Positions 1 through 64,000 of a stretch of DNA of 64,000 nt are shown one piece after another (position 1 is the stretch's first letter; each line of letters starts with the position of its first letter). The stretch is from the NCBI RefSeq assembly GCF_000410515.1, contig NC_021500.1, positions 744,001-808,000 on the forward strand, in the 5' to 3' direction. The position numbers and the translations under genes are program-made. The notes under the pieces were generated by a model. The model did not search any database and was not told the origin of the DNA. It was given only the letters and a program-made list of their open reading frames with translations. This DNA comes from Enterobacter sp. R4-368. GTDB lineage: Bacteria > Pseudomonadota > Gammaproteobacteria > Enterobacterales > Enterobacteriaceae.

Positions 1-806
1 ATGATGGTGCCGGTGGCTTTACCGGTTTGCTGAACCAGCTGCGCGCCACCGTCGTTGAGGTGCGCACCGGATACCGTGCCGGCCACGACCTGATTGCCGC
101 CGCCAAAGATGGCGGTGTCGGCCGCGGAACCGCCGACGTTAACGTGCTGGACACCCCCGCTGTTTACCGTCGCATCCTGAGAGAAACCACCGCTGTTGAT
201 GAGCTGGATGCCGCCGGCGTTAATGACGCCCTGGACGGAACTGCCGTTAACAGCTTGCACGCCACCAGTGTTGATAATCGTCTGGCTTGCCACCCCGCTT
301 TCCTGCACAGTCTGCACACCACCAGCGCCGACAACGGTGCTATTAGCCCTGCCAGCGACCGCCTGCGTACCGCCGCTGTTAAGCTGCGTGCCCGTTGCCG
401 TCCCGTCCACTTCAACAATCTGTGTCCCGTTAGTGACAACGGTACCGGTCGTCTGGCCGTTCTGCCGCACAATCTGCGAACCGCCATCCTGAACACGCGT
501 ATCCACGGTCTGCCCGCCCGCCACTATCTGCGTACCACGGGTACTGATGGTATGGTTTGTGGTTAAGCCTCCAGGGCGCACATTCTGAACCCCCTCCTGC
601 ACCACCTCATCCTGCGTCGAACCAGTGACGTCCGGGGTAAACGCCATCGCCCCGCTGCTTGCGAACAGGCCACCCACCGCCGCCGAGATCAACACCGCGC
701 CGCCTGCACGCTTGCCTTTCGCCCGGGTCAGTTCTGAAACCACCACAAACGCCCGCTGAACGTCATTCCATACCAGCCGGTAACTGCAGTTAAGACTTTT
801 TTTCAT
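1..806 (-). CDS. AIDA/TibA-type autotransporter adhesin, N-terminal part (runs off the window)
   Basis: Secreted surface adhesin of the type V autotransporter class. The frame is open from the ATG at 806 to the window edge, about 268 residues. Residues 1-55 form the long extended signal peptide of large autotransporters (MKKSLNCSYRLVWND, then VVVSELTRAKGKR, then a hydrophobic stretch ending ASSGAMA). After it come degenerate repeats of about 18-20 residues of the form GGxQxVxxxGxAxxTxIxxGG, the AIDA-type beta-helix passenger repeat. The passenger remainder and the beta-barrel lie outside. The gene upstream encodes a TibC-like heptosyltransferase, 31 bp away, so the passenger serines or threonines are probably O-heptosylated. 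Family is clear; ligand and full length are unknown. Confidence 0.88.
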   Translation of the reverse strand, partial: MKKSLNCSYRLVWNDVQRAFVVVSELTRAKGKRAGGAVLISAAVGGLFASSGAMAFTPDVTGSTQDEVVQEGVQNVRPGGLTTNHTISTRGTQIVAGGQTVDTRVQDGGSQIVRQNGQTTGTVVTNGTQIVEVDGTATGTQLNSGGTQAVAGRANSTVVGAGGVQTVQESGVASQTIINTGGVQAVNGSSVQGVINAGGIQLINSGGFSQDATVNSGGVQHVNVGGSAADTAIFGGGNQVVAGTVSGAHLNDGGAQLVQQTGKATGTI

Positions 807-837
807 TTCTGTGTCCTCAAAACCCGTCTCTCATCCG

Positions 838-2157
838 TCAGGCGGCATGTTGATCGGGGTCTGCCAGTGCTGTTGTTTTGATGCCAAAGGGATTACTTCG
901 CAGGGCAATCAGCCGACGAAGATGACCGATGACCTGCTTACCAGTGATAAAACGTGTGCATTCGTACTGCCGGTCCGTGCCTTTGTGGCGCGGACACCAG
1001 AAATAGTCCTGATGGTCAAAATTAAATCGCACGTCATCCCAGCAGCCGTTGCAGACATGGGTGTTGATGACGCGCCAGGGGGTATGAAATTCGCTGTTCG
1101 GCAGGCTGAATCCACTGATCAGCACCACCGGAATATGGCAACCCCAGGCAAGCCAGGAGAGACCGCTGCCGAGGCCGATAAAAAATTCGGCGTGTTCCAG
1201 CAACGCCACGCGTTCAGCGAGGGGCAGATTGCCGGTGAAATCTTCCGCGCCGTGGGGGATTTTGTTCCAGATGTACCCGCGGCCTACCACGCGCTCTTTG
1301 TCGATACACAGCACGCGGTAGCCCTGCGCTTTCAGATAGTCGATCACTTCATGCCAGCCATTGCCGTTGTTCCAGAATTTGGCCTGGCTGGTGGACTGGG
1401 TCGCGATGCAGACATAGGGTTCAGCGATACGACGCGCGCTACGCTGGCGCAGGTCCGGAACGATTTCTGTGGGATCGACGCCGAGAATATGTCCGGCGGT
1501 ACGGTGCAGACCGACAGCGCGAAAATCAAATGGCTGCTTGTCGAGATCGCCGTGAAAAAAGAGCCCGACGCGCCAGCTGGCGTAAGGCGGCTCACTCACG
1601 CCCGGCCCGGCCAGCCACTCTTCGGGGGTAGCACAATTGAGCTGCGGATAGACCGGCTTGAAGAGATCGACGATCGGCTGTGCCATGGTGCAATGAACGT
1701 TGCACTGGTACGTCTGCCGAAAGCGTTCAGCGTAAGGCACCCAGCCGATGAGGTCGCCCAGCGTACCGCCGGGAAAGGAGATCAGTACCGTTTTGCCGCG
1801 CATATCCAGAGCGTGGTCCAGCACGGGCTCCGGCTGGACGCCGTCCCAGACCCGCAGACGAAACGGCACGTAATATTTTTTTGTGCTGATTACCCAGCCC
1901 TGCGCGACATCGTCGGCAAACAGAATATTTCCCGTTTCGTCATCGCTTATTTCTACCCGCCAGTTACCGGCTGGCAACAATAACCGGGCACCGTCATTAA
2001 AATCGTACAGGATGCCCATCGGTCCCTGCTGGGTCGGAATTTCTGGCGGCGGAATAAAAGCATATCCCTGTCCAGCAACAGCGGAAGTTGTCATCACCCA
2101 ACCTTCATCATGAGTAAACGCATTTAATAAGGCTGGCAGTAAATAATAAGCAGGCAC
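838..2157 (-). CDS. Autotransporter strand-loop-strand O-heptosyltransferase (TibC/AAH family)
   Basis: Cytosolic glycosyltransferase that transfers heptose from ADP-heptose to autotransporter passenger repeats before export. The protein closely resembles TibC: IPTQQGPMGILYDFNDGAR near the N-terminus, ISFPGGTLGDLIGW, the ATQSTSQAKFWNNG block, and a C-terminal iron-finger region with cysteines in CNGCWDD, FWCPRH and YECTRF. It lies directly upstream of the adhesin it should modify, as tibC-tibA and aah-aidA do. Start is uncertain. A GTG at 2155-2157 has a strong GGAGG seven bases upstream. TibC homology begins near the ATG at 2092-2094, which has a weaker AAGG. The longer form adds 21 residues. 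Confidence 0.9.
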   Translation of the reverse strand: MPAYYLLPALLNAFTHDEGWVMTTSAVAGQGYAFIPPPEIPTQQGPMGILYDFNDGARLLLPAGNWRVEISDDETGNILFADDVAQGWVISTKKYYVPFRLRVWDGVQPEPVLDHALDMRGKTVLISFPGGTLGDLIGWVPYAERFRQTYQCNVHCTMAQPIVDLFKPVYPQLNCATPEEWLAGPGVSEPPYASWRVGLFFHGDLDKQPFDFRAVGLHRTAGHILGVDPTEIVPDLRQRSARRIAEPYVCIATQSTSQAKFWNNGNGWHEVIDYLKAQGYRVLCIDKERVVGRGYIWNKIPHGAEDFTGNLPLAERVALLEHAEFFIGLGSGLSWLAWGCHIPVVLISGFSLPNSEFHTPWRVINTHVCNGCWDDVRFNFDHQDYFWCPRHKGTDRQYECTRFITGKQVIGHLRRLIALRSNPFGIKTTALADPDQHAA

Positions 2158-3093
2158 CAGCCGACCTCCGGAGTTAATAATCCGGAACGAAATTTTTTAT
2201 AAATTTTTCGGGTCTCATCAAGAGTCGCTTAAGAGTAGTAACAAGGCGTTTTATTGCAAATTCTTTCTAAAAGTTAAAGACCATAAGTATCAACAATTTA
2301 GTTTTTCACTACTTTCGCAATTCATTCTACTTTTTAATAAAAAACAAGCAGTTAACCATAAACAAAAGCAAGCATTTTAAGATTATCCTTAAAACAAATT
2401 TCATGCAAAAACGTGATGTTAATTCAGAAATATAAAATATATTTCCACCCTTTTAAGCAGTACTCATTAGATATATCCGCCTCGCTGATGCAAAAGAGAG
2501 AAGTAAAAACCCGCCGCCCCGGCGATTAATTAAAAAGCAAACTGGCGCACATTTTTTATTAAATTAATACCCACAACCCCTTGCGCATAAAAAACAAACA
2601 GAAAAATCTTATTGTTTATTTTTCAATCTCAGGAGGCGAGAAAGTAAATAAGCGGAGCCGTAGAAGATAAATAACACGGCGTGAGAGTGGTTCAAACTGA
2701 TGCCATTACGATGGCCAGGCTGCGGGCTGCCTCGGCTACGCAACGGTTGCGCAATTTTGTGATAACGGTTACACAACAAATCGACAATGATGATAAATTC
2801 GTATTTTGAAACGGCGTTTTTAATTCCTTTCTGTCGATGTCGACGCTATAATGCCGCCATCCTAATTTGAATGGATTCAGCTGATTGAACTGTAAAACAA
2901 ATTACTCACATCAATTTTTCCCCGATCTGGCTGAATCTCAGGCACACATTCTTCTGCACGCTTTTTTGATGTCACCTATCCTTAGACTGTGGCATCGCTC
3001 TTTTCGCAACACAGGTTTGACTCCGGAGCCGTGCGCTAACCGGAGCGTAAATTCCCAATCCTTCTCAACTCAAACTTAAAGACCAGAACTGTC
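2158..3093. other. AT-rich intergenic region and pykF leader
   Basis: No convincing gene. Roughly 2200-2700 is clearly more AT-rich than the flanking genes, as often seen at the edge of an acquired segment such as the adhesin pair. The part from about 2760 holds the pykF promoter and a long 5' leader. A 64-codon frame at 2885-3079 lies in that leader and has no recognisable protein character. Confidence 0.6.
2807..2852 (+). promoter_or_regulatory. Probable pykF promoter with Cra-like site
   Basis: A perfect TATAAT lies at 2847-2852, about 240 bp before pykF. The -35 region is weak (TTCCTT around 2824). TGAAACG at 2807-2813 followed by CGTTTTTA resembles the Cra (FruR) operator known to repress pykF in E. 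coli. The promoter box is visible; the Cra assignment is inference. Confidence 0.4.
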
Positions 3094-4506
3094 ATGAAAA
3101 AGACCAAAATTGTTTGCACCATCGGTCCGAAAACCGAATCCGAAGAGATGCTGGCGAAAATGCTGGACGCTGGCATGAACGTCATGCGTTTAAACTTCTC
3201 TCACGGTGACTATGCTGAGCACGGCCAGCGCATCAAAAACCTGCGCAACGTGATGAGCAAAACCGGTAAAAAAGCGGCAATTCTGCTGGACACCAAAGGT
3301 CCGGAAATCCGCACCATCAAGCTGGAAGGTGGCAACGACGTCTCCCTGAAAGCAGGTCAGACTTTCACCTTCACCACTGACAAATCTGTTGTCGGCAACG
3401 CGGATACGGTTGCCGTGACCTACGAAGGTTTCACCAACGATCTGAGCGTTGGCAACACCGTACTGGTAGACGATGGTCTGATCGGTATGGAAGTGACCGA
3501 AATCGTTGGCAATAAAGTTATCTGTAAAGTGCTGAACAACGGCGACCTCGGTGAAAACAAAGGCGTTAACCTGCCAGGCGTTTCCATCGCCCTGCCGGCG
3601 CTGGCTGAAAAAGATAAGCAAGACCTGATCTTCGGTTGCGAACAAGGCGTCGACTTTGTTGCGGCCTCCTTTATCCGTAAACGTTCTGACGTGGTTGAAA
3701 TTCGTGAGCATCTGAAAGCTCACGGTGGCGAGAACATCCAGATCATCTCCAAAATTGAAAACCAGGAAGGCCTGAACAACTTCGACGAAATCCTCGAAGC
3801 CTCTGACGGCATCATGGTTGCGCGCGGCGACCTGGGCGTAGAAATCCCGGTTGAAGAAGTGATCTTCGCGCAGAAGATGATGATTGAAAAATGTATCCGC
3901 GCTCGCAAAGTCGTTATCACTGCGACCCAGATGCTCGACTCCATGATTAAAAACCCGCGTCCGACCCGCGCTGAAGCTGGCGACGTGGCGAACGCCATCC
4001 TCGACGGCACCGACGCCGTGATGCTGTCTGGCGAATCCGCTAAAGGGAAATATCCGCTGGAAGCGGTGACCATTATGGCCACCATTTGCGAGCGTACCGA
4101 TCGCGTGATGACCAGCCGTCTGGATTTCAACAACGACAGCCGTAAACTGCGCATCACGGAAGCGGTTTGCCGTGGCGCTGTTGAAACCGCTGAAAAACTG
4201 GAAGCTCCGCTGATTGTTGTTGCGACTCAGGGCGGCAAATCTGCCCGCGCTGTACGTAAATATTTCCCGGACGCCACTATTCTGGCGCTGACCACCAACG
4301 AAGTGACCGCACGTCAGCTGGTGCTGAGCAAAGGCGTTATCCCGCAGCTGGTGAAAGAGATCTCTTCTACAGATGATTTCTACCGTCTGGGTAAAGAAGT
4401 GGCGCTGGAAAGCGGCCTGGCAAGCAAAGGCGACGTAGTTGTTATGGTTTCCGGCGCACTGGTTCCGAGCGGCACTACAAACACGGCTTCTGTCCACGTT
4501 CTGTAA
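3094..4506 (+). CDS. pykF: Pyruvate kinase I (fructose-1,6-bisphosphate-activated)
   Basis: Cytosolic glycolytic enzyme converting PEP and ADP to pyruvate and ATP. The 470-residue length equals E. coli PykF and the sequence is near-identical in the diagnostic blocks: [20 protein letters not shown] at the N-terminus, [22 protein letters not shown], the catalytic-lysine block [11 protein letters not shown], the substrate motif [12 protein letters not shown], and the C-terminal allosteric domain ending [11 protein letters not shown]. Downstream lie its own terminator and lpp, as in E. coli. ppsA, the opposing gluconeogenic enzyme, is in the same window. Confidence 0.99.
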
Positions 4507-4532
4507 TAATCGCCGGACAATTCAGACTGATT

Positions 4533-4562
4533 AAAAAAGCGCCCTTGCGGCGCTTTTTTTTA
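4533..4562 (+). terminator. pykF rho-independent terminator
   Basis: AAAAAAGCGCC, loop CTTGC, then GGCGC and a run of eight T, 27 bases after the pykF stop. Confidence 0.9.
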
Positions 4563-4742
4563 TATTCCCGCCCCCATTTAAAATAAAAAATCCAATCGGA
4601 TTTCACTATTTAAACTGGCCATTATCTAAGATGAATCCGATGGAAGCTCGCTGTTTTAACACGCGTTTTTTAACCTTTTATTGAAAGTCGGTGCTTCTTT
4701 GAGCGAACGATCAAATTTAAGTGGATTCCCATCAAAAAAATA

Positions 4743-4772
4743 TTCTCAACCTAAAAAACTTTGTGTAATACT
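4743..4772 (+). promoter_or_regulatory. lpp promoter
   Basis: The -10 element TAATACT at 4766-4772 and the CTCAAC -35 region match the classical strong E. coli lpp promoter. The short untranslated leader with AGAGGGTATTAATA before the ATG is also conserved. Confidence 0.8.
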
Positions 4773-4804
4773 TGTAACGCTACATGGAGATTAACTCAAT
4801 CTAG

Positions 4805-5053
<249 letters not shown>

Positions 5054-5068
5054 GAGTTCCTGTAATGA

Positions 5069-5097
5069 AATGGCGCACTCGGTGCGCCATTTTTTTT
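5069..5097 (+). terminator. lpp terminator
   Basis: AATGGCGCAC, TCG loop, GTGCGCCATT, then a T run, 16 bases after the lpp stop. Confidence 0.9.
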
Positions 5098-5123
5098 GCC
5101 TGTAATTTGCCCTTCCTGTTCGC

Positions 5124-6140
5124 CTACTGCGTTACCGCCTCCTGTTGGGCTTCTGAATCCACCGTCGTACCTTTCGCATTGTTCTGTACGGACAACACAC
5201 TTTCTTTCGACGCTGCCGCCGCTGTCTTAACCGGAATCGCTATCGGATAACCCGCCCTGCGATTCAACGCCTGCGTAATCATGCCACTATCACCGCCGGC
5301 ATTATGAATAAACGCTTCCAGCGCGGGAGAGAAGGTGATCGGCACCGTCTGCGTATTTTCTTCAACCTTTTGTGCCAGCGGACGATGCACTTCAATAAAG
5401 TGCCGCCCGTCAGGCTCTACGGTGTATTTCACCGGTTCGTTGATAATCGTCACGCGCGTACCAGCCGCAACCTGTGCAAACAGCGCCTGGATATCCGGTG
5501 CATTCATGCGGATACAGCCTGAGCTGACCCGTAACCCAACGCTGTCCGGCGCATTGGTACCGTGGATAAGATATTCGCCATTGCCAATCCCCAGACGCAG
5601 CGCAAAGCGCCCTAAGGGGTTATTTGGCCCTGCGGGTATCACCGGTGGCAATTCAATGCCGTTGGCTAATGAACGCGCGCGAATGCCCGCTGTCGGTGTC
5701 CAGGTTGGGTTCGGGATCTTCTGGCTGACCCGCGTCACCGAAACCGGCGTTTCCAGCCCCTGTTGGCCAATACCTATCGGGTACACCTGCACACTATTTT
5801 TCCCAGGCGGGAAATAATACAGCCGCAACTCGGCCAGATTAACCACAATCCCTTCGCGCGGCGTATCGGGCAAAATCATTTGTGAAGGGATGGTGACGAT
5901 CGTACCCGGCCTCGGTACGGGTGCAATCGTGTTATTGGCTTCAAGGATCAACATTGCTGCCGTGTCGAAATGACGGGCGATGGCCTGCAGGTTTTTATCC
6001 CCCGCCTGCACGGTGTAAGTCTGGTTTTGTCCAATAACGCGGCTCCCGTCGGCAGGCAGAGGATATTCTGCCGCACGAGCCACCTGGAGTGCGCTTAAAG
6101 CGCCGAAAAGACATAAGGAGAGCAAAGACGCGCGTTTCAT
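5124..6140 (-). CDS. ldtE: L,D-transpeptidase (peptidoglycan 3-3 cross-linking)
   Basis: Periplasmic enzyme of the YkuD family that makes meso-DAP to meso-DAP cross-links in peptidoglycan. The 338 residues begin with a signal peptide ending [10 protein letters not shown] LysM-like module follows at about 40-90 ([20 protein letters not shown]). The YkuD catalytic domain carries [10 protein letters not shown] and [12 protein letters not shown], with the nucleophile cysteine in SGCIR. E. coli LdtE (YnhG) has 334 residues and the same place between lpp and sufE. The C-terminus is rich in A, T and Q. Confidence 0.95.
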
Positions 6141-6189
6141 ACTGAAGTTCCTGTATCCACTGACAAGGTGTCAGAAAGCTGAAGATCCA

Positions 6190-6210
6190 GCGAGGCGTAT
6201 AACGCCTCGC
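6190..6210. other. GC-rich hairpin between sufE and ldtE
   Basis: GCGAGGCG, loop TATAA, CGCCTCGC: a perfect 8-bp stem without a following T run on either strand. It may stabilise the 3' end of the suf transcript or partly attenuate readthrough into ldtE. Confidence 0.6.
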
Positions 6211-6242
6211 ATCGTAACAGGATGAAAAATGGTCTTTTAAGT

Positions 6243-6659
6243 TTAGCTAATGTTGGCGGCTTTGTTGCGAATCGCGCGGATCATCGCCTCAAGCCCCTGT
6301 GAGCGAGAAGGCGTCAAATGTTGCGTGAGGGACATCTTTTCAAACCACGGGCGCACGTCAAACGCCACAATATCCTGCGCGGTCATCTGCTGATAGAGCA
6401 CAAAGACGATGGCAATAAGTCCTTTGACAATCGCGGCGTCACTGTCGCCTGCCAGCTCAATCACCCCCGCTTCATTGCGGTGCATGACAATCCAGACCTG
6501 GCTCTGACAGCCCTGAATAACGTTCTCAGGATTGTGTGCGTCGGCGCTTAATTCCGGTAGACGCTGCCCCAGCTCAATAATATAGAGGTACTTCTCTTCC
6601 CAGTTGGCACAGCGGCTAAAATTGCGCAGCAGTTTCTCTTTATCGGGTAATGCGGCCAT
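6243..6659 (-). CDS. sufE: Sulfur acceptor protein SufE
   Basis: Cytosolic partner of the cysteine desulfurase SufS. It takes the persulfide sulfur and passes it to the SufBCD scaffold. 138 residues as in E. coli, with the acceptor cysteine in [12 protein letters not shown] (residue 51). Last gene of the suf operon, 14 bp after sufS. Confidence 0.98.
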
Positions 6660-6673
6660 TTTTGCCTCTCACG

Positions 6674-7894
6674 TTAGCCCAGTAACTGATGAATGCGTTT
6701 CAGGCCAGTTACCAGACGATCCACCTCTTCTTCCGTATTGTACATAACCAGTGACGCGCGACACATGGCGGGAACATGGTAAAACGCCATCAGCGGCATC
6801 GCACAGTGATGGCCGGTGCGCACCGCAACGCCGTAATTATCGAGAAAACTGCCGACATCATAGGCGTGGTGTTTCCCGAGATTAAACGCGATGACGCCCT
6901 TGCGCTGCGCCGGGCCATAAAGCGTCAGATCCGGCACATCCGCCAGCGCATTGAGTGCGTAATGCATCAGCGTCTGCTCGTATTCACCAATCGCTTCCAG
7001 CCCCAGCTTGCGGACATACTCAATTGCCGCACCAAGCCCGATAATGCCGCCTGTGTTCGGCGTACCGGCTTCAAAACGCCACGGCGCTTTCGCATAAGTT
7101 GTGCCTTCGGTCAGGCTCACGGTGGCGATCATCGAGCCGCCCCCTTCCCACGGCGGCATATCCTGCAAGATAGCCTCTTTGGCATATAACACGCCAATAC
7201 CCGTAGGCCCATACAGTTTATGCCCGGAGAAAACATAAAAATCGCAATCCAGCGCCTGCACATCCACCGGATGGTGCATGACCGCCTGCGCGCCGTCCAC
7301 CAGCACTTTCGCACCATGCTGATGCGCCAGCGCAATGATTTCCGCTACCGGGTTTTCGGTGCCCAGCACGTTCGACACCTGCGTGATCGCCAGCAGCCGC
7401 GAGCGTTCATCCAGCAACGTTGGCAACACATCCTGTTGCAGCGTGCCATCCTGGTTAAGCGGGATCACGCGTAACTCCGCGCCCACGCGCTCGCACAGCA
7501 TCTGCCACGGAACGATATTGGCGTGGTGTTCCATCGCGCTAATGATAATGTTGTCGCCCGCGCGCACCTGGCTGTTACCCCAGCTGTTCGCCACCAGGTT
7601 AATTCCTTCGGTCGTGCCGCGCACAAACACCAGCTCTTCCGGCAACCGTGCGTTAAGGAACGCCGCGGCCTGCACCCGCACGTTTTCCATTCGCTGGGTG
7701 GCTTCCGCACTGAGCGTATGAATACCGCGGTGTACCGCCGCATACCCGTGGCGGAAAAATTCAGCTTCGGCATCAATGACCTGGTTCGGTTTTTGCGCAC
7801 TGGCCGCGCTGTCGAGATAGGCCAACGGTAGTCCGTTCACTTCACGCTGCAGCACCGGGAAATCGGCGCGAACGGCGTTCACGGGAAAACTCAT
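6674..7894 (-). CDS. sufS: Cysteine desulfurase SufS
   Basis: PLP enzyme that removes sulfur from cysteine for Fe-S cluster assembly under iron limitation or oxidative stress. 406 residues, class V aminotransferase fold. The PLP-binding lysine is in [13 protein letters not shown] and the catalytic cysteine in [20 protein letters not shown] sits near the N-terminus. The start codon overlaps the sufD stop by four bases (ATGA), which suggests translational coupling. Confidence 0.98.
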
Positions 7895-9162
7895 ACTCTG
7901 CCCCCTGCCAGGCGCTGGCTGATACGCGCCAGAACCTGTTGTTTCAATGCTTCGTCGCTAATGGCTTCCGTCAGTTCAGCCGCGAAAGCATGGATTATCA
8001 TCTGTTGCGCCGCCTGTTGATTGATGCCGCGCGAGCGCAAATAAAACATCTGTTCATCATCAATGCGGCCTACCGTCGCACCGTGGCTGCATTTCACATC
8101 ATCGGCATAAATTTCCAGTTGTGGCTTGGTATCCACCTCCGCCAGGCGTCCGAGCAACAGATTATTATTGGTCATCTGCCCGTCGGTTTTGATGGCATGT
8201 TGCGCAACTTTGATCAGGCCATTAAACACCGCGCGGCCTTTATCGCTGACGATGGTTTTATGTAGCTGGCGGCTGTTGCAGTAGCCCTGATTATGCTCAA
8301 GCCAGGTGCGGGTATCGCACACTTCCGCTTTCACCGGCATCGCCAGGCTGTTGATGCGCAACTGCGTGTTTTCGCCATTAAGTTGCGTGCTGGTGTTGTG
8401 GCGCAACACCGCGCCGCCGAGCAGGAAACTGTGGCTATCTGCCGCCGCATCCGCCGCAAGCAAGATGTCATTGTGCGCAAAGTGGTAGCTTTGCGGATTT
8501 TCAAACGCCAGTTTGACGTGGTGCAGGTGCGCATTCGCCGCCACATTCATCGTCAGGCGTGAGCCCGTAAAGTGGCGCGCATCGTTCAGGCTGACGTAAT
8601 GTTCGTAAATTGTCGCTTCCGCCCCCTGGGCAAGCTCAAGATGGTGGCGATAATGGGCGGTATTCATCTCGTCGCCCGCCAGCCCTTGAGTAATATGCAT
8701 AAGCAGCAACGGTTTAGCAGGACGCTGGTTACGCGCTACCTGAATCCAGGTCACGCTCTGCGCCAGGCTTTCTGTCAGATGCAGGAACACTTCCGGCTGC
8801 ACCGGCGCAGGCAGCGCCTCCCGCACATCGGCAAATTTGACCTCAAAACCAGAACCCGCGGTGTCATCGCTCAGCGCCGCGTTAAACTGACCATCGACAA
8901 ACACCAGTCGTACGGCATCCACCGGCAATGCCAGCGTATCGCGCTGCCCGGCACCAATCGTGCCAGAGGTACTCACAAACTGGCTGTTCAGTAAGCCTTC
9001 CAGCGGCGTGTATTTCCAGTTTTCATGTTTGCGTGTCGGCAACCCTAAACGCAGCATTTGCTGCAGATGCTGCTGCGCCGATTCAGAACGCGCACCGCCC
9101 TGCGTTTCAAACAGATGATGCCACTGTTGCAGCGCGTTACTGCTGTTCGGTAAGCCAGCCAT
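7891..9162 (-). CDS. sufD: Fe-S cluster scaffold subunit SufD
   Basis: Component of the SufBC2D scaffold. The chosen ATG gives 423 residues beginning [17 protein letters not shown], as in E. coli. An upstream in-frame start exists but adds 13 residues with no homology. Conserved [28 protein letters not shown] and [14 protein letters not shown] are visible; the last corresponds to the beta-helix core that contacts SufB. The start lies inside the end of sufC (26-base overlap), a coupling conserved in E. coli. Confidence 0.98.
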
Positions 9163-9883
9163 AGCCCTGCTCCTCCAGTTGCTTAACCAGCGTGAAATCA
9201 CCGGATTTCACGATGCGCCCCTGATACAACACGTGTACAAAATCCGGTTTGATGTAATCCAGGATCCGCTGGTAGTGCGTAACAATGATAAATGCGCGTT
9301 TTTCGTCACGCAGTGCATTCACCCCTTCGGCAACAATTTTCAGCGCATCAATATCAAGACCGGAGTCCGTTTCATCCAGAATGCACAGATCGGGTTCCAG
9401 CACCGCCATCTGCAGGATGTCGTTACGTTTTTTCTCACCGCCGGAGAAACCGACATTGACCGAACGGGTAAGCAGATCTTCCGGCATTTTCAGAAGCTTA
9501 ATTTTTTCTTCCATTAGATCCTGGAAGTCAAAGCGATCCAGCGCCTCTTCGCCGCGATATTCACGCACCGCATTAAGCGCCGTTTGCAGGAAAAACTGGT
9601 TACTGACCCCTGGGATCTCTACCGGATACTGGAACGCCATAAACACCCCTTCACCGGCACGCTCTTCCGGCGAAAGCTCCAGCAAATCTTTGCCTTTAAA
9701 CTCGACGCTGCCACCTACCACTTCGTAATCTTCACGTCCGGCCAGCGTCGCGGAAAGCGTACTTTTCCCGGAACCGTTCGGCCCCATAATCGCGTGGACT
9801 TCACCAGGACGCACGTCCAGGCTCAGGCCGCGCAGGATCTCTTTATCTTCAACGCTTACCTGCAAGTCTTTAATACTTAACAT
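9137..9883 (-). CDS. sufC: Fe-S assembly ATPase SufC
   Basis: ABC-type ATPase that drives conformational change in the SufBCD scaffold. 248 residues with Walker A GPNGSGKST, the ABC signature SGGEKKRND and Walker B CILDETDSG. There is no membrane domain, as expected for SufC. It starts 17 bp after sufB and overlaps sufD. Confidence 0.99.
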   Translation of the reverse strand: MLSIKDLQVSVEDKEILRGLSLDVRPGEVHAIMGPNGSGKSTLSATLAGREDYEVVGGSVEFKGKDLLELSPEERAGEGVFMAFQYPVEIPGVSNQFFLQTALNAVREYRGEEALDRFDFQDLMEEKIKLLKMPEDLLTRSVNVGFSGGEKKRNDILQMAVLEPDLCILDETDSGLDIDALKIVAEGVNALRDEKRAFIIVTHYQRILDYIKPDFVHVLYQGRIVKSGDFTLVKQLEEQGYGWLTEQQ

Positions 9884-9900
9884 TTCTTATCCTTTAATTC

Positions 9901-11388
9901 TTAACCGACGCTGTGTTCAAGGCTGATAGCCAGCAGTTTTTGCGCTTCAACGGCAAACTCCAGCGGCAGTTCAGAGAAAACGTCTTTACAGAAGCCGTTG
10001 ACGATCATGGAAATGGCATCGTCTTCACTGATCCCGCGTTGCAGACAGTAGAAGAGCTGGTCTTCACCAATACGCGATGTCGTGGCTTCATGCTCAAGCT
10101 GCGCGCTGTTATTACGGCACTCGACATACGGGAAGGTGTGCGCCCCGCAATCCGGGCCAATCAGCATCGAGTCGCACTGGGTGAAATTACGGGCATTGGT
10201 CGCTGTCGGCATGATTTTCACCAGCCCGCGATAGCTGTTCTGGCTGTGTCCGGCGGAGATCCCTTTGGAAATAATCGTCGATTTGGTGTTCTTGCCGATA
10301 TGGATCATCTTGGTGCCGGTATCCGCCTGCTGATGCCCGCTGGTCAGCGCGACGGAGAAGAACTCACCGATCGAGTTATCGCCGCGCAGAATGCAGCTCG
10401 GGTATTTCCAGGTGATGGCCGAGCCCGTCTCAGATTGCGTCCACGACATCTTGCTGTTTTCGCCTTCGCACAGCGCACGCTTGGTCACAAAGTTGAGAAT
10501 GCCGCCGGTGTTGTTATCCCCCGGGAACCAGTTCTGCACCGTGGAGTATTTCACTTCCGCGTCTTTGTGGATGATCACTTCCACCACTGCCGCGTGCAGT
10601 TGATAGCTGTCGCGCACTGGTGCGGAACATCCTTCGATATAGCTGACGTAGCTTCCTTCATCCGCCACCAGAATGGTGCGCTCGAACTGGCCGGTTTTTT
10701 CCGCGTTAATGCGGAAATAGGTCGACAGTTCCATCGGGCAACGCACGCCTTTCGGGATATAGATAAACGTTCCGTCAGAGGCGACGGCGGCGTTAAGCGC
10801 GGCGAAAAAGTTGTCATTGGAAGGCACCACCGTTCCGAGGTATTTTTTAACCAGTTCCGGGTGGTCATGGATCGCCTCGCCGAACGAGCAGAAGATGATC
10901 CCTTGCTCCGACAATTTTTCCCGGTACGTCGTTGCCACCGAGACGGAGTCAAAAATGGCGTCGACCGCCACGTCTTTACCTTCGCGTACCGGAACGCCAA
11001 GCTGGTTAAAGGCCTCTTCGACCTCTTCCGTCAGCCAGGCATTTGCACCGGTCTGTTGCACCGCACCGGGCTGCGAGGCGCACGTGTCGTCGCAATTGCC
11101 ACAGGACGGTGCGGAGTAGTAACTGTAATCCTGATAATCCAGTTTTTCGTACTGCGCTTTCAGCCAGTGCGGTTCTTCCATCTCCAGCCACGCGCGGAAG
11201 GCGTTCAGGCGGAATTCGAGCATCCAATCTGGCTCGTTGCGTTTCGCTGAAATGGCCCGCACGACATCTTCATTGATGCCTTTTGCCAGCTCGTCGGTGC
11301 TCAACCGGGTAAAAAAGCCCTCTTTATAATTGAGGTTGCCGCCGGTCCAGATTTTAACATCGTCAGTTGCTTCAGTATTACGAGACAT
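9901..11388 (-). CDS. sufB: Fe-S cluster scaffold subunit SufB
   Basis: Main scaffold on which Suf clusters are built. The ATG beginning [17 protein letters not shown] gives 495 residues, identical in length to E. coli SufB; an upstream frame extension is not used. Cysteines occur in [12 protein letters not shown], in [10 protein letters not shown] and in [18 protein letters not shown]. The last block includes residues important for cluster assembly with SufD. Eight bases separate it from sufA. Confidence 0.98.
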
Positions 11389-11396
11389 AGTACCGC

Positions 11397-11753
11397 CTAT
11401 ACCCCGAAACTTTCGCCACAGCCGCATTCGTGCTGGGCTTTCGGGTTATGAAATTTGAAGATCTGATTTAAACCTTCACGCACGTAATCCACTTCGGTGC
11501 CGTCGATAAACGGCATCGCTTGCAGCGGTACGTAAAGGCGTGCGCCGTCAGATTCGTAAAGCAAATCGTCTTCGTTCGGCTCCGTCACGGTATCGAGTAC
11601 ATAGCCAAAACCTGCGCAACCCGTCTGCTTGATACCCAGCCGTACGCCGAGCACGCCGGCCTGCTTACTGGCCAGCGCACGGATATGTTCTGCAGCAGCG
11701 GGTGTCATGGTTAGCCCCCGCCACGTAAAATCTTGCGGATTAAATGATTCCAT
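11397..11753 (-). CDS. sufA: A-type Fe-S carrier SufA
   Basis: Carries and delivers Fe-S clusters to apoproteins. 118 residues with the A-type carrier cysteines in QTGCAGFGY and the C-terminal [10 protein letters not shown]. First gene of sufABCDSE; a Fur palindrome lies 45 bp upstream of the start. Confidence 0.97.
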
Positions 11754-11797
11754 CGTTTACCTCACATCAGCAGATCAAAGGTTCATAATGCTATGTT

Positions 11798-11816
11798 AGT
11801 GATAATGATTATCACT
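11798..11816 (-). promoter_or_regulatory. Fur box of the suf operon
   Basis: AGTGATAATGATTATCACT is a perfect 19-bp palindrome centred on G11807 and contains the 7-1-7 Fur consensus. It lies where Fur represses suf in E. coli. OxyR, IHF and IscR sites are not asserted. Confidence 0.9.
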
Positions 11817-12199
11817 TCAACCTCTTTTCCGAAGGGTTATTCCCCACAAGCCCCTTTTTTCGGCACATGGTATAAGCATAGACTCTGCGCAAAGGCTTTA
11901 CAGGTAAGTGAAAATTTGTTTAATAAATTGATAAATAATGACTTTAGCGGGCACAGCGGCGAGTAAGAGATGAAAACGAAAAGATGTATAGCCAATGCCT
12001 ATTATTGAGATAGGGTTTCGGTATTTTTTACTGTAAAAAGTGACCCGCTTATCAAAACATTATCTTTGCGCATAACGGCGTCTTAGACGCATAACCCAAA
12101 CTTCGGCGCTTTGCGTTATTAAATTAATCTCCAGTGATATCAATAGGCCGCACGTCGACGGCAAAATAGTCATAGTAAAAAGTTGAACTGGATGCTGGA
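11817..12199. other. Intergenic region upstream of the suf operon
   Basis: No gene recognised. E. coli carries ydiH and the sRNA RydB near here; I could not identify ydiH, and I cannot confirm RydB from memory. A short GAAGGG...CCCTTTTTTC stem with T run (11831-11860) could end a small plus-strand RNA. GCGTC-TTA-GACGC at about 12082 is a small hairpin. Confidence 0.4.
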
Positions 12200-12388
12200 A
12201 TGAGTGTCCGAAAGCGAGGATTTTTTACCACATTTGAGCAAGTTATGGATAAAACAGCGTTGATTTTGTTACTGCTCGCGGTGGTGGTTCTGGTGGTGGG
12301 GTTATGGTCAATTTTCAGCGAAACGCTATGGATAGTAGCCAGCTTCCTGGAAACCTTGCTTTACCCAACTATCTCCACGCCGGAGTGA
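12200..12388 (+). CDS. Small single-span membrane protein, unknown function
   Basis: 62 residues. A basic N-terminus is followed by a strongly hydrophobic segment of about 24 residues at 19-42 (TALILLLLAVVVLVVGLWS and onward) and a short polar tail ending STPE. An internal ATG (12245) would give a 47-residue form starting MDKTALILL, more typical of small inner-membrane proteins; neither start has a strong ribosome site. The next frame starts five bases after the stop, suggesting an operon with the interrupted frame and the hydrolase. I do not recognise a family. Confidence 0.5.
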   Translation: MSVRKRGFFTTFEQVMDKTALILLLLAVVVLVVGLWSIFSETLWIVASFLETLLYPTISTPE

Positions 12389-12392
12389 GGTT

Positions 12393-12548
12393 ATGGTGTT
12401 CTGGCCGCTCTAGCGAAAATGGCACTGGGATAAGAAAAAACGTTCAAAAAATAAGAAATTACTCCCTCATTTCTCAGATGAAGTCAGTTATCTTCGTTTT
12501 TTTGAAAATGCGCTCACGTCGCTGAGCCATCAAACAAGGAGAGTATTG
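12393..12548 (+). pseudogene. Amber-interrupted reading frame fused in frame to the hydrolase
   Basis: ATG at 12393 reads MVFWPL, then TAG at 12411-12413. It is then open for 45 codons, beginning RKWHWDKKKRSKNKK, directly into the hydrolase ATG at 12549 with no further stop. The post-stop stretch is basic, then has a plausible helix (SDEVSYLRFFENALTSL). It may be a decayed small gene, or chance. No ATG or GTG with a ribosome site is visible after the amber codon before 12549. Confidence 0.35.
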
Positions 12549-13340
12549 ATGAATGCAAAACCAATGATGTCTTATTTAGATAGCGGAACGGGTTTTCCCG
12601 TGCTGTTGGGCCACAGCTATTTGTTTGATAAATCGATGTGGTCGCCGCAAATTGAAACGCTCAGCCAGCACTTTCGTGTGATAGCGCCAGATTTGTGGGG
12701 ACATGGCGAATCCCCCGCGTTGCCAGGCTCCCCCTCCTCTCTGGCCGATATTGCTGCAGACCATTTGGCTTTAATGGATTCGCTCAATATCGACCAGTTT
12801 GCCGTGGTCGGCTTGTCGGTTGGTGGAATGTGGGGAGCAGAACTCGCTGCCGCCGCACCTGCGCGGGTTAAGGCGATGATGTTATTTGATACCTTTATCG
12901 GCGATGAAACCGATCTGGCGCGAGAGCGTTATTTCGCGATGCTCAACGCCATCGATGCGACTGGCACCCTTCCCCCGGAGTTACTCGACTATATCGTCGG
13001 TCAATTTTATTCGCAGTTTGCCGCGCCCGCAGATGTTCAGCAACTCACCGCTTATCTTTCCTCACTTTCTGCTGAGCAACTTCGCAGCAGTATTGTGCCG
13101 CTCGGTAAATTGATTTTCGGTCGACCAGATCGGATGACCATTCTGGATTCTGTGGCTTGTCCGGCGCATGTGGCAACTGGTGAACTGGATCTGCCGCGCC
13201 CGCCCGTGGAAGGGCGACAGATGGCTGAAGCATTAGGTTGTCAATTCACGCTGATTCCAAATGCGGCGCATATCAGTAACCGGGAAAATCCTGAATGTGT
13301 TTCACAATTGATCGTCGATTTCATGAAACAACATTGTTGA
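12549..13340 (+). CDS. Alpha/beta hydrolase
   Basis: 263 residues with the alpha/beta hydrolase fold: oxyanion region LLGHSYLFDKSMW, PDLWGHGES, nucleophile serine 90 in GLSVGGMWG, and catalytic histidine in NAAHISNRENPE near the C-terminus. The GHGES and AHI/NxENP pattern is typical of small esterases and lactonases related to 3-oxoadipate enol-lactonase, but substrate cannot be assigned. No signal peptide, so probably cytosolic. AAGGAGAG precedes the ATG. The gene stands in an accessory block between suf and menI. Confidence 0.85.
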   Translation: MNAKPMMSYLDSGTGFPVLLGHSYLFDKSMWSPQIETLSQHFRVIAPDLWGHGESPALPGSPSSLADIAADHLALMDSLNIDQFAVVGLSVGGMWGAELAAAAPARVKAMMLFDTFIGDETDLARERYFAMLNAIDATGTLPPELLDYIVGQFYSQFAAPADVQQLTAYLSSLSAEQLRSSIVPLGKLIFGRPDRMTILDSVACPAHVATGELDLPRPPVEGRQMAEALGCQFTLIPNAAHISNRENPECVSQLIVDFMKQHC

Positions 13341-13415
13341 TCCCTCATTACATTGCGAAAGCCAGGTAATTAGCCCACCCGGCGATAGTCTATTGCTAAC
13401 CCTTTAATTAACCGG

Positions 13416-13447
13416 ACGGGAAATACGTTTCCCGTTCGTTCTTCTTG
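13416..13447 (+). terminator. Probable terminator of the hydrolase gene
   Basis: ACGGGAAA, loop TACG, TTTCCCGT, followed by a T-rich stretch (TCGTTCTTCTTG). Confidence 0.6.
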
Positions 13448-13889
13448 TTATTCGAGACCAGGTTATTACTGTCATAAAACTGTCATTATATTTTTATGTT
13501 TGGCCATCTATTTTTAAACGCATCCTGAATACACCTTCAATACCTCGGTTAAACAGCAAGGCCCAAAAAACGAATAAAGATCCAGGCTTATAAACACGCG
13601 TGCATTACCAGCAGACATCTTACTAATGGTTAATATTGTTAATTCATTCGTGCTTTATTGTCATAAGCCAAACATCGGGCAGGAGCGCGTTAAGCATATT
13701 GGCGGCCAGTTACCTTTCTCACAACAAAACAACAACCTAACACAAACTCATTGTAAGTCTAACCACCACAAAACCGCCAAAATATAAATATTAAGAATAA
13801 TCTTCTTTGTTAATTTATAGATTTAAGCGATCATTTTCATGATAGTAATAGATATAGACTATCAAAATAAGATAATCGATCATTTAAAA

Positions 13890-13932
13890 CAATTTTCAAT
13901 CATTATCAGGGCCTGTGTAGAATTGAAAATTG
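13890..13932. repeat. 11-bp perfect inverted repeat upstream of the EAL gene
   Basis: CAATTTTCAAT at 13890-13900 and ATTGAAAATTG at 13922-13932 are exact reverse complements, separated by 21 bp. The right arm ends 47 bp before the preferred start. The roughly three-turn centre-to-centre spacing would suit two dimers of one regulator, or an RNA stem-loop in the leader. Confidence 0.75.
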
Positions 13933-13979
13933 TTTATTAAGAATGTCCTGTTCTTTTGAGTAAGGGCGAAATCAGGAAA

Positions 13980-14720
13980 ATGAAAATTAACACACTGGAA
14001 ATTAATGGCAGAAAATTCCTGATGACGGCAGAGTTTCATCCCATCATTACTCTCTCAGGAAAAAACATTCTCCGCTATCAAGCGGTGGCGCAATTTTATA
14101 ACGCTGAGGATTTTCTCATTCCCGCAGAGCAAATAGCCGCTCTGCTGGAAGAAACGGCGGTCAGCAGAAAAGTAACCGATTTTATTTTTGAAGTTATTTG
14201 TCATGTACTAAAAATGAAAGAAACAATGACGGTTTCATTCATTTTATCGTCGCAGCTGGCTAATGATATGGATCATCTTACCCAGCTCCTTGAACGCTGC
14301 CAGCACAGTAATATTGCCCCGCAACGTATCGAAATTGAGGTCAGTGACAAAATGACTTATCCTCAATTTATCAGTAAGTTACCTTCATTAAAGAAAGCCA
14401 AAGAGTATGGCTTTATGGTTTCACTCGGTAAATTTGGCTGTGGAAATGAACATGCAGAGCGCCTGCAATTGTTTGCGTTCAATACTATTAAAATCGATCG
14501 CTCCCTTGTCGATGGCATTGCCCGCCACCCGGCAAAACTTTCAACACTGCACCGTTTCATTGACAGCGTAATACCTGCCGGGACGAACGTGATTTGTGAA
14601 GGCGTGGATAGCACAGCCGACCTCGCTCTGCTTAACAGGTATAACGCCGGCGGTATTCAGGGGTACACCTTTTCCCGCCCGCTAACCTTTAAGCAACTCC
14701 AGTTACTGGAGGGATTTTAA
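13980..14720 (+). CDS. Degenerate EAL-domain protein (probably without phosphodiesterase activity)
   Basis: 246 residues, a stand-alone EAL fold. The signature EAL position reads RYQAVAQFY, so the catalytic glutamate is missing. The DDFGTG loop is replaced by SLGKFGCGNEH. Still recognisable are RIEIEVSD, IKIDRSLVDGI, VICEGVDS and GIQGYTFSRPL. Loss of metal ligands suggests a regulatory protein that acts by protein contact, like YdiV, rather than a c-di-GMP phosphodiesterase. The ATG is preferred over an in-frame TTG eight codons upstream; AGGA lies close before it. Base composition is more AT-rich than neighbouring core genes. A true YdiV is also present at 33 kb. Confidence 0.8.
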   Translation: MKINTLEINGRKFLMTAEFHPIITLSGKNILRYQAVAQFYNAEDFLIPAEQIAALLEETAVSRKVTDFIFEVICHVLKMKETMTVSFILSSQLANDMDHLTQLLERCQHSNIAPQRIEIEVSDKMTYPQFISKLPSLKKAKEYGFMVSLGKFGCGNEHAERLQLFAFNTIKIDRSLVDGIARHPAKLSTLHRFIDSVIPAGTNVICEGVDSTADLALLNRYNAGGIQGYTFSRPLTFKQLQLLEGF

Positions 14721-14785
14721 ACTCACATAAAAGCCGCTGGCGGGTGATTGGGTAAAGGCGCTATCCCAGGCAGGCTGCCCGTGTA

Positions 14786-15142
14786 CTATTCCTCTGCGTT
14801 TTCGCGGGTGCAGACGATCGCTTTATCGTTGGTGTGCTTGCTGTCCGCATAGAAGAAGGCTTTTTTACCCGTTTCGATCTGCGTGATGATATGGATCGCC
14901 GCCCAGTTGGTAGCCTTATTTTGATCCTGGCTGTCGGTATAAATCAGCGAGCGGCCGGAATATTGATCGGAGATATCATACGGATTCTCCTGTGGATTCG
15001 TGTAATGTCGACCATTGACAGTGAGCCCATCCGGTTCGACGCTGGCGCGGTATTCATCACACTGCAGCGTGATACCCGCAGCCGATGAATACGCCGATAA
15101 TAAGGCTAAACAGCCGCCCGCAATAAACTTGACCATAACCAT
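14786..15142 (-). CDS. Small exported protein, unknown function
   Basis: 118 residues. An N-terminal signal peptide (KFIAGGCLALLSAYSSAAG) is followed by a mature part of about 95 residues with two cysteines, in LQCDEYRAS and IVCTREN, which could form a disulfide in the periplasm. A second ATG two codons in (MVKF) is an alternative start. It lies tail-to-tail with the EAL gene and upstream of lpxP on the same strand direction. I do not recognise a family. Confidence 0.65.
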   Translation of the reverse strand: MVMVKFIAGGCLALLSAYSSAAGITLQCDEYRASVEPDGLTVNGRHYTNPQENPYDISDQYSGRSLIYTDSQDQNKATNWAAIHIITQIETGKKAFFYADSKHTNDKAIVCTRENAEE

Positions 15143-15165
15143 CCCGTATACATGTTGTTGGCAAC

Positions 15166-15196
15166 AGAATAATACAACGCCCCTGAGAAGGGGCGC
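15166..15196 (-). terminator. lpxP terminator
   Basis: Read leftward: CGCCCCT, loop TCTC, AGGGGCG, then TTGTATTATT, beginning about 11 bases after the lpxP stop. Confidence 0.75.
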
Positions 15197-15207
15197 GTTA
15201 ACAAAGG

Positions 15208-16125
15208 TTAGTTATAAAGCGAAGGTTCGCCGACCGGGCGGGTTTTAAAACGCCGGTGGATCCAGAGATACTGCTCCGGTGCGCGCAGAATTTCGCGCTC
15301 AATCACTTTGTTCATGTAACTGGCGGCAGCAAACTCATCCTGAACCGGATAGTCGTTCAGCGCCTGGCCGATATGCAGCGAATAACCGGAGCAATCCTCT
15401 TTACGCACCATCGTGACCGTCAACATTTTCGCCCCGGAAAGGCGCGATAAAACGTAGGTGCCGTTGGTGGTGGCCGCGTTTTGCACACTGAAGAACGGGG
15501 CGAAAATACTGCCTTTGCGACCGTAGTCCTGATCCGGCGCGAACCAAACGGCTTCCCCTTGTTTCAGCGCATTGACCAGACCTTTCAGGTTACGGCGATC
15601 AATCATCGATTTATTGGAACGCATACGCCCGCGCGTCTGTACCCATTCCATCAACGCATTATTATGCGGGCGATAGGTTGCCATCATTGGCTGACAAAGC
15701 CCCATTACGCGCCCGCCCAGCTCCAGCGACATAAAATGCACGCCGACCACCATCACACCACGCTGGCTGGCCTGGGCGGTCTGCAAATGCTGATAGCCTT
15801 CGACATCAAACCAGCGGCGTACACGCTTATCCGACCAGAACCACGCCATGCCGGTTTCAATCAACCCCATGCCCAACGACATAAAATTTTTCGCAATCAG
15901 CCGCTCACGCAGTTCATCGCTCATATGGGGGAAACATAATTCGAGATTACGGCGGGCGATACGCTCACGGCGCTGCAGGAATCGACGTGATTGCCGCCCC
16001 AGCCCCGCGCCAAGGCGGGCAAGAACAGGATAAGGAAGTTGAACGAGCAGCCAGAGCAAACCTAATCCGGCCCATGTCACCCAATGGCGTGGGTGTAAAA
16101 ATTCGCGCTTAAACGGTGTCATCAT
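15208..16125 (-). CDS. lpxP: Lipid A palmitoleoyl acyltransferase (cold-induced), LpxP
   Basis: Inner-membrane enzyme that adds a secondary acyl chain (palmitoleate in the cold) to Kdo2-lipid IVA in place of laurate. 305 residues with an N-terminal membrane anchor (WAGLGLLWLLVQLPYPVL), the catalytic HX4E motif in GVHFMSLELGGRVMG, and RPHNNALMEWVQTRGRMRSN. It matches E. coli LpxP (GVHFMSLELGGRVMGLC, ending KTRPVGESSLY) much better than LpxL. In E. coli lpxP lies elsewhere, so its place beside menI is a local peculiarity. Confidence 0.93.
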   Translation of the reverse strand: MMTPFKREFLHPRHWVTWAGLGLLWLLVQLPYPVLARLGAGLGRQSRRFLQRRERIARRNLELCFPHMSDELRERLIAKNFMSLGMGLIETGMAWFWSDKRVRRWFDVEGYQHLQTAQASQRGVMVVGVHFMSLELGGRVMGLCQPMMATYRPHNNALMEWVQTRGRMRSNKSMIDRRNLKGLVNALKQGEAVWFAPDQDYGRKGSIFAPFFSVQNAATTNGTYVLSRLSGAKMLTVTMVRKEDCSGYSLHIGQALNDYPVQDEFAAASYMNKVIEREILRAPEQYLWIHRRFKTRPVGEPSLYN

Positions 16126-16305
16126 TGTTACCTAAAAGCCTTAATTCAGTAGCGCTTAAAGAGACAATGAATCACTTCATCAGGTCATTACGCGTTACAG
16201 CCACTCGCGTCGGTTGCTGACAACCGGGCGGTACATCCAGTGCCGGACAATATAGCACGAAGAGCTAAAATCTAATGCGCAGAATAATGAATAAAAAATG
16301 AAGAT

Positions 16306-16330
16306 TTTTCGGCGGTTATACCGCCGAAAA
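16306..16330 (-). terminator. menI terminator
   Basis: TTTTCGGCGG, loop TTATA, CCGCCGAAAA. Read leftward it follows the menI stop by a few bases and is followed by T-rich DNA. Confidence 0.85.
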
Positions 16331-16333
16331 TGA

Positions 16334-16744
16334 TTAGACAATTGCCGTGGTCAGCCGTGATGAACAACACAGGCGGGATTGTTCGTCATAAATATCGATT
16401 TGCCAGACCTGATGCCGCCCCCCCGTATGCAGCGCCCGACAAACACCGCGCACACGCCCGCTGCGCACCGAGCGCAAGTGGTTAGCGTTGACCTCCAGCC
16501 CCACCACTTTCTGTTCCCCTTCCGTACACAAATAGCCGGCAACAGAACCGAGCGTTTCCGCCAGCACCACCGACGCACCACCGTGTAACAGGCCAAACGG
16601 CTGATGAGTTCGTTGATCTACCGGCATGCTCGCCTCCAGCGCATCGTCACTGATGCGTTCAAAGCGAATATCCAGCAACCCCACCATATTGCCATCACCC
16701 ATTGCATTCAGGGCTTCCAGCGTAACCGCACGTTTCCAGATCAT
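16334..16744 (-). CDS. menI: 1,4-dihydroxy-2-naphthoyl-CoA hydrolase
   Basis: Hotdog-fold thioesterase of the menaquinone pathway (former YdiI). It releases 1,4-dihydroxy-2-naphthoate from its CoA ester. 136 residues as in E. coli, with the active-site block PFGLLHGGASVVLAETLGS containing the catalytic glutamate, then ANHLRSVRSG. The ATG overlaps the ydiJ stop by four bases (ATGA), so the two are co-translated. Confidence 0.97.
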   Translation of the reverse strand: MIWKRAVTLEALNAMGDGNMVGLLDIRFERISDDALEASMPVDQRTHQPFGLLHGGASVVLAETLGSVAGYLCTEGEQKVVGLEVNANHLRSVRSGRVRGVCRALHTGGRHQVWQIDIYDEQSRLCCSSRLTTAIV

Positions 16745-19700
16745 CCCAAAATCTCCAGCAATGCCTGTAGTGGATGGCGCACGCCATTCCCTTCGATTCG
16801 TTTAACCTGGCTGCGGCAAGAGTAGCCGGTTGCCAGACAGCGATTACGCGGCAAACGCTGCATCGCCTGATGCCAGGAAAGCTCATAAATGCCCAGCGAA
16901 CTGGCATGGTTCTTCACTTCATGACCATAGGTTCCGGCCATGCCGCAGCAGCCAACACTGACATTTTCCAGTACCGCGCCGAAACGCGCAAAAATCGACG
17001 CCCATTGCCCCGTAGCACCCGGTAGCGCAGTCACTTCTGTGCAGTGGCCGAACAGATACCAGGGCTCACCGCTGAGCGCGCGTTCACCGATGTTATCCAG
17101 CGCCGCTGGCAGCCATTCATGCACCAGTTGCACATGAAAGTCCCCACGCTTATCGCCTAACGCCAGCTTGTACTCGTCGCGGTAGCAGAGCACCAGCGCC
17201 GGGTCGACGCCGACCATCGGCATGCCCAGTTGTGCCACGCGGTTAAGGAAATCTGCGGTTTTTTGCGCCGTTTTGGCAAAGCGATTCAGGAAACCTTTAA
17301 TGTGTTGCGCCTTGCCGTTTGGCGAGAAAGGCAACACGACCGGCGCGAAGCCAAGCCGTTCGACCAGACGAACAAAATCCGCTACGACCTGCGCATCGTA
17401 ATAGCTGGTAAATGGATCCTGCACCACCAGCACAGTTTTCGCTTTCTGCGCGGCATCGAGCTGTTCAAGCTGCTCAAGCGTCATGTTCGCCGTGCGATGC
17501 CCGACCATCTGACGCTGCAATGACGGCACCGACAGCAACGGTAAATCCACCATGCCGATATGCTTCGCGGAAAGGGAACGCACCCACGGCTGGCTCATAA
17601 AAAAGTTAAATGTTTTCGGTGCGCGCGCCATTAATGGCGCATAGCTCTCAACCGTGGCGACCAGATGATCGCGTACCGGGCGCAGATAACGGCTGTGATA
17701 GAGCTGCAGGAAGCGTGACCGGAACTCCGGCACATCAATCTTGATCGGGCATTGTGTAGAGCACGCTTTACAGGCCAGGCAGCCGGACATCGCTTCTTTA
17801 ACTTCATGCGAGAAATCATACTCGCCGCGACGGGCATGCCAGCTATTGCGCGTACGCTCGATTAATGTGCGCAAACTGGCCCGCTTTTCCGGCAGCTCTT
17901 TTTCCAGCTTAATTGGATCGATGCCACGATCGGCCAGCAGACGCAGCCATTCACGCACCAGCGTTGCCCGCCCTTTTGGCGAATGAATACGGTTCGCCGA
18001 GATTTTCATCGACGGGCACATCGGGCTTTTCACATCGAAATTAAAGCATAAGCCGTTACCGTTACACTCCATGGCGCCACGCCATGAGGAACGCACGGCA
18101 ATAGGAATTTGCCGGTCAAGCGTACCGCGCTTAACGTCATCCACCTTCTTCATCGGCGCATCGATGCCTTCAGGCGGGCAAATTTTACCTGGGTTCAGCC
18201 GGTTTTCCGGATCGAACGCCGCTTTGATTTTGCGTAACTCACCATACAACTGCTCGCCAAAAAACGCCGGGCTATATTCGGCGCGGAAACCTTTCCCGTG
18301 CTCGCCCCACAGCAAACCGCCATATTTTGCCGTCAACGCCACCACATCATCCGAAATGGATTTCATCAGCACTTCTTGCTGCGGATCGCACATATCCAGC
18401 GCGGGCCGCACATGCAGCACCCCGGCATCGACATGACCAAACATGCCGTAGCTCAGGCCATGTCCATCAAGCAGCGCACGGAATTCAACGATGTAATCCG
18501 CCAGATGTTCCGGCGGCACGCAGGTATCTTCCGCGAAGGGAATCGGCTTGGCCGCGCCTTTCGCGTTCCCTAATAACCCCACGGCTTTTTTACGCATGGC
18601 GTAAATGCGCTCAATGCCCGTCAGATCTTCGCACAATTGCCAGCCAATCACGCCGCCTTCACCCTTAGCCATTAACGTATCGAGGCGCTGGCACAGCGAC
18701 TGCACCTGCGCATCAATCAGCGGCTGATCGTCACCGGCAAACTCAACAATATTCAGGCCAAGCAGGGTTTTGTCCGGCACATCGGTAATCAGCTCTTTCA
18801 CCGAATGCCAGACAATATCTTCCCGCGCCAGATTGAGCACTTTCGAATCTACGGTTTCGACGGAGAGCGCCCGCGCTTCCACCATAAACGGCGCATTGCG
18901 CAGCGCGGAATCAAACGAATCATATTTAACGTTCACCAGACGGCGAACTTTCGGCAGCGGCGTGATATCAAGGCGCGCTTCGGTAATAAACGCCAGCGTC
19001 CCTTCTGAGCCGGTCAGAATGCGGGTTAAATCAAATTCGGTCATCTCGTCATTAAACACATGACGCAGATCGTAACCGGTAAGAAAACGGTTCAGTTTGG
19101 GGAAGTTATCCAGAATCAGCTGACGGTTATCGCGACAGCGCTCCAGCACCGTTTTATAGATACGCCCGATAGCGGTGCTGGCATTACCCAGCGTTTCTGC
19201 CAGCGCCACCGGCATCGCCTGCGTATCGAGGATATCGCCACCCAGTAACACAGCGCGGACACCCAGCACATGGTCGGAAGTTTTCCCGTAAACAAGAGAA
19301 CCCTGCCCGGAAGCGTCGGTGTTGATCATTCCCCCCAGGGTCGCGCGGTTGCTGGTCGACAGCTCCGGCGCGAAGAAGAAACCGTAAGGTTTCAAATACT
19401 GATTGAGCTGATCTTTGATAACGCCTGCTTCAACGCGCACCCATCCCTCTTCAGGATTGATTTCCATAATGCGGTTCATATAGCGGGACATATCAACGAT
19501 GATGCCCTGGTTCAGCGCCTGGCCATTGGTGCCGGTACCGCCGCCGCGCGGAGTAAAGACTAGCGTACGAAAACGCGGCTCGGCAGCGAGGCGTGTGATC
19601 AAGGCAACGTCGGACGTTGAACGAGGGAAAACGACGGCATCGGGTAATAGCTGGTAAATACTGTTGTCTGTCGCCATCGTTAGCCTGTCGGCGTAGCTGG

Positions 19701-19797
19701 TGGCGGTATCACCGGTAAAACCTTGTTGCTCCAAAGCCTGCAAAAAATTCAGCACCAGTTGAACGACGCCCGGTGCCTGGGAAATCTGTGGGATCAT
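16741..19797 (-). CDS. ydiJ: FAD and Fe-S D-2-hydroxyglutarate dehydrogenase family protein YdiJ
   Basis: Large two-domain oxidoreductase of 1018 residues. The N-terminal half is a PCMH-type FAD-binding domain with FTPRGGGTGTNGQALNQG and GSEGTLAFITEARLDI. Next comes an FAD-oxidase C-terminal domain (HVDAGVLHVRPALD). The C-terminal part carries a ferredoxin-like cluster motif GCLACKACSTQCPIKID and a CCG-type segment (VGCCGMAGTYGHE). E. coli YdiJ has been reported to oxidise D-2-hydroxyglutarate. It is the first gene of a two-gene unit with menI, divergent from ydiK. Confidence 0.95.
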   Translation of the reverse strand: MIPQISQAPGVVQLVLNFLQALEQQGFTGDTATSYADRLTMATDNSIYQLLPDAVVFPRSTSDVALITRLAAEPRFRTLVFTPRGGGTGTNGQALNQGIIVDMSRYMNRIMEINPEEGWVRVEAGVIKDQLNQYLKPYGFFFAPELSTSNRATLGGMINTDASGQGSLVYGKTSDHVLGVRAVLLGGDILDTQAMPVALAETLGNASTAIGRIYKTVLERCRDNRQLILDNFPKLNRFLTGYDLRHVFNDEMTEFDLTRILTGSEGTLAFITEARLDITPLPKVRRLVNVKYDSFDSALRNAPFMVEARALSVETVDSKVLNLAREDIVWHSVKELITDVPDKTLLGLNIVEFAGDDQPLIDAQVQSLCQRLDTLMAKGEGGVIGWQLCEDLTGIERIYAMRKKAVGLLGNAKGAAKPIPFAEDTCVPPEHLADYIVEFRALLDGHGLSYGMFGHVDAGVLHVRPALDMCDPQQEVLMKSISDDVVALTAKYGGLLWGEHGKGFRAEYSPAFFGEQLYGELRKIKAAFDPENRLNPGKICPPEGIDAPMKKVDDVKRGTLDRQIPIAVRSSWRGAMECNGNGLCFNFDVKSPMCPSMKISANRIHSPKGRATLVREWLRLLADRGIDPIKLEKELPEKRASLRTLIERTRNSWHARRGEYDFSHEVKEAMSGCLACKACSTQCPIKIDVPEFRSRFLQLYHSRYLRPVRDHLVATVESYAPLMARAPKTFNFFMSQPWVRSLSAKHIGMVDLPLLSVPSLQRQMVGHRTANMTLEQLEQLDAAQKAKTVLVVQDPFTSYYDAQVVADFVRLVERLGFAPVVLPFSPNGKAQHIKGFLNRFAKTAQKTADFLNRVAQLGMPMVGVDPALVLCYRDEYKLALGDKRGDFHVQLVHEWLPAALDNIGERALSGEPWYLFGHCTEVTALPGATGQWASIFARFGAVLENVSVGCCGMAGTYGHEVKNHASSLGIYELSWHQAMQRLPRNRCLATGYSCRSQVKRIEGNGVRHPLQALLEILG

Positions 19798-20005
19798 TAT
19801 GCTTGACCCTGCCTGACTGTTAGTGTTGTGAATAGTTAATCGTTTGCTTTAAGCATTCATCGTTGTATCACATTTTTTTCTTATGCGCCCATGAGAATTA
19901 CAGGCAGAATCGGACTGTCCAAAACCGCTGAAATCATTAATCATTATCACTGGTGATTTCCAGAAACACCGAATTTTCAGCCACTCAATAAGGTGAGTAA
20001 ATCGT

Positions 20006-21112
20006 ATGGTTGATCTACGTCAGTCCAGGGATGTACCGCAAATCATGCTGTCGGTACTGTTTTTAGCAATCATGATTATCGCCTGTCTGTGGGTCGTCCA
20101 GCCCTTCATCCTCGGTTTTGCCTGGGCGGGAACGGTGGTGATCGCCACCTGGCCACTGCTGGTACGCCTGCAACGCGTGCTGTTTGGCCGCCGCTCGCTG
20201 GCGGTTTTAGTGATGATGATGCTGTTGATCCTGCTGTTTATCATTCCTGTCGCGCTACTGGTTAATAGCCTGGTGGACTCCAGCGGCCCGGTGATCCATG
20301 CCATCAGCACCGGCGCCATGTCACCGCCGGATTTAGCCTGGCTAAACAGCATCCCTTTCGTTGGTGAGAAGCTCTATGCGGGCTGGCACAGCCTGCTGGA
20401 TATGGGCGGCAGCGCCATTATGGCCAAACTGCGGCCGTACGTAGGCGCGACAACCACCTGGTTTGTCGGCCAGGCCGCGCATATCGGACGCTTTATGCTG
20501 CACTGCGGCCTGATGTTGCTGTTCAGCGCCCTGCTTTACTGGCGTGGTGAGCAAGTTGCCAGAGGGATCCGCCATTTCGCCATTCGTCTTGCCGGGAAAC
20601 GTGGCGATGCCGCTGTGCTGCTGGCAGGTCAGGCTATCCGCGCCGTAGCGCTTGGTGTGGTGGTCACCGCGCTGGTGCAGGCCGTGCTTGGCGGCGTTGG
20701 TCTGGCCATTTCCGGGGTGCCCTACGCCACGTTGTTTACCGTGGTCATGCTGATGACCTGTCTGGTGCAGCTCGGGCCGTTACTGGTGCTGGTTCCGGCC
20801 ATTATCTGGCTTTACTGGAGCGGAGATTCCACCTGGGGCACCGTGTTGCTGGTCTGGAGCTGCATTGTCGCCACGCTGGATAACTTCATCCGCCCGGTAC
20901 TTATTCGCATGGGTGCGGATTTACCGCTGATCCTTATTCTTTCAGGGGTAATTGGCGGACTGGTCGCTTTCGGTATGATTGGCCTGTTTATTGGTCCGGT
21001 ATTACTGGCGGTTTCCTGGCGGCTATTCTCCGCGTGGGTGAATGAAGCGCCCGAACCGGTAGCGACAGATAATGCGCTAAGCGAAGTCGACGATTTAGAT
21101 AACCCCTCCTGA
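20006..21112 (+). CDS. ydiK: AI-2E-family membrane protein YdiK
   Basis: Inner-membrane protein of the AI-2 exporter-like (PerM/TqsA) family, about seven to eight membrane spans. 368 residues. The N-terminal LFLAIMIIACLWVVQPFILG pair of helices, the long central loop, and C-terminal GADLPLILILSGVIGG and FGMIGLFIGPVLLAVSW are hallmarks. Function in E. coli is not established. It ends just before a strong terminator and rprA. Confidence 0.95.
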   Translation: MVDLRQSRDVPQIMLSVLFLAIMIIACLWVVQPFILGFAWAGTVVIATWPLLVRLQRVLFGRRSLAVLVMMMLLILLFIIPVALLVNSLVDSSGPVIHAISTGAMSPPDLAWLNSIPFVGEKLYAGWHSLLDMGGSAIMAKLRPYVGATTTWFVGQAAHIGRFMLHCGLMLLFSALLYWRGEQVARGIRHFAIRLAGKRGDAAVLLAGQAIRAVALGVVVTALVQAVLGGVGLAISGVPYATLFTVVMLMTCLVQLGPLLVLVPAIIWLYWSGDSTWGTVLLVWSCIVATLDNFIRPVLIRMGADLPLILILSGVIGGLVAFGMIGLFIGPVLLAVSWRLFSAWVNEAPEPVATDNALSEVDDLDNPS

Positions 21113-21117
21113 AAATA

Positions 21118-21147
21118 ATAAGGCGGGGTAGCCCGCCTTAATTATTA
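21118..21147 (+). terminator. ydiK terminator
   Basis: AAGGCGGG, loop GTAG, CCCGCCTT, then AATTATTATT. Confidence 0.85.
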
Positions 21148-21248
21148 TTAAGCGCTACTTATCATTTCAGACACGAAACCCCGATCAGATCCCTCTGAAA
21201 GCGAAATATTGCGCGATTTAGCCCATATATTCTTCACGTCCATTTAAC

Positions 21249-21300
21249 TAATGAGACGAATCTGATCGACGCAAAAAATCGACATGCCTACTATTAGCTC
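21249..21300 (+). promoter_or_regulatory. rprA promoter with RcsB box
   Basis: The stretch ATGAGACGAATCTGATCGAC (21251-21270) matches my recall of the RcsB-activated element of the E. coli rprA promoter. CCTACTATTAG just before the RNA start gives the RpoD/RpoS-type -10. Confidence 0.75.
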
Positions 21301-21406
21301 ACGGTTATAAATCAACACCTTGATTTATAAGCATGGAAATCCCCTGAGTGAAACAACGAATTGCTGTGTGTAGTCTTTGCCCATCTCCCACGATGGGCTT
21401 TTTTTT
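21301..21406 (+). ncRNA. rprA: RprA regulatory RNA
   Basis: Hfq-binding sRNA that activates rpoS translation and links envelope stress (Rcs) to the general stress response. The sequence is nearly identical to E. coli RprA: ACGGTTATAAATCAAC at the 5' end, a hairpin of TGATTTATAAGCATGG, the conserved block CCCCTGAGTGAAACAACGAA, and the terminator CCCATCTCCCACGATGGG with eight T. It sits immediately downstream of ydiK as in E. coli. Confidence 0.97.
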
Positions 21407-21427
21407 CGCCGCTTTCATTTCAAGCAC

Positions 21428-21634
21428 TTATTTGCCGGATGCAGACGCGCTTCCGTTGCCGCTCACCGCGCAGGCGCCATTATCAATGGCTGCACCAATC
21501 GGTAGATAATCGAGTGCTAAATGCATCGTGCTCACATCGTGTCCGTCACAGTCACGAATATGATCGTTATACGACGCACAGCCATTAAGACCCGCGCATG
21601 CGAGCACGATATACATGAATAAATAAGCTTTCAT
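21428..21634 (-). CDS. Small lipoprotein, unknown function
   Basis: 68 residues from an ATG preceded by GAGG eight bases upstream. The signal peptide MKAYLFMYIVLACAGLNGC ends in the lipobox LNGC, then ASYNDHIRDCDGHD with further cysteines. The C-terminus is glycine/serine/alanine-rich. A longer frame adds 14 residues but spoils the signal sequence. It converges on rprA. Function is unknown; the lipobox makes export likely. Confidence 0.7.
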   Translation of the reverse strand: MKAYLFMYIVLACAGLNGCASYNDHIRDCDGHDVSTMHLALDYLPIGAAIDNGACAVSGNGSASASGK

Positions 21635-22215
21635 TTGAATAACCTCAACACGATTGCAGGAAAATAAATAGATCACTTCCGCTACAGCGAAATAAAAACT
21701 GCAATAGTTAATAAATTAAAATCGTGAAAACACGATCACTCTAAACCCGCTTACGTATTTACCTGCGCCAGCTGCTGATAAGATGATGCTGAGACAGCAC
21801 GCGATCAACGACGTTACATAACCGGCCCTGCAGCGCCCTGTAAATCCTGCGTTCACAGGCGTAGTTCACCCACCGGATACCGCCGGGTTCAACGTTGCCA
21901 AACCCCTTAATACCATGAGAAATAAAATGGACATAATGGCGCGCAGCTATTTTCCCACCAGGTAAAATCTCAATAAATTTTTTCTGCAAGTACAGAGAAA
22001 TAGAAAATAACGAAGAGCTAAGTTACGGGAGGGAATTATATGCGGGGTAATTATCAATACAATAAATATATACCAGCGGCAGGCACGAATAGCTTACGAT
22101 CGCACAAATACCTCAGGTAATTGTAAGTCATGCAGCGTGGTTGTTATTTCAGCCGGGTTATTGTTGTCTGTTTGTGCAAAAAAAATAGCCCATCGAGCGA
22201 TGGGCTACGATGTTA
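21635..22215. other. Intergenic region between lipoprotein and glycosidase genes
   Basis: No gene I can support. A 76-codon minus-strand frame at 21759-21989 starts only with TTG and has no ribosome site; it has protein-like composition but no recognised family. The right end holds a GCCCATCGAGCGATGGGC stem (about 22189-22206) that is the likely terminator of the glycosidase operon. Confidence 0.5.
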
Positions 22216-24588
22216 TCACTGACTGACTTCGCACTGACTCATCATTTTCCAGGCGGTGGGAAGTTCGCGGGTCTCGCCGTAAACGTTCACCGTGAGCGCT
22301 GCGCGGATATCTGCCGATGAGGCACCGATTTGCAGCTCAAACTCACCCGGTTCGACAATGCGCTGCCCGTCACGGCGCGTAAAGTTGAGCATATCCACCG
22401 GCACGATGAACGTCAGGGTTGCCGTTTCACCCGGTGATAATGCCACGCGCTGGAACGCTTTTAGCTCCTGCACCGGACGCACCATTGACGCTACTTTATC
22501 CCGGACATACAGTTGCACCACCTCGCTGCCGCTGCGATCTCCGCTATTTTTTACCTGCACCTGCACACGAATATCGTCATCAATCGCCACATCAGGTGTC
22601 AGTAATACCGGGTTCATATACTCGAACTGCGTCCAGCTCTTCCCGTAGCCAAAGGGGTAAAGTGCGCCAAAATGGAAGGCAAACGGTGTACCACCGCTTT
22701 TCAGCTTGTGGTTGTAATAATAGGGCATCGCCCCCGCGCTTTTCGGCACGCTGACGACCAGACGCCCCTGCGGCTCTGCCCGCCCGGTCAATACATCGGC
22801 AATCGCCCGGCCGCCCTCCTGCCCCGGCGCCCACGCCATTAACCATGCGGCAACGCGCGACTCCAGCCCTTGCAGGTTATACGGACGCCCACCGGTCATG
22901 ACCACCACGACCGGTTTCCCGGTTGCCACTAACGCCTCCAGCAACTGTTGTTGCACACCCGGCAGCGTCAGGCTGTCCGTGTCGGAACCTTCTCCCACCG
23001 TCCCGCTCTGGAACAGCCCGGCAAGATCGCCCACACAGGCAATGATCACCTCGCTTTCCTGCGCCACGCTCACCGCGTGCGGGATCAGGCTCAAATCCCT
23101 GGAAACTGGTGACTGCTGCATCGGTTTCCCCGACGCATCCCCGGGGAAAACGGGGGCGCCAGCCATACGTTTTTCAATAATATGGCAGCCTTTGGCATAA
23201 CGGACGTTCCCCTCGCCCAGCGTCTGGCGCAGCGCCGCAAGCGGCGTGGTGACCTGCGTGGTCTCCTCCAGCATATCGCTAATGATCAAATGCACCGGGA
23301 AACTGTACCCGCTGAGCAAAGCCAGCGGATCGTCAGCGGTCGGGCCAATTACCGCCACTTTCGGTGAGCCGTTCAATGGCAGAATGCCGTTATTTTCCAG
23401 CAGCGTCATTGAGCGCGTAGCGACCTCGCGCGCTACCCGCCGCGTCCTGGCAGACTGCAGGTCGATACCCTGTTCATCGGTATAAGGCTGTTCGAACAAA
23501 CCGAGGCGGAATTTCACTGCCAACACGCGGGCGACAATTTCGTCCACTTTTGCCATGGAGATAAGTCCACGCTCAACGGCCTCTGCCAGATGGCGTGCAC
23601 AGTCATCTTTTGGCAATTCAACATCCAGCCCGGCATTAAACGAGAGCGCAGCGGATTCCGCGGCATCGTGTGTCACGCCGTGATGCTGATGCAGCAGGCT
23701 GACGCCACCGTAATCGGCAACAATAATGCCCTCGAAGCCCCACTGTTCACGCAGCAAAGTGGTGAGCAAGAAATGGTCACTGTGACCCGGCTGGTTATCA
23801 ATGTCGTGATAGGCTGGCATCACCGATCCTGCTTTCGCCAGCTTCACCGCCATCTCGAACGGCAGCAAAAAGGTGTCGTTCAGCTCGCAAAAGCCGAGGT
23901 GTACCGGGGCATGGTTACGCGCGCCTTCGCTAAACGAGTGGCCAACATAGTGTTTGAGCGTCGCCAGCATATCGCCCTTTTCACCCTGCAACCCGTTCAC
24001 GTAGGCGCACGCCATCACCCCCACCAGCCACGGATCTTCACCAAACGTCTCTTCCGTGCGCCCCCAGCGCACATCGCGCGAGACATCCAGTACCGGAGCC
24101 AGCCCCTGTTTGCATCCGGTCGATCGCGCTTCCAGCCCGATATGATGGGCGGCACGTTGCACAAGTTGCGGATCCCAGGTGGAACCGTAGTTCAGCGAGG
24201 AGGGAAATAACGTCGCGTCTTTGCACAATAAACCCACCAGGCACTCTTCATGAAACAGCGCGGGGATACCCAACCGCGTCTCTTCCACCAACGTTTTTTG
24301 TAGCCGATTAGCCGCACGTACACCGCGCTTCGCCTCCACAATATGCGTGCCCAGTGGACGGGTTATTTGCCCGACCCCCAGTTTAAGCCGCTGTGCCAGC
24401 GCCGCCTGCGTGCTGACACCGGCAAACTCATCGCTGAGATCGGTGCGCTCGCGGTGCTCTCCCTCTTCTGAAAGCACCAGCCACAACGCATGCATTTGCG
24501 CGAATTTCTCTTCCGGCGTCATCCGCGCCAGTAAATCCGCAACGCGTTCGGCCACGGGACGGTTTGCGTCCTGGTAGATAGCAGTCAT
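22216..24588 (-). CDS. Family 3 glycoside hydrolase (beta-glucosidase/beta-xylosidase type)
   Basis: 790 residues without a signal peptide, so cytosolic. The GH3 N-terminal barrel carries RWGRTEETFGEDPWLVG, the substrate-binding LKHYVGHS and the nucleophile aspartate in GIIVADYGGVSLL. The C-terminal sandwich has SMTLLENNGILPL and the fibronectin type III-like tail SGSEVVQLYVRD. The N-terminal layout and YGGVSLLHQHH resemble bacterial GH3 enzymes on beta-xylosides or beta-glucosides. The start overlaps the transporter stop by four bases, so an imported unphosphorylated glycoside is the likely substrate. Confidence 0.92.
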   Translation of the reverse strand: MTAIYQDANRPVAERVADLLARMTPEEKFAQMHALWLVLSEEGEHRERTDLSDEFAGVSTQAALAQRLKLGVGQITRPLGTHIVEAKRGVRAANRLQKTLVEETRLGIPALFHEECLVGLLCKDATLFPSSLNYGSTWDPQLVQRAAHHIGLEARSTGCKQGLAPVLDVSRDVRWGRTEETFGEDPWLVGVMACAYVNGLQGEKGDMLATLKHYVGHSFSEGARNHAPVHLGFCELNDTFLLPFEMAVKLAKAGSVMPAYHDIDNQPGHSDHFLLTTLLREQWGFEGIIVADYGGVSLLHQHHGVTHDAAESAALSFNAGLDVELPKDDCARHLAEAVERGLISMAKVDEIVARVLAVKFRLGLFEQPYTDEQGIDLQSARTRRVAREVATRSMTLLENNGILPLNGSPKVAVIGPTADDPLALLSGYSFPVHLIISDMLEETTQVTTPLAALRQTLGEGNVRYAKGCHIIEKRMAGAPVFPGDASGKPMQQSPVSRDLSLIPHAVSVAQESEVIIACVGDLAGLFQSGTVGEGSDTDSLTLPGVQQQLLEALVATGKPVVVVMTGGRPYNLQGLESRVAAWLMAWAPGQEGGRAIADVLTGRAEPQGRLVVSVPKSAGAMPYYYNHKLKSGGTPFAFHFGALYPFGYGKSWTQFEYMNPVLLTPDVAIDDDIRVQVQVKNSGDRSGSEVVQLYVRDKVASMVRPVQELKAFQRVALSPGETATLTFIVPVDMLNFTRRDGQRIVEPGEFELQIGASSADIRAALTVNVYGETRELPTAWKMMSQCEVSQ

Positions 24589-25994
24589 CGGGTCACTCCT
24601 GTGTTATTGAAATCCGGGGCGGTTTGCACTGCCGTGTCGCTTTCACTGACGCCGCGTTTACGTATCAGATCTTGCGCGATACTGTCGGCAACCTGGCTAT
24701 TGAGTTTGTAGCGGGTCAGCAGCAGCACCATGCAGATAAACAGCAGGCAGGGGATCAGCGTAAACAATGCGTTAATGGTCGTCAGCACCGTCGCGCTCTG
24801 GGCTGCCTGATTCGGCGCATAATCCACGGCACCAAGCACCCAACCCACGACTGCGCCGCCAAGCGCAAGGCCAAATTTAATGGCGAATAACGCTGTCGAG
24901 AACACCAGTCCGTCGAGGCGACGCCCGCTGCGGTGCTCTTCGTAATCCACCACGTCAGAGAACATGGTCCATTGCAGCGGCGTGGTCAGGTTCTGAATAA
25001 AGCTGAAAACGATATTGAGGCCAAAAATAAGCCACACTTGCGTCGGCGGGATAATAAAGATCAGCGCCGCGAAAACGACGAATGTAATAATTGTCCACTG
25101 GTAGGCGCGCACCCGGTCAAATTTCCCTAATAACCGCGCTGATAATAGCGCTCCGCTTAGGGCAGCGATCATGCCCGAAACAATAAAGGTAAATACCATA
25201 TCCGGGCGCTGTAATACGTATTTGACGTAATACATCGTGGCGGAACCACGCGTTACAACCGCGGTTAACAGCAAAATATTAAACACAAAGACAATGCGCC
25301 ACTGCGTATTTTTCGCCAGCAATTTGAGATCGCTGAACAGCGAACCGGAGCTATCATTGCGCGGCGTAAAACGCTCGCGTGTCATAAAGAAGCAGCCAAA
25401 GAACAGAAAAATGCCCAGTACGCCCATCATGCTCATGGCATAAAAATACCCTTTTTGATCATTACCAGCCCCCAGATGTGCCACCAGTGGCAGGGCAATA
25501 ACGGTCACGATCAGGCCGCCAATAAACGATAAACCAAAGCGCCAGGACTGCAGCGAGTGGCGCTCGTGCGGGTCCATCGTCAGCGCGCCGGGCATGGCGC
25601 AGTAAGGGACATTAATCGCAGAGTAGATAAAGCTAAGGATGGCGTAAGTGACGCAGGCATAGAGGATTTTTGCCGTCGCCCCTGCGTCCGGGACATAAAA
25701 GGTAATAATGCAGCTCACACCAAACGGTATTGCAAACCACAGCAGCCAGGGGCGAAAACGCCCGTGTCGCGTTTGCGTACGATCCACCAGTGCGCCGATG
25801 CAAGGATCAACAAAAGCATCCACCGCACGCACGACCAAAAACATGGTTCCCATTATGGCGGCGGGTAACCCAAACACATCCGTATAGAAATAAGCGAGAA
25901 ACAGCGTTGCGGTTTGCCAGACCAGGGCGCTCGCCATATCACCCAGACCGTAACCAATTTTGTCTTTTGTACTCAGGACAGAGGAGATTGTCAT
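24585..25994 (-). CDS. GPH-family sugar:cation symporter
   Basis: 469 residues, 12 membrane helices, glycoside-pentoside-hexuronide family. It starts like MelB/XynB-type carriers (KIGYGLGDMASALVWQ). It has FVDPCIGALVDRTQTRHGRFRPWLL, the typical helix 2-3 loop of this family, and NVPYCAMPGALTMDPHER. First gene of a two-gene unit with the GH3 enzyme; no regulator gene is adjacent. It probably imports a beta-linked disaccharide or oligosaccharide (xyloside or glucoside), but the sequence alone does not decide which. Confidence 0.9.
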   Translation of the reverse strand: MTISSVLSTKDKIGYGLGDMASALVWQTATLFLAYFYTDVFGLPAAIMGTMFLVVRAVDAFVDPCIGALVDRTQTRHGRFRPWLLWFAIPFGVSCIITFYVPDAGATAKILYACVTYAILSFIYSAINVPYCAMPGALTMDPHERHSLQSWRFGLSFIGGLIVTVIALPLVAHLGAGNDQKGYFYAMSMMGVLGIFLFFGCFFMTRERFTPRNDSSGSLFSDLKLLAKNTQWRIVFVFNILLLTAVVTRGSATMYYVKYVLQRPDMVFTFIVSGMIAALSGALLSARLLGKFDRVRAYQWTIITFVVFAALIFIIPPTQVWLIFGLNIVFSFIQNLTTPLQWTMFSDVVDYEEHRSGRRLDGLVFSTALFAIKFGLALGGAVVGWVLGAVDYAPNQAAQSATVLTTINALFTLIPCLLFICMVLLLTRYKLNSQVADSIAQDLIRKRGVSESDTAVQTAPDFNNTGVTR

Positions 25995-26172
25995 TTTTAT
26001 TAGCCTTGTGAGGTCAAAAAATATTTCAACATGGCGCGACAGATTAACGTCGCACTGCTCACTACCGGCTCAAGTATTGGAAGAAGCTAACGAGGGGACA
26101 ATTGCAATAATTGCCAGGCTTTTTACGTTTTTTGGTTATTGTGATCGCCGCCGAGTTCGCGGCTGAAATAAA

Positions 26173-26204
26173 AAAATCCCCGACATTATGTCGGGGATTT
26201 TACT
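26173..26204 (-). terminator. ppsA terminator (usable in both directions)
   Basis: AAAATCCCCGACA, loop TTA, TGTCGGGGATTTT: 13-bp perfect stem with A and T runs on the two sides, eight bases after the ppsA stop. Confidence 0.92.
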
Positions 26205-26211
26205 TTTGCCT

Positions 26212-28590
26212 TTATTTTTTCAGTTCGGCGAGGCTTAGCCAGGTCTGCACAACGGTGTCCGGGTTGAGTGAGAGACTATCAATGCCCTCATCCATCAACC
26301 AGGCGGCAAAGTCTTCGTGATCTGAAGGCCCTTGCCCGCAAATGCCGACATATTTGCCCTGCTTTTTCGCCGCACGGATCGCCATCGAAAGCAGCGCTTT
26401 CACCGCGTCGTTACGTTCGTCGAACAGTTCTGAGACCACGCCGGAATCGCGATCGAGACCCAGCGCCAGTTGCGTCATGTCGTTGGAGCCGATAGAGAAA
26501 CCATCGAAATACTCAAGGAACTGCTCCGCCAGCAGCGCGTTGGACGGGATTTCGCACATCATGATGATTTTCAGCCCGTTCTCACCGCGTTTCAGCCCCT
26601 GGCGCGCCAGCTCATCAACTACCGCTTTTGCCTGTTCAACGGTACGTACAAACGGGACCATGATTTCCACGTTGGTCAGCCCCATATCGTTACGCACGCG
26701 TTTTACCGCTTCGCACTCAAGCGCGAAGCAATCGCGGAAGCTGTCGGCCACATAACGGCCTGCGCCACGGAAGCCGAGCATCGGGTTCTCTTCTTCCGGT
26801 TCGTAGCGCTCACCGCCGACCAGATTGGCGTATTCGTTCGATTTAAAATCAGACAGACGCACAATCACGCGTTTTGGCCAGAATGCCGCTCCCAGTGTCG
26901 AAATGCCTTCCGTCAGACGGCCGACATAAAACTCAACCGGCGAATCGAAGCCTTTCATCATTTCGCGGATTTCGTTTTGTAATTTCGCGTCCTGATCATC
27001 AAACTCCAGCAGTGCGCGCGGATGCACGCCGATCATGCGGTTGATGATGAATTCCAGACGCGCAAGGCCTACGCCTTCGTTTGGCAGGCAAGCAAAATCG
27101 AAGGCGCGATCCGGGTTGCCGACGTTCATCATGATCTTCAGCGGCAGATCCGGCATGGTGTCTACGCTTGAACTTTTCACGCTGAAATCCAGCAGATCGG
27201 CATACACATAACCGGTATCGCCTTCGGCGCAGGAGACGGTGACTTTCTCCCCGGTTTTAATACGTTCGGTCACGTCGCCGCAGCCCACCACCGCCGGAAT
27301 ACCTAACTCACGCGCAATGATCGCCGCGTGGCAAGTACGACCGCCGCGGTTGGTAACAATCGCCGCCGCTTTTTTCATGATCGGTTCCCAGTCCGGGTCG
27401 GTCATGTCGGTTACCAGCACATCGCCCGGCTCGATCAGGTTCATCTCGCTGATATCGTGGATCACTTTCACCGTACCGGCGCCAATGCGATGCCCAATGG
27501 CACGGCCTTCAGAGATAATGCGCCCCTGGGCATGCAGCGTGTAACGCTCCATCACCTGGCCACGCGAACGCACGGTTTCCGGACGCGCCTGCACGATAAA
27601 CAATTTACCGGTATGGCCGTCTTTCGCCCATTCAATATCCATTGGACGGCCATAGTGTTTCTCGATTTGCACCGCCTGCTTCGCCAGCGCCTGCACTTCG
27701 TCGTCGGTCAGGGAGAAACGGTCGCGCTCGGCCTGCGGTACATCTTCAATCTGCACCTGCTTGCCATGCTCTTGCGTCGGCGCATAGATCATGCGGATTT
27801 TCTTCGATCCCATGGTGCGACGCACAATGGCCGGACGATTTGCCGCAAGCGTTGGCTTATGCACATAGAACTCATCCGGGTTAACGGCGCCCTGCACCAC
27901 CATTTCGCCCAGTCCCCAGGCAGAGGTGATAAACACTACCTGATCAAAACCGGATTCCGTATCGATGGTGAACATCACGCCAGAAGAACCGATATCCGAA
28001 CGCACCATGCGCTGCACACCGGCAGAAAGCGCGACGCCGCGATGATCGTAGCCCTGATGCACGCGATAGGAGATGGCGCGATCGTTGAATAACGAGGCAA
28101 ACACATGCTTCACCGCCACCAGCACGGCGTCATACCCTTGCACGTTGAGGAAGGTTTCCTGCTGACCGGCAAACGAGGCATCCGGCATGTCTTCTGCGGT
28201 CGCAGAAGAACGCACCGCGAAAGACGCTTCAGCGTCGTCTTCAGAGAGTTTGGCATAGGCTTCGTGGACGGCTTTTTCCAGCTCCGGCGGAAATGGCGTG
28301 TCGACAATCCACTGGCGGATCTGCGCACCGGCTTTGGCCAGTTCGGACACATCATCGATGTCAGTTTTATCCAGTAATTCGTAAATGCGCTGATTTAGCC
28401 CGCTTTGTTCCAGAAACTGGTTAAACGCATCGGCCGTGGTCGCAAACCCATTCGGTACGGAAACCCCCATACCGGACAGATTAGTAATCATTTCACCAAG
28501 GGAGGCATTTTTGCCCCCAACTCTGTCTACATCATTCATGCCGAGTTGGTCATACCAAAGCACCAGCGGAGACGAGCCATTGTTGGACAT
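26212..28590 (-). CDS. ppsA: Phosphoenolpyruvate synthase
   Basis: Makes PEP from pyruvate and ATP for gluconeogenesis. 792 residues as in E. coli. The N-terminal ATP-grasp domain has [20 protein letters not shown]. The phosphohistidine swivel domain has [20 protein letters not shown] with the catalytic histidine. The C-terminal barrel has [20 protein letters not shown] and [10 protein letters not shown]. ppsR, its regulator, is divergent next door. A Cra-like site upstream fits known activation by Cra. Confidence 0.99.
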
Positions 28591-28675
28591 CGAAACAATC
28601 CTTTTGTGATATATGAATGGGTGAAAACGTCGAACTACTTTTTTATCCTGGCATAATTAATTCCGTTGAAAAAAC

Positions 28676-28691
28676 GGTGAATCGTGTAAGC
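28676..28691 (-). promoter_or_regulatory. Cra (FruR) site upstream of ppsA
   Basis: GGTGAATCGTGTAAGC resembles the Cra operator (TGAATCG core) and the position, about 90 bp before ppsA, fits Cra activation of ppsA. Confidence 0.55.
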
Positions 28692-28748
28692 AATTACGAT
28701 TTCTGGTTTTTCGGATAGATTCCCATCAATAAATCACCTTGAGTAATT

Positions 28749-28859
28749 TCTCATTTTTGTATCTCCTTATTTTTTATAGGAGAAATTAAAAAAATGAACC
28801 GTTGAGTTCATTAAAAATAAAAACACCATTTCATTTTAAAAATGAGAAAAAGGAGATAC
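28749..28859 (+). promoter_or_regulatory. Possible RNA switch in the ppsR leader
   Basis: TCTCATTTTT (28749-28758) and AAAAATGAGA (28838-28847) are complementary. GTATCTCCTT (28759-28768) is complementary to AAGGAGATAC (28850-28859), which contains the Shine-Dalgarno sequence of the leader peptide. The two pairings interlock as a pseudoknot. TCTCCT (28762-28767) can also pair locally with AGGAGA (28778-28783), which would free the ribosome site. Complementarity is directly visible; function and the transcript start are inferred. Confidence 0.5.
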
Positions 28860-28861
28860 GC

Positions 28862-28921
28862 ATGTTGAGGATTTTAATTTATGCTTTCAGAGAATTACGC
28901 ATGTCATTCAGGATGGGTTAA
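28862..28921 (+). CDS. Possible 19-residue leader peptide of ppsR
   Basis: ATG seven bases after the start of a very strong AAGGAGAT, then MLRILIYAFRELRMSFRMG and TAA directly abutting the ppsR ATG in the same frame. ppsR itself has no separate strong ribosome site, so its translation could depend on ribosomes terminating here. Composition is basic and amphipathic. The alternative is that a start further inside is used and the strong site is incidental. Confidence 0.55.
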   Translation: MLRILIYAFRELRMSFRMG

Positions 28922-29755
28922 ATGGACAGTTCAGTTGATCGCCACGTCTTTTATATTTCTGATGGAACCGCTATCACCGCTGAAGTATTAGGCCATGCGG
29001 TCATGTCGCAATTCCCGGTTGCCGTCAGCAGTATTACGCTGCCGTTTGTGGAAAACGAGAGTCGGGCCCGTGCCGTCAAAGAACAAATAGACGCCATCTA
29101 TCAGCAAACCGGTAATCGCCCCCTGGTGTTCTACTCCATTGTGATACCGGAAATTCGCGCCATTATTTTGCAAAGCGAAGGATTTTGTCAGGATATCGTT
29201 CAGGCGCTGGTTGCGCCGCTGCAGGAGGAATTAAAACTCGATCCCACCCCCATTGCGCACCGCACACATGGGCTCAATCCCGGTAATTTAACGAAATACG
29301 ATGCGCGTATCGCGGCAATTGATTACACCCTCGCGCACGACGATGGTATTTCTTTGCGCAATCTTGATCAGGCGCAGGTGATTTTACTGGGCGTTTCGCG
29401 CTGTGGAAAAACACCGACCAGTCTGTATCTGGCGATGCAATTTGGTATTCGCGCGGCAAATTATCCTTTTATTGCCGATGATATGGATAACCTCGTTCTC
29501 CCCGCTGCGTTAAAGCCACTGCAGCATAAATTATTTGGTCTGACCATTAATCCGGAGCGCCTTGCTGCCATTCGCGAAGAGCGCCGGGAAAATAGCCGCT
29601 ACGCGTCATTGCGCCAGTGCCGGATGGAAGTTGCAGAAGTGGAAGCGCTTTATCGCAAGAATCAGATCCCCTGCCTTAATAGTACCAACTACTCGGTAGA
29701 AGAAATTGCCACCAAGATGCTCGATATTATGGGGTTAAATCGCCGCATGTACTAA
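28922..29755 (+). CDS. ppsR: PEP synthase regulatory protein (bifunctional kinase/pyrophosphorylase)
   Basis: Controls PpsA by ADP-dependent phosphorylation of an active-site threonine and by Pi-dependent dephosphorylation. 277 residues, DUF299 family. It starts [20 protein letters not shown] and has the P-loop [15 protein letters not shown] at about 155-170. It is divergent from ppsA. The TrpR operator of aroH overlaps its stop codon. Confidence 0.98.
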
Positions 29756-29766
29756 CAAGCTAGTAC
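29749..29766 (+). promoter_or_regulatory. TrpR operator of aroH
   Basis: GTACTAACAAGCTAGTAC has perfect GTACTA/TAGTAC arms like known TrpR operators and covers the ppsR stop codon. TATGAT at about 29783 is a suitable -10 for aroH. Confidence 0.8.
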
Positions 29767-29909
29767 ACAGGTGCGAAGTGCGCTATGATATTGCCCGGAA
29801 ACGTGATGTGCTTTGCAACCCCTCTTGAAATAAGCCGGGATTGGTTTAAGGTGTTGCGCATCACTTCCGGCATTCCTGCCGCTGAAGCACCTAATTTTTG
29901 AGATTCTTG

Positions 29910-30956
29910 ATGAACAAAACCGATGAACTTCGCACTGCGCCAATCAGCAGCTTGGTGACACCAGCTGAACTTGCGCAGCGCTACCCTGTTACCTCAGAGG
30001 TAGCGGAGCATGTGACCGCATCCCGTCGGCGGATAGAAAAAATTCTGAATGGTGAAGATCGCCGCCTGTTGGTGATTATTGGTCCCTGCTCGATTCACGA
30101 TCTTGACGCCGCCGTTGATTACGCGAGCCGTTTACAAGTATTACGTGAAAAACACCACGCGCATCTGGAAATCGTTATGCGCACCTACTTCGAAAAACCG
30201 CGCACCGTTGTGGGCTGGAAAGGACTGATTTCCGATCCGGATCTGAACGGCAGTTACCGCGTAAATCACGGTCTTGAACTGGCGCGTAAACTGCTATTGC
30301 AGGTCAATGAGCTGGGAGTACCCACCGCGACCGAATTCCTCGATATGGTGACCGGCCAGTTTATTGCCGATTTAATTAGTTGGGGAGCGATTGGCGCGCG
30401 CACCACTGAAAGCCAAATTCACCGGGAAATGGCCTCGGCGCTTTCCTGCCCGGTCGGTTTTAAAAACGGTACCGATGGCAATACACGCATCGCCGTTGAC
30501 GCGATCCGCGCTTCACGTGCCAGCCATATGTTCCTGTCGCCGGATAAAAGCGGGCAAATGACCATTTATCAGACCAGCGGCAACCCGTACGGCCACATCA
30601 TTATGCGCGGCGGTAAAAAACCGAATTACCATGCCGGAGATATTGCCAACGCTTGCGATACGCTACGCGAATTTGGTTTGCCGGAGCATCTGGTAGTGGA
30701 TTTCAGTCATGGCAACTGCCAGAAAGAGCATCGCCGCCAGTTGGATGTCTGTGACGACATTTGTACGCAAATTCGTAATGGCTCGCTCGCGATCTCTGGT
30801 GTGATGGCGGAAAGTTTCCTGCAAGAAGGCACGCAAAAAATTGTCAGTGGCCAGCCGCTGGTATACGGGCAATCCATTACCGACCCATGCCTGAACTGGG
30901 AAGACAGTGAACTGCTGCTGGAAAAACTCGCAACCGCGGTTGCCACCCGTTTTTAA
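29910..30956 (+). CDS. aroH: Trp-sensitive DAHP synthase
   Basis: First step of the shikimate pathway: PEP plus erythrose 4-phosphate gives DAHP. 348 residues starting MNKTDELRTAPISSLVTPAE. Signature blocks are VIIGPCSIHD, MRTYFEKPRT, GWKGLISDPDLNGSY, PVGFKNGTDGN and VDFSHGNCQKEH. It matches AroH rather than AroF or AroG in the N-terminal region. A TTG four codons upstream is ignored. It is regulated by tryptophan through the TrpR operator and feedback inhibition. Confidence 0.97.
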   Translation: MNKTDELRTAPISSLVTPAELAQRYPVTSEVAEHVTASRRRIEKILNGEDRRLLVIIGPCSIHDLDAAVDYASRLQVLREKHHAHLEIVMRTYFEKPRTVVGWKGLISDPDLNGSYRVNHGLELARKLLLQVNELGVPTATEFLDMVTGQFIADLISWGAIGARTTESQIHREMASALSCPVGFKNGTDGNTRIAVDAIRASRASHMFLSPDKSGQMTIYQTSGNPYGHIIMRGGKKPNYHAGDIANACDTLREFGLPEHLVVDFSHGNCQKEHRRQLDVCDDICTQIRNGSLAISGVMAESFLQEGTQKIVSGQPLVYGQSITDPCLNWEDSELLLEKLATAVATRF

Positions 30957-31053
30957 CCTTTTCCTGCTGACTCAATTACGCATTCCCCCTACTTTTTCCT
31001 GGGGGAACTGCGTTCAGGTAAACAATCGCCCTTGCTTCACATCGTCATACTAT

Positions 31054-31068
31054 TGATAATCATTATCA
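31054..31068 (+). promoter_or_regulatory. Fur box of hemP
   Basis: TGATAATCATTATCA is a perfect 7-1-7 Fur motif about 25 bp before the hemP start. Confidence 0.88.
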
Positions 31069-31092
31069 TTGTTGGTTTGTCTTAAAACGGAT

Positions 31093-31284
31093 ATGTCGCA
31101 AATGGATAGCACGCCTGCATCACCGGTCACGCCTCAGGAAAAGCCCACGCACATCACCCCAACCGATCGCCGCATTCACAGCCGTTCACTGCTGGGGGAT
31201 GAAGGACGCGTCGTTATTGAGCACAACGGGCAGCAATACCTTCTGCGCCAGACGCATGCCGGAAAATTGATCCTGACAAAGTAG
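31093..31284 (+). CDS. hemP: Hemin uptake protein HemP
   Basis: Small protein (63 residues, YdiE in E. coli) associated with heme and iron uptake loci. The conserved C-terminal half reads RRIHSRSLLGDEGRVVIEHN then QQYLLRQTHAGKLILTK. The ATG at 31093 gives the E. coli length; an upstream TTG lies in the Fur box region and is unlikely. No hem transport genes are adjacent, as in E. coli. Biochemical role is not established. Confidence 0.93.
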   Translation: MSQMDSTPASPVTPQEKPTHITPTDRRIHSRSLLGDEGRVVIEHNGQQYLLRQTHAGKLILTK

Positions 31285-31290
31285 GCCATT

Positions 31291-32733
31291 TCAACTCGAA
31301 CAGCTGACTTTCAGCCGTTTGCCCCAGTCGGGCGGACGGCTGACGTAATCATCACTGCGATCGATAAATGGCTGGCGTAATGCCTCATGAAGTCGCTCCA
31401 GCTCGCTGCTATCGCCTTTCTCTGCGGCATCAATAGCGCGCTGCGCCAGCCAGTTTCGCAGCACCATTGCCGGGTTAACCCGTTGCATATGCGCCTGCCG
31501 CTGAGCGTCATCGATATTTTCCTGCTGTAAGCGTGAGCGATATTGTGCAAACCAGTCATCAAATGCGCCGCGATCGATAAACTCATCCCGTAACGGCGAC
31601 GCAGTGCTTTGCTGCTCGGTCAGGCTGAGCATGCGGAACGTACGCGTATAATCGCTACCTTCGCGCGCCATCAGCGCAAACAGCGAATTCAGAAGATCGT
31701 TATCGCCTTGCTGGCGAGTAAAGAAGCCCAGCTTGCTGCGCATCAACTGGCCATACTCGGTGAGTAACTGGTGCTGATAATCATCCAGCGCGGCGTTTAA
31801 CCCCTCCACAGCAATAAAGGGCGATAGCGACTGCGCCAGGCGCTGCAGATTCCACAGCGCCACCGCCGGCTGGTTTTCAAAGCTGTACCGCCCCTGGTAA
31901 TCAGAGTGGTTACAGATAAAACCGGGCTGGTAATCATCGAGAAAACCGAACGGGCCATAGTCGATTGTTAAACCAAGAATCGACATGTTATCGGTATTCA
32001 TTACACCGTGCGCGAACCCTACCGCTTGCCAGCGCGCAATCATCTGCGCGGTGCGCCGCACGACATCCCGGAACCATGCGACATATTTATCGCTTTCGTT
32101 TTGCAATTCCGGCCAGTGATGACGGATAACAAAATCTGCCAGTTGACGGACTTTTTGCGGATCGCGTCGGTAGTAAAAATGTTCGAAATGACCAAAGCGC
32201 ACATGACTTTCGGCAATACGCATCAGCATCGCGCCCTGCTCCTGCGTTTCGCGCATGACTGGCGTATCGCTGGTCACAATGCTCAATGCCCGCGTGGTCG
32301 GGATCCCCAGATAGTGCATCGCTTCCGAAGCCAGACTTTCACGGATGGTCGAACGCAACACCGCGCGGCCATCCCCCATGCGTGAATACGGCGTCAGCCC
32401 GGCACCTTTTAAGTGCCAGTCCCGGGTTGTGCCGTCCGGGAGTTGCTGTTCACCGAGCAAAATTCCGCGTCCATCACCTAATTGCCCGGCCCAGACACCA
32501 AACTGATGTCCACTATAAACCTGCGCCAGTGGGGACATGCCGGGTAACAGCGCTTCGCCGCCCCAGATGCCGGCTCCCGAGACGGGATGAAACAGCGCAT
32601 CCGGTACATCCAGCGCATGTGCCAGTAGCTCATTGCGCCATAGCAGACGGGCGTTGTGCAGCGGTGTTGGGGATAATGCGGTATAAAAATCTGGCAATTC
32701 ATCTCGCCAGTGGGTAGTAAAAGACAGGGTCAT
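31291..32733 (-). CDS. selO: Protein adenylyltransferase SelO
   Basis: Pseudokinase-fold enzyme that AMPylates proteins in the oxidative stress response (former YdiU). 480 residues. The nucleotide-binding region reads [20 protein letters not shown] and [20 protein letters not shown]. The metal and catalytic block is [20 protein letters not shown] then [15 protein letters not shown]. The C-terminal VSCSS carries the cysteine that is selenocysteine in eukaryotic homologues. AGGAGGA precedes the ATG. Confidence 0.97.
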
Positions 32734-32794
32734 GGTTCCTCCTGCCTTTAGTGTAGTGCTAACTTTGGCGTTTAAACACCAGGCAAAAGCAGGG

Positions 32795-33508
32795 CTATGG
32801 CTGAACCAGAGAAGTTAACTGTTCGACGGTGACGGGTGGCCACATGGCACCCTGCATGGCGCTAAAGGAAAAGGCTGCTGCCCGGTTGAGCGCCTGTTCA
32901 TCATCAATGCCTGCAATCATCAATGCATCACAATAGGGTTCAAGCTGCGCAACAATCACCCGCATAAAAGGTTCGAATGAAGGTGACGCCAGCCGCTGAT
33001 GAACAAAATTTTTATCCAGTACCACGCGCTTAAATAAACCATCAAAAATGGCTTTTGTCGAAGCGGTTCCGGCACCAAAATTAGCCAGCACCAGTGAATA
33101 TTGTTTCGCCAATAGAAACAAGGGGTGATTATCTTTTCCCTTATTTAGATCGGGAAAATTCTCATTAATGGTAAATTCAAGAAAAGGAAATTTCCTAATG
33201 TTTGTCGCTAGCGTTTCATCTGCCAACAAGACATCAACCAAAGAGGGCGCAATATTAATCCAGGCCGTTAATTGATGTTGAATAAAAAAGAGTTGGCAGG
33301 CTTCAAGGAGTGCCAGTTGTTCATTGAATAAAGCGAGTATTTCTTCAGGCGTAAGGCGCGGAATGACCAGCTCTGTAGGCGTGCGGACATTGCTGTCTGG
33401 CCCCACAAAGTTAACGATAATTTCCAGTCCCTGTAGCATTCCGTTACCTTTCCTCGCAGGCAGTAATAGAAGCTCAGAGCGATATGTGTCATCCAGCGAT
33501 ACTATCAT
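32795..33508 (-). CDS. ydiV: Anti-FlhDC factor YdiV (degenerate EAL)
   Basis: 237 residues matching E. coli/Salmonella YdiV, a catalytically inactive EAL protein that binds FlhD, blocks FlhDC action and targets it for degradation under poor nutrition. [38 protein letters not shown] and [10 protein letters not shown] are diagnostic, and canonical EAL metal ligands are missing. A flagellin gene with a sigma-28 promoter lies 11 kb away and would be affected through FlhDC and FliA. The ribosome site is weak, as in E. coli, where translation is poor. Confidence 0.95.
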
Positions 33509-33731
33509 TGCGCCAGCCCCGCATTAAGGGTGATATCCGGCATTGTCAAACACAGGTGGAAATATTTCAAATCTATTGTTTTAAATGAGATTAACTTCAT
33601 TTTTTTCCCGTTTTATTTTTTGGCTTCTCCTTAACCTTTATTAGCCTGATAACGAATTGATGGATGTCCGGATCCCAATGTACACAGATCTTAATTAAGA
33701 TAAACGTGATTATTTAGTGGAAATTTCCTGG

Positions 33732-33757
33732 TTTAAAAAAAGCCCTTGCGGGCTTTC
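33732..33757 (-). terminator. nlpC terminator
   Basis: AAAGCCC, loop TTGC, GGGCTTT; read leftward it ends in a run of T, a few bases after the nlpC stop. Confidence 0.85.
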
Positions 33758-33762
33758 TCATT

Positions 33763-34227
33763 CTAGATGCGGCGTGCTTGCCAGAAATTTTTACGCCAGT
33801 AGACATTATCCAGCGAAGAACGCATCACTCCCCGGCTGGTTGAGGCATGAATGAACTCATTATCTGTATCGTAAATTCCAACGTGCAACCCGCTCTCTCC
33901 GGAACCGGTTTTAAAGAAAACCAGATCGCCTGGCAGCAAATCCTCTTTATCGATTTTCGTGCCAATTTCCGCCTGTTGCCGCGTCTCGCGCGGCAATTGC
34001 AACGAAAACTTATCGCGAAACGTCATCATAACGAAGCCGGAACAATCAACACCGGAACGGCTCATGCCACCGTAGCGATAGGGCGTACCATGCCACTGGC
34101 TAAGCTGATCATTCAGGCCAGCAATAACGGTTATCGAATCTGACAATCTTGGATTTGGCGGCGGCGCGCGATGAGAACTACATCCTGCAAGGAATAACGC
34201 CGCTGCCAGCAATAACCAGATACGCAT
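33763..34227 (-). CDS. nlpC: NlpC/P60-family lipoprotein (probable cell-wall endopeptidase)
   Basis: 154 residues. Signal peptide with lipobox LFLAGC (lipidated cysteine about 16). The C40 peptidase domain has catalytic cysteine in RSGVDCSGFVMMTF, histidine in GLHVGIYDTDNEFIHAS, and the family-typical PYRYGG. Members cleave the D-iGlu to meso-DAP bond in peptidoglycan peptides. Upstream of btuD in the usual nlpC-btuDE cluster. Confidence 0.95.
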   Translation of the reverse strand: MRIWLLLAAALFLAGCSSHRAPPPNPRLSDSITVIAGLNDQLSQWHGTPYRYGGMSRSGVDCSGFVMMTFRDKFSLQLPRETRQQAEIGTKIDKEDLLPGDLVFFKTGSGESGLHVGIYDTDNEFIHASTSRGVMRSSLDNVYWRKNFWQARRI

Positions 34228-34305
34228 CCTGGATCAAGCCTCTTTATTTCTTTTTCTCGGAATAATCTACCGTGTGAATCAGATATGTGGCAAGTCACGT
34301 TTTCG

Positions 34306-35055
34306 TCACGTTGTAGGGATCAACACGCGGTGACCTTCCACATCCAGTTGGCGAAAAGCCAAACCATACGCCGTCGCCAGATGCGATGGCGTCAGCACCT
34401 CATTCTGCCGTCCGCTCATTAACAGTTTGCCACCGCTGAGCAACCATGCCTGGCGCGCATGCCTCAACGTATGGTTAAGATCGTGGCTACTCATCACCAC
34501 GGTAATACCTGCGGCAACCAGCTCGTTTAAAAGCTTATCCAGTGCCGCCTGCTGGGCAACATCGAGGCTATTCATCGGCTCATCCAGCAATAAAAGCTCT
34601 CCGGCGGGGTTGCCGGCCGGGTGAATCTGTAAAATCACCGCCGCTAAGCGTACCCGTTGCCATTCGCCGCCTGACAGGTGATTCACCGCCCGCCCCAGCT
34701 TATCGCTGAGGCCGAGCTTGCCCGCAATCTGCGCCAGCAGCGCGGTCTGTGCGTTATCGCGCTGATGCAGGGATAAGTACTGCCAGACAGGCATAGCGAA
34801 CGGCGGTGTCTGCTGTTGGGCCAGGTAAGCACGATGTTGCGCCAGTTGCGATGCAGGCCACTGCGCCAGCGAACGGGCATTAAACAGCACCCTTCCCTGC
34901 CCGCCCGATAACCCGGCAATGCGCGCCAGCAGTGTGCTTTTCCCCGCACCATTCGGCCCGACCAGATGCAGAACTTCTCCCCGGCCGACCGATGCCGTTA
35001 TCGGCCCAAGCCTGCCGGGTTCAGCCACATCCTGAAGCTGCAACAGCATCGACAT
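34306..35055 (-). CDS. btuD: Vitamin B12 import ATPase BtuD
   Basis: ATP-binding subunit of the BtuCDF importer. 249 residues with Walker [11 protein letters not shown], signature [14 protein letters not shown] and Walker [13 protein letters not shown]. Its ATG overlaps the btuE stop by one base (TAATG). Confidence 0.98.
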
Positions 35056-35606
35056 TACTTCGCCAGCGCCTGTTTTACCGCGTCAACGAGAATTGGATCT
35101 TCTGGTGTCATATCCGGAGAGAAACGTTGAATCACCTTGCCGTCACGACCAATCAGGAATTTTTCAAAATTCCACAGAATATCGCCCGGCTCTTTCGGCG
35201 CACGACCTTTGCTCTCCATACGTTCGTAGAAACCGCTGCCCTGAGGTGCAACGGCCTTCGGCGCTGCGGCAACCAGCTTTTTATACAGCGGGTGACGTGC
35301 TTCGCCATTCACATCGATTTTGCTGAACAGCGGAAATGTTACGCCATACGTGGTGCTACAGAAGGTTTTAATTTCCTCTTCTGAACCCGGTTCCTGGCCG
35401 AGAAACTGATTGCAGGGGAAACCGAGTACGGTAAAACCTTCACTTTCAAATTCTTTTTGCATCTGCTCCAGCTGTTCGTACTGCGGCGTCAGCCCACATT
35501 TCGAGGCGACGTTGACCAACAGCAGCACCTTGCCGTGGTAACCGGCAAGCGTTGTCTGCTCGCCATCGATAGTCTTAACTTCAGTATTGAGAATATCCTG
35601 TTGCAT
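35055..35606 (-). CDS. btuE: Thioredoxin/glutathione peroxidase BtuE
   Basis: Non-essential for B12 transport despite its name; reduces lipid and organic peroxides. 183 residues, glutathione peroxidase fold. The peroxidatic cysteine is in [16 protein letters not shown], the resolving region in [14 protein letters not shown], and tryptophan and asparagine in [15 protein letters not shown]. Lies between btuC and btuD, 30-odd bases after btuC. Confidence 0.97.
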
Positions 35607-35640
35607 AGCGTCACCTTAATGAATGTTATGGTTTGCGGGC

Positions 35641-36621
35641 TCAACGCCCGGCTCTCAATAATAGCCAGATAAATACCGGCGCGCCCAGCGTCGAGGTCAC
35701 AACGCCTATCGGCAACTCGGCCGCACTGAGCGCCAGACGCGCTATCACATCGGCAAATAACAGTGCCACCGCCCCTGCCAGCGCGCAGCCTGGCAGCAAT
35801 GCCCGATGATCGGTCAAACCGCACAGACGTAAGATATGTGGAATGACCAGACCGATAAAACCAATTGAGCCTGCCAGCGCGACGCTTACCCCGACCAGCC
35901 AGCCCGTGGCTACCACCAGCACGTTTCGCCATAGCCACATCGGTAACCCTAACTGGCGCGCGGAAATGTCTCCCAGCGCCAGCATATTCAAGGGCCGGGA
36001 CTGGAAACAGACCCAAATGATGACTGGCACCAGCGCCGCCATCAGCCAACTTTGTTGCCAGTCCACGCCGCCGAAACCGCCCATCATCCAGTACATCAAC
36101 TGGCGCAAATCGAAGGAGGAAGAGAAATAGACGGCCCAGGTCATTAATGCGGTACAGATAATACCCAACGCGACGCCAGCCAGCAGTAAACGGCTGGTAG
36201 AGATGTGGCGGCGCGCGAAACGCAGCAGAATCAGCGTCACAACGAGCGCGCCAGCGATCGCACAAACGCCGAGCGCCCAGCCAGGGAGCAATCCGCCGCC
36301 CAGCAATACAGCAGCAATGAGCCCAACGCCCGCACCGCTTGAGACTCCAAGCAATCCTGGTTCCGCAAGCGGGTTTTCGAACAGTGCCTGCATCACCGCA
36401 CCGCATAACGCCAGTGCAGCCCCAACCAACAACACGGCCAGCGTGCGCGGCAAACGAATTTGCCAGACAAACAGTTGCCCATCCGGCGTAAACCAGGCGC
36501 CCGGAGAAATCCATTGATCGCCCGCGCAGAGACTAAACAGCAGCGCGAAGAGTAAGAGCAGCAGCAATCCACCCAGCCAGCGGCGGTTGCGTTGCTGTTG
36601 AAGATGAGCGTATGCCAGCAT
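35641..36621 (-). CDS. btuC: Vitamin B12 import permease BtuC
   Basis: Membrane subunit of BtuCDF, FecCD family, ten helices. The ATG beginning [17 protein letters not shown] gives 326 residues as in E. coli; a GTG ten codons upstream is possible. [39 protein letters not shown] and [13 protein letters not shown] (the coupling loop region to BtuD) are diagnostic. Confidence 0.96.
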
Positions 36622-36682
36622 GTTTTCCGTTTTATTGGTCAGCAAGGCCACTGATTCTAAGGTTGATGCCGGATGCTGAAAA

Positions 36683-36709
36683 GAAAAAAGGCCGCGATGC
36701 GGCCTTTTT
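36683..36709 (-). terminator. ihfA terminator
   Basis: AAAAAGGCCGC, loop GAT, GCGGCCTTTTT, just past the ihfA stop. It ends the pheST-ihfA transcript. Confidence 0.92.
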
Positions 36710-36721
36710 AATTAGTTCATA

Positions 36722-37021
36722 TCATTCAGCTTTGGGCGAAGCGTTTTCGACACGGCTCTTTAACTTCTGGCCGGGTCTGAAGGTCACCACGCGCCGGGCT
36801 GTAATGGGAATATCTTCGCCCGTTTTTGGATTACGACCCGGACGTTGATTTTTGTCGCGCAAATCGAAATTGCCAAAGCCGGAGAGTTTTACCTGCTCAC
36901 CGTTTTCCAGAGCACGACGGATCTCTTCGAAAAACAGCTCTACCAGCTCTTTTGCGTCCCGTTTGCTAAGCCCAAGCTTATCAAACAGATATTCTGACAT
37001 TTCAGCTTTTGTAAGCGCCAT
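36722..37021 (-). CDS. ihfA: Integration host factor alpha subunit
   Basis: Heterodimeric DNA-bending protein. 99 residues beginning [20 protein letters not shown], with the DNA-binding beta-arm [19 protein letters not shown] that carries the intercalating proline. Four bases after pheT, in the classical pheMST-ihfA operon. Confidence 0.99.
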
Positions 37022-37025
37022 AGGT

Positions 37026-40571
<3,546 letters not shown>

Positions 40572-40657
40572 GCTTGCGTTACCTTAACAGGGTAAGTGGC
40601 GGTGATGGCTTATTGAAAACGCATCACGGCAAAATGTCAATGCATTGATAATGTTAA

Positions 40658-40684
40658 AGCAAAAGAGGGAGCTAAGCTCCCTCT
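40658..40684 (-). terminator. rplT terminator
   Basis: GAGGGAGC, loop TAA, GCTCCCTC on the plus strand; read leftward it ends in TTTTGCTTT soon after the rplT stop. Known partial readthrough into pheM in E. coli is compatible. Confidence 0.8.
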
Positions 40685-40695
40685 CTTAAACTGGC

Positions 40696-41076
<381 letters not shown>

Positions 41077-41101
41077 TTAAAAAAGTTAAAAGGTTAACGA
41101 C

Positions 41102-41302
<201 letters not shown>

Positions 41303-41391
41303 TTAACTTCCACTTCGCATTGTTAATAAACGAAACAAAGGCGAACTAAACCCGTGAGCTTGTGGCCCACAGGTTTAATTACTTGATGGCC

Positions 41392-41937
<546 letters not shown>

Positions 41938-43866
41938 TTATTCCTCCAGTTGTTGAAGACTGCGGCTGCGAATCTCTTGTTGCAGCTTCTCGATAACATC
42001 ATTTACGTCCAGGCTACCCAGGTCTTTACCGCGACGGGTACGCACAGCTACTTTGCCGGCTTCAACCTCTTTGTCACCACAAACCAGCATATAAGGGACA
42101 CGACGTAAAGTGTGCTCGCGGATTTTAAAGCCAATCTTCTCGTTTCTCAAGTCTGCTTTTACACGAATGCCCGCATTTTGCAGTTTACGGGTCAATTCGT
42201 TAACGTATTCAGCCTGCGAATCAGTGATGTTCATCACAACTACTTGCACAGGGGCAAGCCAGGTTGGGAAGAAGCCCGCAAATTCCTCAGTCAGGATGCC
42301 GATAAAGCGCTCCAGAGAACCAAGAATTGCACGGTGAATCATCACCGGGACTTGTCGCTCGTTACTTTCGCCAACATAAGAGGCATTCAGACGAGACGGC
42401 AAGGAGAAGTCCAGCTGGACAGTACCGCACTGCCATGCACGATCGAGGCAGTCATACAGGGTAAATTCAATTTTCGGACCGTAGAATGCGCCTTCACCCA
42501 GTTGATACTCAAACGGGATATTATTCTCTTCCAGCGCCACAGCCAGGTCCGCCTCAGCACGATCCCACATCTCGTCGCTACCGATACGTTTTTCCGGACG
42601 AGTGGAGAGTTTGACGACGATCTTCTCGAAGCCAAAGGTGCTGTACATATCGTAGACTAAACGGATACAAGCGTTCACTTCATCGCGCACCTGCTCTTCT
42701 GTACAGAAGATGTGAGCGTCATCCTGAGTGAAGCCGCGTACACGCATTAAGCCATGCAGAGCGCCTGACGGCTCGTTACGATGGCAACTACCGAACTCTG
42801 CCATACGTAACGGCAGGTCGCGGTAGGATTTTAAGCCCTGGTTAAAGATCTGAACGTGACCCGGGCAGTTCATCGGCTTGATGCAATATTCACGGTTCTC
42901 AGAAGACGTCGTAAACATGGCATCTTTGTAGTTGTCCCAGTGGCCGGTTTTTTCCCACAGCACACGGTCCATCATGAACGGGCCTTTCACTTCCTGATAC
43001 TGGTACTCTTTCAGTTTAGAACGTACGAAAGTTTCCAGTTCGCGGAAGATAGTCCAGCCATCGTTATGCCAGAACACCATACCCGGCGCTTCTTCCTGCA
43101 TGTGATACAGATCGAGCTGTTTCCCGATTTTACGGTGATCGCGTTTTGCCGCTTCTTCCAGACGTTGCAGATAAGCGTTCAGCGCTTTTTTATCTGCCCA
43201 CGCGGTACCATAGATACGCTGCAGCATTTTATTATTGCTGTCACCGCGCCAGTAGGCACCCGCTGTTTTCATCAATTTGAAGTGATGGCAGAAACGCATG
43301 TTCGGCACGTGCGGACCACGGCACATGTCGACATATTCCTGATGATGATACAAGCCAGGCTTGTCATCATGGGCAATATTCTCATCAAGGATCGAAACTT
43401 TATAGCTTTCGCCGCGTTTAACAAATGTTTCACGCGCCTCTTTCCAGCTTACTTTCTGCTTGATGACATCGTAGTTTGTTTCGGCGAGCTCATGCATACG
43501 CTTTTCGAGCGCGTCGATATCTTCCTGGGTCAGCGTATGGTCAAGATCAACGTCATAGTAGAAACCGTTATCAATAACCGGACCAATAGCCATTTTGGTG
43601 TTGGGCCAAAGTTGCTTAATCGCGTGACCTAACAGATGCGCGCAGGAGTGGCGAATGATTTCCAGTCCGTCCTCATCTTTTGCGGTGATGATGGCAAGTT
43701 TGGCATCGCTGTCAATCACATCGCATGCATCTACCAGTTCACCGTTGACGCGGCCAGCGATACAGGCTTTCGCCAGTCCCGGACCGATATCCAGCGCAAC
43801 ATCCATTGGGCTTACAGCGTGGTCGTAATGGCGTTGGCTGCCATCAGGAAGAGTAATTACAGGCAT
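41938..43866 (-). CDS. thrS: Threonyl-tRNA synthetase
   Basis: 642 residues. N-terminal TGS domain, then editing domain with [15 protein letters not shown] and the cysteine in [10 protein letters not shown], then the class II core with zinc ligands in [10 protein letters not shown] and further on, motif 2 [20 protein letters not shown], and a C-terminal anticodon domain. It heads the thrS-infC-rpmI-rplT-pheMST-ihfA block. Confidence 0.99.
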
Positions 43867-44249
43867 TTCATTTCCTTAATTTGCAGTGGTGCCCCGCACG
43901 AAAGAGCACATACAAAATGAGAGATCAAAGATATAACAGCCGCGACGATAAGTTTTCTCGCTTCACTCTGCGGAATCTGTACAGCGTAGAGATCAACTGC
44001 TACCTGATACCCTTACCTGCCGCTGTTAAGTACCCGGCAATAGTACACATTTGCGCAGGGGGTTGAAAGGATTAGTGTGACTCAGCTCAAGAGTGCGGCT
44101 TTATTGCAGTTTCAAAACTCCGCACAGAAAACGTTTCAAAAACAACCACCCGACCTAAGGATTGTCTGAATTTTTACCAAATTCTTGACATAGCGGTATC
44201 TCAAGCCGTTTATTTGGCTACCCGTTAACACCTAACCTACTGATAAAGC
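43867..44249 (-). promoter_or_regulatory. thrS leader (autoregulatory operator) and promoter region
   Basis: About 190 bases upstream of thrS contain several short inverted repeats, and AAGGAAATGAA precedes the ATG. In E. coli the corresponding leader folds into tRNA-like hairpins bound by ThrRS to block ribosome binding. Homology by position and partial sequence only; I have not folded it. TTGACA at about 44184 (plus-strand reading) may instead serve the small gene at 44250. Confidence 0.5.
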
Positions 44250-44375
44250 ATGGTAATCCTTTACTTCGTTATTATTTTCGCGCTTCTCGCGATCATTATT
44301 TTTTCGTTTTATAAGCACCACAGCATGAAGTCATCCCGCTCCCTTCCGGGCCGTTACAAGAAACGGCGTCAATAA
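44250..44375 (+). CDS. 41-residue basic membrane protein, unknown function
   Basis: A single hydrophobic helix at residues 2-20 (VILYFVIIFALLAIIIFSF) is followed by a strongly basic tail (YKHHSMKSSRSLPGRYKKRRQ minus one), so the C-terminus probably faces the cytosol. A strong terminator follows 33 bases later, and a plausible promoter precedes it, so a short monocistronic transcript is likely. Codon phase and the neat stop-terminator layout favour a real gene. The ribosome site is weak. Confidence 0.6.
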   Translation: MVILYFVIIFALLAIIIFSFYKHHSMKSSRSLPGRYKKRRQ

Positions 44376-44407
44376 CGCCACCTTCCTTGACCAGGTATGA
44401 CTGTTCA

Positions 44408-44434
44408 GAAAGGCACGCACGTGCCTTTCTTTAT
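44408..44434 (+). terminator. Terminator after the 41-residue gene
   Basis: GAAAGGCACG and CGTGCCTTTC separated by CA, followed by TTTATC. Confidence 0.85.
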
Positions 44435-44452
44435 CATATCCAGCCTGCTTTT

Positions 44453-44665
44453 TCAGGCGTTGTAACCTAAAGCGCGGATCACGGTTTCCATCGCTTCTTG
44501 CGTTAGCCCGGAACGCTTAATTTTTGTATTGGCCAACATAGTTCTGATCACCCCGGCAATCACAATATGTTTAGGTTCTTGTCCGAGATCGCGCATCTCC
44601 AGCACGACTTTCCCCACTACACGGCACATCTCGTCATATAACGCTTCGTCTTTTGATGTTCCCAT
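44453..44665 (-). CDS. fumD: FumD-like small protein (YdhZ family)
   Basis: 70 residues. The central block CRVVGKVVLEMRDLGQEPKH followed by IVIAGVIRT is almost identical to E. coli FumD/YdhZ, reported to have fumarase activity although far shorter than other fumarases. GGAGGTGA precedes the ATG. In E. coli it lies beside pykF; here it is 40 kb away, next to the orphan flagellin, so the locus has been rearranged. Confidence 0.88.
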   Translation of the reverse strand: MGTSKDEALYDEMCRVVGKVVLEMRDLGQEPKHIVIAGVIRTMLANTKIKRSGLTQEAMETVIRALGYNA

Positions 44666-44878
44666 TTCACCTCCGGTGGCGATGGTTTTGATAAGCAGCC
44701 TGGCTCACGAAGAATGCGGCTTACATCTGTAAAAGAGTCAGTAAAGCATATTGTTAGCAACAACTGTACACTGCCTCTATCCCCTGGCAGCGTGAAGAGG
44801 TAACGCAACAGGCCTTTTTCTGCACACCATCTATTTTCAGGCACTTGCACAAAGTTAAATTTTCCCGCGAATTTACCT

Positions 44879-44905
44879 TAAAGTTACTCATTCCTTTGCC
44901 GATGA
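44879..44905 (+). promoter_or_regulatory. Sigma-28 (FliA) promoter of the flagellin gene
   Basis: TAAAGTTA, 11-base spacer, GCCGATGA. This differs from the sigma-28 consensus (TAAAGTTT-N11-GCCGATAA) at two positions and lies 29 bp before the flagellin start. Confidence 0.9.
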
Positions 44906-44933
44906 TTAATTCATTAGCGGTCTGAATGAATTA

Positions 44934-46388
44934 ATGACGGTAATGCAGGCAATCAATCATAATGAGTTTATCGGGCTGAACCTCACTACCCGAAAAAAAA
45001 CGTCTTCTTCGCTTCAGGAAAGTATTGAACGTCTGTCATCGGGGTTGCGCATTAATGGCGCGAAGGAAGATGCTGCCGGGCAGTCTATCGCTAATCGCAT
45101 GCGCTCTAACGCCAGTGCGGATAGCGTGGTATCACGTGGTCTTGATGATGCTATCAGTATGGCACAGACCGCCGATGGCAGTTTGAGCACTGTTAGCGAA
45201 CTTCTGATCCGGGCGAAAAGCCTGGCCATACAGTCAGGAAATAGCACCCTCTCGGAGAATGACCGGCAAAGCATTCAGAACGAATATCAAAATATTCTTA
45301 ACAATATTCAGTCAATCTCAGAGGGTACCGAGATTTTTGGACGCTACCCGTTGGCTACTGATTCACCCGAACTGCCACCGGAGTTGATTGGTGATGTGCC
45401 GCCGTTAAACGTCAAGTTTCCGGTTCAGGGTACCAATTATTCGTTCAGTTCAGGCATTGTCTCACTGGCCTACATCCCTGCCGGTTCGACGAATATTGCT
45501 ATTACCATTGATTCACTGGGCCTGGATGATGACATCCAGTTATTCACGCGCGATGGTAAGCATCTGGCCGGTACACCAATTAACGGCGCAGCCCCGGACT
45601 ATACATGGAAAAGTCGTGGCATCACGGATTCCGCGAAAGCGACCAGCCGGGTTCTGACCGAAGCCAACGGTTTTGCGCATGGCGCTACCTACGACGATTC
45701 TTTACTGATTGATGGCGGCGCAGCCTGGGCGCTAAACGGTAGCGAAACGCTGAATTACAACGGTATGGCTATTGCTTACAGCGGAGATGGTGACCGTTAC
45801 GAACCGGGCAATGCTTACAATGATGGTAGCAACGGTTCAAACCGACTTGAGCGCGTAAAGATCGATAACGTTACGGAAGACTTGGTGGTAATGATCGTCG
45901 GCAGTGGCTCTTTTACCAGCAACTTAACCTGGGGAACTCTGCCAAAACCAACAATAACGCCGGCGGAACCGCCGAAGCAGAGTCGCCCGTGGGAGGTCGT
46001 AACCAGCGCGAACGTTGGGGATGATATCCAATCCGTAACCATGCCTGCCACTCCGGCTGATGTGAAATCACTGGGTTTAAACGCGACATCCTTGCAAACG
46101 GCGGCCTCAGCAGGTGTCGCAATGGGTGCGCTTGACAAAGCACTCGAGAAAGTAAGCGGCTGGCGCGCGCAATATGGCGCGTATATCAATCGTTTTGAAT
46201 CGAATAAATCGGTACTGGCACAGCAAAATGTTGCAACACAAGCGGCGAAGAGCCGGATTGAAGATGCGGATTACGCGCTGGAAGTCAGTAAGATGGCAAA
46301 AGCGCAGATATTACAGCAGAGCCAGGATATGGTGCTAAAAGTCGCTAACCAGTCTGCAGAAAATATTCTGGCGCTTCTTCGTAGCTAA
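44934..46388 (+). CDS. Orphan flagellin with an unusual central domain
   Basis: 484 residues. Residues 1-135 are a flagellin D0/D1 domain (SIERLSSGLRINGAKEDAAG, QSIANRM, QTADGSLSTVSELL). The C-terminal 110 residues are the matching D1/D0 helices (RFESNKSVLAQQNVATQAAK, ending ANQSAENILALLRS). Between them about 220 residues form a beta-rich insert with acidic stretches (DSLGLDDDIQLFTRDGK, SGDGDRYEPGNAYNDGSNG), reminiscent of PPC-like or calcium-binding beta sandwiches; no HExxH protease motif is seen. No other flagellar gene is adjacent, but a sigma-28 promoter is. Either methionine 1 or 4 could be the start; no strong ribosome site. Probably a minor or alternative filament subunit. Confidence 0.9.
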   Translation: MTVMQAINHNEFIGLNLTTRKKTSSSLQESIERLSSGLRINGAKEDAAGQSIANRMRSNASADSVVSRGLDDAISMAQTADGSLSTVSELLIRAKSLAIQSGNSTLSENDRQSIQNEYQNILNNIQSISEGTEIFGRYPLATDSPELPPELIGDVPPLNVKFPVQGTNYSFSSGIVSLAYIPAGSTNIAITIDSLGLDDDIQLFTRDGKHLAGTPINGAAPDYTWKSRGITDSAKATSRVLTEANGFAHGATYDDSLLIDGGAAWALNGSETLNYNGMAIAYSGDGDRYEPGNAYNDGSNGSNRLERVKIDNVTEDLVVMIVGSGSFTSNLTWGTLPKPTITPAEPPKQSRPWEVVTSANVGDDIQSVTMPATPADVKSLGLNATSLQTAASAGVAMGALDKALEKVSGWRAQYGAYINRFESNKSVLAQQNVATQAAKSRIEDADYALEVSKMAKAQILQQSQDMVLKVANQSAENILALLRS

Positions 46389-46494
46389 CATTGTATTTTC
46401 ACTTCATTTAATAACAGCACTTAATAACAAAATCATTTTTCGCCCGCAGCGAAATAACCTTATCTTACAAAATCCGCATTGCCGCACAAATACA

Positions 46495-46525
46495 AAAAAC
46501 CGGTACGACTAAATCCGGTTTTTTT
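46495..46525. terminator. Terminator between flagellin and small exported protein genes
   Basis: AAAAACCGG, 11-base loop, CCGGTTTTTTT; suited to the plus-strand flagellin and, by its A run, to the convergent minus-strand gene. Confidence 0.75.
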
Positions 46526-46553
46526 AAAGTTAATGAATTAACTGAAAACGTAT

Positions 46554-46769
46554 TTAGTTCCACTTGCCCGCAACCAGGGTATGTGCGTTAAACGCATTGT
46601 CATTTGAACCCTGCGTTGAATGAGACACCGGAACCATATTGGAACCCGCTTCAATGTTGGTGATGTTAGTGTTAGTCTGGCTGGCAGTTACTGCAGGCTG
46701 AGCCGCGAAAACGCCAAAAGAGAGTGCAGAAAGCACGACGGCGACCGCAGCGGTTTTGATTTTTTTCAT
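46554..46769 (-). CDS. Small exported protein, unknown function
   Basis: 71 residues from ATG 46767-46769. Clear signal peptide MKKIKTAAVAVVLSALSFGV then FAAQP, with cleavage after FAA. The mature part (about 48 residues) is rich in N, T, S and A, with no cysteine. The signal resembles those of small DUF1471 (BhsA-like) stress proteins but the mature part does not match them. An upstream extension of ten residues is unlikely. Confidence 0.65.
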   Translation of the reverse strand: MKKIKTAAVAVVLSALSFGVFAAQPAVTASQTNTNITNIEAGSNMVPVSHSTQGSNDNAFNAHTLVAGKWN

Positions 46770-47003
46770 AATTAAATTCTCATACTTGAATAACAACATT
46801 AACTGGCTGGGCTTTTTTTGCCCGTGTTGTTAGTGTAGATCTGGATCACACTTTTGCACAGTCAATTTATTTATCTATTCGTGTCAAATAAACTGAATGT
46901 GTAACCCAAATATTAATTGTGAGTAAATTATGAAGAGAAAGGAATACTTAAGCGAAATTGAAAAAGGAATAGTAGAATGAAAAGAGCACAAATTAACAAA
47001 TAA

Positions 47004-47028
47004 AAGATGGGCCGATATTTTCGGCCCA
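47004..47028 (-). terminator. ydiY terminator
   Basis: TGGGCCGA, loop TATTT, TCGGCCCA, followed leftward by TCTTTTATTTG. Confidence 0.75.
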
Positions 47029-47033
47029 ACAAA

Positions 47034-47789
47034 TTACATTTTATAGCCTAACGTTACCGTCGTTCTGCGATCGGTATGGTCCGGCGCCGTTGATGGTGGC
47101 TGGGAGTTCCAGGTCAGGTTATACGCAACTTTCAGAGCAAAGTGCGCGTTAATCGCTACGTTCAGCGCTGTTTCAGAGTTCACGGTGGTATCGTCCGCAC
47201 CAAATACGGAAACACCCTGCGTGAATTTCGTGGTATCAGTCATCTGCCAGGCGTAGGTGCCGGAAGCATAACCGAGCCCAGTCGTTTTCGTGTTGCCGTC
47301 GGTGTACTTGTCATAACGAACACCAGGACCGAATTCAAAGCGCAGGCTGTGAACCGGACCATTCAGGAACTGACGACCATAACCAGCAGTCAGCACGTCG
47401 CGATCGCTATAGCCGTTATAGCGGTCAGTTAACCAGCTCGCCTGGCCAAACAGGTAATCGTAATCCGTCATGTTATAACGGCTACGGCCACCTACTGCGT
47501 ATTTTTCAGACGAACGCACATCATTTGACGATGTATTGCTGGCGTTGCCCCACAAAGACCAGGCGGTAGTCTCGCCGTACCAGGTCAAGGTGGAATCAGC
47601 AGTCAAAGAGGAACTCTTTGTATTGCCGGACTGAGCCAGATAACCACCGTTTACACCGCCTTCAAACGGCGCTTTAGCGGTAGAGGGATCATCCATGACA
47701 GTAAAAACGGTATCATCTGCAAACGCGTGCATTGATACAAACACACCCGCCGCCATCACAAGCACGGGTACTGTCTTCAAAAGCTTCAT
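47034..47789 (-). CDS. ydiY: Acid-inducible outer-membrane beta-barrel protein YdiY (DUF481)
   Basis: 251 residues, signal peptide ending SMHAFADD, then alternating hydrophobic strands typical of a small outer-membrane barrel, ending RRTTVTLGYKM with a terminal aromatic-proximal strand. TTAWSLWGNASNTSSNDVRS and FGQASWLTDRYNGYSDRDVL match E. coli YdiY closely. Function is not established. It is divergent from pfkB, as in E. coli. Confidence 0.93.
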   Translation of the reverse strand: MKLLKTVPVLVMAAGVFVSMHAFADDTVFTVMDDPSTAKAPFEGGVNGGYLAQSGNTKSSSLTADSTLTWYGETTAWSLWGNASNTSSNDVRSSEKYAVGGRSRYNMTDYDYLFGQASWLTDRYNGYSDRDVLTAGYGRQFLNGPVHSLRFEFGPGVRYDKYTDGNTKTTGLGYASGTYAWQMTDTTKFTQGVSVFGADDTTVNSETALNVAINAHFALKVAYNLTWNSQPPSTAPDHTDRRTTVTLGYKM

Positions 47790-48080
47790 TTATTTAGAGT
47801 CCGAACAGCAAAAAAAGAGACCAACACGGTCCCGGAAACTTTCATTAGGATCAATGACCAGCGGTCCAAAGAAAGGTAACAAATTATAAAAAGGCCGCTT
47901 AAACAGATCAATGAAATCTTATTTGATTTTTTGAATAAGAGGGATCTCAAAACAGCAAAAAAGGTTATTAATAACTGCTGCGCATTAAATCAATATCATT
48001 TTGAAATCATGCCCTTAATTCCTTTCCCTTCTGCCTTAACAGTGCCAGGCTTACATCAGTCTGAGAAAAAGGAGGTCAAC

Positions 48081-49003
48081 ATGGCAGCTATATACACCCT
48101 TACGCTGGCGCCTTCGCTTGATAGTGCGACGCTAACGCCACAAATTTATCCCGAAGGTAAACTGCGTTGTACAGCACCCGTTTTTGAGCCTGGCGGCGGC
48201 GGCATTAATGTTGCACGCGCGATTGCCCATCTGGGCGGTAAAGCAACGGCAATATTTCCCACTGGCGGCGCAACGGGTGAACATCTCACCGCATTACTGG
48301 CCGATCGACCGTAACCGTAGCCACACAAGACTGGACGCGGCAGAACCTGCACGTTCATGTCGAGTCCAGCGGTGAGCAATACCGGTTTGTTATGCCTGGT
48401 GCCGCATTGAATGAAGACGAGTTTCGCCAGATTGAAGAGAAAGTCCTGACTATTGAGCGCGGCGCGATTTTGGTGATAAGTGGCAGTCTGCCTCCGGGTA
48501 TCGAGGTTGAAAAGCTGACACAGTTAGTTAAGTCCGCGCAAAAACAGGGAATTCGTTGCATTGTCGATAGCTCGGGCGAGGCACTAACCGCAGCGCTCGC
48601 AATTGGTAATATCGAGCTGGTAAAACCCAACCAGAAGGAGTTGAGCGCGCTGGTCGGCAGAGAGCTTACCCAGCCTGATGATGTGCGCAAAGCCGCGCAG
48701 GAGATCGTTCAGGCGGGCAAAGCCTTGCGCGTGGTCGTCTCCCTTGGCCCGCAGGGAGCGCTGGGCGTGGATGCTGAAAACTGTGTTCAGGTCGTACCGC
48801 CGCCGATGAAAAGCCAAAGCACGGTGGGCGCTGGCGACAGCATGGTTGGCGCAATGACGCTCAAACTTGCACAAGATGCGCCTTTTGATGACATGGTGCG
48901 TTTCGGCGTCGCCGCCGGGAGTGCAGCCACCATCAACCAGGGTACTCGTTTGTGCGCGCAGGAAGACACGCAAAAGATCTACGACTATTTGCGCCATGCC
49001 TGA
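48081..49003 (+). pseudogene. pfkB: 6-phosphofructokinase II, frameshifted
   Basis: Would encode the minor glycolytic PFK (ribokinase family). The first frame from ATG 48081 (perfect AAGGAGG before it) reads IYTLTLAPSLDSATLTPQIY to ATGEHLTALLADRP and meets TAA at 48312-48314. Homology resumes in another frame at GTA ACC GTA (VATQDWTRQNLHVHVES) and continues to the end, including TVGAGDSMVGAM with the catalytic aspartate. Compared with E. coli, about ten bases are missing after the LLAD codons, a net shift of one. The C-terminal catalytic half is not joined to the start, so no intact enzyme is made unless a sequencing error is the cause. Confidence 0.9.
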
Positions 49004-49114
49004 CGTACCTCCCCTTCCGGCTGGAAGGGGAAATATCAAATATCTCCGCGGTGGTCGACAAATGTCACTCGCCGTCTATGCTAAAAAAACATCAAGATAA
49101 CAACGAGGTGAAAG

Positions 49115-49405
49115 ATGGGCAGCGATGGCATCACCCGCTACGTAGTTGAGGTCAAATTTCATGACCAGACGCTGACAGACATCAATGAGATCAATAACCA
49201 CTTTACACGTGCCGGCTTTCTCCTCACGATGACGGATGATAACGGCAACGTACACGATCTTGGCACCAATACGTTCGGTTTCATCAGTGCGCTTAATGAA
49301 AAAGAGGTTCATGCGCTGGCAAGTGGGCTTGCTGAAAGCGCCGTGGACGAAGAGACGGAAATCACTGTCACCACCTGGGAGGCGTTCCAGAAACAGGAAC
49401 ATTAA
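49115..49405 (+). CDS. ydiZ: Conserved protein YdiZ
   Basis: 96 residues as in E. coli YdiZ, with YVVEVKFHDQTLTDINEINN and HFTRAGFLLTMTDDNG, and LGTNTFGFIS. Cytosolic, no known function. CGAGGTGAAAG precedes the ATG. Lies between pfkB and yniA as in E. coli. Confidence 0.92.
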   Translation: MGSDGITRYVVEVKFHDQTLTDINEINNHFTRAGFLLTMTDDNGNVHDLGTNTFGFISALNEKEVHALASGLAESAVDEETEITVTTWEAFQKQEH

Positions 49406-49509
49406 GTGCCTTTCCACCGTTGCGTATGCCGGGCGTGCGTTAAGTCGGATTTTTCAACAGCTGTAGTGCGCTAACCTTATGATCTGGCTGATTACATGGG
49501 AGAGACATC

Positions 49510-50370
49510 ATGTGGCAAGCGATAAGTGGTCTGTTAAGCGAACAACTGGGTGAAGGTGAAATTGAACAACGCGACGAACTGCCCGGTGGCGAAATCCATG
49601 CCGCGTGGCACGTACGCTACGCCGGGCGCGATCTCTTCGTAAAGTGTGATGATCGCGCACTGCTCCCCATTTTTACGGCCGAAGCCGACCAACTCGCCCT
49701 GCTGGCACGCAGTAATACCGTGCGTGTCCCTGCGGTTTGGGCGGTGGGAAGTGACCGCGACTACAGCTTTCTGGTTATGGAGTATCTTCCTGCCCGCCCG
49801 CTTGATGCGCACAGCGCGTTCCTGCTGGGTCAGCAGTTAGCGCGCCTGCACCAGTGGAGCGATCAGCCGCAGTTTGGCCTCGATTTCGACAACGATCTTT
49901 CCACCACGCCGCAGCCCAACGCCTGGCAGCGCCGCTGGTCAACGTTTTTTGCCGAGCAGCGCATTGGCTGGCAGTTAGAACTGGCGGCGGAAAGAGGGCT
50001 GGAGTTTGGTAATATCGACGCGATTGTCGAACACGTTCAGCAACGGCTGAGTTCTCACCAGCCGCAACCCTCGTTATTGCATGGCGATCTTTGGTCGGCC
50101 AATTGCGCCCTTGGGCCTGACGGTCCTTACATCTACGACCCGGCTTGCTACTGGGGCGACCGTGAGTGTGACCTGGCGATGCTGCCGCTGCACCCGGACC
50201 AGCCGCCGCAAATCTATGACGGTTACCAGTCCATCTCCCCGCTTCCTCCAGATTTCCTCGATCGCCAACCCCTTTACCAGCTTTACACTTTGTTTAATCG
50301 GGCAATCTTATTCGGTGGCGAACATCTGGTGAATGCGCAAAAAGCGCTGGATCGCGTGCTGGCGGCGTGA
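49510..50370 (+). CDS. yniA: Fructosamine kinase family protein YniA
   Basis: 286 residues, aminoglycoside-phosphotransferase-like kinase fold. Catalytic loop PSLLHGDLWSANCALG and metal-binding DPACYWGDRECDLAML are intact; LVMEYLP is the hinge. Related fructosamine-3-kinases repair glycated proteins, but the E. coli enzyme's substrate is not settled. Downstream of ydiZ and convergent with yniB. Confidence 0.95.
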   Translation: MWQAISGLLSEQLGEGEIEQRDELPGGEIHAAWHVRYAGRDLFVKCDDRALLPIFTAEADQLALLARSNTVRVPAVWAVGSDRDYSFLVMEYLPARPLDAHSAFLLGQQLARLHQWSDQPQFGLDFDNDLSTTPQPNAWQRRWSTFFAEQRIGWQLELAAERGLEFGNIDAIVEHVQQRLSSHQPQPSLLHGDLWSANCALGPDGPYIYDPACYWGDRECDLAMLPLHPDQPPQIYDGYQSISPLPPDFLDRQPLYQLYTLFNRAILFGGEHLVNAQKALDRVLAA

Positions 50371-50414
50371 GTGTTGTGCTCAGACCCGGGGCGCAACGCC
50401 TCGGGTTTGAGGTG

Positions 50415-50951
50415 TTACAGAAAACCGAGCAGCGTAAAGAAGAAATAGCCTGCAACAATGATTATCACCGGTAATACATAGAGCGGGAAAATTTGCAGAA
50501 AGATGGTGTGATGTGGCACCACAATGCGTGCTTCAATCTGCTCACGCGTTAACCCTTCCGGTCCTTTGGCTTTCTCGAGGATCATCTGATTTTCCACACC
50601 TTCACGCAGAAAACGCGCCTGGCGGCTCATGCGCGCACCGGACGCCTGCAGCGCCAGCCCGACAAAGATCAGTACATAGATAACCCAGAACATGATGTTC
50701 AGACTTTGGTGGAAATCAGGTGTTGGCGAGTTGTACCAAAAAAGATTCAGGAATGGCGTGTTAAAACGCATCATCTCGATGATTACATGGGCGAAATCAA
50801 GCATCACGGCATTGATGCCCGGCTGTTTTTCGCTGTGATCGTACATAAACTTCAGTACAGAAATAATGGTCGAAATGACGGCTGGAATAAAAATCACCCA
50901 ACCCAGAACGCGTTTCAGTACGGCGATGCGTCCAGCTTGTTGATACGTCAT
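50415..50951 (-). CDS. yniB: Inner-membrane protein YniB
   Basis: 178 residues from ATG 50949-50951, preceded by AAGGGGAA. About four membrane helices (VLGWVIFIPAVISTIISVL, LNIMFWVIYVLIFVGLAL, the C-terminal IFPLYVLPVIIIVAGYFFF). Matches E. coli YniB; function unknown. Divergent from yniC. Confidence 0.93.
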   Translation of the reverse strand: MTYQQAGRIAVLKRVLGWVIFIPAVISTIISVLKFMYDHSEKQPGINAVMLDFAHVIIEMMRFNTPFLNLFWYNSPTPDFHQSLNIMFWVIYVLIFVGLALQASGARMSRQARFLREGVENQMILEKAKGPEGLTREQIEARIVVPHHTIFLQIFPLYVLPVIIIVAGYFFFTLLGFL

Positions 50952-51095
50952 GGATTCCCCTTGTAAGTGACGCACTGTTTGCGCCTTAGTCTACCTGCTG
51001 ATAACCATTTTCGCCTGATCTTTAAAGGCAGTATGATGAATGCTTAAACATAATTTCGCTTTTATCCCTGCAAAATCCTTGAATAGAGAGGTGTT

Positions 51096-51764
51096 ATGTC
51101 TGCCCCGCGACAAATTCTTGCTGCCATTTTTGATATGGATGGATTACTGATTGACTCTGAACCGCTCTGGGATCGCGCCGAACTCGAGGTTGTGGCAAGC
51201 CTTGGCGTCGACATTTCAAGGCGCAATGAGTTACCGGATACGCTTGGCCTGCGCATCGATATGGTGGTTGAAATGTGGTATGCCCAGCAGCCGTGGAATG
51301 GTCCGGGCCGTCAGGAAGTCACCGAACGCATCATTCAGCGCGCCATCTCCCTTGTTGAGGAAGAGCGCCCGTTGCTGCCTGGCGTACGTGAAGCCGTCGC
51401 GCTGTGTAAAAACAGCGGACTGGCAGTAGGGCTGGCATCCGCGTCGCCGCTGCATATGCTGAAAAAAGTGCTGACTATGTTCGATCTACGCGACAGTTTC
51501 GACGCACTCGCCTCCGCGGAAAAGTTACCCTACAGCAAGCCGCACCCGCAGGTTTATCTGGACTGTGCGGCAAAACTGGGCGTAGACCCGCTCACATGTG
51601 TAGCGCTGGAAGATTCGGTTAACGGCATGATTGCCAGCAAAGCGGCGCGGATGCGTTCCATCGTTGTGCCGGATGCCGAACATCGCACGGACCCGCGTTA
51701 TGTGCTTGCTAACGTGAAACTCGAAAGTCTCGAACAGCTTACCCTCACACATCTGCTCGGTTAA
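51096..51764 (+). CDS. hxpB: Hexitol/2-deoxyglucose phosphatase (HAD superfamily)
   Basis: 222 residues, former YniC. HAD motif I FDMDGLLIDSE with nucleophile and acid aspartates, motif II GLASASPLHM, motif III KPHPQVYL with lysine, motif IV ALEDSVNGMIAS. Dephosphorylates sugar phosphates such as 2-deoxyglucose 6-phosphate. Divergent from yniB. Confidence 0.96.
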   Translation: MSAPRQILAAIFDMDGLLIDSEPLWDRAELEVVASLGVDISRRNELPDTLGLRIDMVVEMWYAQQPWNGPGRQEVTERIIQRAISLVEEERPLLPGVREAVALCKNSGLAVGLASASPLHMLKKVLTMFDLRDSFDALASAEKLPYSKPHPQVYLDCAAKLGVDPLTCVALEDSVNGMIASKAARMRSIVVPDAEHRTDPRYVLANVKLESLEQLTLTHLLG

Positions 51765-51910
51765 TTTCTCCTCTGGGGTGATACCGATCGCCCCATCACC
51801 TCTCATTTTTGAAACGGCATTTCATTTTTATTTGTGTTTTCGCTGTCCACCTTCTATCCTGATCTTCAGGCGCAGATGCCCAGACAACAATTTATAACGC
51901 CGGAGTAAAT

Positions 51911-52672
51911 ATGATACTGGAAGCCTTTAAGCTTGCGGGTAAAGTGGCTATCGTCACCGGGTGCGACACCGGGCTGGGCCAGGGAATGGCATTAGGGCTT
52001 GCGGAAGCGGGCTGCGATATTGTCGGTGTTGGCCGCAAAGTGCCGCAGGAAACCGCCTCCCGCGTGCAGGCCTTAGGACGCCGTTTCCATGCAATTCAGG
52101 CAGATCTTCGCCACCAGCAGGGTCTTGAGGAGGTGGTTAAGCAAGCCGTTGCGACATTTGGGCACATCAACATTCTGGTGAATAACGCGGGCACGATCCG
52201 CCGCTGCGATGCCATTGATTTCAGTGAGCAAGACTGGGATGACGTGATGAACCTGAACCTGAAAACGGTCTTTTTTCTCTCTCAGGCGGTGGCACGGCAA
52301 TTTATCGCTCAGGGTAATGGCGGAAAAATCATTAACATCGCCTCGATGCTCTCGTACCAGGGCGGTATCCGCGTGCCTTCATATACGGCGTCCAAGAGCG
52401 GGGTCATGGGGCTGACACGTTTACTGGCAAACGAATGGGCGCCCCATCAGATTAACGTGAACGCGATAGCACCCGGCTATATGGCGACCAATAATACGCA
52501 GCAATTGCGCGAAGATGCGGAACGCAGCCAGGAGATCCTTGAACGTATCCCGGCCGGACGCTGGGGAGAACCAGAAGATCTGAAAGGCGCTGCGGTGTTT
52601 CTGGCCTCAAAAGCGGCGGATTATATTAATGGTTACACCCTTGCCGTCGATGGTGGCTGGCTGGCGCGTTAA
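51911..52672 (+). CDS. KduD-like SDR oxidoreductase (2-dehydro-3-deoxy-D-gluconate 5-dehydrogenase family)
   Basis: 253 residues, the KduD length. TGCDTGLGQGMALGL is the NAD-binding motif, NNAGTIRR follows, catalytic serine in NIASMLSYQGGIR and YTASKSGVMG holds the Tyr-X3-Lys pair. Highly similar to E. coli KduD (NVNAIAPGYMATNNTQQLR, YTLAVDGGWLAR). Its usual partner kduI is absent, and E. coli has no gene here, so this may be a second copy with a different sugar-acid substrate. TGAAAA-like promoter detail is not clear. Confidence 0.88.
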   Translation: MILEAFKLAGKVAIVTGCDTGLGQGMALGLAEAGCDIVGVGRKVPQETASRVQALGRRFHAIQADLRHQQGLEEVVKQAVATFGHINILVNNAGTIRRCDAIDFSEQDWDDVMNLNLKTVFFLSQAVARQFIAQGNGGKIINIASMLSYQGGIRVPSYTASKSGVMGLTRLLANEWAPHQINVNAIAPGYMATNNTQQLREDAERSQEILERIPAGRWGEPEDLKGAAVFLASKAADYINGYTLAVDGGWLAR

Positions 52673-52737
52673 GCGCGCAGGATTGTGACAAAGAGTTACA
52701 CCGTCACCTCTTCCGCCTACTGTACAAACATCCTATA

Positions 52738-52753
52738 CTGTATGCATCGACAG
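52738..52753 (+). promoter_or_regulatory. LexA box of ydjM
   Basis: CTGTATGCATCGACAG fits CTGT-N8-ACAG. A second, weaker CTGTACAAACAT lies at 52720. E. coli ydjM also has tandem LexA boxes. Confidence 0.85.
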
Positions 52754-52769
52754 TTGAGTGAGTTTGACC

Positions 52770-53360
52770 ATGACGGCGGAAGGACACCTGCTTTTTTCCA
52801 TTGCTTGCGCGGTGTTTTCCAAAAACGCTGAGTTAACGCCCGTCCTCGCCCAGGGTGACTGGTGGCATATTGTCCCGTCCGCTATTCTCACCTGCCTGCT
52901 GCCGGATATCGACCATCCCAAATCCTTTCTCGGGCAGCGTCTGAAGTGGATATCAAAACCTGTCGCCCGCGCTTTCGGGCATCGCGGATTTACGCATAGC
53001 CTGCTGGCGGTTTTTCTGGCACTGACGCTCTTTTATTTAAAAGTGCCGGAAAGCTGGATAGTGCCCGCCGATGCGTTACAGGGAATGGTGGTGGGTTATC
53101 TCAGCCATATTCTGGCGGACATGCTTACTCCTGCGGGTGTACCGCTGCTCTGGCCCTGCCGCTGGCGCTTTCGTCTGCCGCTGCTGGTGCCGCAAAAAGG
53201 GAATCAACTGGAGCGCGTATTATGTATGGCGCTCTTTACATATGCGGTATGGATGCCGCAAACATTGCCCGAAAACGGAGCAGTCCGCTGGTCATCGCAC
53301 ATGATAACGTCGCTGCAAGATCAGTTTAATCGCTTTATTCATCAGCAATCTGAACATTAA
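52770..53360 (+). CDS. ydjM: LexA-regulated inner-membrane protein YdjM
   Basis: 196 residues from ATG 52770, beginning MTAEGHLLFSIACAVF, the E. coli length. DUF457/YdjM metal-dependent hydrolase-like membrane family: conserved CLLPDIDHPKSFLGQR, AFGHRGFTHSL and SHILADMLTPAGVPLLWP with histidines and aspartates arranged as possible metal ligands. Four-helix membrane protein. Induced in the SOS response through the LexA box. Confidence 0.94.
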   Translation: MTAEGHLLFSIACAVFSKNAELTPVLAQGDWWHIVPSAILTCLLPDIDHPKSFLGQRLKWISKPVARAFGHRGFTHSLLAVFLALTLFYLKVPESWIVPADALQGMVVGYLSHILADMLTPAGVPLLWPCRWRFRLPLLVPQKGNQLERVLCMALFTYAVWMPQTLPENGAVRWSSHMITSLQDQFNRFIHQQSEH

Positions 53361-53490
53361 ACCGGCATTTCTAAGGCTTTTGATATAACCCATTCCATTT
53401 GGATATAAGCCCGTTTCGGCACTTCTGCTAACCTTGCGCAACAGGAGCGGCCGAGAAGGCCGACCGAATAATGATATCAGGAGAACGGGA

Positions 53491-54882
53491 ATGAATTTTC
53501 CACTCATCGCGAACGTTGTAGTGTTCGTGGCACTGCTGTTTTTGCTGGCGCAGGCGCGTCACAAACAGTGGAGCCTGGCAAAAAAAGTACTGGTCGGTTT
53601 AGGCCTTGGCGTGATCTTTGGTCTCGCGCTGCAGGCAATCTATGGTTCTGATAACCCGGTACTGAAAGATTCCATCCAGTGGTTCAACGTCGTCGGCAAT
53701 GGCTATGTTCAGTTGCTGCAAATGATTGTCATGCCGCTGGTTTTCGCCTCAATTTTGAGCGCCGTTGCGCGGCTGCATAACGCGTCACAACTGGGCAAAA
53801 TCAGTTTTCTGACCATCGGTACATTGTTGTTCACCACGCTTATCGCTGCGCTGGTGGGTGTACTGGTGACCAATCTGTTCGGTTTGACGGCGGAAGGACT
53901 GGTGCAGGGAACGGCAGAAACTGCGCGTTTGAATGCTATTCAGAGCAACTATGTCGGCAAAGTGGCCGATCTCACCGTGCCGCAATTGCTGCTCTCTTTC
54001 GTACCGAAAAACCCGTTTGCCGACCTGACCGGCGCAAACCCAACCTCAATTATCAGCATCGTTATCTTCGCTGCTTTCCTTGGCGTTGCGGCACTGAAGC
54101 TGCTGAAAGATGATGCGCCGAAAGGCCAGCGCGTTCTGACCGCTATCGATACGCTGCAAAGCTGGGTGATGAAACTGGTACGCCTTGTGATGCAACTGAC
54201 ACCGTATGGCGTGCTGGCGCTGATGACCAAAGTTGTCGCCGGTTCTAACATTCAGGACATCATCAAGCTGGGCAGCTTCGTTATCGCCTCTTACCTTGGC
54301 CTGGGCATTATGTTTGTAGTGCACGGTCTGCTGCTTGGCGTGAACGGCGTTAGCCCGCTGAAATTCTTCCGTAAAGTATGGCCGGTACTGACATTTGCCT
54401 TCACCAGCCGCTCCAGCGCTGCATCCATTCCGCTGAACGTGGAAGCGCAAACGCGTCGTCTGGGCGTACCGGAATCCATCGCCAGCTTCTCCGCCTCTTT
54501 TGGTGCAACCATTGGGCAGAACGGCTGTGCGGGGCTTTACCCGGCGATGCTGGCAGTGATGGTAGCCCCGACCGTTGGCATCAACCCGCTGGATCCGCTG
54601 TGGATTGCCACTCTGGTAGGGATTGTCACCGTGAGTTCCGCAGGCGTAGCAGGCGTTGGTGGCGGTGCGACTTTTGCCGCGCTTATCGTGCTGCCTGCGC
54701 TGGGCCTGCCGGTAACGCTGGTGGCGCTGCTTATCTCTGTTGAACCGCTTATCGATATGGGCCGTACCGCCCTGAACGTCAGTGGTTCCATGACCGCCGG
54801 TACGTTAACCAGCCAGTGGCTGAAACAGACCGATAAAGCGGTACTGGACAGTGAAGAGGACGCCGAACTGGCGCACCGTTAA
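53491..54882 (+). CDS. tcyP: L-cystine/sulfocysteine:cation symporter TcyP
   Basis: 463 residues from ATG 53491 (CAGGAGAACGGGA before it), same as E. coli YdjN. DAACS family with two re-entrant hairpins: [19 protein letters not shown] (serine-rich HP1) and [20 protein letters not shown] (HP2). Imports cystine for sulfur nutrition and redox balance. Followed by its own terminator. Confidence 0.96.
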
Positions 54883-54938
54883 TCACCCGGCAAGAAATAA
54901 ATAATGCCACTCGCTCCCTGGGGCATTGATTGACAATG

Positions 54939-54970
54939 AAAACCGCCTGCAATGTCAGGCGGTTTTGTTT
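54939..54970 (+). terminator. tcyP terminator
   Basis: AAAACCGCCTG, loop CAATGT, CAGGCGGTTTT, then GTTT. Its right end touches the cedA stop, so it may serve both convergent genes. Confidence 0.85.
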
Positions 54971-55211
54971 ACTCTTCTTCTATCTCGCCTTCCTGGCGCA
55001 TTTGCAGCGCCCAGCGCTGCGCGGCTTCCGGGACACTAAAGATCGGCGAGCGGCGAAACTTTTCCCCCATCAACACAAACGCCACATACTTGCCACGCAG
55101 CAACCAGACATCACGATAGCCATCCACTTTTGAGGCGTGATCGGGGGGAGCCGGTTCGACACGCGGGACATAGCTGATAATGGCTCGGTTTTGTTGACGA
55201 TAAGATTTCAT
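54969..55211 (-). CDS. cedA: Cell division activator CedA
   Basis: 80 residues as in E. coli. RAIISYVPRVEPAPPDHA and RDVWLLRGKYVAFVLMGEKF identify it. Small DNA- and RNA-polymerase-binding protein, first found to promote division when DnaA is over-active. Divergent from katE. Confidence 0.94.
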   Translation of the reverse strand: MKSYRQQNRAIISYVPRVEPAPPDHASKVDGYRDVWLLRGKYVAFVLMGEKFRRSPIFSVPEAAQRWALQMRQEGEIEEE

Positions 55212-55348
55212 AAGCGATGCGTTCTACAGACAAATTCTTCAAACATTAAAGACCTATCATAGCCGATTGTGAGCCTGTACGTCGCGCCTGGCACCACTTT
55301 CTCTGATTTTTCACTTCCTTGCTGCCTCCTGATTAACCAGGTTAACGC

Positions 55349-55370
55349 AGCACGTTGTTCTATAGTTAGA
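55349..55370 (+). promoter_or_regulatory. Possible sigma-S promoter of katE
   Basis: TTCTATAGTTAG (CTATAGT at 55360-55366) resembles the sigma-S extended -10, about 60 bp before katE, which is RpoS-controlled in E. coli. Confidence 0.45.
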
Positions 55371-55426
55371 AGGGTTTTAAGGAAACATCGACCATTTTTC
55401 AGCAATGAAAACAGGAGACGAGTTCA

Positions 55427-57682
55427 ATGTCGCACAACGAGAAAGACCCTCATCATCACGCCCCGGTTCATGACGCTAACGAATCCCGCCCAGGGCTGGA
55501 CTCCCTGGCCCCTGAGGACAATTCGCACCGCCCTTCCCCGTGTCCCACAGCACCTGGCGAGCAACCGACCGCGCCGGGGAGCATGAAAGCGCCGGACACG
55601 TCGAATGACAAGCTGAACGCGCTGGAGCCTTACCGCAAGGGCGGCGAAAATTATCCCCTTACCACTAACCAGGGCGTGCGTATTGCCGATGACCAAAACT
55701 CCCTGCGCGCGGGAAAACGCGGCCCAACACTGCTGGAAGACTTTATCCTGCGGGAGAAAATCACCCATTTCGACCATGAACGCATCCCGGAACGTATCGT
55801 GCATGCGCGCGGGTCGGCGGCACATGGTTACTTTCAGCCCTATCGTAGCCTGAGTGATATTACCAAAGCGGATTTTCTCTCTGATGCGGATAAAATCACC
55901 CCGGTATTTGTCCGTTTTTCTACCGTGCAGGGCGGCGCGGGTTCAGCGGACACCGTTCGTGACATCCGCGGATTTGCCACCAAGTTCTACACTGAAGAAG
56001 GCATTTTTGACCTGGTTGGCAACAATACGCCGGTCTTTTTCATCCAGGATGCGCATAAATTCCCCGATTTTGTCCATGCGGTAAAACCAGAGCCGCACTG
56101 GGCGATCCCGCAGGGTCAAAGCGCGCATGACACCTTCTGGGACTATGTGTCGTTACAGCCCGAAACCTTACATAACGTGATGTGGGCGATGTCCGATCGC
56201 GGCATTCCGCGCAGCTATCGCACGATGGAAGGTTTTGGCATCCACACATTTCGCCTGATCAACGCCGAAGGCAAAGCTACGTTTGTGCGCTTCCACTGGA
56301 AACCGCTGGCAGGCAAGGCATCGCTGGTGTGGGACGAATCGCAAAAACTGACCGGGCGCGATCCGGACTTCCACCGTCGCGAGTTATGGGAAGCCATTGA
56401 AGCTGGCGATTATCCGGAGTATGAGCTGGGGTTACAGCTGATCCCGGAAGAGGATGAATTCAAATTTGATTTCGACCTGCTGGATCCAACCAAACTGATT
56501 CCCGAAGAACTGGTTCCCGTGCAGCGCGTCGGAAAAATGGTGTTAAACCGTAACCCGGATAACTTTTTTGCCGAAAACGAGCAGGCTGCGTTCCACCCAG
56601 GGCATATCGTGCCCGGTCTGGATTTTACCAATGACCCGCTACTGCAGGGGCGTCTGTTCTCCTATACCGATACGCAAATCAGCCGACTTGGCGGGCCGAA
56701 CTTCCATGAAATCCCCATCAACCGCCCAACTTGTCCGTACCATAATTTGCAGCGCGACGGCATGCACCGCATGGAGATTGACACCAATCCCGCTAACTAT
56801 GAACCGAACTCCATCAATGATAACTGGCCGCGGGAAACACCGCCCGGCCCGAAACGCGGTGGTTTCGAGACTTACCAGGAGCGCGTCGAAGGGGAAAAAA
56901 TCCGCGAACGCAGCCCCTCATTCGGTGAATATTACGCACATCCTCGCCTGTTCTGGTTAAGCCAGACACCGTTTGAACAACGCCATATTATTGACGCTTT
57001 CAGCTTCGAGTTGAGCAAAGTGGTGCGCGCGTATATTCGCGAACGTGTGGTGGATCACCTGGCGCACATTGACGTGCATCTGGCGCAAGGTGTAGCGGAA
57101 AACCTTGGTATCACCCTGAGCGACGATCAGTTAAATATCGCCCCGCCGCCGGAAGTGAATGGATTGAAAAAAGATCCTTCGCTGAGTCTTTATGCCATCC
57201 CGGATGGCAACGTGAAAGGCCGGGTGGTGGCAGTTTTACTGCATGATAAGGTTAGCGCAGCGGATGTACTCAACGTATTGCAGGGGCTGAAAGCCAAAGG
57301 CGTTCATAGCAAGCTGCTCTATGCGCGAATGGGCAACGTGACTGCGGATGATGGCTCCGAATTACCGATTGCCGCCACCTTCGCCGGATCGCCGTCGCTG
57401 ACGGTAGATGGCGTCATTGTTCCCGGCGGCGATATCAGCGATATCCTGCAGAATGGCGACGCGAAATATTATCTGCTGGAAGCCTATAAACACCTGAAAA
57501 CCATCGCGCTTGCGGGTGATGCACGGCAGTTTAAGCGCTTACTGGATGTGGATGACCAGGGAGAGGACGGTATTGTCGAGGCGGATAACGCCACGGCGAA
57601 TTTTATGGATGATTTTCTGACGCATCTTGCGGCGCACCGCGTCTGGTCGCGCATCAGCAAAATCGATAGCATCCCGGCGTAA
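55427..57682 (+). CDS. katE: Catalase HPII
   Basis: Large-subunit monofunctional catalase of stationary phase, 751 residues. Catalytic histidine in [14 protein letters not shown], asparagine in [19 protein letters not shown], and the heme tyrosine in [14 protein letters not shown]. The C-terminal flavodoxin-like domain from about 600 ([20 protein letters not shown]) marks the large-subunit clade. N-terminus is long and histidine/proline-rich. Faces osmE across a shared terminator. Confidence 0.98.
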
Positions 57683-57700
57683 GCGTTATTGCAGCCATAA

Positions 57701-57728
57701 AAAACCGGCCAACTGGCCGGTTTTGTAT
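57701..57728. terminator. Bidirectional katE/osmE terminator
   Basis: AAAACCGGCC, loop AACT, GGCCGGTTTT, between the two convergent genes. Confidence 0.88.
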
Positions 57729-57750
57729 TTGCTCAGGCTAAAAACCGAAA

Positions 57751-58089
57751 TTACTGCTTAGCTTGCGGGTCGGTATCATACTCGGCGCAGGTCTGGTAGC
57801 CGGAGTTCATGACATGACCAGTTTCATCCAGCGCAACGAAATAGGTTTCGGTTTTGCCGTCACGTTGACCCAGAATATAGGTCTGGCAAGTGCCGCGCGC
57901 GTGGATCATTGTAACTTCAGAAGAAGGACGACCAGCAACCTGCATAACCTGCTGGCGGCTCATGCCTTTTTTCACATCTTTCACGACTGGCTGAGAAACC
58001 TGATCTTTTGCACGATCGTAAGCCGTACAACCCGCCAGCATAGTCAGCACTGCAGCTGCACCCAGAATTCCTGCGATGTTCTTATTCAT
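57751..58089 (-). CDS. osmE: Osmotically inducible lipoprotein OsmE
   Basis: 112 residues, lipobox LTMLAGC with lipidated cysteine about 21, then an SmpA/OmlA (BamE-like) domain, [20 protein letters not shown]. Closely similar to E. coli OsmE. In E. coli the chb operon separates it from katE and it reads in the direction of nadE; here it is directly convergent with katE and divergent from nadE. Confidence 0.95.
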
Positions 58090-58342
58090 ATTCCATCCTC
58101 TTTTGTATCCGCTTGTGTATCAGCGTGTTATCTAAGCCTGGAATATAAAATTGCATTTTTCAACTAACAGACGGCATTGGTATAACTTTCGGAGAAATCT
58201 AATAAAAGTGAGATAAGCTGCTAAAACGCCGTAAATTGCGGCACTCAAATCTGTGATCCTTGTCGTTTTACCGCCAAAGGGTTAATTTGGCCCTATTATC
58301 TATTTGCACCCTGCAAAGCAGGACAACACAACGGAGGGGTAA

Positions 58343-59173
58343 ATGACTCTGCAACAAGAGATTATTCAGGCGTTAGGCGTGAAGCCCACGGTCAATGCCG
58401 AAGAAGAAGTTCGCCGCAGCGTGGACTTTCTGAAAACCTATCTGAAAACCTATCCTTTTTTGCAAACGCTGGTGCTTGGCATTAGCGGTGGCCAGGACTC
58501 CACGCTGGCCGGGAAAATCAGCCAGATGGCAATCAGCGAACTGCGCCAGGAAACGGGTAATCAAGCATATCAGTTTATCGCCGTCCGCCTGCCTTACGGT
58601 AAGCAAGCGGATGAACAGGATTGCCAGGATGCCATCGCGTTTATTCAGCCGGATCGCGTTCTGACCGTCAATATCAAAGCCTCAGTGCTGGCAAGCGAGC
58701 AGGCGCTGCGTGACACAGGCATCGAACTGAGCGATTTCGTGCGCGGCAATGAAAAAGCGCGCGAACGTATGAAAGCGCAATACAGCATTGCGGGCATGAC
58801 GAAAGGCGTGGTGGTTGGTACAGACCATGCCGCCGAAGCGGTGACCGGTTTCTTCACCAAATATGGCGATGGCGGCACTGATATCAACCCGCTTTTCCGC
58901 CTGAACAAACGCCAGGGTAAACAGTTGCTGGCTTACCTGGGCTGCCCGGAACATCTTTATAAAAAAGCGCCAACGGCCGACCTGGAAGACGATCGCCCCT
59001 CACTGCCCGATGAAGCCGCACTGGGCGTAACTTACGAAAATATCGATGATTATCTGGAAGGGAAAACGCTGGACGCCAGTATCGCGAAAATCATTGAAGG
59101 CTGGTATGTGAAAACGGAGCACAAGCGCCGCCCGCCTATTACCGTATTCGACGATTTCTGGAAACAGAAATAA
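58343..59173 (+). CDS. nadE: Ammonia-dependent NAD synthetase
   Basis: Last step of NAD synthesis from deamido-NAD. 276 residues. P-loop [14 protein letters not shown], the ATP site, [20 protein letters not shown], and [15 protein letters not shown]. Start ATG has GGAGGGG before it. Confidence 0.98.
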
Positions 59174-59178
59174 CCTAC

Positions 59179-59204
59179 AGGCGGCGCAAGCCGCCTCTTT
59201 TTTA
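59179..59204 (+). terminator. nadE terminator
   Basis: AGGCGGC, loop GCAA, GCCGCCT, CTTTTTT. Confidence 0.88.
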
Positions 59205-59224
59205 GGCACTTATTGGCTGCTATA

Positions 59225-59240
59225 CTGGATAGGTAAACAG
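59225..59240 (+). promoter_or_regulatory. LexA box of cho
   Basis: CTGGATAGGTAAACAG differs from CTGT-N8-ACAG at one arm position. cho is SOS-induced in E. coli. Confidence 0.75.
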
Positions 59241-59255
59241 TATCAGGAGTCTTTT

Positions 59256-60119
59256 GTGGTCAGGCGTCAATCAGCCCCGCGTCTTGAATTCGAAGCGGCG
59301 GCAATCTATGAATATCCGGAACATCTTCGTCCGTGGCTGGAAGCAATGCCCAAACAGCCCGGCGTCTATATTTTTCACGGCGAAAGCGAGGCGATGCCGC
59401 TTTATATCGGTAAAAGCGTCAATATCCGCAGTCGTGTGCTGTCGCATCTGCGCACGCCCGATGAAGCGGCGATGCTGCGTCAGTCGCGGCGTATTACCTG
59501 GATTTGTACCGCCGGTGAGATTGGCGCGCTGTTGCTCGAAGCGCGGCTGATTAAAGAACAACAGCCGCTATTTAATAAGCGTCTGCGCCGTAATCGCCAG
59601 CTCTGCTCGCTTCGCCTTAGCGGTGAAAAACCGCAGGTGGTGTATGCCAAAGAGGTGGATTTCTCCTCCTCTCCCAATCTGTATGGCCTGTTTGCCAACC
59701 GTCGCGCCGCATTGCAAGCGCTGCAGTCGATCGCTGATGACGAAAAGCTGTGCTACGGGCTGCTGGGTCTGGAATCGCTCAGTCGCGGCCGGGCTTGTTT
59801 TCGATCCGCATTACAGCGCTGTGCCGGGGCATGTTGCGGCAAAGAGACGCGTGAAGCACATGATGAACGCTTAGCTGCTGCGATGGCACGCCTGCAACTG
59901 GTCTGCTGGCCATGGCGCGGCCCAATCGGGCTAAAAGAGAGCGCTGCGGGAATGACGCAATATCACATTATTCACAACTGGCTATGGTTAGGTTCAGTTG
60001 ATGAGCCCGCCGCTGCCGCGCAACTGCTGCGTTTACCGGCGGGTTTCGATCATGACGGCTACAAAATTCTCTGCAAGCCGCTGCTTTCCGGGGAGTACGA
60101 AATCATTGAACTGGGTTAA
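59256..60119 (+). CDS. cho: Excinuclease Cho (UvrC-like endonuclease)
   Basis: 287 residues starting with GTG after CAGGAG. GIY-YIG nuclease domain at the N-terminus ([20 protein letters not shown], then [19 protein letters not shown]), followed by a UvrC-type cysteine region, [15 protein letters not shown]. Makes the 3' incision in nucleotide-excision repair with UvrAB at bulky lesions. Its stop codon overlaps the convergent ves stop (TTAA). Confidence 0.95.
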
Positions 60120-60676
60120 TGGCCGGGCAGCCAGGTGATTTCACTGAACAGTAATTGCCCTTCTGACTTTAGCAACCGCAGAGTTTGCCGCCCTTCCTGC
60201 CAGTAGGCGCCCTGATCGGCGGTCAACAATTTATCGCCTAATTGCCACGCCCCGCTCAGAACGAAAATAACGCCGCCGCGTGTACCAATAGTGGTAAAGG
60301 TGCGATCGGCGATACGCACTTTCGCCTGGCAACGATCGCGGCGCGTCATCACGTTAAAATCCAGGGACATGCGCCCGTCTGAAAGTTCAGCCCTGACCGG
60401 CTGCTCACCGGCAAAAGTAAAGGGCTGGTGGTGTTTAAGCGTGTGGCTGAAAGCGCCTCCGCCGTTCAGCGTCACTTCGCCGCCTTCAATAAGGGTTATT
60501 ACTCTATCCACACCGGGAAATTGCGGAAAATCACCGTTGCTGGCCAGAGAAGCGATACTGGCTCGCCAGTTAAAATCACGTGTTGCGGGCGGAAAACAGC
60601 AAATTTCTCGGGTTTCGCCCGCCCCATTACGCCAGAGATTTACCGGCATTTTACGGATATCAAAGAATTCCATCAT
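60116..60676 (-). CDS. ves: Ves/HutD-family cupin protein
   Basis: About 186 residues. [20 protein letters not shown] and RITDG-like cupin strands match E. coli Ves, linked to growth at low temperature. Start: AGGAGTG precedes two ATGs in a row (60674-60676 and 60671-60673); either fits. A longer frame adds 20 unrelated residues. Convergent with cho. Confidence 0.9.
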
Positions 60677-60907
60677 CACTCCTGAAGGGCGCGGTGCTTC
60701 ACCTGCGCCGCTGCCTCTTCGGACAGCCTGCATCATTGTTATTGTTTACTTTGCCATGTGTGAGTTATCGGCAGCCGACACGATTTGCCTTAGGCTACTG
60801 CGCAATCAGACATGTAAAAAATCATAAATTTCAGATAAGTAACATCGCCGCAAAAACGGGGTTTAACGAGGATACCGCGCCAGTAGCGGCTGGCAAGAGG
60901 GAAACAA

Positions 60908-60968
60908 GAAAAAACCGCCGGTTCTGCCCATCACGTAAAACAAGCGATGAGCAAAACCGGCGGTCTTA
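60908..60968 (-). terminator. spy terminator (long hairpin)
   Basis: ACCGCCGGTT at 60914-60923 pairs with AACCGGCGGT at 60955-60964, with an inner GATGGGC/GCTCATC-like stem. Read leftward it ends in TTTTTTC, 15-odd bases after the spy stop. Confidence 0.85.
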
Positions 60969-60983
60969 AGGAGGGGCGCTGAA

Positions 60984-61463
60984 TTATTCAGCAGGTGCAG
61001 GAGGCATTTTACCTTCCGCTGCCGGATGTTCTGTCAGACGCTTCTCAAAATTGGCATTGAACTGCTTTTTCTGTTCCGGGGTCAGAATGTTGTAAATCTT
61101 GTTCTGCGTCTCCATACGTTTCAGCATAACGTCTTTATGCTGCTGTTCCATTTTGGTGATTTGCGCTTCAGCTTTCGCGCGGTCAAAGCTGTCGCTGGTA
61201 ATGATGTCATGCATTGCGCGCATCTCTTCCACCGGCGGACGTTTCATTTCTTCGCGCTGGCTTTTCATGATCTCGCGGACTTGCTGTTTCTGCGCATCGG
61301 TCAGGTTCAGACCTTTGAACATCATGTCGTGCGGGCCTTTACCTTTGTGGTGCATCATGGGTTGCGCGTCAGCGGGTGCGGCGGTGGTATCCGCAGCATG
61401 AGCCAGACCTGCAGCGCCAAAAGCCAGGGTAGAGGCAACAAACAGAGCAGTCAATTTACGCAT
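60984..61463 (-). CDS. spy: Periplasmic chaperone Spy
   Basis: ATP-independent chaperone of the envelope stress response. 159 residues from ATG 61461-61463. Signal peptide ends AGLAHAADTT. The mature protein is helical with two LTxxQ motifs, LNLTDAQKQQVREIMK and ILTPEQKKQFNANFEK, typical of the Spy/CpxP family. Upstream DNA contains GTAAA repeats that may be CpxR/BaeR sites, but I could not fix them. Confidence 0.96.
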   Translation of the reverse strand: MRKLTALFVASTLAFGAAGLAHAADTTAAPADAQPMMHHKGKGPHDMMFKGLNLTDAQKQQVREIMKSQREEMKRPPVEEMRAMHDIITSDSFDRAKAEAQITKMEQQHKDVMLKRMETQNKIYNILTPEQKKQFNANFEKRLTEHPAAEGKMPPAPAE

Positions 61464-61744
61464 AATTTTATTCCTTACTTCGGTTTTACTTACGGCGGTT
61501 GCCGTGTTGACGCTAATCACTTTACTGGCTTTATCGTCAATTAATCAGAGCGACGGTAAAACAATGAAAGTGTAAATATCATTTTTACGTCAAATGTGAA
61601 GGAAATAAGGATAAAGCGTGAAGAGTCGAAAGTTAAATATTCAATATACTGATTAAAAAGGAATTATGGATAATCTTAAATCAACGTGATTTATTAATAA
61701 AGCGCTTCAACAGGATAATTCTGCAATTTATTTAAGAAAACCAT

Positions 61745-61774
61745 AAAAATAAGCCCTGCGTGAACAGGGCTTGC
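61745..61774 (-). terminator. astE terminator
   Basis: Read leftward: AAGCCCTG, loop TTCACG, CAGGGCTT, then ATTTTTATGG, just after the astE stop. Confidence 0.88.
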
Positions 61775-61777
61775 TGT

Positions 61778-62743
61778 TTAATTAATTTTCTCGAGCATAA
61801 GTCCGGCACGTAAGCCAATGGCAACATTCGGATTCGGAAACAAAACATACTCCTGTTCATGTTGCACCACATACCGCTCGCCGCGATCTTCTGCCAGCAA
61901 AGTACCCGCACTGAAGGCCGTAAAATTGAGTGTATCCGCACTCATGAAGAGTTTAAATTCTTCACTGTGGCGGGTCAGTTGCTGCACCACCCGATAGCGC
62001 AGCGGCGTGTTTTCCGTATCCGGTGCGGGTTCGCCCGCCAGTAACGCCGCCAGCGCCCAGGCCGTGCGCTGGAACTGGCTTAGATCGTTTTCACCAAATG
62101 GTAACGCTTTGCCAAGCTCCAGTGTGCAAGCCAGCGCATTAAAATGCTCACAGCTGTAATGGGTAAAGGTGCCGCCCGGTGCCTGGTGAAACACCAGCGC
62201 CTCCAGTCCTGCGTCACCCAGCCATTCCAGAAACGGTTCATCCCAGGGCTCTGCTCGCTGTGGCAGCACGCCAAAGCGCACATGATGCGAACCGCGGATC
62301 GCGGTATGTAAATCCAGATGCCAGCGCACCTCATCGCCCGCCGCAAAGAAATGCGTCACCGCTCGTTCAAGCTGGGCGGCGCGCACTGTTTCATCGTTGG
62401 GCGGCAACTGCTGCCAGCGGCCACCAAACATCCGGTTGAGATCGTTATGCAAAAATCGCTTGTTTTGCGCCAGCGCCTGCGGGTTTCCAAGGATCACCAG
62501 CAGCCGCCAGGTGAGTGGCTGTTCGCCCGCAAAGACATTCTTAAGCAACAGATCCAGCATCTCCACCGGCGCGGTTTCATTACCGTGGATAGCACACGAG
62601 ATAACCAGCGATCGCCCGACGGATTGTTTCGGGATCAGCTCCAGAATCCCTTGTTCGTGCCACAACCAGTGAATACCGCCCGACTCCCCTGACATTTTTC
62701 GCGGGATGTCGCCCGCAAGCGTTGCAGCAAGAAAGTTATCCAT
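61778..62743 (-). CDS. astE: Succinylglutamate desuccinylase
   Basis: Last enzyme of the AST arginine-degradation pathway; releases glutamate and succinate. 321 residues, zinc carboxypeptidase-like M14 fold. Zinc ligands in [13 protein letters not shown] and [12 protein letters not shown], and [25 protein letters not shown] are family blocks. Follows astB by 11 bases and ends the astCADBE order. Confidence 0.97.
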
Positions 62744-62754
62744 ACGGCCTCCGG

Positions 62755-64000
62755 TTAACGCTGGAAGGGATACACCGATCCCAGATTCAACAACTGCGTT
62801 AATCGGTCCAGCGCTTCCCGCCCCTCGCGTAAAAGCTGCGGATCGGCTAAATCCGCTTGCGTCAGCCGATCGCGATAGTACCGATCCACCCAGTCATTGA
62901 GGGTGGCAAACAAACTGTCATTCATCATTACTGCCGGGTTAACGGCCTGCTGCTCCGCCTCGGTTAGCACCACACGCAAGCGCAGGCACGCCGGACCACC
63001 GCCATTCGCCATACTTTCACGCAGGTCAAATACTTTAAGCTCACTGATCGGGTTATCCTGCGCCAGCAGCGTGTTCAGATAGCGCCACACCCCGGCATGT
63101 TCCTGCGACTCCTGCGGCAATACCAGCAACATGCTGCCATCATCACGACTCAGCAGTTGGCTGTTAAACAGATACGTTGCCACCGCATCACTAACCGAAA
63201 CAGCCTGCTGCGGAACTTCAATTGCCATAAATCCCGGTACTTTAGAGTGTAGCTCGGCCAGCACACGAGCCTGGTTAGCAAAGGCCAGTTCGTGACAAAA
63301 AAGCACCTGCCGGTTCGAAACGGCAATCACATCGTTATGAAACACGCCCAGATCGATAACGTCCGGGTTTTGCCGGGCGAAAACCACCTGCTCCGCGCGC
63401 ACCTGATTAATACGTGCCACCGCCTCGCTGGCTTCGCGCGTCTGGCGCGCCGGATAGCGCGCCGGGGCATCATGGCTTGCGTACTCCCGACCGTAAACGA
63501 AGAGTTGCACACCCGCTTCGCCGTAATCCCCGCCAAAGCGGTTATGGTTCGCCGCGCCTTCATCGCCAAACATGGCAACCTGCGGCAACGCCGGGTGGAC
63601 AGCAAACGCTGTTTCATCGCGAAAGATGGCGCGCAGCACGGCTTCTGTGGTCGGGGCTTCCATTGCGCGGTGGAATTTATTATTCAGGTTAGCAACCGTG
63701 AGATGCACTTTGCCATCCAGCGCATCCGCCGACGGGCAGACGGTAGCCGCGTTTGCAACCCACATCGACGATGCCGAGCTGGCAGCGGAGAGGATCTGCG
63801 GCGCTTGTGCGGCAGCTTTTTCCACTACCTGCTCATCGCTGCCGCTGAAACCAAGCTGCCGCAAGACCGCGATATTAGGGCGCTCCTGCGGCGGGATCAC
63901 CGCCTGCGGGAAACCCGCGTCGGCGAGCGCTTTCATTTTCAGTAGCCCCTGCTTTGCCGCCAGTTTCGGGTTAGAAACCTGAAAACGGTGGCGGGTCGAG
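62755..64000 (-). CDS. astB: N-succinylarginine dihydrolase, N-terminus off the window
   Basis: Converts succinylarginine to succinylornithine, CO2 and ammonia. The visible 415 residues correspond to E. coli AstB from about residue 28 ([20 protein letters not shown]) to the end; E. coli has 447. [40 protein letters not shown] and [18 protein letters not shown] contain the amidinotransferase-superfamily catalytic histidine and cysteine. The start lies beyond 64000. Confidence 0.97.

Follow-up and report, generated by a model that had tools for sequence, protein, structure and literature searches.

A solitary flagellin gene of Enterobacter sp. R4-368 with a near-consensus sigma-28 site and a conserved outer domain

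Why should a flagellin gene stand alone beside metabolic genes, with a sigma-28-like promoter of its own and a non-standard middle, and what would its product contribute to a filament? These questions were investigated for an open reading frame in the window, the whole stretch of 64,000 nucleotides analyzed here (C2:744001-808000 of a 5.16 Mb genome). The frame (44934..46388, + strand) encodes 484 aa, and both of its termini scored above the Pfam cut-offs expected of a bacterial flagellin: Flagellin_N at residues 7-140 (44952..45353, +; E 1.2e-27) and Flagellin_C at residues 398-482 (46125..46379, +; E 3.2e-17). The intact D0/D1 ends described in an earlier note, made from the sequence alone, were thus confirmed by the two profiles. 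The ATG at 44943, giving a product of 481 aa, is more likely the start codon, because Kosakonia quasisacchari has ACG in place of the first ATG (locus L010) and because 92 of the 120 homologues listed are 479-485 aa long, most commonly 483 or 481 aa. The standard enterobacterial FliC/FljB subfamily was not recognized: none of the best 25 of 27 NCBIfam families reached its cut-off, and the best flagellin subfamily, NF005294, gave 186.7 bits with 387 needed. Another claim of the note, that the key arginine of the TLR5-contact motif had become lysine, was wrong. LIRAKSLAIQ aligns under LQRVRELAVQ, so that the lysine (K95) is the equivalent of R92, and the equivalent of R90, which we take to be the key TLR5 contact, is kept as R93.

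The gene adjoins thrS (by NCBIfam) on one side and a 251-aa gene on the other; the latter had no NCBIfam match and is read as ydiY from the gene order. Among seven loci, the closest named relative was that of Kosakonia pseudosacchari JM-387 (96% identical). Downstream of the gene, positions 46494-46524 can form a terminator-like hairpin (10 pairs, loop of 11 nt) with a folding energy of -11.8 kcal/mol (z -2.1); an equally good fold was obtained with 6 of 200 shuffles, and a simple terminator scan, which admits loops of 3-8 nt, missed it. Farther downstream, an 81-aa frame (46554-46799, - strand) has relatives in the corresponding position of L009 and L051, and a pfkB-like gene (48081-49000) spans two frames, corresponding to residues 1-79 and 80-310 of the 310-aa K. 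pseudosacchari protein, a frameshift belonging either to the strain or to its assembly.

Upstream of the gene, a -35-like element TAAAGTTA (44879..44886, +) and, after a spacer of 11, a -10-like element GCCGATGA (44898..44905, +) matched exactly the pattern TAAAGTTW-N11-GCCGATRA, which we take as the sigma-28 consensus. Sigma-28 sites precede late flagellar genes. The pattern has two exact matches in the whole 5.16 Mb genome, one of them being the site at 44879-44905, and with up to two mismatches it occurs at 49 genome sites versus 10 for the reversed pattern. The near-perfect FliA promoter that had been noted is a near-consensus site. We also scanned about 150 bp upstream of the gene in each of 31 loci, the expectation being obtained by first-order resampling of those stretches. 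A site scoring 13/16 or better, with a spacer of 10-12, was found in 23 of the 31 loci, the window's own counted, with 0.14 expected; the rows are related and one genome is present twice (G140 = ENT03), and counted by genomes or strains the site occurs in 22 of 30. Four further loci had a 12/16 site. Four others (L062, L063, L065, and L066), all without a good sigma-28 site (best 9-11/16), carry a LuxR-family gene directly 3' of the flagellin, and the GerE domain scored above the cut-off in all three of the proteins scanned from these loci. In this branch, it looks as if FliA control had been swapped for a local regulator. Turning to the hosts, fliF was detected in all 25 gene-carrying genomes versus 184 of 270 genomes without the gene, counts that ignore shared ancestry and reduced genomes. 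Judged by its promoter, the orphan flagellin is a predicted member of the sigma-28 (FliA) regulon.

The note would have been refuted by a genome without functional flagella; flagellar genes, including two fliF, are present here, in keeping with an orphan flagellin that has a FliA-type promoter of its own in a flagellate host. Eight Flagellin_N matches were found: the orphan, two proteins taken for FlgL on the basis of sequence and neighbors, and, where the note had proposed a search for a standard fliC, five other flagellins with open frames of 420, 330, 308, 305, and 305 aa. The 420-aa flagellin adjoins a frame recognized as fliD. Outside the two main clusters, the 330-aa flagellin (L002, C2:4663k) is preceded by a sigma-28-like site scoring 14/16 and has a CheZ-like frame nearby, and three closely similar tandem flagellin genes (L068, C2:987500-1007000) each have a 13-14/16 sigma-28-like site at equal distance. 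Three FliA-family matches scored above the cut-off; the third (L018, C2:3721868-3722482) exceeded the curated value, yet just two fliF were found. Genome-wide searches for Flagellin_N, FliA, and fliF gave no further match in the window, and the nearest member of these families is fliA at C2:988723, about 200 kb from the orphan gene (C2:788934). For these three families, the statement that no flagellar cluster is near holds. Two flagellar systems are reported for K. radicincitans (PMC6125372), and the report of flag-3 loci in 15 of 24 Kosakonia (PMC7526173) fits a second flagellar system here.

Considering the position of the gene, the neighborhoods of all 31 loci were compared and labelled as nine settings, with gene names in unannotated genomes assigned by eye. 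The thrS/ydiY setting was the largest (12 loci, Kosakonia and Enterobacter included), followed by an MFS/Cof neighborhood (5 loci), a LuxR-family gene directly downstream (4), an efp-like neighborhood (2), an ABC transporter with aldehyde dehydrogenase (2 Leclercia loci), and formate dehydrogenase genes (1). The remaining three settings were plasmids: 2 loci in Duffyella, 1 in P. vagans beside acetoin genes, and 2 on Pantoea plasmids of 514 and 528 kb. Six loci were labelled via same-genus relatives, and both 1.45 kb flanks matched those relatives in all six. The LuxR label denotes a cassette rather than one place, because its four loci share no other neighbor; three of them (G105, G218, and G022) have fliF on the same contig, 45-75 kb away. 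In Leclercia adecarboxylata NCTC13032 (L015), many short frames stand where relatives have whole genes, and these are probably assembly frameshifts.

On both the core tree and the insert tree, each made by a quick method without bootstrap, the 9 labels required no fewer than 8 changes, as few as nine labels allow; the thrS label was not a single clade (2 changes on the core tree and 3 on the insert tree). Pairwise identities of core and insert were correlated (0.85), as expected if the gene moves as a whole unit. In PLSDB, 60 records had a match, comprising 55 from Pantoea, 3 from Duffyella, and 2 from Pseudoalteromonas (32-33% identity), and the Pantoea plasmids with family members were of 508-528 kb and also of a smaller size, 131-211 kb. 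No match was found among phage records at E up to 0.1. The gap between thrS and ydiY was 324-1311 bp in 10 of 15 hand-picked genomes lacking the gene versus 2048-3195 bp in seven gene-bearing loci; in the other 5 of the 15 (same-genus G072 included), ydiY was not within 1.5 kb. Taken with the strong conservation of its outward-facing part, described below, the occurrence of the orphan flagellin at varied chromosome and plasmid sites, away from flagellar genes, suggests a dedicated function at the filament surface. The gene adjoins metabolic genes or is plasmid-borne, and in most loci it has retained a sigma-28 switch of its own.

What, then, distinguishes the product? Residues 140-378 (45351..46067, +) form a conserved outer domain with a linker, as shown by conservation and by the structure model, with hints of similarity to PPC domains. 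In an alignment (A1) of 57 homologues, namely the window protein and 56 others thinned by hand from 120 listed of 214 matches, 48 of 239 insert columns were invariant versus 24 of 245 core columns, and 1199 of the 1596 pairs resembled each other more in the insert than in the core, a comparison biased by the selection of homologues on the insert. A matched comparison used 23 of the 25 gene-carrying genomes in a sample of 295, with G028 (internal stop) and G122 (split copy) excluded. Over 253 pairs, the orphan flagellins were 59% identical in the core and 57% in the middle, whose length was 258-263 aa. In contrast, the best-matching other flagellin of each genome gave 73% and 18%, with middles of 45-292 aa; their identity figure is depressed because they do not all belong to a single orthologue group. 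Skipping gap columns, the values were 59% and 58% for the orphan and 76% and 32% for the other flagellin. Pairs with a higher identity in the middle than in the core numbered 73 of 253 for the orphan and 1 for the other flagellin, and in 251 of the 253 pairs the orphan middle was more identical than that of the other flagellin. Divergence of the core is faster in the orphan than in the other flagellins. Conservation in the outer domain thus matches that in the core, and the length of this domain is nearly constant.

Nucleotide substitutions gave a similar picture. The dN/dS of the insert was 0.038 against K. pseudosacchari, 0.032 against K. quasisacchari, and 0.050 against Enterobacter sp. Bisph1 (dS 0.45, 0.58, and 1.74), while in the same order the N part gave 0.091, 0.070, and 0.081 and the C part 0.039, 0.160, and 0.066. 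In the comparison with Enterobacter sp. ENT03, the N part and the insert had reached saturation at synonymous sites, and the C part gave 0.143. Flagellin middles are usually regarded as hypervariable and dispensable; here the constraint on the middle matches that on the assembly core.

The most conserved positions of the insert include three acidic motifs. DDD (residues 198-200; 45525..45533, +) is invariant in A1 and lies between strands E186-193 and E200-205. SGDGDRYE (residues 283-290; 45780..45803, +) follows a strand and is invariant except for G286 (at least 90%), and EDL (residues 315-317; 45876..45884, +), at the entry to a strand, is likewise invariant. With such invariant D/E residues placed between strands or adjoining them, the acidic loops would be candidate metal sites. 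Every 10-residue block from 141 to 380 of the structure model had a pLDDT of 82-95. No Pfam family scored above its cut-off for the insert, and searches of PDB sequences gave chance-like values both with the insert alone (best E 0.99) and with a domain profile (best E 0.71). The central domain is therefore non-standard, as had been claimed, in having no sequence relative among solved flagellins or other structures; by sequence, it did not align with solved D2/D3 domains, whereas a full-length match to ordinary D2/D3 domains would have counted against the note. The PPC domain PF04151 reached 15.5 bits, below the curated cut-off of 25.9, and 4 of 10 members matched it at E up to 5.

The structure prediction and fold search that the note had proposed gave PPC-like matches with a low-confidence model of the insert. 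Comparison of that insert-only model gave best matches to parts of ADAMTS13 and Csp proteins; Foldseek returned no match at E <=0.001, and among the matches listed, four Csp rows had E 0.007-0.03 and a probability of 0.98-1.00, the other 46 having 0.15 or less. With the whole model, only flagellins were found, in the best 50 of 227 rows of Foldseek and among the 50 rows listed by VIA-align, so that the whole-model search is uninformative on the insert. The beta-sandwich suspected earlier is thus predicted, and its match to a known fold depends on the low-confidence insert-only model; the weak profile hits and this poor model point to a PPC-like sandwich.

The domain is rare in a class-wide sample, where it was found at E <=1e-20 in 1 of 369 genomes (the window's own). 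Homologues also occur in Castellaniella, Halomonas/Billgrantia, and Geopseudomonas among the matches listed. An insert-only database search gave at least 44 matches from 7989 scored candidates; 33 of the 44 contained a flagellin Pfam domain and 11 did not. Among the latter, P0145, a 283-aa Billgrantia protein, is flagellin D1-like at both ends by eye. There may be a stand-alone carrier of the domain outside flagellins, because the other ten were judged from the results table or, like P0134, as partial. The insert profile also found P0154, a flagellin fragment named uncultured Desulfovibrio. As a query it gave 4292 matches at E <=0.001, and many of the 120 listed cover part of it. Four full-length rows picked from this list (P0188, P0190, P0237, and P0182) align through the insert: DDD and NGM are kept in 3 of 4, and GM, E315, and W333 in all 4, whereas H210 is lost in 2 and R288 in all 4. 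The Maridesulfovibrio flagellin P0246 (384 aa) from the same list lacks the domain by eye. By these alignments, the domain is present on a clearly different flagellin backbone as well.

Based on these distributions and constraints, we lean towards the explanation that the gene encodes a FliA-driven, single-gene accessory flagellin that assembles and displays a conserved PPC-like domain, probably for binding a metal or ligand. When the motility regulon is on, FliA would transcribe the orphan flagellin from its own promoter, the hairpin completing the unit, and the flagellar export machine would secrete the product. Its D0/D1 ends would permit incorporation into filaments, where it would probably make up a minor subunit or a segment alongside the standard flagellins, and the predicted beta-sandwich would thereby be presented on the filament surface, where its invariant acidic loops probably bind metal and/or ligand. 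The earlier note had likewise thought of a minor or alternative subunit binding calcium or a ligand. If this is true, it is a natural case of a filament with a fixed surface function. More tentatively, a flagellin gene that moves horizontally on its own might make unrelated filaments carry one metal-dependent adhesive domain, plausibly for plant or host surfaces.

The main rival is a structural role in the lattice, in which neighboring outer domains touch along the filament and make it stiffer or differently curved for viscous or solid settings. Outer domains that dimerize and modulate motility are described for flagellins (PMC8931119), and self-packing would also give near-constant length and conservation from subunit contacts. 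We nevertheless consider it unlikely, since we take invariant acidic clusters between or next to strands to suit a binding site better than an interface, and since the orphan is an extra gene in genomes whose other flagellins have middles that are shorter or unrelated, so that most subunits would have to be the orphan protein for a uniform outer lattice to form. An enzymatic domain of the flagellinolysin kind is improbable. Enzymatic flagellins do exist (PMC5595980), and the invariant insert columns, which include D198-D200, H210, D285, D287, R288, and E290, could contain a catalytic site of Asp, His, Arg, and Glu. But no enzyme family matched in Pfam or in PDB sequences, and the distant full-length rows lose H210 in two cases and R288 in every case. 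The best fold matches are also to parts of ADAMTS13 and Csp proteins that are presumably non-catalytic.

A role as a spare flagellin in antigenic or immune variation has little to recommend it, even though the gene is plasmid-borne and unlinked to the fli locus in Pantoea and the idea was raised in 2012 for the fliC genes of Group II Pantoea LPP-1 plasmids (PMC3505739): an exposed domain conserved like the core is the opposite pattern. Finally, chance survival from a lost flagellar island would accord with the position away from flagellar clusters and with the broken copies in 2 of 25 genomes (G028 and G122). Such a relic is very improbable given an insert dN/dS of 0.03-0.05, the 23 of 31 loci that keep a sigma-28 site scoring 13/16 or better, and the other 23 of 25 genomes being free of internal stops.

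A member of the orphan family (P0026) is encoded by Enterobacter sp. SA187, for which five FliC paralogues are reported and two fliC genes, not specified which, decrease on roots (PMC5664417). A term search returned no passage on this family from PMC7018530 or PMC4875605; phrases for orphan, solitary, or plasmid-borne flagellins and for a flagellin with a pre-peptidase C-terminal domain had no match in the open-licence literature, and the relevant passages contained no description of a conserved outer domain. The Group II LPP-1 plasmids of Pantoea carry two fliC genes unlinked to the fli locus, for which phase variation was suggested (PMC3505739). Their likeness to the Pantoea members of the orphan family is one of location, away from the fli locus on large plasmids, and the passage does not describe the domain.

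The enterobacterial FliC/FljB flagellins (Salmonella FliC, PDB 1ucu and 9gnz) have the D0/D1 ends and the sigma-28 site in common with the orphan; however, the orphan gene is unlinked, its middle has no sequence match to solved D2/D3 domains, and the pattern of constraint is inverted. Flagellinolysins, the proteolytic flagellins (PMC5595980, PMC7643111), likewise have an additional conserved domain between the flagellin ends. Unlike them, the orphan has no metallopeptidase domain by Pfam: no peptidase family was found in the scan of the window protein (P0001) or of 10 family inserts. The Desulfovibrio-related flagellins have a different backbone and an extra stretch before the domain, while DDD, NGM, GM, E315, and W333 are largely common. 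PPC-like accessory domains (those of Csp, the ADAMTS13 spacer, and the collagen-binding domain of ColG) may resemble the orphan's predicted beta-sandwich, to judge by structure comparison and a weak profile match. The orphan differs in having about 55-60 residues between strands 209-212 and 271-275, in scoring below the Pfam cut-off, and in carrying the domain within a flagellin instead of a protease.
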